Shown in pieces: positions 1 to 36,739 of a stretch of 36,739 bases of DNA. The translations under genes were made by a program, and so were the position numbers. Each line of letters starts with the position of its first letter. The first letter of the stretch is position 1. The stretch covers positions 1-36,739 of the forward strand of contig JAFWBO010000109.1 of NCBI GenBank assembly GCA_017507065.1. The letters are read 5' to 3'. The notes under the pieces were generated by a model that saw only the letters and a list, made by a program, of their open reading frames with translations, ran no database searches and was not told where the DNA came from. Source of the stretch: Kiritimatiellia bacterium (GTDB lineage Bacteria > Verrucomicrobiota > Kiritimatiellia > RFP12 > UBA1067).

Positions 1-284
1 CCATTTTCAGTAAAGGCGTATGGGAGGTATTTAATATTACTTCCACGGCTTCCGTTCAAGATGCCAATTTGGCATCTTGAACATTCTTCACGAGTCAGCT
101 GAAACATGAAATCGTCTGGGAAACGTTCAATGTTACGTTTGACTTGTCTGTTTAGTTGACTAACTTCAACGCCATACAACTCCGCCAAATCCCGATCAAG
201 CATAACCTGAACGCCGCGAATCGTGAAGATTCGCGAACGTATCAAATCGGAGTTTGATAATTCCTGTATGGCCAGTTCGTTCAT
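1..284 (-). CDS. ORF6N-domain protein, N-terminal part (runs off the left edge)
   Basis: Reading the minus strand from the ATG at 284 gives 94 codons that stay open to the window edge, so the C-terminal part is missing. The peptide has the signature order of the ORF6N (KilA-N-related) DNA-binding domain: a start like RSRIFTIRGVQVMLDRDLAE at about residues 15-34, then LYGVEVSQLNRQVKRN, then ERFPDDFMFQLT, and later KYLPYAFTENG. ORF6N proteins occur in phages and mobile elements and in bacterial accessory regions; their roles are mostly uncharacterised but DNA binding is expected. An in-frame TAG lies two codons upstream of the ATG, which fixes the start. The codons are clearly AT-richer than those of every other gene here, and the gene is divergent from the rest, so horizontal acquisition is likely. 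What lies beyond position 1 (an intact gene, prophage or remnant) cannot be seen. Confidence 0.85.
   Translation of the reverse strand, partial: MNELAIQELSNSDLIRSRIFTIRGVQVMLDRDLAELYGVEVSQLNRQVKRNIERFPDDFMFQLTREECSRCQIGILNGSRGSNIKYLPYAFTEN
54..82. repeat. 29-bp near-perfect palindrome inside the ORF6N gene
   Basis: GTTCAAGATGCCAA (54-67) is followed by one central T and then by its exact reverse complement TTGGCATCTTGAAC (69-82). In the gene it encodes the stretch around CQIGILN. Fourteen-base arms with a single-base centre are unlikely by chance. It could be an operator for a dimeric DNA-binding protein (possibly the ORF6N protein itself), a recombination or nuclease target, or a coincidence of codons. 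Confidence 0.8.
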
Positions 285-316
285 GTCCTATAAAATTCTC
301 GTCAGAAAACGTCTAA

Positions 317-325
317 ATTGTATCA
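317..325 (-). promoter_or_regulatory. Probable promoter of the ORF6N gene (extended -10)
   Basis: On the minus strand the bases read TGATACAAT, an extended -10 element (TGn plus TACAAT at 322-317). Transcription would start near 310, giving a leader of about 25 nt to the ATG at 284. No convincing -35 is seen. It is divergent from the aldolase promoter about 70-100 bp away. Confidence 0.45.
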
Positions 326-394
326 TTTTTTCGTCGATAATCATAGAGGGGATGAAATTTTTGTTGCTGACTTGCCAGTGCGGGCTTCCTACTA

Positions 395-424
395 TTGATT
401 TAACAGCCGTCAATATGGTATAAT
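395..424 (+). promoter_or_regulatory. Promoter of the fba operon
   Basis: TTGATT (395-400) and TATAAT (419-424) are separated by 18 bp, and TGG directly precedes the -10, giving the extended -10 TGGTATAAT. The expected start is near 431, leaving a leader of about 43 nt with AAGGAG (458-463) ten bases before the fba ATG. This is the best -35/-10 pair in the window, and it heads the long plus-strand gene run. Confidence 0.75.
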
Positions 425-473
425 ATAGGCAATTTGCCTCTATCGGGGCATATTTACAAGGAGAAAAAGAAAA

Positions 474-1472
474 ATGGTCAGCTACAAAGATCTTGGTCTC
501 GTAAACACCAGGAAGATGTTCGCGAAAGCGGTAAAAGGCGGCTATGCCATCCCTGCTTTCAACTTCAATACGATGGAGCAGATGCAGGCGATCGTCCAGG
601 CCGCCGTCGAGACGAAGTCTCCCGTCATCATGCAGGTTTCCAAGGGCGCTCGCAAGTATGCCAACCCCACGATTCTGCGATACATGGCGCAGGGCGCCGT
701 CGAATACGCCAAAGAACTCGGCTGCAAGAAGCCCCAGATCGTCCTTCACCTCGATCACGGCGACAGCTTCGAGACGTGCAAGAGCTGCATTGATTCCGGT
801 TTCTCCTCCGTCATGATCGACGGCTCGTCTCTTCCTTTCAAAGAGAACATCAAGCTTACGAAGAAGGTCGTCGCCTACGCCCACAAGCACGATGTCACCG
901 TCGAAGCCGAGCTCGGCGTTCTCGCCGGCGTAGAGGATGAAGTCTCCTCGGCCGAGAGCCACTACACGAAGCCCGAGGAAGTGATCGAATTCGCGACGAA
1001 GACCGGCTGCGACTCGCTCGCCATCTCGATCGGCACCTCCCACGGCGCCTACAAGTTCACGCCCGAGCAGTGCACTCGCGATCCCAAGACGGGCAAGCTC
1101 GTCCCGCCGCCGCTCGCGTTCGACGTCCTCAAGGCCATCGAAAAGAAGCTCCCCGGCTTCCCGATCGTCCTCCACGGCTCGAGCTCCGTCCCGCAGGAAG
1201 AGGTCGATACGATCAACAAGTACGGCGGCAAGCTTCCCGACGCGGTCGGCATTCCGGAAGCCCAGCTCCGCAAGGCCGCCAAGAGCGCGGTGTGCAAGAT
1301 CAACATCGACAGCGACTCCCGTCTCGCGATGACCGCGGCCATCCGCAAGTATTTCGCCGAGAATCCGAGCCACTTCGATCCCCGCCAGTACCTCGGCCCG
1401 GCCCGCGAGAGCATGAAGAAGATGTACATCCACAAGATTGTCAAGGTGCTCGGGTCGAACAACAAGCTCTGA
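474..1472 (+). CDS. fba: Class II fructose-bisphosphate aldolase
   Basis: This 332-aa enzyme reversibly cleaves fructose 1,6-bisphosphate to dihydroxyacetone phosphate and glyceraldehyde 3-phosphate in cytoplasmic glycolysis and gluconeogenesis. It has the zinc-dependent class II landmarks: LHLDHGD at 91-97 (catalytic Asp94, zinc ligand His95), GTSHGAYKF at 187-195 (His190 ligand), VLHGSSSVP at 232-240 (His234 ligand), and NIDSDSR at 277-283, the phosphate-binding region. The length is normal for the family. The ATG is preceded by AAGGAG at a spacing of 10 nt. It is the first gene after a strong promoter, and purM follows after a 41-nt gap, so it probably leads the transcript. The open frame on the opposite strand is a coding shadow. 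Identification is firm; only the exact class II subtype is left open. Confidence 0.97.
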   Translation: MVSYKDLGLVNTRKMFAKAVKGGYAIPAFNFNTMEQMQAIVQAAVETKSPVIMQVSKGARKYANPTILRYMAQGAVEYAKELGCKKPQIVLHLDHGDSFETCKSCIDSGFSSVMIDGSSLPFKENIKLTKKVVAYAHKHDVTVEAELGVLAGVEDEVSSAESHYTKPEEVIEFATKTGCDSLAISIGTSHGAYKFTPEQCTRDPKTGKLVPPPLAFDVLKAIEKKLPGFPIVLHGSSSVPQEEVDTINKYGGKLPDAVGIPEAQLRKAAKSAVCKINIDSDSRLAMTAAIRKYFAENPSHFDPRQYLGPARESMKKMYIHKIVKVLGSNNKL

Positions 1473-1513
1473 TCCGCGGCAATAAAAATCTCCCAATCCC
1501 GAAAAGGAACCTT

Positions 1514-2554
1514 ATGGCAAAGGAAACCAAATCCGCATACGCCCAGGCGGGCGTTAACATTGACGTCAAGATGAACGCCGTCGGCTCCATCAAACAGATG
1601 GTGGCATCCACGAAGACGGCGCTCGCCATCGGCGGCATAGGCGCGTTCGGAGGCCTCCACAAGGTTCCCGCCGGGAAGGATCAGATACTTGTCGCGTCCA
1701 CCGACGGCGTGGGCACGAAGCTCAAAGTGGCTTCGCTAATGAACCGTCACGACACGGTGGGGCAGGATATCGTCAACCACTGCGTGAACGACATCCTCGT
1801 GCAGGGCGCAAAGCCGCTCTTCTTCATGGACTACGTGGGAACGTCGAAAGTCGATCCCGCGCAGTTCAAGCAGATCGTGAGCGGCCTTTGCAAAGCCTGC
1901 AAAGAAAACCACATGACGCTTCTCGGCGGCGAAACCGCCGAGATGCCAGGCCTCTATCCGGTCGGAGAATACGATCTCGTCGGCACGATCGTCGGCGCGG
2001 TGTCGAAGAAGGGCCTCATCACCGGCAAGTCCATCAGAGCCGGCGACGTCATACTCGGCTTCCCGTCCGGCGGCTTGCAGACGAACGGCTTTTCGCTCGC
2101 CCGCCGCGTGATATTCGACATCTGCCAGTGCTCCTGGAAAGACAAGATCCCCGGCACCGACCAGACGTTCGGCGACGCGCTCCTCGCCGTGCACAGGAGT
2201 TTCCTCAGGCCCGTCGCCAAGCTCCTCGAGCGCAAGGTGAGAATCACCGGCATGGCCCATATCACGGGAGGCGGCTTCGCCGACAACATCCCGAGGGTTC
2301 TTCCCAAGGCCGTCAACGCCGAAATCGACCGCGCGAGCTGGGAAGTGCCCACCATTTTCAAGTTTATCGAACGTCAGGGCAAGGTCGACCGCGACGAGAT
2401 GTACCGCGTGTTCAACATGGGCATCGGCTACGTCGTGATCCTTCCCAAAAACCAGCTCGTCAAAGCGACGAACATTCTGAGGGCCCAGCACCAGCCTTAC
2501 AGCATAATCGGCGTCATCAGAAAAGGCAAAGGCGTCGTGACCTACAAGAATTGA
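1514..2554 (+). CDS. purM: Phosphoribosylformylglycinamidine cyclo-ligase (AIR synthetase)
   Basis: PurM closes the imidazole ring of formylglycinamidine ribonucleotide with ATP to give AIR, the fifth step of purine synthesis. The 346-aa product matches the usual length. Visible family motifs are STDGVGTKL at 62-70, VNDILVQGA at 91-99, LGGETAEMPG at 137-146, AHITGGGFADNIPR at 248-261 and NMGIGYVVI at 301-309. The frame stays open far upstream into fba, but the ATG at 1514 is chosen because AAAAGGAA lies just before it and the protein then begins like other PurM proteins. The purine pathway continues much further along the window with a stand-alone AICAR transformylase at 24702. The next gene follows after 25 nt. 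Confidence 0.97.
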   Translation: MAKETKSAYAQAGVNIDVKMNAVGSIKQMVASTKTALAIGGIGAFGGLHKVPAGKDQILVASTDGVGTKLKVASLMNRHDTVGQDIVNHCVNDILVQGAKPLFFMDYVGTSKVDPAQFKQIVSGLCKACKENHMTLLGGETAEMPGLYPVGEYDLVGTIVGAVSKKGLITGKSIRAGDVILGFPSGGLQTNGFSLARRVIFDICQCSWKDKIPGTDQTFGDALLAVHRSFLRPVAKLLERKVRITGMAHITGGGFADNIPRVLPKAVNAEIDRASWEVPTIFKFIERQGKVDRDEMYRVFNMGIGYVVILPKNQLVKATNILRAQHQPYSIIGVIRKGKGVVTYKN

Positions 2555-2579
2555 GTTTTCCGGCAGGAGGATTCCGAAA

Positions 2580-3743
2580 ATGGCTTTTCCCGGAGGCAGA
2601 TTCGACGTCGAGGCGATGCGCGAGCAGGCCCGTGCCAAGAAGGCGGCCGCGAAGCGCAAGGCCATTATAAGCAATACGGTTTCGGTCGTGCTTCTCGCGG
2701 CGGTGGCCATCGGCTGCTGGCGCGGATGGGTGGCGTGGCGAGAGCATGTCGAAGAGCAGCGCGAAGAGCAGCGCCTGCGCGAGGCTCAGGAGGCCAGGCG
2801 CCAGGCCGAGGCCGAGAAAAAGCGCAAAGAAGAGCGCGAGGCCGAAAAGCGCCGGCAGGAACAGCTCAGACGCGAGCGCGAAGAGCGCGAGGCCGCCCGC
2901 AAAAAGGCGATAGAAGACGAGAAAATCCGCCTCCAGGAAGAGAAAATCAGGCTTGAGGAAGAGAAACTCCGCCAGCAGGAAAAAGAGCGCGAAGAGCGCG
3001 AATGGCAGGAAAAGAACAAGTCTTTCGCCGACGATGCCGTGAAAGATCTCAAATTCGATCCGAAAGACTATGTCCTGTGCCAGGCGGGATGCGAGGAAAT
3101 CGTGGATTTCATGGTGACGGGAGACAGGTGGGAGTCTCTTTCTTCGAAGGCGTCTGCCGGGCTTACGATCGATTTTCTCAGGGCTCTCAACGACGGCTCC
3201 GTGACAAATGAATTTTCCGAAACCCATTATCCCGACCATGCGGCGACGAGAGCCATTCTCGCGCTCGCCGGCAAGGAGCGTTTCACGATGGTGTTCCGCC
3301 AGGCCGTCCCCAAGGAAGGCGGGAAAAAGAACATGTCTTTCGTCCTGCTCACGGCCGATCTCAACGACGGGCTCGCCCTCCCGAAAGGCGGCCGCGAGCT
3401 TAAAGGGCCGGGCGGCGCGGTTTCCGGCTACACGGCGCCGTTCCTTTTCGGCCGCACTCCGTTTTTCTACGTGATGCGTCCGGCGACGGCCAAGAGGCTC
3501 TGCCAGGAATGGCGCAAAACGAGAGCGCGCATCGTGAAGGACGCCGAGAAGAGCGGCGGAGCAGATGCGTATGTCAAGGCGCGTCTCAGAGAGGAAATCG
3601 GCGATTTCATCGCTTCCGTCCGGGCCGAGATGGCCACGCCCGAGCCGGAGAAGCCGCCGGAACCTCCCAAAGAGGCGAAAAAGCCGGTGCGGCCGAAACC
3701 GAAACCGCTCAAAGGCATGTCAGATCTCAAATCTTTCAAATGA
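2580..3743 (+). CDS. Single-span membrane protein with a long charged coiled coil
   Basis: The 387-aa protein is not a family I recognise. A short cytoplasmic basic N-terminus (1-28) leads into one hydrophobic segment at about 29-47. Residues 52-148 are an almost uninterrupted charged helix of Glu, Arg, Lys and Gln, certain to form a coiled coil or a single alpha-helix. A globular part of about 200 residues (150-350) follows, and the C-terminus (352-387) is rich in Pro, Glu and Lys. The layout (anchor, long helix, folded end) resembles TolA-like or other envelope-spanning proteins, but no TolA/TonB C-terminal motif is visible. AGGAGG precedes the ATG, and the stop overlaps the start of the following aminotransferase in an ATGA, so the two are translationally coupled. 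Function unknown. Confidence 0.85.
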   Translation: MAFPGGRFDVEAMREQARAKKAAAKRKAIISNTVSVVLLAAVAIGCWRGWVAWREHVEEQREEQRLREAQEARRQAEAEKKRKEEREAEKRRQEQLRREREEREAARKKAIEDEKIRLQEEKIRLEEEKLRQQEKEREEREWQEKNKSFADDAVKDLKFDPKDYVLCQAGCEEIVDFMVTGDRWESLSSKASAGLTIDFLRALNDGSVTNEFSETHYPDHAATRAILALAGKERFTMVFRQAVPKEGGKKNMSFVLLTADLNDGLALPKGGRELKGPGGAVSGYTAPFLFGRTPFFYVMRPATAKRLCQEWRKTRARIVKDAEKSGGADAYVKARLREEIGDFIASVRAEMATPEPEKPPEPPKEAKKPVRPKPKPLKGMSDLKSFK

Positions 3744-5014
3744 ACGAACTTGCAAAAAATCTCAACGATACGCTCGGTCCGGCGCTGAAATTCTTTTCAG
3801 CCAGAGGACGGCGGATATATTTCCCGTACGGCGGCATTCTCGGGCAGGGCGCCGAGGCGAAGAAGTGCGCCGTGAACGCCACGATAGGCATGGCATTCGA
3901 AGACGACGGTTCGGCTCTCGTGCTGCCGTCCTTCGCGAAGAGAATCTCTCTCGACAAGAGCGCGTTTCTCTATGCAGGCAGTTTCGGCATGCCCGCGCTC
4001 CGCGAGGCGTGGCGCACCAAGATGATCGAGAAAAACCCGTCTCTCGCCGGGAAGACTTTCTCGAATCCCGTCGTCACCAACGCTCTGACGCACGCGCTCA
4101 GGGTGGCGGCCGAGCTGTTCGCCGACGAAGAGAGCGAAGTCGTCGTGCCCGATCTCTTCTGGGACAATTACGAACTTCTCTTCAAAGAGGCCGTCGGCGC
4201 GCCGATGCGGTTTTTCAACACTTTCTCCGGCGGCGCTTTCGATACGGCCGCGATGAAAGAGGCTCTTGCCGCGCCCGGCGCGAGGAAGATCCTGATTCTC
4301 AATTTCCCCAACAACCCCACGGGCTATACGGCGAGCATCGAAGACGCCCGCAGAATCGTGGCGGCCGTCAAGGACGCGGCCGATTCGGGCAAGGAGATCG
4401 TCGTCATTCTCGATGACGCATATTTCGGGCTCGTGTACGAAGAAGGCATTCACGGCGAGTCGCTTTTCGCCGAGTTCTCCGATCTTTCCGAAAACGTTCT
4501 CGCTGTCAAGTGCGACGGCACCACGAAGGAAGACTACGCCTGGGGCATAAGGGTGGGGTTCATCACGTTCGCGATGAAGGGCGCGACGCCGGAAATGCTC
4601 AAGGCGCTCGAGTCCAAAGCGGCCGGCGACGTGCGTTCGTCGATATCGAACGTCAATTCGGTGGGGCAGCGTCTCGCGCTCGCGGCATTTGCCGACCCGG
4701 CCTACGAGAGCGAAAAACGCGGCAAGTACGAGGTTCTCAAAGCTCGTTACGACATCATCAGAAAGGTCCTTGCCGAACATCCGGAGTACGGCGAAGCGTT
4801 CGAGCCCATGCCGTTCAATTCCGGCTATTTCATGTGCGTGAAACCAAAGGGAATCGACGCCGAAGCCGTGCGCCGGCGTCTCATCGAGCATTATTCGACG
4901 GGAACGATAGTTCTTTCGGGTCTGCTCAGAATAGCGTTCTCTGCCGTTTCTTCGTCTTCGATACCCTCGCTTTTCGGCAACGTGGCCGCTGCCGTCAACG
5001 ACTTGAGGGCTTGA
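3740..5014 (+). CDS. Class I/II PLP-dependent aminotransferase
   Basis: The 424-aa enzyme has the fold-type I aminotransferase hallmarks: FPNNPTGY at 189-196, the PLP-ring aspartate and following tyrosine in DDAYFGL (225-231), and the Schiff-base lysine, Lys263, in CDGTTKEDYAWGIRVGF (258-274). The TTKEDYAWG form belongs to a subgroup of uncharacterised aminotransferases, not classical AspC, so the amino-acid substrate cannot be given. The frame is open upstream, but the ATG at 3740 overlaps the preceding TGA as ATGA and gives a sensible N-terminus, so longer versions are rejected. It probably acts in the cytoplasm in amino-acid metabolism; its pairing with the coiled-coil membrane protein gives no clear hint. 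Confidence 0.9.
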   Translation: MNELAKNLNDTLGPALKFFSARGRRIYFPYGGILGQGAEAKKCAVNATIGMAFEDDGSALVLPSFAKRISLDKSAFLYAGSFGMPALREAWRTKMIEKNPSLAGKTFSNPVVTNALTHALRVAAELFADEESEVVVPDLFWDNYELLFKEAVGAPMRFFNTFSGGAFDTAAMKEALAAPGARKILILNFPNNPTGYTASIEDARRIVAAVKDAADSGKEIVVILDDAYFGLVYEEGIHGESLFAEFSDLSENVLAVKCDGTTKEDYAWGIRVGFITFAMKGATPEMLKALESKAAGDVRSSISNVNSVGQRLALAAFADPAYESEKRGKYEVLKARYDIIRKVLAEHPEYGEAFEPMPFNSGYFMCVKPKGIDAEAVRRRLIEHYSTGTIVLSGLLRIAFSAVSSSSIPSLFGNVAAAVNDLRA

Positions 5015-5021
5015 GAACCGC

Positions 5022-5040
5022 AAGCCGGCGAGCCCGGCTT
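5022..5040 (+). other. Intergenic hairpin
   Basis: AAGCCGG (5022-5028) can pair with CCGGCTT (5034-5040) around a 5-base loop, in the 50-nt gap after the aminotransferase. No run of T follows, so it is not a typical intrinsic terminator. It may affect message processing or the translation of the next gene. Confidence 0.4.
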
Positions 5041-5064
5041 CTGCATGATAAGAAAGGAAGCAAA

Positions 5065-6582
5065 ATGAAACATCTGTTTTTTGCCGCCGTCGCCGCCGCC
5101 GCGCTGAATCTTTGCGCGCAGCCCGAGAAAATCGCCGCCGTGAAAGTGGCCGATAACGCGACGTTTTCAGCCGCAGTCATGAAGGTCGCCGAATTCTCCG
5201 GGAATGCCATGGCCGGCGCCATGCTCTCCGGAACTTTGCAGAACGCGGCGCATCTGCGTTTTTTCGGGACGCTGAGAAACAGCGAGCCGACGACATGCCT
5301 CATGTTCGCGGAAGGCGGCGCCTTGGCTTCGGCCGATGAAGTGCAGGCGGCTCTCGTGTGTCCGGTCGCGGTTTCAAAGGCGGATTTCAAGAAAAAACAT
5401 CCGGGCAGCACCGAGAAGAACGGCGTCGTGAAGGTGACGAAGGGGCCGGCGGTTGAAATCTTCGACGGCACGGCGTATGTCGTCTTTTCGAAAGACGGCA
5501 AATGGGCTGCGGCAGCCAAGAACGAAAAGATCGCGCGCGCCGCACTCGCGGAGTCGAAGTTCAACGAGAAGCCTATCGGAAGCGATATCGCGAGGCTGTA
5601 CATCATGCCGGCCGGAGTCAAACGTCTCGCGCAGGCCGTCGCCGAAAGCAAGAACGACGGAGACATCCGTTCCTCCGCCGACGCCAAGGCTCTGGCCGAA
5701 CGGATAAAGAACGGCATCAGCGCCGGATATGCCGCGGTCTCGATCGGAGACAAGGGCATCGATCTGAACGTTTCTCTTCTCCCGGTGAAAGGGTCTGATT
5801 ACGCATCGCTCGCTTCTAAAGCCGCGATAGACGTCTCCGGGGCGCTCTCCCGCATCCCCGCTTCGGCATTCGCCGGCAGCGCCTTCGCCGCCGGCATGTA
5901 CGACAACGGAAAGCTGTGCGCGTATGTCGGTGAAATCAAGAAAATATTGGAAAAGAACGGCGTAAAGATGGATGCTTTGAACGTCAAAGTCGCCGGCGAC
6001 ATGCTCGCTGCCGGTTTCGACGTGCGGTCTTTCGTGAAGTATATGTCCGACGGCGGCAAGGCCGCTTTCGACAAGATTGACTTCGCCGCCATGCAAAGAC
6101 AGCTTGCGGACGTGTCGGCGAAATACCGCGAAACCGCCGGAGGAAAGTTCGATCCGTCCGCGAAGGCGGGCTCGAGCTGCATTTCCCTGCCGCCTTTCAA
6201 ACCGAAGCGCACGGTGGGCGAGCTGTACGGCAGGGTTCTTCCGGAGTTCAAGAGCCGCCGCGTTCTGTATGCCGGCGTTTTCTCGGCGTATGACGCGATG
6301 AAGAATATAATGGAGGAGATTGTCAAGACCTCCGGCAGGAAAGATGCGCAATCGGCCATGATCGCGCAGTTCATGCAGATGATGCCACCCGCCGGCGACG
6401 GCGGCACCGCACTGGCGGTCTGGACGGAGAAAGGCAAGGTGCGCTATCTTATGCGCGTTTCTCCCGGGGAAATCAAAGGTTTCTCGTCGTTTCTGAATCT
6501 CGCCGCGGCTTCGGCCATGTCGCAGGCATCGCAGGGTTTCGCTCAGCCGCAGATGCTCGAGATCGACGGCGACGACGATTGA
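5065..6582 (+). CDS. Secreted protein of unknown function
   Basis: The 505-aa product begins with a clear signal peptide (basic MKH, a hydrophobic core at 4-16, likely cleavage after LCA at 16-18), so it is exported to the periplasm or beyond. The mature part is alanine- and lysine-rich with alternating helical and strand-like stretches, and carries a methionine-rich segment near 430-445 and an acidic end (IDGDDD). No known domain is recognised. Paired stretches that read like tests of a modelled quantity (repeated AAVS, VKGSDY) suggest a two-domain fold, but this is weak. The open frame extends upstream into the aminotransferase. The ATG at 5065 is preferred because AAAGGAAG precedes it and it starts the signal peptide. 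ispE starts 2 nt after its stop. Confidence 0.8.
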   Translation: MKHLFFAAVAAAALNLCAQPEKIAAVKVADNATFSAAVMKVAEFSGNAMAGAMLSGTLQNAAHLRFFGTLRNSEPTTCLMFAEGGALASADEVQAALVCPVAVSKADFKKKHPGSTEKNGVVKVTKGPAVEIFDGTAYVVFSKDGKWAAAAKNEKIARAALAESKFNEKPIGSDIARLYIMPAGVKRLAQAVAESKNDGDIRSSADAKALAERIKNGISAGYAAVSIGDKGIDLNVSLLPVKGSDYASLASKAAIDVSGALSRIPASAFAGSAFAAGMYDNGKLCAYVGEIKKILEKNGVKMDALNVKVAGDMLAAGFDVRSFVKYMSDGGKAAFDKIDFAAMQRQLADVSAKYRETAGGKFDPSAKAGSSCISLPPFKPKRTVGELYGRVLPEFKSRRVLYAGVFSAYDAMKNIMEEIVKTSGRKDAQSAMIAQFMQMMPPAGDGGTALAVWTEKGKVRYLMRVSPGEIKGFSSFLNLAAASAMSQASQGFAQPQMLEIDGDDD

Positions 6583-6583
6583 G

Positions 6584-7435
6584 ATGCCCGGCGGAACGAC
6601 AATCAGGGCCTACGCCAAGATCAATCTGACGCTTGAAGTTCTGGGCGTGCGGCCCGACGGCTACCATGCGCTCAGGTCGGTGGTGATGCCTGTGTCTCTT
6701 TTCGACACGGTGCGGCTTGAAAAGGCGTCTGACGTGACGAGCGACTATCCGGGCGAGGGCGATATTTCCGTCAAGGCGGCGCGCGCGATTCTGCCTCCGG
6801 GCGCGGGCGTGAGAATTTCGCTCGACAAGGCCATCCCCGAAGGAGGCGGGCTCGGCGGCGGCAGCGCAGACGCCGCGGCAGTGCTCGTCGCCCTGAACGA
6901 AATGTATTCGCTCGGCCTCGGCGTCGACAGACTTGCGCAAATAGCATCCTCCGTGGGGTCCGACGTGCCCGCGCTCGTTCTTTCGAGATATGCCGGAGCG
7001 GTCGTCATGGAAGGGCGCGGCGAGAAAGTTTCGCCTCTCGGCGTGTCGCCCGGGCGGCTGCTCCACATCGTTCTCGCCAATCCGCGCGTCCATGCTTCGA
7101 CGAAAGAAGTGTTTGCCAGATGCTCTTCGCATATGGCGCAGAATCCGGAAATATTGTATAATATGCGCGAAGCCCTCGCTTCTTCCGACCGCGGAAAAAT
7201 ATCCGAGGCGCTTGCGAACGATCTCTCCGGCGCCGCGGCTGCTCTCCATCCGGAAATCGCATCTGCGGCGGAGCGTCTCGGCGCGGTCGTCAATTCGCGC
7301 GTGTCGATGACCGGCAGCGGCGCCACGGTGTTCGCGCTGGCGGAGTCTCCGGAGACCGCGGACGCGGCGGTCGCCGCTCTCGAGGCGGAAGGCTTCTGGG
7401 CTAAACATGTAACGAACGAATGTCCCGTTGTGTAA
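6584..7435 (+). CDS. ispE: 4-diphosphocytidyl-2-C-methyl-D-erythritol kinase
   Basis: IspE phosphorylates CDP-ME with ATP in the MEP pathway, which makes isoprenoid precursors. The 283-aa protein is a GHMP kinase: AYAKINLTL at 9-17 with the catalytic Lys12, the glycine-rich ATP loop GGGLGGGSADAA at 87-98, and GSDVP at 125-129 carrying the catalytic Asp127. SMTGSGATVF near the C-terminus is the third GHMP motif. It lies 2 nt after the previous stop. Its last five codons (Cys-Pro-Val-Val-stop) are also the first 15 nt of the tRNA-Gln gene, so the mRNA and the mature tRNA share bases on one strand. Isoprenoid supply fits with the UbiA enzyme at 15554 and with the lipid carrier needed by MurG. 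Confidence 0.96.
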   Translation: MPGGTTIRAYAKINLTLEVLGVRPDGYHALRSVVMPVSLFDTVRLEKASDVTSDYPGEGDISVKAARAILPPGAGVRISLDKAIPEGGGLGGGSADAAAVLVALNEMYSLGLGVDRLAQIASSVGSDVPALVLSRYAGAVVMEGRGEKVSPLGVSPGRLLHIVLANPRVHASTKEVFARCSSHMAQNPEILYNMREALASSDRGKISEALANDLSGAAAALHPEIASAAERLGAVVNSRVSMTGSGATVFALAESPETADAAVAALEAEGFWAKHVTNECPVV

Positions 7436-7494
7436 TGGCAGCACAAGAGGTTTTGATCCTCTTTGAGGTGGTTCGAATCCACCCGGGACAACCA
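7421..7494 (+). tRNA. tRNA-Gln (anticodon UUG)
   Basis: The acceptor stem TGTCCCG (7421-7427) pairs with CGGGACA (7484-7490), followed by discriminator A and an encoded CCA (7492-7494). The anticodon stem AGAGG/CCTCT encloses the loop TTTTGAT with anticodon TTG (7453-7455). The T arm GGTGG-TTCGAAT-CCACC is intact. The U1-A72 pair is typical of bacterial tRNA-Gln. The 5' end overlaps the last 15 nt of ispE, and trmD starts 15 nt after the CCA, so it is embedded in a protein operon and must be cut out by RNase P and a 3' nuclease. Confidence 0.97.
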
Positions 7495-7508
7495 TTCCAT
7501 TCCATGCG

Positions 7509-8210
7509 ATGATCCATATAGACATCATAACGGTGCAGCCGAAAATGTTCGGCGGTTTTCTCGGCGAGTCCATTGTGTCGCGCGCCGTTGCGAAGGGCCT
7601 TTGCTCCGTGTCGGTCGTGGATCTGCGCGATTTCGCCGAGGGCTCGTACAGAAAGGTGGACGACGCGATATACGGCGGCGGGCCCGGAATGCTCATGATG
7701 TGCGCGCCGTGGTTCGCGGCCGTGGAGAGGTGCGTCGCGGCCGTCCCCGATCCTTCAGGCGGCAGGCGCGTCGTCATGACCACTCCGCAGGGCAGGCGTT
7801 TCGCGCAGAAAGACGCGCAGGAACTTTCCCGCGCCGGCCATGTCGTTTTCATGTGCGGACATTACGAGGGTTTCGACGAAAGGATACGCACGCTTGCGAC
7901 GGACGAGTTCTCGATAGGCGATTTTGTCATGACCGGCGGCGAGATAGCGGCCGCGGCGATGGCCGATGCGGCGGTGCGGCTCGTTCCTGGCGTTCTCGGC
8001 GGCGGCGCGGCGGCGGTGGCGAACGAGAGTTTTTCCGATCCCAACCTTCTCGAGCCGCCGCAATACACCCGGCCCGCCGATTTCAGGGGCATGAAAGTCC
8101 CCGAGGTGCTGCTCGGCGGCGACCATGCCGCCGTCGAGGCGTGGCGCAGAGGCGAATCTCTGAAAAGGACGGCGGAGCGCCGCCCGGATCTCGCCGGAGG
8201 GGACAGATGA
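7509..8210 (+). CDS. trmD: tRNA (guanine-N1)-methyltransferase
   Basis: TrmD uses S-adenosylmethionine to methylate G37 next to the anticodon, which prevents frameshifting. The 233-aa protein has the SPOUT trefoil-knot motifs: YGGGPGM at 55-61, CGHYEGFDER at 116-125, SIGDFVMTGGE at 135-145 and YTRP at 186-189. The ATG at 7509 is used; an ATG 5 nt earlier is out of frame and stops at once. In many bacteria trmD sits between rimM and rplS. Here it follows tRNA-Gln and is coupled (ATGA) to a secreted glycoside hydrolase, so the usual ribosomal context is lost. Confidence 0.97.
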   Translation: MIHIDIITVQPKMFGGFLGESIVSRAVAKGLCSVSVVDLRDFAEGSYRKVDDAIYGGGPGMLMMCAPWFAAVERCVAAVPDPSGGRRVVMTTPQGRRFAQKDAQELSRAGHVVFMCGHYEGFDERIRTLATDEFSIGDFVMTGGEIAAAAMADAAVRLVPGVLGGGAAAVANESFSDPNLLEPPQYTRPADFRGMKVPEVLLGGDHAAVEAWRRGESLKRTAERRPDLAGGDR

Positions 8211-9832
8211 AGAAAATACTAGCCGCCTTCGCCGCGCTGATCGCCGCATTCCAGTCTTTCGCCGCCGCGGCGCCGCGCGTCGCGATCGTCCCGTGCGAAA
8301 AGGGCTACTACACGTCTCTCGCGAAACATCTGCAAAGATGGCTCGCTTCCGAAGACATCTGCTCGGAAATCGTCGTTCCGGAAGATCTCGCCGGGAGCCT
8401 CGAAAGCGCCAGAATGGTGTATTTCGTCGGATTTGCGCAGGAAAACGAAAAAGACATCGGCCGGCTGAAGCGTTTTATCGGAAAGGGCGGCAAGGCGGCC
8501 GTCTTTTATTCGTCGTCGCGCGCGCTCGCCGACGCGATGGGGGTTTCTCTGGCGGGATACGCCAAAGCGTCGTATCCCGGCGAATGGAGCAGGATGGTTT
8601 TCAAAGGCGAGATGAAAGCGTACGCTCCATCCACGATATTGCAGACATCGACCGTCCTCCAGCGCGCGAGGCCGCTCGCCGGCCGCGGCAGGACGATCGC
8701 CGTGTGGGCCGACCGCAAGGGGAAAAGCTCGGGCGAGAGCGCCGTCATAGAAACAGATGCCGGCTGGTGGATGACGCATGTCATGCTCGCAGACGGCGAC
8801 GAGACGCACAAGGCCGTGCTTGCCGCGTCGTTTGCGGGCGCGGCCGATCCGTCGCTCTGGAACGCGCGCGCATCGCGCGAAAAGGCCGCCGCCAGGCACA
8901 GGAAGACGCGCGCTTTCGCGCTGAAGCAGATTCCGCGCAAGGGCGAGATGCATGCCGTGTGGGATCATTCCGGGTGCGGGCTTTATCCGGGAGACTGGCC
9001 GAGGACGATGAAGGTTCTCGCCGAGGCGCGCTTCACCGATCTTTTCGTCAACGTGGCCGGCGCGGGATTTGCACATTACGAATCGTCCGTCCTGCCGAGA
9101 TCGAAAATATTCGTCGAAGAAGGCGATCAGCTTGAAGCGTGCATAGCCGCGGCGAAACGCCACGGCATAAGGGTGCATGCGTGGATGCTCTGTTTCACGG
9201 CGACGCGTTCGGCTCCGGGCGCGCTCTCGTCGTTTCGCCGGCGAGGCTGGACGCTCAAAACCGCCGACGGAGCCGATACTGAATATCTCGACCCGTCCAA
9301 CGGCGAGGTGCGAGCGTACGTGCTCGACGCGATAGAAGAGCTCGCGGCGAGGAAGGGGCTTGCAGGAGTGCATCTCGATTTCGTCCGTTGGTACGAGAAA
9401 TCGGCCAGGCCGGCGGGGGCGGCGTCGTATGTGTCGCGCTTCGTGTCAGAAGCGCGAAAGCGCGTACGCAGGCCGCTCGTCCTTTCCGCGGCCGTGCTCG
9501 GCAAGTATCCTTCGTGCGTGGCTTCGGTGGGGCAGGACTGGCCTGGCTGGATAGATTCAGGCGCCGTTGACTATGCCGTGCCGATGGATTACACTGAATC
9601 GAACGAACGTTTCGAGAACTATCTCAGGCAGCATGCCGAGGTGCGCCGCAGGGCGCCGCGGATAATCGCCGGCATAGGCGTGACGGCCAACGAATCGCGG
9701 CTCGACGCGGAAAAGGTGATACGGCAGATTCTTCTCGCGAGAAAATATTCGCTTGCGGGCGTCGCGCTTTTCGATCTCGACCATACGCTCGAAAAAACGG
9801 TGATGCCTTATCTCAAACTCGGCGTGTGGTGA
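8207..9832 (+). CDS. Secreted GHL10-like (DUF187-type) glycoside hydrolase
   Basis: The 541-aa protein starts with a signal peptide (MKK, hydrophobic to about 20, AAA cleavage region). Residues 22-240 look like a flavodoxin/glutamine-amidotransferase-like alpha/beta domain. Residues 246-541 form a TIM barrel of the GHL10 kind: HAVWDHSGCGLYPGDW at 249-264, VHAWMLCF at 323-330, GVHLDFVRW at 387-395 with the probable catalytic-site Asp391, and DYAVPMDYT at 455-463. Family members are thought to act on glycans, with few characterised, so the substrate is not known; a cell-wall or exopolysaccharide glycan is a guess. The start ATG overlaps the trmD stop as ATGA. It is the last gene before a 97-nt gap holding a hairpin and a new promoter, so it probably ends the operon. 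Confidence 0.85.
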   Translation: MKKILAAFAALIAAFQSFAAAAPRVAIVPCEKGYYTSLAKHLQRWLASEDICSEIVVPEDLAGSLESARMVYFVGFAQENEKDIGRLKRFIGKGGKAAVFYSSSRALADAMGVSLAGYAKASYPGEWSRMVFKGEMKAYAPSTILQTSTVLQRARPLAGRGRTIAVWADRKGKSSGESAVIETDAGWWMTHVMLADGDETHKAVLAASFAGAADPSLWNARASREKAAARHRKTRAFALKQIPRKGEMHAVWDHSGCGLYPGDWPRTMKVLAEARFTDLFVNVAGAGFAHYESSVLPRSKIFVEEGDQLEACIAAAKRHGIRVHAWMLCFTATRSAPGALSSFRRRGWTLKTADGADTEYLDPSNGEVRAYVLDAIEELAARKGLAGVHLDFVRWYEKSARPAGAASYVSRFVSEARKRVRRPLVLSAAVLGKYPSCVASVGQDWPGWIDSGAVDYAVPMDYTESNERFENYLRQHAEVRRRAPRIIAGIGVTANESRLDAEKVIRQILLARKYSLAGVALFDLDHTLEKTVMPYLKLGVW

Positions 9833-9841
9833 ATCTCTTCC

Positions 9842-9881
9842 TTCCGCCGCCGGCGCGCGCTCGCGGGTGCTTTCGGCGGAA
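9842..9881 (+). terminator. Possible weak terminator hairpin
   Basis: TTCCGCCG (9842-9849) pairs with CGGCGGAA (9874-9881) around a 24-base GC-rich loop that can fold further. It lies 10 nt after the glycoside hydrolase stop and just before a new promoter, where a terminator would be expected. No T-run follows (AAAA does), so efficient intrinsic termination is doubtful. Confidence 0.35.
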
Positions 9882-9896
9882 AAATGTCGCTAAATA

Positions 9897-9905
9897 TGAT
9901 ATAAT
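9897..9905 (+). promoter_or_regulatory. Promoter of metY (extended -10)
   Basis: TGATATAAT has an exact TATAAT (9900-9905) with the TGn extension. No good -35 is seen 17-18 bp upstream, where the bases belong to the hairpin stem. The start would be near 9912, leaving an 18-nt leader with AAAGGA (9919-9924) before the ATG at 9930. Confidence 0.6.
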
Positions 9906-9929
9906 ACCGAATTAAACGAAAGGAAAAAC

Positions 9930-11207
9930 ATGAAACTCGATACTCTTTGCGTGCAGGGGGGATGGTACCCGAAATGCGGCGAACCCAGACAGGTGCCGAT
10001 TTATTCTTCCACGACTTTCAAGTACGACACTACGAAGCACATGGGCGATCTTTTCGATCTGAAGGCGTCCGGCTACTTCTATACGCGTCTCGCCAATCCG
10101 ACGAACGACCAGGTCGCCAAAAAGATAGCCGCGCTCGAAGGCGGCGTCGCGGCGATACTCACGAGCTCGGGACAGGCGGCTTCCACGTTCGCGGTGCTCA
10201 ATCTCTGCAACGCCGGCGACCATGTGGTTTCTTCGGCGCAGATATACGGCGGCACGTTCAATCTTTTCGCGGTGTCGCTCAAGAAACTCGGCATCGAATT
10301 CACATTCGTCGATCCCGACGCGTCCGAGAAGGAAATCGAGAAGGCGTTCCGCCCCAACACGAAGTGCGTCTTCGGCGAAACCGTGGCCAACCCCTCCGGA
10401 TGCGTGCTCGACATCGCCAAATTCGCGAAGGTCGCCCACAGGCAGGGGGTGCCGCTGATCGTCGACAATACGTTCCCGACGCCGATTCTCTGCCGTCCGT
10501 TCCGCTTCGGAGCCGACATCGTCATCCATGCCACGACGAAGTACATGGACGGCCACTCGAGCCAGGTCGGCGGGTGCATAGTCGATTCGGGCAATTTCGA
10601 CTGGGAGAAGCACGCCGACAAGTTCCCCGGCCTCGTCGAGCCCGACGAGTCGTACCACGGCCTGAGCTACACGAAAGCTTTCGGGAAGCTCGCGTACATC
10701 ACGAAGTGCACCGCGCATCTCATGCGCGATTTCGGCTCGATCCCTTCGCCGTTCAACGCGTTTCTGCTCAATCTCGGGCTCGAGTCTCTGCATGTGCGCA
10801 TCCGCAGGCACGCCGAGAGCGCGCTCAAGGTGGCGAAATGGCTCAAAAAGCAGCCGAAGGTGGCGTGGGTCAACTTCGCCGGTCTTCCGGGATCGAAATA
10901 TTCGCGTCTCGTGAAGAAGCAGTTCGACGGCCCTTCTCCTTGCGGCGTTATGACGTTCGGCATAAAAGGCGGGCGTGCGGCATCCGTGGAATTCATGGAT
11001 TCGCTCAAGCTCATAGGCATAGTCACGCACGTCGCCGATGCATGGAGCTGCGTTCTCCATCCGGCGTCGCACACGCACCGCCAGCTCACCGACGCGCAGC
11101 TCAAGGCGGCAGGCATTCCGCCGGATCTCATAAGGCTTTCCATAGGTCTTGAAGACCCCGAAGATCTTATAGAGGATATGAAACAGGCGCTCGCCAAAAT
11201 CAGGTGA
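9930..11207 (+). CDS. metY: O-acetylhomoserine sulfhydrylase-like Cys/Met metabolism PLP enzyme
   Basis: The 425-aa enzyme belongs to the Cys/Met-metabolism PLP family. It probably makes homocysteine from O-acetylhomoserine and sulfide. Visible motifs are YTRLANPT at 51-58, SSGQAA at 79-84, the PLP-stacking QIYGGTF at 104-110, VDNTFPTP at 178-185, and the Schiff-base Lys204 in HATTKYMDGH. The C-terminal RLSIGLEDPEDLIEDM is the family ending. Length and the YGGTFNLF form favour MetY over cystathionine synthase or lyase, but substrate specificity in this family is hard to read from sequence. It has its own promoter and a good SD. The following gene starts 51 nt later. Confidence 0.88.
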   Translation: MKLDTLCVQGGWYPKCGEPRQVPIYSSTTFKYDTTKHMGDLFDLKASGYFYTRLANPTNDQVAKKIAALEGGVAAILTSSGQAASTFAVLNLCNAGDHVVSSAQIYGGTFNLFAVSLKKLGIEFTFVDPDASEKEIEKAFRPNTKCVFGETVANPSGCVLDIAKFAKVAHRQGVPLIVDNTFPTPILCRPFRFGADIVIHATTKYMDGHSSQVGGCIVDSGNFDWEKHADKFPGLVEPDESYHGLSYTKAFGKLAYITKCTAHLMRDFGSIPSPFNAFLLNLGLESLHVRIRRHAESALKVAKWLKKQPKVAWVNFAGLPGSKYSRLVKKQFDGPSPCGVMTFGIKGGRAASVEFMDSLKLIGIVTHVADAWSCVLHPASHTHRQLTDAQLKAAGIPPDLIRLSIGLEDPEDLIEDMKQALAKIR

Positions 11208-11257
11208 CCGCGGAATAAAAGTTGCAGCCCCGCAAGGGGAGACAAGGAGACGGCGAT

Positions 11258-14200
11258 ATGGATAAGTACGGTTTCAAGAAAGCGGATGTTTCTTTTAAAC
11301 GCATCGACTGGCTCATCGCTGCCGCCTTTGCGGCCGCCGGGGCGCTGCTCTTTTACGCCTCGATGGCGCCGTACGCCTATCCCGGCCAGAGCGCAAAGCT
11401 CATGGCCGTGTGGCGCGGGCTCGACGTTTCCGCATACGTGCCGCATCCTTTCATGCGCGCCGTATCTTCGCTTTTCGGGTACGGCAACGCGCTTTCTCCG
11501 CTTTGCGGAGCGATAGCGGCCGCGGCGGCGTATCTTCTCGTGTCTCGTTTCATCAGGACGCGTTTCGACGACGAAGAGCACGGCGCCGCCGCATATCTCG
11601 AAACCGTTCCGCGCACCGGCGGCATAGCGGCGGCTCTCGTATTCCTTCTGGCGCCTTGCGTCCGCACGGCCGCATCCCACCTCGACCAGACGATGTTCGA
11701 CACGGCCTGGATGACGGTGGCGCTTGTGTTTTCGTTCGGCGTATCGTCCAGAAACGCGGCGGCGCATGCCGTATCGCTCGCGGCAATGGGCGTCGCGGCC
11801 GGTCTCGGCTTTTCGGACACGCCGCTTTTCCTCCTCGCATTCCCCGTTTTCGCGGCGGCGATAGCGGTGGCGGAAGACAACAGGAGCGGCTCCGCCTGGC
11901 GTTCCATCGGAATATTCGCGATTCTGTTTTTCGCGACATTCCTCGCATGGTCGTATGCGGTCGAGAGCGATTATTCCGCGTATATAGACGCCCACCTGTC
12001 TCTCTTCTCGCAGTATGTCAACCTGCGGGAGAAAAACTGGATCGCCGTCTTCATTCTCGCCGTGCTGCCGTTTGCGCTTTCTTCCACGGCGGCGAAGAGG
12101 CTGTTCGGGAAGAAGAGCTATCCAGCGCTCTGGATATACCAGTCTTTCGCCACGCTCCTTGCGTTTCTCGCCGTCGTCACTCCCGTCTCGCCGTCTGCGC
12201 TCATGAGGCCTTACGGAATGTATCCGGTGGGCGCGACGCTTCTCGTCGCCGCCGCCACGGGATATGCCGCGGCGTACTGGCACATGCGCTCGATCGTCGC
12301 GGAGAAGAATCTCCACAGGCTCGGCTCGCGCATCGTCATATGCTTTTTCGCGGCCACTTTCGCGATTTCCTCGCTGTTTTCGTTTTTCAAGTTCGACCGC
12401 ATGGAGGGCGCGTTCGCCGACATAGTCGCCGACCGCATCGTCGCAGATCTGGGCGCTCGCGACTGGTTCATAACGGACGGAACGGTCGACGACCATCTGC
12501 GGCTCTCGGCCGCGCGCGCCGGCAAGGAGCTCCATCTCGTATGCCTCCAGCGCGATTTCGACGGCACGTATCTCGACCATCTCGCGTCGGTCATCGCGAA
12601 GACGGGGATCGGCGGCGACCGCAACAGCGAACTGGGGTATTCTCTCAAGCTCGGCATACTGCCTTTCGTGCAGGATCTCATATCGTGGGCGCCGGACATA
12701 ACGAAGCGTCTGGCCACCTACGGCGCTCCCGATCTTTGGCGCTACAACGAGAAGGCAAAGATCGTCCCCGAGCTTCTCTTTTTCGGCGCGGACGAATCCG
12801 TCAAGCCGGACGTCGCGGCGTGGGAAAGTATCAAGAAGGTCCTTCCGGCTCCCGAGCGCTGGGGCTCGTACAGGCTCTGGAAGGAGAAGGACCCGATGGC
12901 GAGAATGCGCCTCGACATCCGCAGGCACATAGGGTTCGTCGCCAACAACAGGGGCGTGACGCTTCTCGACGAAGGCCGCGAGGACGAAGCGTTCGACATG
13001 TTCGAAACCGTTCTCGGCGACATCGACGCCGACAACGTCTGCGCTCTTTTCAACGAGCTTGAAATGATGCGCGGCGGATACAGGCGGGCTCTGGCGAAGA
13101 AAGGAACGCTCACGCGCCGTTTCAACGAAATCAAGGACGACCCGGACCGGCGCTACCGTCTCAGGCCGCTCTACAACTACTACGGCTACATCCGCAACCC
13201 CGACATCTTCATCAGGCTCGGTTTCGACTGGGCCCGCTTCGGCCGCCGCGGCGAAGCGCTTTCGCAGATACGCCGCGCGATAGATTTCATCCCGTCGGAA
13301 AACCGCAATGCGATAATGAACATCATGGCCGCGCTCTACGCCGACGAATACGACAAGGCGAAGTCGCGTTCGATTTACGAGGCTGTTCTCGCAAAGGATG
13401 CAGGCAACCACGACGCTCTCATCGGCCTCATGCGTCTCGAACTGATGAACGGCAACAAGGAGAAGGCGCTCGAATTTCTCGACAAGGCGATCGCGGAGTC
13501 GGGCGACGATCCGAGGGCGAGGGTCGAGAAGGCCATGGCGCATCTGATGAGAAACGAGGTCTCCGCCGCGAGGGCTCTTCTCAAGGCGGCGGCGGACGCG
13601 GACGTGTCGAACATGCAGACATGGTCGCTTCTGGCCGCAGCCACGATACAGGCCATCGACGCGGAGAAGGACGTCGCGAAAAAGGCGGCTTTGACGAAAG
13701 AGCTCGAGACGGATATCATCGGAACGATGGAAAAACAGGCGAGAGATCCTTCCGACTACCACCTGCAGACGACGAGGGCGTTTCTTCTTCTTCACAAGGG
13801 AGAGAAGTTCAGGCGCGAGGCGCGCGACGCGTTCATGCGCGTCTCCAAGCGCAATCCGGCGGCGGCGGCGACGTCCGATATAATTCTCGGCCTCGATATT
13901 TCGCTCAACGACGTCGTCGATGCGGAACGCCAGGCGAAGGAGGTCCTGCGCCGCAACCGCCGCGCCCCGCTCGCGAACTACGTGATGGGTTCCATCGCGC
14001 TCCAGCGCGGCGACTGGCAGGAGGCCGAGGCGTTTCTCCGAAGGGCCATCGACACCGAAAACCCGCTTCCTCTCGCGCTCAACGACTATGCCGAGGCTCT
14101 TCGCAGGAGAGGCAATGCGGCGGAAGCCGAGACGTACGCCCGCAAGACCGTCCAGACGGCTCCGGACCTCTATGTCGCTTGGGACACGCTCGCTTCGGCG

Positions 14201-14446
14201 ATACTCGAAAACAAAGGATCTCTCGACGAGGCCGAGAGCTGTTCGAAGAAGGCCTGCGAGCTTTCCCGCGACAAGACGGGCCGCCAGACGGACATACGCA
14301 TGTTCATCACTCTGGCGAGAATCCAGAAGGCAAAAGGCGAGATGGCCAAGGCCAGAGGCACGGCGCGCAGGGTGGCGGGCAGGATTTCCGAGCTTTCGCC
14401 TTACGAGCGCCAGGATTTCGAGGAGTTCATGAAGGGTGTTAAGTAG
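11258..14446 (+). CDS. DUF2723-like polytopic membrane protein with C-terminal TPR array
   Basis: This is the largest gene, 1062 aa. About ten hydrophobic segments fill residues 15-400. The first loop (APYAYPGQSAKLMAV, then VPHPFMRAVSSLFGYGNALS) and a later stretch (DWFITDGTVDDHLRL, then GKELHLVCLQRDF) follow the layout of DUF2723 proteins, a GT-C/protein-O-mannosyltransferase-like group. However, the usual D-S-G-E and H-P-P-G-Y-P elements are altered to QSAK and PHPFM, so glycosyltransfer is doubtful. From about 540 to the end are many TPR-type helical repeats (for example LALNDYAEALRRRGNAAEAE). The ATG at 11258 is used because AAGGAGA lies 7 nt before it; an earlier in-frame start at 11222 lacks this. 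The small CCCC-GCAA-GGGG hairpin is in the leader (11228-11239). It overlaps the next gene by 11 nt. Confidence 0.8.
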   Translation: MDKYGFKKADVSFKRIDWLIAAAFAAAGALLFYASMAPYAYPGQSAKLMAVWRGLDVSAYVPHPFMRAVSSLFGYGNALSPLCGAIAAAAAYLLVSRFIRTRFDDEEHGAAAYLETVPRTGGIAAALVFLLAPCVRTAASHLDQTMFDTAWMTVALVFSFGVSSRNAAAHAVSLAAMGVAAGLGFSDTPLFLLAFPVFAAAIAVAEDNRSGSAWRSIGIFAILFFATFLAWSYAVESDYSAYIDAHLSLFSQYVNLREKNWIAVFILAVLPFALSSTAAKRLFGKKSYPALWIYQSFATLLAFLAVVTPVSPSALMRPYGMYPVGATLLVAAATGYAAAYWHMRSIVAEKNLHRLGSRIVICFFAATFAISSLFSFFKFDRMEGAFADIVADRIVADLGARDWFITDGTVDDHLRLSAARAGKELHLVCLQRDFDGTYLDHLASVIAKTGIGGDRNSELGYSLKLGILPFVQDLISWAPDITKRLATYGAPDLWRYNEKAKIVPELLFFGADESVKPDVAAWESIKKVLPAPERWGSYRLWKEKDPMARMRLDIRRHIGFVANNRGVTLLDEGREDEAFDMFETVLGDIDADNVCALFNELEMMRGGYRRALAKKGTLTRRFNEIKDDPDRRYRLRPLYNYYGYIRNPDIFIRLGFDWARFGRRGEALSQIRRAIDFIPSENRNAIMNIMAALYADEYDKAKSRSIYEAVLAKDAGNHDALIGLMRLELMNGNKEKALEFLDKAIAESGDDPRARVEKAMAHLMRNEVSAARALLKAAADADVSNMQTWSLLAAATIQAIDAEKDVAKKAALTKELETDIIGTMEKQARDPSDYHLQTTRAFLLLHKGEKFRREARDAFMRVSKRNPAAAATSDIILGLDISLNDVVDAERQAKEVLRRNRRAPLANYVMGSIALQRGDWQEAEAFLRRAIDTENPLPLALNDYAEALRRRGNAAEAETYARKTVQTAPDLYVAWDTLASAILENKGSLDEAESCSKKACELSRDKTGRQTDIRMFITLARIQKAKGEMAKARGTARRVAGRISELSPYERQDFEEFMKGVK

Positions 14447-15557
14447 TCTTCTTCTTGCGGCGTCTTTCCAGATAGGTCCGTTCTACGAACAGAAAGAGTC
14501 GTATGCGGCCGTACGGCCGGTCGTTTCCCGCGAGGGGGAGACTGTCGATGTCGCATGGCCGCTCTTCACCCGGCATCGCGACTGGTGGCGTTTCGCATAT
14601 GTCGTGAACTGGCAGAGATCGGGCCGGGGCGGCTTCCAGTTTTCGGTGGCGCCGCTGTGGTTCAACGGCCGCGATCCCGACAAGGGCGCATACGCGGGGT
14701 TGTTCCCTCTGCTGGGTTCTCATCCGCACATCTTGACGGTGTACGATCTCAAATTCGGATTGTGGCCTCTCTGGATGCAATACTCGGTGCCGCGTCCGTC
14801 GGAGAAGAAATGGCTCGAGACGACTGTCGTCCTCTTCCCGTTTGTCAACTGGCGCAGCGACGGGTCGTGGGCCGTGTGGCCGCTGTACGGCGTGAAGCGT
14901 CAGCGCGAATCGCTCCACAGATACGCTCTCTGGCCTCTGTTCACGTGGGCTTCGTATTCGGAGGATCGCGACACGTCCGGAGCCGGGAGCTCCTGGATGT
15001 TCTGGCCGCTATGCGGATCTGTCTGCCGCGAGCGCGAAAGGCAGACGATGTTTCTTCCGCCTCTCTTTTCGTGGACCCGCACGTCCTCTCCGGCGCTCGA
15101 GGCGAAGGGCCGCGCCGGCGGCGGCTTCCGGCTGAGATGCCCGTGGCCGCTTTTCGAGATGGAGAAGACTCCGCGCCGTTCGCGTCTCAGCGTATTCCCT
15201 TTCTTCGAGGACGTCTCGCTTTCTAAATACGGCGGCGGCGGCGAGGAGTCGGGCGTAATGCGTTTCGGCTGGAAGGCCGTCGAGCTTTACCGGGAGAAGG
15301 GCGAAGTGCAAGAAGTGCGCGTGTTCCCGTTCTGGGTGAAAAACTCCGGCTACTTCAGACTGTGGCCTTTCTGGGAGACGTCTTCCTGCGGCGGAACGGA
15401 GAAATCGCGCTGTCTCGCTCTCCTGCCTATACGCTGGATTCCGGCCGTCGACAGGAACTGGTCGAAGTTCTGGACCTTTTATGAAAGAGAACTCACCGGC
15501 GGCGCGGTGAAGCATTCGCTCTTCTGGGGGATAATATCGTGGGGCGGCGGAGAATGA
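14436..15557 (+). CDS. W/F-P-L/F repeat protein of unknown function
   Basis: The 373-aa protein starts at a GTG overlapping the end of the TPR gene and begins with a hydrophobic stretch without basic residues. It is built from at least fourteen copies of a short aromatic motif, hydrophobic-W/F/x-P-L/F-aromatic, at 40 (AWPLF), 71, 89, 109 (LWPLW), 133 (LFPFV), 147 (VWPLYG), 165 (LWPLF), 189 (FWPLCG), 207, 236 (PWPLF), 253 (VFPFF), 297 (VFPFW), 309 (LWPFW) and 329 (LLPIRW). Spacing is mostly 14-30 residues, with charged, polar turns between. Tryptophan content is very high. This suggests successive beta-hairpins, as in a beta-barrel or beta-propeller with aromatic girdles, probably in the envelope. 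I know no named family. It is coupled to a UbiA-type prenyltransferase by ATGA. Confidence 0.8.
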   Translation: MLSSLLLAASFQIGPFYEQKESYAAVRPVVSREGETVDVAWPLFTRHRDWWRFAYVVNWQRSGRGGFQFSVAPLWFNGRDPDKGAYAGLFPLLGSHPHILTVYDLKFGLWPLWMQYSVPRPSEKKWLETTVVLFPFVNWRSDGSWAVWPLYGVKRQRESLHRYALWPLFTWASYSEDRDTSGAGSSWMFWPLCGSVCRERERQTMFLPPLFSWTRTSSPALEAKGRAGGGFRLRCPWPLFEMEKTPRRSRLSVFPFFEDVSLSKYGGGGEESGVMRFGWKAVELYREKGEVQEVRVFPFWVKNSGYFRLWPFWETSSCGGTEKSRCLALLPIRWIPAVDRNWSKFWTFYERELTGGAVKHSLFWGIISWGGGE

Positions 15558-16459
15558 CTCTCGAAAGATTGAAAGTGTGGATCAAAGCCGTCCGCGTCGA
15601 GCAATGGACGAAAAACGGCGTGGTGATGACGGCTTGGCTTTTTTCCGTCGCCGACTCCTCCCAGACGACGCTCGTGAGAGGATGGCAGTCGTTTCTCCTT
15701 GCATTTGCGATGGCCGGCGCTTTTTCCCTCGTCTCGTCGGCGTTCTACCTGTTCAACGATGTGGCCGACTACGATGCCGACCGTCTCCATCCCGTCAAGC
15801 GTTTCAGGCCGGTGGCCGCGGGGCTCGTCGACCGCATGGCAGCGGTGAGGGCGGGGCTCGTTCTTTTCGCGGCCGGCTTCGCCTATCCCGCGCTCGTGGT
15901 GATGATCATCCCTTCGCGCACGGTCGCGTTCGGGACGATTCTCGCATATACGGTGATGCAATGCCTCTACACCGGTTTCTTGAAGCGTCTGCCGTATGTC
16001 GACGTGATCACGCTTGCCGCCGGTTTCGTGCTGAGAGCCGTGGCAGGAGCGGCGATAATCGACGCGTACATTTCCCCCTGGCTTCTCGTTTCGACGTTTA
16101 CGCTTTCGATGTTCCTCGCATTCTGCAAGCGCCGTCACGAGCGCAGGTCCGCGCGCGCTTCGCGTTCCGTGCTTTCGCGCTACCATCCGCGAATTCTCGA
16201 CGCGGCCATTTTTCTCAGCGCGGCGGCCACGTTCGCGGAATATCTCGCATATACGCTTTTTTCGGCGATGGGCAGACGCTGTCCGCTTCTTGTGTTTTCG
16301 TCCGTTTTCGTCCTGGCGGGAATCGTTCGATACGTGCGGCTGGCCTGGACCGAAGAGGATGTCGGCCGTCCCGAGAAGATTCTTCTGAGCGACAGGATCA
16401 TGTGGAGCGTGCTGGCTGGATACGCAGCGGCGCTTTTTGCGGCGTTCGCCTGGCGCTGA
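15554..16459 (+). CDS. UbiA-family prenyltransferase, decaprenyl-phosphate phosphoribosyltransferase-like
   Basis: The 301-aa integral membrane protein has nine or so hydrophobic helices. The first Asp-rich motif is NDVADYDADRLHPVKRFRP (68-86), and DVITLAAGFVLRAVAGA near 152-168 carries the second. The RLHPVKRFRP and VLRAVAGA wording fits the subgroup that transfers 5-phosphoribose to decaprenyl phosphate (as in mycobacterial UbiA), more than ubiquinone or haem enzymes. If so, it feeds a lipid-linked pentose into an envelope glycan. The later epimerase genes (DprE1/E2) are not seen here. The ATG at 15554 overlaps the previous stop; a GTG at 15539 with GGGGGA 7 nt before it is a possible alternative start. 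folC follows after 9 nt. Confidence 0.82.
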   Translation: MTLERLKVWIKAVRVEQWTKNGVVMTAWLFSVADSSQTTLVRGWQSFLLAFAMAGAFSLVSSAFYLFNDVADYDADRLHPVKRFRPVAAGLVDRMAAVRAGLVLFAAGFAYPALVVMIIPSRTVAFGTILAYTVMQCLYTGFLKRLPYVDVITLAAGFVLRAVAGAAIIDAYISPWLLVSTFTLSMFLAFCKRRHERRSARASRSVLSRYHPRILDAAIFLSAAATFAEYLAYTLFSAMGRRCPLLVFSSVFVLAGIVRYVRLAWTEEDVGRPEKILLSDRIMWSVLAGYAAALFAAFAWR

Positions 16460-16468
16460 GATTTTCGC

Positions 16469-17716
16469 ATGGCTGAGAACCTTTCCTTTCTCGATATGCT
16501 CGCCAGGCTGCGGCGTTTCGGCGTCCGCCCGGGGCTCGACGGCATAACCGAACTCTGCCGACGTCTCGGCGATCCGCAGAAACGCGCCCGTTCGGTGCAC
16601 ATTGCCGGCACCAACGGCAAGGGGGCGGTCGCGGCGATGGTCGACGCGGCTCTTTCGCGCGCCGGCGCTGCGACGCTGCGCTACACCTCGCCTCATCTCG
16701 TAAGCGTGAACGAACGTTTTTCGATCTGCGGAAAAACCGTACAGGACGATCTTCTTGCGGAATGCGCCGCAGAAACTGAATCCGCCGCGGCCGGTCTCGA
16801 AATCACCTTTTTCGAAGCGCTCACGGCGATGGCTTTCCTCATGGCCGTGAAAGCGGGGGTCGACTGGATGGTGCTCGAGACCGGGCTCGGCGGCCGTCTC
16901 GACGCCACGAATATAGTCGAGAGCGACATTTCCGTCATAACGAAAATCGGCCTCGATCATTGCGGAGTGCTCGGGAACACGCTCGCCGAGATCGCCGCGG
17001 AGAAAGCCGGCATCGTCAAGGCCGGCCGGCCCGTGGTCCTCGGGCGCAACACCGACGAGGCAAGGCGCGTCGTGGAAAGCGCCGCCGCGGCCCGTTCGAG
17101 CCGTTTCGTATACGCCCCAGACATCGCCTCCGAAAGCGAGATTCCGCCGGCGTTTCCTCTTGCCGGGGCTTTCAACCGCGAGAATGCGGTGACGGCTCTC
17201 GCGGCATTGAAGACGCTCGCCGCCGGAGGCGTCGCCTGGAGCATAGACGGGTTCGCTGACGTCGTATGGCCCGGCAGATTCCAGACGATAGGCGACGTCG
17301 TCGTCGACGGGGCCCACAATCCCCCCGCCATGGAAGCGCTTGCCGCATCGCTCGACGGAGATGTCGTGCTCGTCGCGGGGTTCTGCGCCGACAAGGCAGT
17401 TGATGAGGCTCTTTCGGCGATCGCGCCGCGCACGGTCGAGGCTTTCGCGGTCAGGACAAACAGCCCCCGTTCGCTTGAGGCGGGAGAACTCGCCGCGAAA
17501 ATGCGCGCTTGCGGAATGGATGCTTCGCCATCGCCCTGTCTTGCATCGGCAATCGAAGAGGCCAGGCGCCGGGCCGCCGCGCACGGCGGCGCGAAAGTGC
17601 TCGTGTGCGGTTCGCTTTTCCTTGCGGGCGAAGCGCTCGTCCTCCTCGGCGCCGCGCCGGGCGCGGGACGTTTCGATCCAGAAGAGCCGCCTCCGGAGAC
17701 TTTAACAGGCGGGTGA
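16469..17716 (+). CDS. folC: Folylpolyglutamate synthase / dihydrofolate synthase
   Basis: FolC adds glutamate to dihydropteroate and folates. The 415-aa protein is a Mur-ligase-type enzyme: IAGTNGKGAV at 45-54 is the ATP loop, YTSPHL and NERF follow at 72-82, LETGLGGRLDATN is near 136-148, and ITKIGLDHCGVLG near 156-168 holds the His-containing metal and ATP region. VVDGAHNPPAME marks the C-terminal domain. The start has no clear SD. Folate supply matters to the AICAR transformylase at 24702, which needs 10-formyl-THF. The last bases of the gene contain the promoter of the next gene. Confidence 0.95.
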   Translation: MAENLSFLDMLARLRRFGVRPGLDGITELCRRLGDPQKRARSVHIAGTNGKGAVAAMVDAALSRAGAATLRYTSPHLVSVNERFSICGKTVQDDLLAECAAETESAAAGLEITFFEALTAMAFLMAVKAGVDWMVLETGLGGRLDATNIVESDISVITKIGLDHCGVLGNTLAEIAAEKAGIVKAGRPVVLGRNTDEARRVVESAAAARSSRFVYAPDIASESEIPPAFPLAGAFNRENAVTALAALKTLAAGGVAWSIDGFADVVWPGRFQTIGDVVVDGAHNPPAMEALAASLDGDVVLVAGFCADKAVDEALSAIAPRTVEAFAVRTNSPRSLEAGELAAKMRACGMDASPSPCLASAIEEARRRAAAHGGAKVLVCGSLFLAGEALVLLGAAPGAGRFDPEEPPPETLTGG

Positions 17717-17720
17717 TTTT

Positions 17721-17729
17721 TGGTATAAT
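17721..17729 (+). promoter_or_regulatory. Promoter just upstream of the class I aminotransferase
   Basis: TGGTATAAT contains an exact TATAAT (17724-17729) and the TGn extension. The matching -35 position (17701-17706, TTTAAC, 17-bp spacer) is weak and lies within the folC coding end. Transcription should start around 17736, only about two bases before the ATG at 17738, so the message is expected to be leaderless or nearly so. Confidence 0.65.
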
Positions 17730-17737
17730 ATGCGCAA

Positions 17738-18919
17738 ATGTCTTCCAACTGCAGAATAGCCCCGCATGTGGCTGAAATTCCGAAAAGCGGCATCCGCCGT
17801 TTCTTCGATATAGTAGCACAGTCGAAAGACGTGATCTCCCTCGGCGTGGGCGAGCCCGATTTCGATACCCCGTGGCATATTTCCCGCGCGGCGGTCACGT
17901 GTCTCGAAAACGGCGGAACGCATTATACGTCGAATCTCGGCACTCCGCGCCTCAGGGCTGCGATAGCCGCGTATCTCAAAAGGCGTTTCGGCGCCGAGTT
18001 CGATCCGTCGAACGAAATTCTCGTCACGGTGGGCGTCTCCGAAGCGATAGATCTGGCTATCCGCGCGCTTGCGTCTCCCGGCGACGAAATACTCTACCAC
18101 GAGCCGTGTTTTGTCAGTTATCCCGCCGCGATACGCCTTGCGCATGCAGTTCCAGTGGCCGTGGAGACGAGGGTGGAGAATGCGTTCCGCCTGACGGTTG
18201 ACGATCTGGAGAAGAAGGTGACGCCGAAGACGAAGGCGCTCCTGCTCAATTTCCCGTGCAATCCCACCGGGGCCGTCCTTTCGCGCGGCGAGATAGAATC
18301 CATTCTCGAATTCGCGCGGCGCCACGACATCGTCGTGCTCGCCGACGAGGTGTATTCCGAGCTCGACTATTCGCTCGCCGACGGAGACACCGACACGGTC
18401 CTCTCTTCGTTCTCTTCGTTTCCGCGTTTCCGCGACAGGGTGGTGCTTCTCAACGGATTCTCGAAAAGCTGGGCGATGACGGGCTACCGTCTCGGCTATG
18501 CCTGCGGGGCTCCTGACATTATCGACGCGATGATGAAGATCCACCAGTACGGAATAATGTCGGCCCCCACTCTCGCGCAGGCCGCGGGCGTGGAGGCGAT
18601 GGACCACGGCGACAAGGATGTCGCGCGGATGCGCGCCGAGTACAGGAAGCGCCGCGATTTTCTCGCAGGCGCTCTCAACGCCGCCGGGTTGAAGACTCTC
18701 GTTCCGGGCGGGGCGTTCTATCTTTTCCCTGATGTGCGCTCCGCCGGCCTTTCGAGCGAAGAGTTCGCCATGAAACTTCTCAAAGAGCACAAGGTGGCGT
18801 GCGTTCCCGGCGTGGCGTTCGGTCCGTGCGGCGAAGGCTTCGTGCGCATGAGCTACGCCACGTCTCTCGACAAGCTCGCCGTAGCCGCGCGCCGCATAGC
18901 CGAGATGGTCGGAGGGTAG
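17738..18919 (+). CDS. Class I aspartate-type aminotransferase
   Basis: The 393-aa PLP enzyme carries VGEPDFDTP at 37-45, NFPCNPTG at 171-178, LADEVY at 201-206, and FSKSWAMTGYRLGY at 241-254 with the Schiff-base Lys243 and phosphate-binding Arg251. FVRMSYA near the C-terminus is the substrate-carboxylate arginine motif. This is the Igamma type of AspAT/PatA-like enzymes; aspartate, alanine or aromatic substrates are possible. The start is unusual. An in-frame TAA sits in the -10 box (17726-17728), so the protein cannot begin earlier, and there is no SD before the ATG. Leaderless translation is likely. The next gene follows after 5 nt, so a whole operon depends on this start. Confidence 0.9.
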   Translation: MSSNCRIAPHVAEIPKSGIRRFFDIVAQSKDVISLGVGEPDFDTPWHISRAAVTCLENGGTHYTSNLGTPRLRAAIAAYLKRRFGAEFDPSNEILVTVGVSEAIDLAIRALASPGDEILYHEPCFVSYPAAIRLAHAVPVAVETRVENAFRLTVDDLEKKVTPKTKALLLNFPCNPTGAVLSRGEIESILEFARRHDIVVLADEVYSELDYSLADGDTDTVLSSFSSFPRFRDRVVLLNGFSKSWAMTGYRLGYACGAPDIIDAMMKIHQYGIMSAPTLAQAAGVEAMDHGDKDVARMRAEYRKRRDFLAGALNAAGLKTLVPGGAFYLFPDVRSAGLSSEEFAMKLLKEHKVACVPGVAFGPCGEGFVRMSYATSLDKLAVAARRIAEMVGG

Positions 18920-18924
18920 GGAGC

Positions 18925-19608
18925 GTGGGACTCGGGATAATACTCGCCGACGACGAACGGTCGGTAAGAGAATCGATAGCGACGCTGCTTTCAGGCGCGG
19001 GATATTCCGTGAGGACGGCGAAAAACGGCGAAATGGCGCTTGCGCTCCACAGAAGCGAGCCGTGCGATCTTTTCGTGCTCGACGTCATGATGCCGGTAAT
19101 GAACGGTTTCGAGGCTTGCACGGCTCTGCGCGCTTCCGGAGACGGAACGCCTGTCGTTTTTCTCACCGCGCTGGACGGTGAAAAAGACGTGGTCGAAGGG
19201 CTCGACACCGGCGGAGACGATTATGTTTCGAAAATTCTTCCGCCGGGCATACTGCTCGCGAGGCTGTCCGCCGTTGCCCGGCGCATACCCGCGAAAGACG
19301 GAGATTTCGGTTTCGGACGATGGAAGGTGTCTCCGCCAAAGGGCGTCATGACGTCTCCAGGCGGCGACACGGTTTCTCTCACCGAAAGGGAGATCTGCAT
19401 GCTGCGCCTTCTCGCATCTTCCCCCGGAAAGATTTTTTCGAGAGACAATCTCGCCGCCCGTTTCTGGGGCATGGATTCGGACGTGTGCGATTCGTCGGTT
19501 TACAAAGCCGTCGACAGATTGCGCCAGAAGTTCGGCAAAGACTCCGGGCTGATCGAGTGCGTTTATTCGATGGGCGTGAGATACGTGCCGGGAGAGACGC
19601 GGAAATGA
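18925..19608 (+). CDS. OmpR/PhoB-type response regulator (orphan)
   Basis: The 227-aa protein has a receiver domain at 3-115, with the acidic pair Asp9-Asp10, phospho-acceptor Asp53 in VLDVMMP, Thr81 in FLTALD and Lys103 in VSKILPP. A winged-helix DNA-binding domain at about 145-225 has SLTEREICMLRLL, DSSVYKAVDRLRQKFG and GVRYVP. The usual K-P dipeptide after the lysine is changed to K-I-L-P-P. The GTG at 18925 is chosen with GGAGGG 8 nt upstream. The frame is open further upstream, but earlier starts would overlap the aminotransferase by over 100 nt. No sensor kinase gene lies in the window. Its targets are unknown. It overlaps queH by ATGA. Confidence 0.9.
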   Translation: MGLGIILADDERSVRESIATLLSGAGYSVRTAKNGEMALALHRSEPCDLFVLDVMMPVMNGFEACTALRASGDGTPVVFLTALDGEKDVVEGLDTGGDDYVSKILPPGILLARLSAVARRIPAKDGDFGFGRWKVSPPKGVMTSPGGDTVSLTEREICMLRLLASSPGKIFSRDNLAARFWGMDSDVCDSSVYKAVDRLRQKFGKDSGLIECVYSMGVRYVPGETRK

Positions 19609-20156
19609 AGATTCTTCTCCATGCCTGTTGCGGTCCGTGCGCCTCTGCGGCTCTGCCCGTTCTTGCCGGTAAGGGCGACGAGGTCGCGATGTTCTATTCC
19701 AACTCGAACATCGACACGGAAGAAGAGTTCGAGAGGCGGCTTGAATCGGCGCGGAGACTCGCCGCGGCCGACGGCGTCGAGATCGTCGCGGACGTCTACG
19801 ACCACGCCGACTGGCTCGAGAAGGTGGCAAAGGGGTTCGAAAACGAGCCGGAGAAGGGCGCGAGGTGCAGGAGATGCTGGGAGTACAGTCTGCGCAGGAC
19901 GGCCGAATATGCCGCATCCCGCGGCTTCGACGCGTTCTCCACGTCGCTCACGACGAGCCCGCACAAGCCTTCGCCGGCCGTGTTCGAGGCGGGAGAGAAA
20001 GCCGGAGCCGGGCGTTTTCTCGCGGTGGACTTCAAGAAGAACGGCGGTTTCCTCGTTTCCACGCGCCGTTCGGCGGAGCTTGCGCTCTACAGACAGAAAT
20101 ACTGCGGCTGCGAATTTTCAAGGCGCGCCCTTCGCGGCGGCCGCGACGGAGGATGA
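19605..20156 (+). CDS. queH: Epoxyqueuosine reductase QueH
   Basis: QueH reduces epoxyqueuosine to queuosine in tRNAs with GUN anticodons, using an iron-sulfur cluster without cobalamin. The 183-aa protein has HACCGPC (6-12, Cys8, Cys9, Cys12), CRRC (88-91), the core FSTSLTTSPHK at 111-121, and YCGC (166-169), so all the metal-binding cysteines are present. The length fits the QueH family, not the larger QueG. The product acts in tRNA modification, as does TrmD further upstream. The ATG overlaps the response-regulator stop. No other queuosine genes are seen. Confidence 0.93.
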   Translation: MKILLHACCGPCASAALPVLAGKGDEVAMFYSNSNIDTEEEFERRLESARRLAAADGVEIVADVYDHADWLEKVAKGFENEPEKGARCRRCWEYSLRRTAEYAASRGFDAFSTSLTTSPHKPSPAVFEAGEKAGAGRFLAVDFKKNGGFLVSTRRSAELALYRQKYCGCEFSRRALRGGRDGG

Positions 20157-20162
20157 AGATAA

Positions 20163-21080
20163 ATGATTAACGCACTGTTCGGCCTTGTCATATGGGTTGC
20201 AAAATTGGTGTTCCTGATCGCAATCGCGACATGGATATACGGGCTCGTTTTCCGCCGTTCTTCCGCCTGTTCGGGCTTTTTCGATTCCGTGGGCCGCGGA
20301 TGTTCCCGCGTGAAGGAGACGCTTTCTTCGCCGGTGATATGCAGGGCGTTCGGGATACCGGTCGTCGTCGATCCGTCGTCGCTTTTCCTCGTGCTTTTGT
20401 TCGTGCTGGATTCCGGGCTGGCCGTCGGTTTCATGCTGGCGCTTCTTCTCGGTGTTTCGATAGTCGTCCACGAGCTCGCCCATTCGCTCGTCGCGAAAGC
20501 CTTCGGATGCAGGATAGCCGAGATAAGGCTTTCGGTGATCGGCGGCTGCGCTTCGGGCGAAATTCCGGAAGAGCCGTGGAAGGAGTTTCTCGTGGCGGCG
20601 GCAGGCCCCGTTTCGAGCTTCGCGCTCGCTTTCGCGGCCGACTTCTGCCTGAATGCGGATGTCTGGAGTTTCCGTGCCGCGATGCTGCTCGGGTATTTCT
20701 ACATCATGAACATGATGCTCGGGCTTTTCAATCTTCTTCCCGGTTTCCCGATGGACGGCGGGCGCATCTTCAGGTGCGTCATGTGCCTATTCGAATCTCG
20801 CGAGAGAGCCACATGGCATGCGATGGCGATCGGCCGCGTCGCGGCTGTGGCGCTTCTTGTCCTGCCGGAGATGGGCGTGAAGAGCATATGGTTCATACCG
20901 ATCGGAGGGAGTTTTCTTATACGGGCTCTCATCGCCTGGATGATATGGCGTGAAGGCAAACGCGAATATCTGATTGCGCGCGACCGCGCGATGTGGAGTT
21001 CGGTGCGTTACACGGCGCGGGTTTCTCCGCCCCCGTACGGCGGAAAAGAGGATGATCTCGATGTTGAAAAGAACCGTTGA
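20163..21080 (+). CDS. M50 family site-2 membrane protease
   Basis: This 305-aa integral membrane protein has the zinc motif HELAH at 103-107 in a hydrophobic helix and the third ligand region NLLPGFPMDGG at 190-200, the standard site-2 protease pair. An additional N-terminal hydrophobic segment (about 4-30) precedes the core, and no CBS or PDZ domain is present. A hydrophilic tail follows. These enzymes cut transmembrane substrates, for example anti-sigma factors or signal-peptide remnants; no target is visible here. GGAGG lies 10 nt before the ATG. It overlaps the next gene by 20 nt. Confidence 0.9.
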   Translation: MINALFGLVIWVAKLVFLIAIATWIYGLVFRRSSACSGFFDSVGRGCSRVKETLSSPVICRAFGIPVVVDPSSLFLVLLFVLDSGLAVGFMLALLLGVSIVVHELAHSLVAKAFGCRIAEIRLSVIGGCASGEIPEEPWKEFLVAAAGPVSSFALAFAADFCLNADVWSFRAAMLLGYFYIMNMMLGLFNLLPGFPMDGGRIFRCVMCLFESRERATWHAMAIGRVAAVALLVLPEMGVKSIWFIPIGGSFLIRALIAWMIWREGKREYLIARDRAMWSSVRYTARVSPPPYGGKEDDLDVEKNR

Positions 21081-22473
21081 TTTTCTGTCCGCCGCCGCCG
21101 TGATCGCGGCGCTCCCGGTTTTCGCTTCCGGCGCGGAGCTTTCCGACAGGGAGATATGGAATCTCGGCGTGGAAGAATACCGTTCCGGCGATTTTTCCAA
21201 CGCCGTGCAGACGCTCGGCCGTCTTGAAAGCTCCAGGACGCACAGGACGAGAGCCGCCGAGCTTCTCGCAAGGATATACCACGACCGCGCACACGATCCC
21301 GCCGCTTCCGGCAACGCGCTCGAATATCTCGAAGAGGCTTCCCGCTATGCGCAAATCGCGTTGCGCTCCAATCCTTCCGGCGAAAAAGAACGCAGGAATT
21401 TCGCGCGCGCGATCGGCGGCGTGGAGGAATTGCGCGAGACGAAAAGGATAAACGGCATAATGGAACGTCTCGGCGGCAGAGACCCCGGCTCGCTTCTCAG
21501 AGGCGCTCTCGCAGATGTCAGAAACGTCCTCGAAGAAACGGCGGCATATGCGACAAACTCCGCCGAAAAGGCCGTGGAGGACGCGGACAGGCTCTCGAAG
21601 CGGCTCTCGGGGATCGCCGACGTGTGGGTGGCCGTCAACAAAGCGATCGTCGCCGCCGTCACGAACGCCGAAGACGCCGCAACCATATCCGACCGTCTCG
21701 AACAGGCTGCGAAAAACACCGATCTTGCGCGCCGTCTTGTCGGAGATATCGAAGAGGGGGCGTATTCCGCCGTGGCGGACGTCGAGAGCGACGTGAACCG
21801 CTTTTTCAAAATGACGGCTCTTCCGCCCGACGCTCTCGCGGAAGGATTCATCGCGCAATCCAACGCCTGGCAGGACGTGGCGGCGTTGAACGGCCGCGCA
21901 TGGCAGCGGGAAGCGCTCGATTTCACGCGCGCGTTCCGGGCGAAATTCCCGGCGTGGGCGAAAAATTACGAAGAACGAGCGGCGGCAGACACGAACATGC
22001 CGCCTTTCACGGCCCAGACGCAGTCGGAGATATCGGCGCTTTCCACCGAGCTCGAAAAAATACAGATAGAATGCGCCGCTGCCCCTCTGCCGCCAGAACA
22101 GGAGAAAGCGCTCGACATTCTTGCGAAGATAGACGAGTTGATGCCCAAAGAGAAGAATGGCGGAGGCAAAAGCGGAGCGCCGCAGGGAGGACGCGGCGCG
22201 GCTTCCTCCGGAGAGAAGAACAAAGAGCAGGGCAAGGACGACGGGCAGGGCGACGACGCCCCGCGAGCCGGGGAAAACGACGGCGGAAATCAGAAACCTC
22301 AGGAAGACGGGCAATCCGGCAAGGATGCCGGCGGAGAGCGCGAAGAGCCGCCGACCGACAGGGAGGTAGAGGCGATTTTGCAGAAGGCGAAGGAACGTAC
22401 AGACGAGTACGAATCCGAAAAAAAAGCGAGGATGCGCAAGGCGCGTCTGTCGCCGGGCGAAAGGGACTGGTAG
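21061..22473 (+). CDS. Secreted helical protein with disordered Gly/Asp/Lys-rich linker
   Basis: The 470-aa product has a signal peptide (hydrophobic 8-22, ASGA-E cleavage near 25). Residues 30-110 look like one or two TPR units (WNLGVEEYRSGDFSNAVQTL), 120-345 are helical and may form coiled coils, and 362-432 is a low-complexity stretch of Gly, Gln, Asp, Glu and Lys that is surely disordered. The C-terminus ends in a basic helix and PGERDW. Similar tails occur on TPR/Bat-type periplasmic proteins, but I make no family claim. Of two in-frame ATGs (21052 and 21061), the second is 9 nt from AAGAGG and is preferred. Its stop directly abuts murG. Confidence 0.75.
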   Translation: MLKRTVDFLSAAAVIAALPVFASGAELSDREIWNLGVEEYRSGDFSNAVQTLGRLESSRTHRTRAAELLARIYHDRAHDPAASGNALEYLEEASRYAQIALRSNPSGEKERRNFARAIGGVEELRETKRINGIMERLGGRDPGSLLRGALADVRNVLEETAAYATNSAEKAVEDADRLSKRLSGIADVWVAVNKAIVAAVTNAEDAATISDRLEQAAKNTDLARRLVGDIEEGAYSAVADVESDVNRFFKMTALPPDALAEGFIAQSNAWQDVAALNGRAWQREALDFTRAFRAKFPAWAKNYEERAAADTNMPPFTAQTQSEISALSTELEKIQIECAAAPLPPEQEKALDILAKIDELMPKEKNGGGKSGAPQGGRGAASSGEKNKEQGKDDGQGDDAPRAGENDGGNQKPQEDGQSGKDAGGEREEPPTDREVEAILQKAKERTDEYESEKKARMRKARLSPGERDW

Positions 22474-23547
22474 ATGAAGATTGTCGTTGCATGCGGAGGA
22501 ACCGGCGGACATGCGTTTCCCGGGCTCGCCGCCGCGGAGGAGCTCGTCAGGCGCGGGCATGAAGTGACGGTGTGGGAGTCGGGGCGCGACGTGGAATCGA
22601 GCGTGATGCGCGGCTGGAAGGGCTCGATTTTTTCTACCGGCGCCAGGCAGCTTTCGCCGAAAAACGTCTTCGGAATATTAAGTTCGATTCTGCGCTGCCG
22701 CAGGCGTATGAAGAAAGATCCGCCCGCGGCGCTTCTGGCGATGGGCAGCTATTCTTCGCTTCCTCCCGTGCTGGCGGCGAGAGCGTGTTCGGTGCCGGTC
22801 GTTCTCCACGAGGCGAATTCAGTGCCGGGGAGAGCGGTGGATTTCCTCTCGCGCTATGCTTCGAAGGTGGCCGTTTCGTTCGAGAGCGCGTTGAAATGTT
22901 TTCCGTCTGGCAAGGCTGTCCTCACCGGACTTCCTGTGCGGGAGACGATCGGCTCCGGGAAGAAATTCCCGTTCATTCCCGATGGCGCGTTCACCGTTTT
23001 CGTGACCGGCGGCAGCCAGGGGGCCCACGCCGTAAATCTTCTGATGTGCGACGCTCTCGCAATCGTTGCCGAGGAGTTGCGCGCGCGCAATGCGCCGGAA
23101 AAACTTTTTGTGATACATCAGACGGGAGTGAAGGACGAAGCGCTCGTTATGGCGGCGTATGCCAAAGCGGGGATCCCTTCGCGTGTCGTCGCGTTCGAGC
23201 GGGAGATGGCCGACGCCTTTGCTTCGGCCGACATCGTCGTCGCCCGCGCGGGCGCTTCGACGTGCTTCGAGCTGGCCGCCGCCGCGAAGAGCGCGTTTCT
23301 GATTCCGCTTCCCACTGCGCTGCGCAACCACCAGTTCCACAACGCCGAGGCGTTTGCCGCCGCCGGCGCGGCCGATGTAGGCTATCAGGACCGTCTCACG
23401 CCTGAGAGCGTGGCAAGGCACATTCTCCACAGAATGGACAACAGATCTTCTCTTGAAGCCATGTCGGCAAAGATAGCGCGGATGCACCGCGGCGATGCGG
23501 CCGCGCGTCTTGCGGATCTCGTCGAGGAGGCGGCCCATGTACGCTGA
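22474..23547 (+). CDS. murG: UDP-GlcNAc:lipid II synthase MurG
   Basis: MurG adds GlcNAc to undecaprenyl-PP-MurNAc-pentapeptide on the inner face of the membrane to give lipid II. The 357-aa protein has GGTGGH at 8-13, HEANSVPGR at 112-120, GLPVR at 152-156, GGSQGA at 179-184 and VVARAGASTCFELAAA near 255-270. It lacks the usual dcw neighbours (murD, ftsW, murC). It follows the preceding stop without a gap and overlaps the antiporter gene by 11 nt, so it is embedded in an operon of membrane and secreted proteins. Confidence 0.95.
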   Translation: MKIVVACGGTGGHAFPGLAAAEELVRRGHEVTVWESGRDVESSVMRGWKGSIFSTGARQLSPKNVFGILSSILRCRRRMKKDPPAALLAMGSYSSLPPVLAARACSVPVVLHEANSVPGRAVDFLSRYASKVAVSFESALKCFPSGKAVLTGLPVRETIGSGKKFPFIPDGAFTVFVTGGSQGAHAVNLLMCDALAIVAEELRARNAPEKLFVIHQTGVKDEALVMAAYAKAGIPSRVVAFEREMADAFASADIVVARAGASTCFELAAAAKSAFLIPLPTALRNHQFHNAEAFAAAGAADVGYQDRLTPESVARHILHRMDNRSSLEAMSAKIARMHRGDAAARLADLVEEAAHVR

Positions 23548-24532
23548 AATACCGTTGTGGGCCGCCGTGCTTTTCGTGGCGGCCGGGCTGGCCGTTCTCG
23601 CGTGGAGCGCCGACAGGTTCGTCGCGGGGTCGGCGGCGCTCGCTAAATGTTTCGGAGTGGCGCCGTTCGTTATCGGCATGGTGGTGATAGGTTTCGGCAC
23701 GAGCGCGCCCGAACTTATAGTGAGCGTGTTTTCCGGGGCGTCGGGGCATTCCGGGCTTTCTCTCGGCAATGCGTACGGGAGCTGCATATTCAACATCGCT
23801 TTCATTCTCGGCGTTGCCGCTCTGATAAAACCGGTGGCCGTCAAGAAGTCGGTTGTGCGCATAGGCGTGCCGCTTCTTGTCGCGATAACGGCTTTTTCGC
23901 GCTTTCTCGTTTCCGGAGACTGTCTTTCGAGAAAGGGCGCGGCGGCGCTTCTTGCCGTTTTCGCCGTGGCGATGCCCTTGTACTGTTTTGCGGATTCCCG
24001 CGCAGGCGGTGGCGGGGACGGGGAAAAGGGTGACGGCGAAGAGATAGAGCCGATGTCTGCCGCTGTTGCGGCGATGTGGGCTGTTGTCGGGCTGGCGGCG
24101 ATGATCGGCTCGAGTCATCTTCTCGTGTGGGGTGCGGTCGACATTGCGAAGGCGCTCGGGGTGAGCGAACTCGTGATAGGGCTTACCGTTGTCGCCATGG
24201 GCACGAGCCTGCCCGAGCTCGCCTCGGCCGTGGCGGCTTCGAGACGCGGCGAGAGCGAGCTTGTCCTCGGCAATGTCATAGGCTCTAACATATTCAACAT
24301 GCTTGCTGTCGTGGGAATCGCGGGCGTGATTTCGCCGATGGAAAAATTCTCGCCGTACGTTGTTGTCCGCGATATGCCGTTTCTTTTCGCATTTTCGCTT
24401 TCGATAGCAGTCTTCGGTTTCAATTTCCGCGACAGAAATTCGCCGGGGCGCATATCGCGGTTCGAGGGCGGCGTCTGGCTTGTTTCGTTTTTTGCCTATA
24501 TGGCGCTGTTGTTCGCGCAGGAAGTTTTTTGA
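23537..24532 (+). CDS. Calcium/sodium antiporter (CaCA family)
   Basis: The 331-aa protein has ten or so hydrophobic helices in two related halves, with a charged loop (about 155-172) between. The first ion-binding repeat is GTSAPE (54-59) plus GNAYGSCIFN (77-86) and the second is GTSLPE (222-227) plus GNVIGSNIFN (245-254). The first has Cys where family members usually have Asn in GSNIFN, but the following Asn of IFN is kept. Exchangers of this type exchange Na+ for Ca2+ across the inner membrane. GAGGAGG lies before the ATG at 23537, which overlaps murG by 11 nt. A 170-nt gap follows, with the purH promoter. Confidence 0.9.
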   Translation: MYAEIPLWAAVLFVAAGLAVLAWSADRFVAGSAALAKCFGVAPFVIGMVVIGFGTSAPELIVSVFSGASGHSGLSLGNAYGSCIFNIAFILGVAALIKPVAVKKSVVRIGVPLLVAITAFSRFLVSGDCLSRKGAAALLAVFAVAMPLYCFADSRAGGGGDGEKGDGEEIEPMSAAVAAMWAVVGLAAMIGSSHLLVWGAVDIAKALGVSELVIGLTVVAMGTSLPELASAVAASRRGESELVLGNVIGSNIFNMLAVVGIAGVISPMEKFSPYVVVRDMPFLFAFSLSIAVFGFNFRDRNSPGRISRFEGGVWLVSFFAYMALLFAQEVF

Positions 24533-24620
24533 TTTTTGCAGCGTAGGTCGATGAACAAAGCAAGTGCCGCTGGACTATGGGCATTTACTTTGGTTTTCGT
24601 CTGCCTTTGCCGCAAAACTC

Positions 24621-24650
24621 TTGCTATTACTGCGGCTTATTTGATATAAT
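24621..24650 (+). promoter_or_regulatory. Promoter of the purH transcript
   Basis: TTGCTA (24621-24626) and TATAAT (24645-24650) with an 18-bp spacer, and TGA directly before the -10, form the extended -10 TGATATAAT. Start is expected near 24657, giving a leader of about 45 nt that contains a hairpin. The rest of the 170-nt gap after the antiporter shows nothing else. Confidence 0.7.
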
Positions 24651-24667
24651 ATTGAAAAACCGCGTAT

Positions 24668-24686
24668 CGCGTCCGTAGCGGACGCG
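24668..24686 (+). promoter_or_regulatory. Leader hairpin upstream of purH
   Basis: CGCGTCCG (24668-24675) pairs with CGGACGCG (24679-24686) around the loop TAG. It ends 4 nt before the SD GAAGGG (24691-24696). An alternative, shorter pairing of CGCG (24661-24664) with CGCG (24668-24671) excludes it. The position suits translational control but nothing more is shown. Confidence 0.45.
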
Positions 24687-24701
24687 GATGGAAGGGCATG
24701 A

Positions 24702-26000
24702 ATGAAAGATCTTAAAGAAGCATACAGGACAATCGAAGCAGACAGTTTCGCGCCGAAAATGGAGATATCGTTCATAGACGGCGAGAAACGTCAGACGCTG
24801 TGCTATGAAAAGGTGACGTGGAACGTCGCCGGCGACGAAAAGGGGCTTAGATACGGGGAGAATCCGGGGCAACAGGCCGCTCTCTACAAGCTGGTGAACG
24901 GCAATCTCGCGCTCGGCGACGTAGAACTCGTCCAGCCCGGGAACTATCTCGCATCCATCCCGGAAATGCTGCAGTCGGGCAAACATCCAGGCAAGACGAA
25001 CATAACCGATACCGACAATGCCCTCAATATTCTCCGCTATCTCATGGAGAAGCCGACGGCGGTCATCGTCAAACACAACAATCCGTGCGGAGTGGCGACG
25101 GGATCGACTCTTGCCGAGGCGTATTTCAGGGCGAACAAGGCCGACCGTCTGGCCGCGTTCGGCGGCGCGATAGCGCTGAACCGCGAATGCGACGTCGAAA
25201 CGGCGAAACTCATCGTCGAGAATTACGCGGAAGTTGTCGTGGCGCCGGATTTCAAGCCGGGCGTGATGGATCTTTTCGCCGCGAAGAAGAATCTTCGGGT
25301 TTTCCGCATCCGCAACATGGCCAGGCTTTCCGATTTCGTGGCCAGGCACGTGATCGATTTCAAGTCGCTGATCGACGGCGGCATAGTCGCGCAGACGTCT
25401 TTCAGCGCAAACGCCCGCAAGAGCGAGGATTTCATGCCTGCGGCCTGCAACAGGAAAATCGTCGACAAGGCGACAGGGAACGTCACGTTCGAAGAGCACC
25501 GGATCGCGCGTCTGCCGACAGAGAAGGAATACGAAGATCTCGTCTTCGGATGGCTCGTCGAGGCCGGCGTCACGTCGAATTCCGTGCTATACGTCAAGGA
25601 CGGAGCGACAGTAGGCATAGGCACGGGCGAGCAGGACCGCGTTGGCGTGGCGGAAATCGCCCGCGACAAGGCCTATACGAAACGGGCCGACTGGATATCA
25701 TGGGAAAAATACGCCAAGCCTTTCAACGATCTCCGGCTCGCGTTCGGCGAGGAAGACGGCGCCAGAAAACAGGCGCAGATCATGGAGCAGACGAAGGCCG
25801 AAAAGGGCGGGCTTCCCGGGTGCGCGATGGTTTCGGATGCGTTCTTCCCGTTCCGCGACGGCGCGGAGGTCGGCATCCGCGAAGGCATAACGTCCATCGT
25901 CCAGCCGGGCGGAGCGATCCGCGACTGGGACGTGATCGACTGCTGCAACGACGCGGGCGTGGCGATGGTGTTCACGGGCCAGCGCAGCTTCAGACACTGA
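24702..26000 (+). CDS. purH: Stand-alone AICAR transformylase
   Basis: The 432-aa enzyme is the formyltransferase half of PurH, transferring a formyl group from 10-formyl-THF to AICAR in purine synthesis. Visible motifs are LRYGENPGQQA (49-59), KHNNPCG (124-130, with catalytic Lys-His), SDAFFPFRD and SIVQPGGAIRD towards the end. The N-terminal IMP cyclohydrolase (MGS-like) domain of ordinary PurH, about 200 residues, is absent, and only some 48 residues precede the first motif. Separate AICAR transformylases are known in other bacteria, so IMP cyclohydrolase must be encoded elsewhere. It has its own promoter and leader hairpin, and heads the ExbB/D cassette. The symbol purH is used loosely. 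Confidence 0.92.
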   Translation: MKDLKEAYRTIEADSFAPKMEISFIDGEKRQTLCYEKVTWNVAGDEKGLRYGENPGQQAALYKLVNGNLALGDVELVQPGNYLASIPEMLQSGKHPGKTNITDTDNALNILRYLMEKPTAVIVKHNNPCGVATGSTLAEAYFRANKADRLAAFGGAIALNRECDVETAKLIVENYAEVVVAPDFKPGVMDLFAAKKNLRVFRIRNMARLSDFVARHVIDFKSLIDGGIVAQTSFSANARKSEDFMPAACNRKIVDKATGNVTFEEHRIARLPTEKEYEDLVFGWLVEAGVTSNSVLYVKDGATVGIGTGEQDRVGVAEIARDKAYTKRADWISWEKYAKPFNDLRLAFGEEDGARKQAQIMEQTKAEKGGLPGCAMVSDAFFPFRDGAEVGIREGITSIVQPGGAIRDWDVIDCCNDAGVAMVFTGQRSFRH

Positions 26001-26030
26001 AATCGAAAAAAACCAAGGAGTGAAAAACAA

Positions 26031-26519
26031 ATGAATACGATTACGTTCGGACAGGCCTGGAATTACGGCGGTCCGCTGATGTGGGTGCTGGCGGCGTTGT
26101 CGGTGATGGCTCTTGCGACGGCGCTTTATCTCGTCTTCGCGCTTAGGCGCGGCAGTTTCATCCGCTCGGCCATGGAGCGCATAACCGCCGCGAAGGATCC
26201 TGCCGCGGAAGGCTCGCGCATAGCCGCGCGCGCGTATGCATCCGTCGACTGGCTCGCCGACATAGCGGCGATAGCCCCGCTTGTAGGCCTTCTCGGCACG
26301 GTCCTCGGCATGTTCCAGGCTTTCGGGGGCATAGCGGCAGACGTGACAGCCGGCGCGAAGCCGGTCGTTCTCGCGCAAGGCGTCTCGCAGGCGATCGTCA
26401 CGACGATTTTCGGCCTTGTGGTGGCGATACCTTCACAGTTCCTCCACGCGATCTTCCGCCGCCGCGCGATGAAGCTCGTCGCAAAGCTCGAGGAGAAGGC
26501 AGATGAAGTTCTCCGCTGA
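26031..26519 (+). CDS. MotA/TolQ/ExbB proton-channel protein
   Basis: The 162-aa protein has three hydrophobic helices (about 14-37, 78-98 and 121-140). It carries the ExbB/TolQ signature APLVGLLGTVLGMFQAF at 82-98 and AIVTTIFGLVVAIPS at 121-135, whose threonines line the channel in known ExbB proteins. It is short for the family (ExbB and TolQ are 230-245 aa), lacking much of the cytoplasmic loop. It should form a pentamer around two ExbD helices and use the proton-motive force. AAGGAG lies 10 nt before the ATG. It overlaps exbD by 17 nt. Confidence 0.92.
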   Translation: MNTITFGQAWNYGGPLMWVLAALSVMALATALYLVFALRRGSFIRSAMERITAAKDPAAEGSRIAARAYASVDWLADIAAIAPLVGLLGTVLGMFQAFGGIAADVTAGAKPVVLAQGVSQAIVTTIFGLVVAIPSQFLHAIFRRRAMKLVAKLEEKADEVLR

Positions 26520-26916
26520 AGCCCGCCCGAAGCCGCCGGCGCTCGCGCTGACGTCGATGCTCGACGTCATATTTCTGCTGCTCTGCTTCTTCGTGACGTC
26601 GAGCGTGTTTTCGCAGTGGGAGAGCGAGATATCGATCCAGCTCCCGAACGCGAAGAACGCCGAAGATCCGGATCGCCTTCCGGGTGAGATAATCGCCAAT
26701 GTCGCCAAAGACGGCTCGGTGCGCGTCAACGGCATGGACATAACGCTCGAGGACCTCAACGCCCGGCTCGGGAAAATAGCCCGCTATTATCCCGGACAGG
26801 CCGTCATCATCCGTGCCGACAAGGCCGTGAGTTATGAAAATCTCGTCAAGGTGATAGATGCCTGCCGCAGCGCCGGCGTCTGGAATTTCTCCCTGGCGAC
26901 ATCGAACGAGAAGTAA
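26503..26916 (+). CDS. ExbD/TolR-family biopolymer transport protein
   Basis: The 137-aa protein has a short cytoplasmic start, one membrane helix (about 16-38) and a periplasmic domain. The essential aspartate, Asp21 in TSMLDVIFLLLCFFV, is present, so proton coupling is expected. The periplasmic part has the usual ExbD/TolR pattern, ending with ADKAVSYENLVKVIDACRSAG. It overlaps exbB by 17 nt. Its stop TAA is followed six nt later by the ATG of the TPR gene, in the same frame, so stop readthrough would fuse the two. Confidence 0.92.
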   Translation: MKFSAEARPKPPALALTSMLDVIFLLLCFFVTSSVFSQWESEISIQLPNAKNAEDPDRLPGEIIANVAKDGSVRVNGMDITLEDLNARLGKIARYYPGQAVIIRADKAVSYENLVKVIDACRSAGVWNFSLATSNEK

Positions 26917-26922
26917 AGGCAG

Positions 26923-28854
26923 ATGTTCGCGCTTGTCACAGCTTTGGCGGCGATAACCGTCCTCCCGGCCGACAGGCTGGCGATGGCCGACAGGCTTTTC
27001 GACCGCGGCCTCTATGCCGAGGCCAAGGCCGAGTATGTCGCGCTCGAAGGAGCGGAGGGCGTCGCTCCCGACGACATTCTCTACCGTCTGGCCGAATGCG
27101 AGTCGGCTCTCGGCGACAAAAATGCCGCCAAAAAGGCTTACGCCGCTCTTCTCGAGAAACATCCTCTTTCACGCCATGCGGCGCGTTCGCGCTTCATGAA
27201 GGCAATGGCCGAAGAGGGAGAGGAAAGGAAGCTTTCGTTAAGGGCCCTCGATTCCGACGCCACGCCTGCCGACATACGCGCCGCCGCGCTCTATCATCTC
27301 GGCGCGGAGGGCGGAGACGCCAATGCGCTGTCTCGTTCGATCGCCCTCGATCCGTCGGGCAGATACGCGCCGTACGCGAAGTACAGAAGGGCTCTGGCGA
27401 ATTCGTCTTCGAAAGATCCCGCCGTGCGCAGGCAGGCGTGCAACGAACTGCTGGAGATTTTCTATTCCGGCAAGGACGATCTTTCGGCAGAAGCCCTTTA
27501 TCTCGCAGGCGAGATCAGCTATTCCGACAAGCGTTATGCGTCGGCGGCGTCGATCTTCAGGCTTTTCATGAAGAAGTTCCCGGCGTCGGAGAAAGCCGAC
27601 GGCGCCCGCACTATGGCCGCCTGGAGCGAATATGCGCGCCAGGCGTATTCCGAAGCCGCGCTGCTCGCTTCGGACGGAGCCACCGACGACAGGGCCTGCA
27701 TTCTTGCCATGTCGGCGTATGCGACGGGAGAGCGCGCCAAAGCCCGCGGCCTCATGCTTGCGTATCTTGAAAAGTATCCGGAAGGGAAGCATCGCGATTC
27801 CGTGGCGCTGCCGCTCGCGCGTATCGATTTCGAAAATGCCGAGAAGGCCGGCGATGCCGCCGCGGCGGTCGAGGCCGCGAAGAAGGCCTGTGCCGTGTCC
27901 GGCGCCGCCGCGGACATGCTCCGCCTTGCATGGGCGTACGAAAAAGGCGGCAATGCCGCCGCGGCCGACGCCGAATACGGGAAGATCGCCGTTTCGTTCC
28001 CGTCTACCGAGGAGGCGGCCGAAGCTCTTTTCCGCCGGGCGATGGCGGCCATCCGCGAAAAGAAATGGTCGAGGGCGGGGCTTTTCCTCGCAGAGGCCGA
28101 AGCCACGGGCAAAAACGCGCGCCGCGATGCGGAAACGAAATACTGGCGCGGCGTGGCGGCCGTGATGCTTTCGCAGACGGAGGAGGGCGCGTCGTTCCTC
28201 AGAAGCGCCCTCGAGAAAGGCCTCCCGCCGGATCTCGCCCGCGAGGCGAGGCTCATGACGGCCGATTGCGATTACGCAGGCGGCCGGAAGGAAGCGGCCA
28301 AGAAAGAATACGCCAAACTTGTGGGCGAAGGCGCGGCCGAACGCATGGGAGCGCAGAAGCTCAGAGCCGTGGGGCGTTTCCTTCTCGACGGCACGGTGCT
28401 CGCTCCGATGCCCGAGGAAGCGAAGAAATGCGCCCTTGCGATGACAGCCATGGACAATGCCGAGTGGCGCCAGGCGGGGTTTGCGCTGAAAGGCGCGGCG
28501 GAGGAAGCGCTCGGCGCGACGAGCGCCGCGGCGGAGTCGTACCGCGCGGCGATGGCCGAGAAGGCGCGTACGGAGGATCTTGCGCCGGCCGTTCTTTCGC
28601 TCGGCGTGATCGAGTCTAAAGCCGGCAACCACATCGAGGCCGACCGCGTGCTCAAGGAGTGCGTCTCGCTGAGCCGCGACAACGCTTCCCGCCGCGCCGA
28701 CGCGTACAGGTGGCTTGCCAGAAACAGCGAAGCGATGACGGATTACCGGGGGGCATGCGGATATGCCACGGTGATTCTCACGCTTTTCGACGACGAAGAA
28801 CTCGCAAAAGAGGCGAAACAGATTCTTGAACGCCATCCGGAGGCTTCGAAATGA
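26923..28854 (+). CDS. TPR protein of the ExbB/D cassette
   Basis: The 643-aa protein is almost entirely helical repeats of the TPR or Sel1-like kind (for example ADRLFDRGLYAEAKAEY at 22-38, AALYLAGEISYSDKRYASAA-type units in the middle and AEALFRRAMAAIREKKWSRA further on). The first 15 residues are hydrophobic (MFALVTALAAITVLP), a possible signal or anchor but with no basic residue in front. Tandem repeats with PTEEA-like linkers resemble the periplasmic TPR protein CpoB (YbgF) of Tol-Pal systems. The gene lies between exbD and the vWA gene, six nt after exbD and overlapping the next by ATGA, so it is almost certainly part of the same machine, probably as a scaffold for partners in the periplasm. 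Confidence 0.85.
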   Translation: MFALVTALAAITVLPADRLAMADRLFDRGLYAEAKAEYVALEGAEGVAPDDILYRLAECESALGDKNAAKKAYAALLEKHPLSRHAARSRFMKAMAEEGEERKLSLRALDSDATPADIRAAALYHLGAEGGDANALSRSIALDPSGRYAPYAKYRRALANSSSKDPAVRRQACNELLEIFYSGKDDLSAEALYLAGEISYSDKRYASAASIFRLFMKKFPASEKADGARTMAAWSEYARQAYSEAALLASDGATDDRACILAMSAYATGERAKARGLMLAYLEKYPEGKHRDSVALPLARIDFENAEKAGDAAAAVEAAKKACAVSGAAADMLRLAWAYEKGGNAAAADAEYGKIAVSFPSTEEAAEALFRRAMAAIREKKWSRAGLFLAEAEATGKNARRDAETKYWRGVAAVMLSQTEEGASFLRSALEKGLPPDLAREARLMTADCDYAGGRKEAAKKEYAKLVGEGAAERMGAQKLRAVGRFLLDGTVLAPMPEEAKKCALAMTAMDNAEWRQAGFALKGAAEEALGATSAAAESYRAAMAEKARTEDLAPAVLSLGVIESKAGNHIEADRVLKECVSLSRDNASRRADAYRWLARNSEAMTDYRGACGYATVILTLFDDEELAKEAKQILERHPEASK

Positions 28855-30485
28855 CGAGAGAAAGAAGGCAGGATCTGGCGTTCGGAGCTCTCGCGGTTTC
28901 CATTGCCGTTCACATAGCGGTGATGGTTCTCGTGAAATCAGAGGTTATGACCCGCATCCCCGGAGACGGGGCGCGTTCGCGCCGTCTCCAGACGATGCGC
29001 ATAACCGAAGCTCCGGAGCCTGCGGCCGTGTCTGGAATGGAAGAGGCCGGCGATCGTTCCCCCGCGAAAAGCGCCCCGGCGCCGGAAAAGGATGCTCCAT
29101 CTCCCGCGCTTGACGCGTTTTCGCCCGTCGAAGCTCCCGCGGCCGTCGCCGAAGCGCCGTCGGCCATGAACAGGAAGGACGATATCCCCGTCCCTGCGGT
29201 TGAAACGCTTCCGAAACTTTCCGGAGAAAAGACGAAAATAGACCACGGCAAGCCCGTGCAGGACCCGGGCATGCTTCCGGTTTCCGCGCCGGTGCATGCG
29301 GCCGGCCGCGCCGCGCCGCCCGAAGCGGCCGCAGCCGCAAGGCCTTCCGATGCGCTTGCCATGGCGCTTTTCGAACCGGCGGCGCCCGTCGCGCGCGATT
29401 TCGGCGAAATCGGAATGGATCCGTTCCTCCCCGACGACCGCCCAGACCTCGCCGGGCGCGATTTCGATGCAGGCACCGAAGTTATGGACCGGGTGGACGA
29501 GAAGGTCGTCGCGCTCGAGAAGACGGCCGTGAAGACCCTGCTCGACGACAGAAATGCATCGGAATTCTCCAAGGTGGCCGCCGTCGAACTCGTGCGCGAG
29601 ACAGAGGGCGAATGGACGTATTTCAAGGTTAAAATCGTCCCGTCCGCTTCTCTCTCGGCCGTGCCTAAAGACGTGGTGATTCTCATGGACGCGTCGGGAT
29701 CCATCGGCTCGGACCGTCTGCGTAGCTGCCGCGCCGCCGTGCGTTCAATACTGCGCAGCTGCGCCAATACCGGCGACAGGTTCAACCTCGTCGCTTTCCG
29801 CGACAGATTCTCCTATGCGTTCAAAACGTGGAGAGAGTGCGACAGCGTTTCTTTCGAGGCGGCCGACAGGTGGCTTTCGAGGCTTGCCGCTTTCGGGCGC
29901 ACGGACGTCTTCGCAACGATCCGCTCCGTGCTCGCTTTGCCCAGAGATCCGCAAAGGCCGCTTATCGCGCTCGTTGTCACAGACGGCGACGCCAACTCCG
30001 GCGTGAGCCGCACGTCTTCCATCCTCTCCCGCTTCACGGAGCTCAACGACGGGCTCGTGTCGATATACATGTACGGCGTCAAAGGAAGCGCCAACAGGGA
30101 GCTTATCGACATGCTGACGGCCGGGAACAGGGGCGAGAGTTTTATATTCGACGGCGAACGCGCCTCGGCCGGCGGGTATCTCGAAAATCTCGGCCGACGC
30201 TTCCGCGATCCGGTCGTCACCGACCTGAGGGTGGTGTTCGCAAGCGGCATCGAGGTTCAGACGTATCCGAGGCTTCTGAAAAACCTCTACGCCGGATCTT
30301 CGGTAGAGTTCGCCGGACGTGTTCCGGCGAACGCGCGCAGCGTTTCTTTTTCGATAAAGGGGCTGCGCGGGGCGAATGCGTTCGAGGGATTTTATTCGTT
30401 CGATCTGGCTGCGGCGCCCGCCGCGCCGGGAGTGGCCGACGCATGGAGAAAAGGCGAGGCTGTTGAAAGGAAACTTCGCAGATGA
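28851..30485 (+). CDS. TonB-like anchored von Willebrand A domain protein
   Basis: The 544-aa protein begins with a basic stretch and one hydrophobic helix at 9-29. In it Ser17 and His21 form a Ser-x3-His pair, as in the N-terminal anchor of TonB. Residues 32-190 are a low-complexity linker rich in Pro, Ala and Glu, as in TonB. Then come a vWA domain (about 275-450) with complete MIDAS metal site, DASGS at 280-284, Thr351 and Asp378 in TDGD, and a beta-sandwich-like tail (about 453-520, DPVVTDLRVVF and YPRLLKNLYAGS) like that following vWA in inter-alpha-trypsin-inhibitor-type proteins. There is no TonB or TolA C-terminal domain. Placed after ExbB, ExbD and TPR genes, it is the likely moving effector of the machine. 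It overlaps rpe by ATGA. Confidence 0.88.
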   Translation: MTRERRQDLAFGALAVSIAVHIAVMVLVKSEVMTRIPGDGARSRRLQTMRITEAPEPAAVSGMEEAGDRSPAKSAPAPEKDAPSPALDAFSPVEAPAAVAEAPSAMNRKDDIPVPAVETLPKLSGEKTKIDHGKPVQDPGMLPVSAPVHAAGRAAPPEAAAAARPSDALAMALFEPAAPVARDFGEIGMDPFLPDDRPDLAGRDFDAGTEVMDRVDEKVVALEKTAVKTLLDDRNASEFSKVAAVELVRETEGEWTYFKVKIVPSASLSAVPKDVVILMDASGSIGSDRLRSCRAAVRSILRSCANTGDRFNLVAFRDRFSYAFKTWRECDSVSFEAADRWLSRLAAFGRTDVFATIRSVLALPRDPQRPLIALVVTDGDANSGVSRTSSILSRFTELNDGLVSIYMYGVKGSANRELIDMLTAGNRGESFIFDGERASAGGYLENLGRRFRDPVVTDLRVVFASGIEVQTYPRLLKNLYAGSSVEFAGRVPANARSVSFSIKGLRGANAFEGFYSFDLAAAPAAPGVADAWRKGEAVERKLRR

Positions 30486-31147
30486 TGGACGTCAAAATAC
30501 TTCCGTCGCTTCTTGCGGCCGATTTCGGCCGTCTGGCAGAGGAGATAAAAAGGGCTGAAGCCTCGCTTGCGGATGCGATACATCTCGACATAATGGATCC
30601 GCATTTCGTCCCGAACATCTCGTTCGGGCCGGACGTGGTGGCGCTTTCGAAAAAGACCGCCCCGGGGTTCTACAGGAACGTGCATCTCATGATGGACCGT
30701 CCAGATCTCTACATCGGCAAATTCGCCGATGCCGGAGCCGAAACCATCCAGATACACATCGAGGCCGATTGCGATCTGCACGACACGCTCGCCTCGATAA
30801 GGCGCATCGGTCTCAGAAACGCGCTTGTGCTCAATCCCGAGACGCCGATAGAGACGTTTCTGCCGTATCTCGGCGAGATAGACGAAGCGCTCGTCATGAC
30901 AGTCCATCCGGGATACGGCGGGCAGAAATTCATCGAAGAGTGCCTTCCGAAAGTCGAATGGCTGAGGAAACGCATGCCCGATCTCGACATCATGGTCGAC
31001 GGCGGAATCAACGGCGAAACCGCGGTGCGCGCGGCGGCGGCGGGGGCGAACATGCTTGTCGCCGGAAGCTATCTTTTTTCGAAGCGCGACATGGCTCTCG
31101 CCGTTTCGCAGATGCGCGCGAGCTGCGCGGACGGAGGCCGGCCGTGA
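30482..31147 (+). CDS. rpe: Ribulose-phosphate 3-epimerase
   Basis: Rpe interconverts ribulose 5-phosphate and xylulose 5-phosphate in the pentose phosphate pathway. The 221-aa TIM-barrel protein has PSLLAADF (8-15), HLDIMDPHFVPNISFGP (34-50; metal ligands His34 and Asp36), NVHLMM (66-71; His68), MTVHPGYGGQKF near 139-150 and MVDGGI near 176-181, with the second catalytic aspartate. The length is normal. It starts with an ATG overlapping the vWA stop. The following coaC overlaps it, so metabolic genes are tied to the ExbB/D transcript. Confidence 0.95.
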   Translation: MMDVKILPSLLAADFGRLAEEIKRAEASLADAIHLDIMDPHFVPNISFGPDVVALSKKTAPGFYRNVHLMMDRPDLYIGKFADAGAETIQIHIEADCDLHDTLASIRRIGLRNALVLNPETPIETFLPYLGEIDEALVMTVHPGYGGQKFIEECLPKVEWLRKRMPDLDIMVDGGINGETAVRAAAAGANMLVAGSYLFSKRDMALAVSQMRASCADGGRP

Positions 31148-31689
31148 GAAAGATAGTCCTTGGAGTGACAGGGTCGATAGCCGCGTACAAGGCGGCCGCT
31201 CTCGCAAGGCTTTTCGTGAAGAACGGCGACGAGGTCAGGGTCGTGATGACCGAGGCGGCGACGAAGTTCGTCTCTCCGCTCGTTTTCAGGACGCTCACGC
31301 GCCAGTCGGTGGCGGTCGACGCTTTCGAGTCTCCCGGGAAGTGGGAGATAGGGCATGTGTCGCTCGCGGCATGGGCCGACATGATGGTCGTCGCCCCCGC
31401 AACGGCCAACACGCTCGCGAAGATGCGCTGCGGCATCGCCGACAATCTGCTCACTTCGACGGTGCTCGCGGCGAAATGCCCGGTCGTCGTCGCGCCCGCG
31501 ATGAATTCCGGCATGTGGAACAACGCCGCGACGCGCGAGAACGTCGCAGAACTCGTTAGGCGCGGCGTGAAGGTGGCCGGGCCGGCTTCTGGCTTCCTTG
31601 CGTGCGGAGACGACGGGGAAGGGCGGATGCTTGAGCCGGAAGAGATTTTTTCGTTTGCCGCGTCTGCGGCGATGGACATAAACAAATAA
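31144..31689 (+). CDS. coaC: Phosphopantothenoylcysteine decarboxylase (stand-alone CoaC)
   Basis: The 181-aa flavoprotein decarboxylates phosphopantothenoylcysteine in coenzyme A synthesis. It has GVTGSIAAYKA at 7-17, the catalytic His71 in GHVSLAAWAD, PAMNSGMW at 118-124 region, and Cys154 in LACGDDGEGRM. The protein ends where, in the common bifunctional CoaBC, the ligase (CoaB) domain would begin, and no CoaB-like reading follows. CoaB must be encoded elsewhere. The start is GTG, overlapping the rpe stop TGA. The next gene begins 19 nt downstream with AAAGGACAGGA before it. Confidence 0.93.
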   Translation: MRKIVLGVTGSIAAYKAAALARLFVKNGDEVRVVMTEAATKFVSPLVFRTLTRQSVAVDAFESPGKWEIGHVSLAAWADMMVVAPATANTLAKMRCGIADNLLTSTVLAAKCPVVVAPAMNSGMWNNAATRENVAELVRRGVKVAGPASGFLACGDDGEGRMLEPEEIFSFAASAAMDINK

Positions 31690-31708
31690 AAGAAAGGACA
31701 GGACGGAA

Positions 31709-33064
31709 ATGGGGATTTTCAAAGCATACGACATCCGCGGCATATACGGAGACGACCTTGACGAGGCGGTTTTCTACAAAATCGCCAGATCCTACGCGCG
31801 GTTCACGGGTACGAAGGGCGGAAGGATCGTCGTCGCCAGAGACTGCAGAAAATCGAGCGACGCGCTTTTCGAGGCGTTTTCGAAGGGGCTCGTCGACGAG
31901 GGCGTGAACGTCATCGACATAGGTATGGCGTCCACGCCGATGAGCTATTTCGCCAACGGCAGCCTCGGTGCCGACGGATCAGTCATGATAACCGCTTCGC
32001 ACAACACCAAGGAGTGGAACGGATGCAAGCTCTGCCGCGCCGGCGCGGTGCCGATCTCCGGAAAGACTGGCATCAAGGACATCGAGAAGATGGTGTGCGA
32101 GATGGCCGACGACGAGCCGCCGGCCGGGAAGGGGAGCGTTGAGAAGAAGGACATCTCGCGCGAATACGCCGAGTACGTCCGTTCGTTCGCGCATCTTGCG
32201 CGCCCTCTCCATGTCGCGCTCGATTTCGCCAACGGCATGGGCATCGCCGAAAGCGCGGCGTTCGAGGGGAGCGACATATCGTACGATTCGCTTTACGGCG
32301 AATACGACGGCGACTTCCCGAACCACGAGGCCAATCCTCTCAAGACGGAGACGCTCGCCGATCTGCAGGCGAAGATAAAGGCCGCTCCCGGAAAATATGC
32401 TTTCGGCGCCGCTTTCGACGGCGATGCCGACCGTGCCGGTTTCGTAGACGAGAAAGGCGAAGTGATTCCGATGGATTTCATCACGTCGCTCATTTCGCAA
32501 GACATGCTCGCGGCGGCCCCGGGGGCGGTGTGCTTCTACGATCTCAGGTCGTCCAAGGTGTGCGAGGAGACGATTCTCGCGGCAGGGGGAAGGCCCATGA
32601 TGTCCCGCGTCGGGCATTCGTTCATCAAGGAACAGATGCGCGCCAACGATGCGATTTTCGCGGGAGAGCTTTCCGGGCACTACTACTTCAAGGCGAATTT
32701 CACGGCGGAGTCGTCGTCGATGGCCGTGTTTGCCCTCGCCAACATCGTCTCTGCCGCCGGCAAGCCTCTTTCGGAACTTGTCGCCCCGTTGAGACGGTAT
32801 GCGCAGTCGGGGGAGATCAATTCGAAAACGGCGCGCGAGCCGGCGCTGATACTCGCCGGCATAAAGGCCGAATATGCCGCCGATTCCTCCGCCAAGGTGT
32901 TCGAACTCGACGGCGTCAGCATCGACAAGTGGGAGACGGAAGGCTGGTGGGCGAACGTGCGCATGAGCAACACGGAACCTCTCGTCAGGCTAAACCTCGA
33001 AGGAAAGACGAAAGAAATCATGGAGGCGAAACGCGATGAATTTCTCGCAAAAATACGCGCGTAG
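31709..33064 (+). CDS. Phosphomannomutase/phosphoglucomutase
   Basis: The 451-aa protein is an alpha-D-phosphohexomutase: KAYDIRGIYG at 5-14, the phosphoserine loop TASHNTKEWNG at 95-105 (Ser97), the magnesium motif DGDADR at 237-242, the sugar motif GELSGHYYF at 319-327 and RMSNTEPLVRLN near 418-429. The GELSGHYYF form fits the bacterial ManB/AlgC subgroup acting on mannose and glucose phosphates. It supplies sugar 1-phosphates for nucleotide sugars and envelope glycans. AAAGGACAGG precedes the ATG. Its 3' end overlaps the TPR lipoprotein gene by 29 nt. Confidence 0.93.
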   Translation: MGIFKAYDIRGIYGDDLDEAVFYKIARSYARFTGTKGGRIVVARDCRKSSDALFEAFSKGLVDEGVNVIDIGMASTPMSYFANGSLGADGSVMITASHNTKEWNGCKLCRAGAVPISGKTGIKDIEKMVCEMADDEPPAGKGSVEKKDISREYAEYVRSFAHLARPLHVALDFANGMGIAESAAFEGSDISYDSLYGEYDGDFPNHEANPLKTETLADLQAKIKAAPGKYAFGAAFDGDADRAGFVDEKGEVIPMDFITSLISQDMLAAAPGAVCFYDLRSSKVCEETILAAGGRPMMSRVGHSFIKEQMRANDAIFAGELSGHYYFKANFTAESSSMAVFALANIVSAAGKPLSELVAPLRRYAQSGEINSKTAREPALILAGIKAEYAADSSAKVFELDGVSIDKWETEGWWANVRMSNTEPLVRLNLEGKTKEIMEAKRDEFLAKIRA

Positions 33065-34205
33065 CGTAATGGCGGCCGCGGCGGCCGCGGTGCTTGTTTC
33101 CGGCGGATGCGGCAGAAGCGACGGCACCGCCGAGTACGAAGCGGGGGTGAAAGCTTTCGAAGGCGGAAACTTCAACGAAGCCCGCGACAAGTTTTCAAAG
33201 TCGCTCGAGTACGGGCCGGAAAACGCTTCCGCCGCGATAATGCTTTCAAGGACTCTTGTGGCCTCCGGCGATCTAAAAGCCGCTTCCGCCGCCGCGGAGA
33301 AGGCGATGGAGCTCGCGCCCGGAGACGCCGACGCCGTGATGACGGCTGCACAGACGGCGTTTTACGCGAGAAACTACGCTCTCGCGAGAAAGCTTTTCGG
33401 AGAGCTCGCTTCCAAGCCGGGATATACGCCGCAGATACGTTCGGCCGCGCTTGCATCTCTCGCCGTCGTCGATATCGCCTGCATCTCCGGGCGGGACATG
33501 GAGTATTTCCGCGAGTCTGCAAGGACGGGGCTTCTGCTCGCCATACGCTCAGACCCGAGAAACGCCGCCGCGAGGTATCATCTCGCGCTCCTTTACCGCG
33601 ATTCTTACGGATACGCCGAATCCGCGCTCGACCAGTTCGAGCTTTACGCCCGTCTCGACAGGAAAGACGCCGCGCGGGTGGAGCGCACGAGGACGAAGAC
33701 CATTCCGGAGCTCAGGGAGACGATTGCCAAAAATCCGCAGCGCAGCGCCGAGCGCCGCGACAGCCTGCTTTCCGCCAAAGAACTGCGCAATGCGGAGACG
33801 GCGAGAGCGAAAGGCGATTTCAAAGCGGCCAGGAAGGCTTATGAAAGAGCGCGCCGGGCCGATGCCTTGAATTTCCAGGCCGTCATGGGGCTGGCCGAGA
33901 CGTCTTACAGGGCCTCGTCGACAAAAGCCGGAGCCACCGAGGCTTTCAGGCTGTGCAGAGAGGCGTGGGGATTGCGGCCTACCTCGAAGGAAGCTCTCGT
34001 GAAAGCCGGCGAATACGCCCTCAAGGCTGGCAACGCCGCAGGCGCGGTCGAAGCGTATTCCCGCGCGCTCGCGGCGGCTCCGAACGATGCGGCGACCGCC
34101 GCGGCTCTCGCGAATGCGTTCATCAAAAACGGCAAGCGCCGCGCGGCAGAGCCTGTCGCACGTTACGCTCGTGAACTCGCCAGGGCGAAAACGGGCGTGA
34201 GATGA
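33036..34205 (+). CDS. TPR lipoprotein
   Basis: The 389-aa protein starts with a basic, hydrophobic signal ending in LVSGGC, where Cys25 could be lipidated. The lipobox is imperfect, since Leu is at -5, so a simple signal peptide is possible. TPR units fill the rest, for example AEYEAGVKAFEGGNFNEARD at 32-51 and ALKAGNAAGAVEAYSRALAA near the end. A central stretch (about 200-260) is charged and helical. It is probably a periplasmic or outer-membrane scaffold. The start lies within the end of the mutase gene (29-nt overlap) with GAGGCG before the ATG, and the stop overlaps the next gene by ATGA. Confidence 0.82.
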   Translation: MNFSQKYARSVMAAAAAAVLVSGGCGRSDGTAEYEAGVKAFEGGNFNEARDKFSKSLEYGPENASAAIMLSRTLVASGDLKAASAAAEKAMELAPGDADAVMTAAQTAFYARNYALARKLFGELASKPGYTPQIRSAALASLAVVDIACISGRDMEYFRESARTGLLLAIRSDPRNAAARYHLALLYRDSYGYAESALDQFELYARLDRKDAARVERTRTKTIPELRETIAKNPQRSAERRDSLLSAKELRNAETARAKGDFKAARKAYERARRADALNFQAVMGLAETSYRASSTKAGATEAFRLCREAWGLRPTSKEALVKAGEYALKAGNAAGAVEAYSRALAAAPNDAATAAALANAFIKNGKRRAAEPVARYARELARAKTGVR

Positions 34206-34600
34206 CGCTTCTTCCGGCAGATTGGGCCGTCGTGGCTGCTGCTGCCGCGCTTTTCATCTTCGGCGCGGTGGCGGGGCTTTCCGGAGTGCTCGCTTTTGCC
34301 GTCTCCACGGTGTCCGCAGCGGCGGCCGCCGTGTTCCTCTGGCCTGTCGCTTGCGGTGCGATTTCCTCGAAGTGGGCCGCCGGAGCCGCGGTTTTCGCCG
34401 CCTCGCTCGTCGTGTTCGCCCTCGCGAGATGGATCGTGAAAAAAACAGTCCATGTCATGGTGGCCCAGCCGGCCGATTCGCTTTTTGGAATCATCCTGGC
34501 GCTCGCGCTCTCTGCGGCCGCCGTATGCATGTGGGCGAGGACCGGGTTCTACACGGAATATTCCTATATCGCGGCTTCGGCCGCCCGCTGGGTGATGTGA
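34202..34600 (+). CDS. Small four-helix membrane protein, CvpA-like
   Basis: The 132-aa protein has four hydrophobic helices (about 7-27, 29-50, 57-78, 91-112) and a short C-terminal end. The layout and a Gly-containing loop (QPADSLFGIILAL) before the last helix resemble CvpA-family proteins (colicin V production), whose precise role is unknown, but the typical CvpA N-terminal D-x-I motif is only partly seen (PADWAVV). The match is uncertain. It is coupled to the TPR lipoprotein and lies 1 nt from lpxK, so envelope-related. Confidence 0.55.
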   Translation: MTLLPADWAVVAAAAALFIFGAVAGLSGVLAFAVSTVSAAAAAVFLWPVACGAISSKWAAGAAVFAASLVVFALARWIVKKTVHVMVAQPADSLFGIILALALSAAAVCMWARTGFYTEYSYIAASAARWVM

Positions 34601-34601
34601 C

Positions 34602-35771
34602 ATGCGAAGGGCGAAAGAGAGCGCGATCGAGAAACTCGAAGGCAACCTCGTAGGGTTGATACAGGAAAGAGGCGCCGATCTCGATGTCGGGCCATGGACG
34701 AAAGCGCTCCTCGGATTCCTGAAATTCGCGAGTTTCATTTTCGCCGCGGTCGTCTCTCTGAGGCGCTTTCTCTACAAAACCGGCATCAAGCGCCGGCATC
34801 CGGTGGGGGTGCAGGTGATATCCATCGGCAACATAACCGCGGGCGGCACCGGCAAGACGCCGGTGACGGAGCTTTTGTCGCGCACTCTCGCCGCAGAGGG
34901 CCGCAAGGTGGCCGTTCTTTCCCGCGGGTACAGGCGCAAGGAGGCTCCGCTTTTCAAGAGGCTTTTCACGGACGCCATAATGCCTCCTCTCGTCGTCTCC
35001 GACGGAAGGCGCGTTCTTCTCGATTCGGCCACCGCCGGCGACGAGCCGTACATGCTCGCTTCAAATCTGCCGGGCGTGGCGGTGATAGTCGACCGCGACA
35101 GGGTAAAGGCCGCGAAATACGCGCTCAAGCGTTTCGGATGCGACACGATCGTTCTCGACGACGGCTTCCAGTACCAGCGGCTCAAGCATACGACGGACAT
35201 TCTTCTCGTCGATTCCACAAACCCGTTCGGCAACGGCAACATGCTTCCGCGCGGAATTCTGCGCGAACCGGCGCGGAGACTCAAGCTCGCCGACGTGATT
35301 TTCCTGACAAAGTGCCGCGGAAACGAGGACGAGGTGGAGAAGGAGGTTCGCAAATACAACCGCACCGCCGACATCGTCAAATGCCGCCATGCGCCGGTTT
35401 CCCTCAAAGACGTGTGGAGCCGGGAGGAGTTCGACCTTTCCTGGCTGAAAGGCAAGACGCTGTGCACGCTTTCCGGCATCGCTTCGCCGAAAGGCTTCGA
35501 GAATTCGCTCCGCCGGCTCGGCGCGAAAGTCGTATGGTGCGACAGATACGCAGATCACCACCGCTACGATCCGTCCGAGATACTGTATGCGCTCAACCGC
35601 ACCGCCGACATGGGCGCCGATGCCCTCGTCACCACCGAGAAGGATGCGGTGCGGTTCCCTCGGTTCGAGACGTCTCCCGTAAAGTGCCTTTATATGCGCA
35701 TAGCCATCGACATCACCGGCGGAGAAGAACATTTTTCTTCGCTTGTGGACAGAATATGTTTCAGAAAGTGA
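34602..35771 (+). CDS. lpxK: Tetraacyldisaccharide 4'-kinase
   Basis: LpxK phosphorylates the lipid A precursor at the inner membrane to make lipid IVA. The 389-aa protein has an N-terminal hydrophobic stretch (about 36-53), the Walker A loop GNITAGGTGKTP at 76-87, GDEPYMLA at 146-153 and DDGFQYQR at 186-193, with the catalytic aspartates. It is longer than E. coli LpxK (328 aa) by about 60 residues, mostly at the N-terminus. Its presence indicates that the organism makes lipid A. It is the last gene of the long plus-strand run; a 60-nt gap follows. Confidence 0.93.
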   Translation: MRRAKESAIEKLEGNLVGLIQERGADLDVGPWTKALLGFLKFASFIFAAVVSLRRFLYKTGIKRRHPVGVQVISIGNITAGGTGKTPVTELLSRTLAAEGRKVAVLSRGYRRKEAPLFKRLFTDAIMPPLVVSDGRRVLLDSATAGDEPYMLASNLPGVAVIVDRDRVKAAKYALKRFGCDTIVLDDGFQYQRLKHTTDILLVDSTNPFGNGNMLPRGILREPARRLKLADVIFLTKCRGNEDEVEKEVRKYNRTADIVKCRHAPVSLKDVWSREEFDLSWLKGKTLCTLSGIASPKGFENSLRRLGAKVVWCDRYADHHRYDPSEILYALNRTADMGADALVTTEKDAVRFPRFETSPVKCLYMRIAIDITGGEEHFSSLVDRICFRK

Positions 35772-35831
35772 TATGGCGATATATTAAATTTTTCGGGACA
35801 TGGAGCTCCGAAAACCAACGGTAAATAAACA

Positions 35832-36704
35832 ATGAAAAGATACAATCACAAGCCGGTTCTGTTTGCTGCGGTATTTGCGGCAATAAATGTCGCGAGCGCC
35901 GTCGCAGCCGTGAACTTTCCGCTTGGGACCCATTTGATCAAAGGGACTCTCAAGGATTGGCAGAACAAGGTGCTAACATCGTCTTCGGCGGTGACAGTCC
36001 AGGCCGTCGCGACGAACGGAACGGTAATCGCCTCAACGCAGGTGGCGGACCCGACGGCGGACGGCTACAACTTCCTCCTGCAGATTCCGCTTTCCTCCAC
36101 GGCGACATCTTCCACTGCGGCCGTCGGCGACGATCTGAACTGCGTCCTCGTGCAGGATTCAGGGCTTTCGCTCGCGGTCAGTCCGATCAAGGTCGGCGAG
36201 GCGAATGCCGTATCTACGGTCGCTCTCGCGTACGTCAACATGAAGGACTACACTTCGACCAATGGCACGGGCACGACGGCGAGCGTCCCTGCGGAGTACG
36301 TCGAGACGATCGCCCCCTGGATGGATGCATACGAGATCGAGGGCGACTACGATCCCTTCGCCGACTACGACAACGACGGCGCGTCGAACTACGCCGAATA
36401 CCGTGCGGGGACGAATCCCTTTGACGCGACGGACAAACTTGCGATCACCGCCTACTCCGCGCCGAAGGACGCTCCCCATGCAATCAGCTTCGAGTACGCC
36501 GGCGGTCACGTCTACGGCGTCGCCACGACGCTCTCGCTCACGAATCCCCAGTGGGCGACGCAGAGGGTCAAGAAAACCGAGACGGACGTCGAGCGCGATC
36601 AGGTGATGCCGTCGGCCGACGAGGATGACGTGGGCATGGCGACAATCTACGTCGTTCCCGCTGAAGGCGCGAAGAGCCAGTTCTTCAAATTGGAGGCGCG
36701 TTGA
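35832..36704 (+). CDS. Secreted protein with a Ca-binding-type repeat
   Basis: The 290-aa product has a signal peptide (KRYNHK, hydrophobic 9-25, ASAVAA-V cleavage near 26). A beta-rich N-terminal domain (28-160) is Thr/Ser/Val-rich. DYDNDGASNYAEYRAGTNP at 178-196 is a calcium-loop repeat (D-x-D-x-D-G-x2-N-x2-E-Y, then GTNP), of the thrombospondin-3/dockerin-like type found as single copies on secreted proteins of PVC bacteria. The remaining 90 residues look like a C-terminal beta domain. It starts after a 60-nt gap with no clear SD or promoter. A surface role is likely, but the function is unknown. Confidence 0.78.
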   Translation: MKRYNHKPVLFAAVFAAINVASAVAAVNFPLGTHLIKGTLKDWQNKVLTSSSAVTVQAVATNGTVIASTQVADPTADGYNFLLQIPLSSTATSSTAAVGDDLNCVLVQDSGLSLAVSPIKVGEANAVSTVALAYVNMKDYTSTNGTGTTASVPAEYVETIAPWMDAYEIEGDYDPFADYDNDGASNYAEYRAGTNPFDATDKLAITAYSAPKDAPHAISFEYAGGHVYGVATTLSLTNPQWATQRVKKTETDVERDQVMPSADEDDVGMATIYVVPAEGAKSQFFKLEAR

Positions 36705-36716
36705 CGCGCATCCAAC

Positions 36717-36734
36717 TTGAAAGGTTGAAAGGTT
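36717..36734. repeat. Short tandem repeat at the right edge
   Basis: TTGAAAGG occurs twice in direct succession (36717-36724 and 36725-36732), followed by TT, 12 nt after the last stop. The array could continue past the window end. Two and a quarter copies is little, so it may be chance. Confidence 0.5.
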
Positions 36735-36739
36735 CCGTC

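Follow-up and report, generated by a model that had tools for sequence, protein, structure and literature searches.

A protein with recurring W-P-L/F motifs, here called WPL, very probably belongs to the MlaEFD systems of Verrucomicrobiota, and we favour the view that it is their outer-membrane-side partner, filling the place that MlaA (and MlaC) occupy in Proteobacteria. The passage of lipids through the envelope of bacteria that have neither MlaA nor MlaC is an open question, for which WPL, characterized by linkage to mlaEFD, near-exclusion of MlaA and a fold without a known match, is now a named candidate. The WPL gene and its neighbours are arranged as follows in the window, i.e. the whole stretch of 36,739 nucleotides that was analysed (Kiritimatiellia bacterium, GenBank assembly GCA_017507065.1, contig JAFWBO010000109.1):

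11222..14446, + strand: membrane-TPR gene, matching many TPR families in Pfam and no DUF2723; conserved as a neighbour solely within this genus and its sister genera
14436..15557, + strand: WPL protein gene (373 aa), read from a GTG start to a stop codon that ends at 15557; candidate for the outer-membrane-side partner of MlaEFD
15539..16459, + strand: UbiA prenyltransferase gene, decaprenyl-phosphate phosphoribosyltransferase-like (PF01040, E=1.5e-20); outside the proposed system
16469..17716, + strand: FolC-like Mur ligase family gene (PF02875, PF08245); a genus-level neighbour outside the proposed system

WPL was found in all 23 other genomes of the same genus that were searched (52-65% identity, one copy being a contig-end fragment), and since these copies are also free of internal stops, the gene is regarded as real. 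Of 16 genomes belonging to other families of the order, 13 have it as well, at roughly 29-40% identity. A GTDB contig scan yielded 154 confirmed relatives, of which 80 were kept; these bear the labels Kiritimatiellae/Kiritimatiellota, Verrucomicrobia, Lentisphaerae or uncultured bacterium, and many of them are from ruminant gut. The 373-residue protein contains 11 [WF]P[LF] motifs, compared to a mean of 0.61 and a maximum of 5 in 20,000 residue shuffles; the recurrence described in the earlier note is thus genuine, while its count of 14 motifs corresponds to a looser pattern. Sixteen prolines recur at the strand breaks, with a spacing of mostly 13-31 residues and one gap of 43, and those at positions P15, 28, 42, 73, 91, 111, 135, 149, 167, 191, 209, 238 and 311 are conserved at 99-100% in an alignment of 183 WPL rows. 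It had also been remarked that no named family comes to mind for this protein, and the searches agree: no family in Pfam or NCBIfam matched the WPL of the window at E<=1, the Pfam profiles of MlaA (PF04333), MlaC (PF05494) and PqiC included, a profile search of PDB sequences returned nothing significant, the Foldseek comparison given below gave no significant match, and no description of WPL was found in the open-licence PMC papers.

The phylum-wide distribution of WPL was studied in a sample of 241 Verrucomicrobiota genomes. WPL was detected at a strong score in 109 of them, including 77 of the 81 genomes from the class of the window; the search gave 113 matches in total, but four weaker ones were set aside because they appeared to be other repeat proteins matched only in part. 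An MlaE was listed for 62 of the WPL genomes; in at least 50 of these, the WPL gene lies directly 5' of mlaE and on the same strand, and in the WPL operons that were read, mlaF and mlaD come after mlaE. The genes located upstream of WPL-mlaEFD differ: they encode OTCases in L104 and L028, a Zip transporter in L117 and a phosphoglucomutase in L119. Besides, MlaE is present in 109 of 109 genomes with WPL, compared to 113 of 132 genomes without it (p=9e-6, too small a value given that the genomes are related). In a tree of 58 MlaE sequences, a single 100/100 clade comprises 39 of the 43 WPL-linked sequences, three unlinked sequences from family f4 and four sequences from the genus of the window; MlaEs linked to MlaA and those of 'type 2' lie apart from it. 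The other four WPL-linked MlaEs, which come from other classes (families f37 and f53), are found outside this main clade on long branches.

In the genus of the window itself WPL is not linked to mlaEFD, and the MlaEFD genes of the same genome are located on another contig (C4, L151). The MlaE of this genome falls inside the WPL-linked clade, hence the genome has a cognate transporter that is separated from WPL. The WPL gene of this genus would then have parted from its operon and now reside in a cluster with the TPR and UbiA genes, with the cognate MlaEFD encoded on a different contig. An apparently broken-up operon was also seen in family f4 (L239-L242; G035 and G039), where mlaD is on a contig other than that of mlaE and mlaF. 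A WPL-mlaEFD operon occurs in L105, a record titled Akkermansia muciniphila, a label that may be wrong; the same operon is present in L104, from an uncultured bacterium, and the MlaDs of the two share 93% identity.

The neighbourhood seen in the window had suggested, in the earlier note, a coupling of the protein to a DUF2723/TPR membrane protein and a UbiA enzyme, and hence a part in glycan export or assembly. The gene order in this genus is Cys/Met-metabolism enzyme, TPR, WPL, UbiA, FolC, and the start of WPL is overlapped by the TPR gene by 11 nt. The conservation of the TPR-WPL-UbiA-FolC order across the genus, with overlapping genes, speaks for such a role, as does the resemblance of the UbiA enzyme to decaprenyl-phosphate phosphoribosyltransferases (NCBIfam match with E=6e-49, below the cut-off of that family). 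However, when co-occurrence with these genes was checked, the order proved to be restricted to the genus of the window: sister genera retain the TPR gene only, more distant families have neither, and the neighbour of WPL across the phylum is MlaEFD, whose cognate copy is still present in the genus of the window. Moreover, the Pfam matches of the upstream protein include many TPR families and no DUF2723, so this part of the proposed coupling falls away. We therefore consider action in glycan export or assembly together with the TPR and UbiA proteins highly improbable. The 11-nt overlap also raised the idea that the TPR and WPL genes are fused by a frameshift; this is not proposed, as the flanking sequence varies between species and no conserved slippery site was seen.

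Across the sampled Verrucomicrobiota, WPL largely excludes MlaA: MlaA was found in 93 of the 241 genomes, WPL in 109, and both in 10 (odds ratio 0.06, Fisher p=1e-18), although the relatedness of the genomes makes these p-values too small and the splits within families are the better evidence. Family f37 includes 16 genomes with WPL, four with MlaA and none with both, and families f50, f51 and f5 are split in the same way, in small numbers. Only three of the 40 nearest relatives have MlaA, and the same three have MlaC; WPL is missing from two of them, and in G029, the third, it is encoded in an operon separate from that of MlaA and MlaC. The MlaA domain in 93 of 241 genomes is at odds with the statement on MlaA in a 2023 survey (PMC10665443). 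Many of the MlaA domains in families f33, f39 and f45 are contained in open frames of about 600-800 residues, far above the length of ordinary MlaA. In the Mla pathway of E. coli, MlaA and MlaC are the exported components that work with MlaEFD on the outer-membrane side, the role that we propose for WPL; they share, however, no sequence similarity with WPL, which has an all-β repeat fold and largely excludes MlaA.

The assignment of WPL as a partner of MlaEFD is thus based on its linkage 5' of mlaE behind differing upstream genes, the near-exclusion of MlaA, and the presence of MlaE in all WPL genomes. Counting against it are the unlinked location in the genus of the window, the 10 of 241 genomes with both WPL and MlaA, and the four MlaEs outside the clade. 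The linkage to mlaE, as well as the export signals described below, would also fit a protein that assists the assembly or stability of the MlaD needle, or of the nearby outer membrane, while acting off the lipid path; as yet unidentified proteins aiding the folding of the MlaD barrel were raised in the 2023 survey (PMC10665443), and the strands of WPL are rather polar. On the other hand, the near-exclusion of MlaA points to WPL taking over from a transport component and not to an added helper, and we regard an assembly factor as quite improbable.

Judging from the sequences of its homologues, WPL is probably an exported protein. Most of them exhibit a hydrophobic N-terminal stretch resembling a signal peptide, and a lipobox was identified by script in 18 of 183 (and by eye in a few more), but not in the WPL of the window. 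In the genus of the window, only about ten hydrophobic residues precede the first GPF motif, which is below the length of a normal signal peptide, and export of WPL is therefore unproven in this genus. The placement of the protein in the envelope, suggested previously, is thus borne out by the signal peptides and lipoboxes of the homologues, but not by the short N-terminus found in the genus from which it was made. The many homologues whose signal peptide is an ordinary one without a lipobox would also suit a soluble periplasmic lipid carrier similar to MlaC, which would bind phospholipid on its hydrophobic edge and shuttle it between the membranes with no docking to the outer membrane; among the 40 nearest relatives, MlaC is indeed absent wherever WPL stands without MlaA. 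However, the lipobox in at least 18 homologues suits a membrane-anchored part, and the MlaDs that accompany WPL are long, unlike the short MlaDs found beside MlaA, which makes a shuttle less needed, and we find such a carrier unlikely.

The AlphaFold2 model of WPL, built with 68 sequences, is all-β (pLDDT 90.9, pTM 0.72), in good agreement with the regular β repeat protein anticipated in the earlier note. It comprises about 37 strands of 3-8 residues, and the breaks between them alternate between turns and W-P-L/F sites of 3-4 residues. Residue covariation, calculated from 183 sequences (effective number 146), supports an antiparallel meander independently of the model as far as the pairing signal is concerned, the strand positions themselves having been taken from the AlphaFold2 model. 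The antidiagonal signal amounts to 1.57 at turns and 0.99 at W-P sites, compared to 0.50 at mid-strand controls (p=2e-8 and 5e-5, respectively), and covariation between adjacent strands averages 1.81, versus 0.75 for non-adjacent ones. The antidiagonal signal at the W-P sites indicates that the chain probably reverses there too, which would put every W-P turn on the same edge of the meander. A proline-kink topology, in which the chain runs straight through the W-P sites, was also considered, but covariation centred on these sites favours chain reversal. The W-P turns are hydrophobic (+0.81), in contrast to the other loops (-0.71) and the strands (-0.48). When contacts that would close the sheet were looked for, no pairing of the first with the last strand stood out in the covariation. 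The strands are short and on average polar. Comparison of the model with the PDB and with viral models by Foldseek gave nothing at E<=0.001, and there was no significant match to a MORN, OspA or propeller fold, with low TM values. Single-layer β-meander proteins (OspA, the TCP10 G-box, MORN repeats), which share the antiparallel meander with WPL, are among the weak matches, but they differ in the repeat motif, reach a TM of only about 0.2 or below, and none of them matches at E<=0.001.

Location of WPL at the outer-membrane side is suggested by the signal peptides and lipoboxes, by the hydrophobic W-P turns, and by the report that the verrucomicrobial (PVC) MlaD is devoid of an outer-membrane barrel, for which the 2023 survey named no replacement (PMC10665443). 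The Mla system of Veillonella parvula (PMC10665443) resembles the WPL systems in having MlaEFD without MlaA and MlaC and a long MlaD; that MlaD, however, bears its own outer-membrane β-barrel, while in the PVC group the barrel is reported absent and a separate WPL gene precedes mlaE. Another likeness is to PqiC, an outer-membrane lipoprotein that tethers the periplasm-spanning MCE needle of the Pqi system (PMC10897342), given the lipobox in some WPL homologues; in contrast to PqiC, WPL has no Pfam match at all, forms one long meander and is partnered with an MlaE-type ABC system. The MlaDs of the WPL systems carry repeats of the form GxGTLGKLL, and the one that was modelled is predicted to comprise the MCE domain and helices; confidence is low for everything outside the MCE domain, and the C-terminal half is too uncertain to interpret.

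We are inclined to place WPL at that end of the MlaD needle which faces the outer membrane, with its W-P turns forming the edge that touches lipid or MlaD. MlaD would form a long, helical, hexameric needle pointing to the outer membrane, and WPL would be situated at its tip, on the periplasmic side of this membrane. The W/F-P turns, arranged in a row, would either dip into lipid or contact the hydrophobic C-terminus of MlaD, and phospholipid would pass at this point between the outer membrane and the needle. More tentatively, and with doubts outweighing our confidence, WPL may have a novel fold and be a third way, next to MlaA/MlaC and the barrel fused to MlaD, in which MCE lipid transport is completed at the outer membrane: a ring or arc with its W/F-P turns embedded in the inner leaflet of this membrane, receiving the tip of the MlaD needle, and used across much of Verrucomicrobiota.

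Two further observations concern the mlaD gene and what follows it. Most MlaDs of WPL systems (e.g. L151, L104, L117, L160) end in a hydrophobic motif similar to ETxPITxFxSLxxGL; such an end is absent from the short MlaA-linked MlaDs, and the MlaDs of family f53 end differently. On contig C4 of the same genome as the window, mlaD is followed by a gene for a protein of 477 aa (L151:2173-3606, - strand), also seen in L167 and L168, which has no Pfam match but exhibits an N-terminal signal-like stretch and an HEAFH...NEGYAQFFE motif resembling that of a zinc metallopeptidase.
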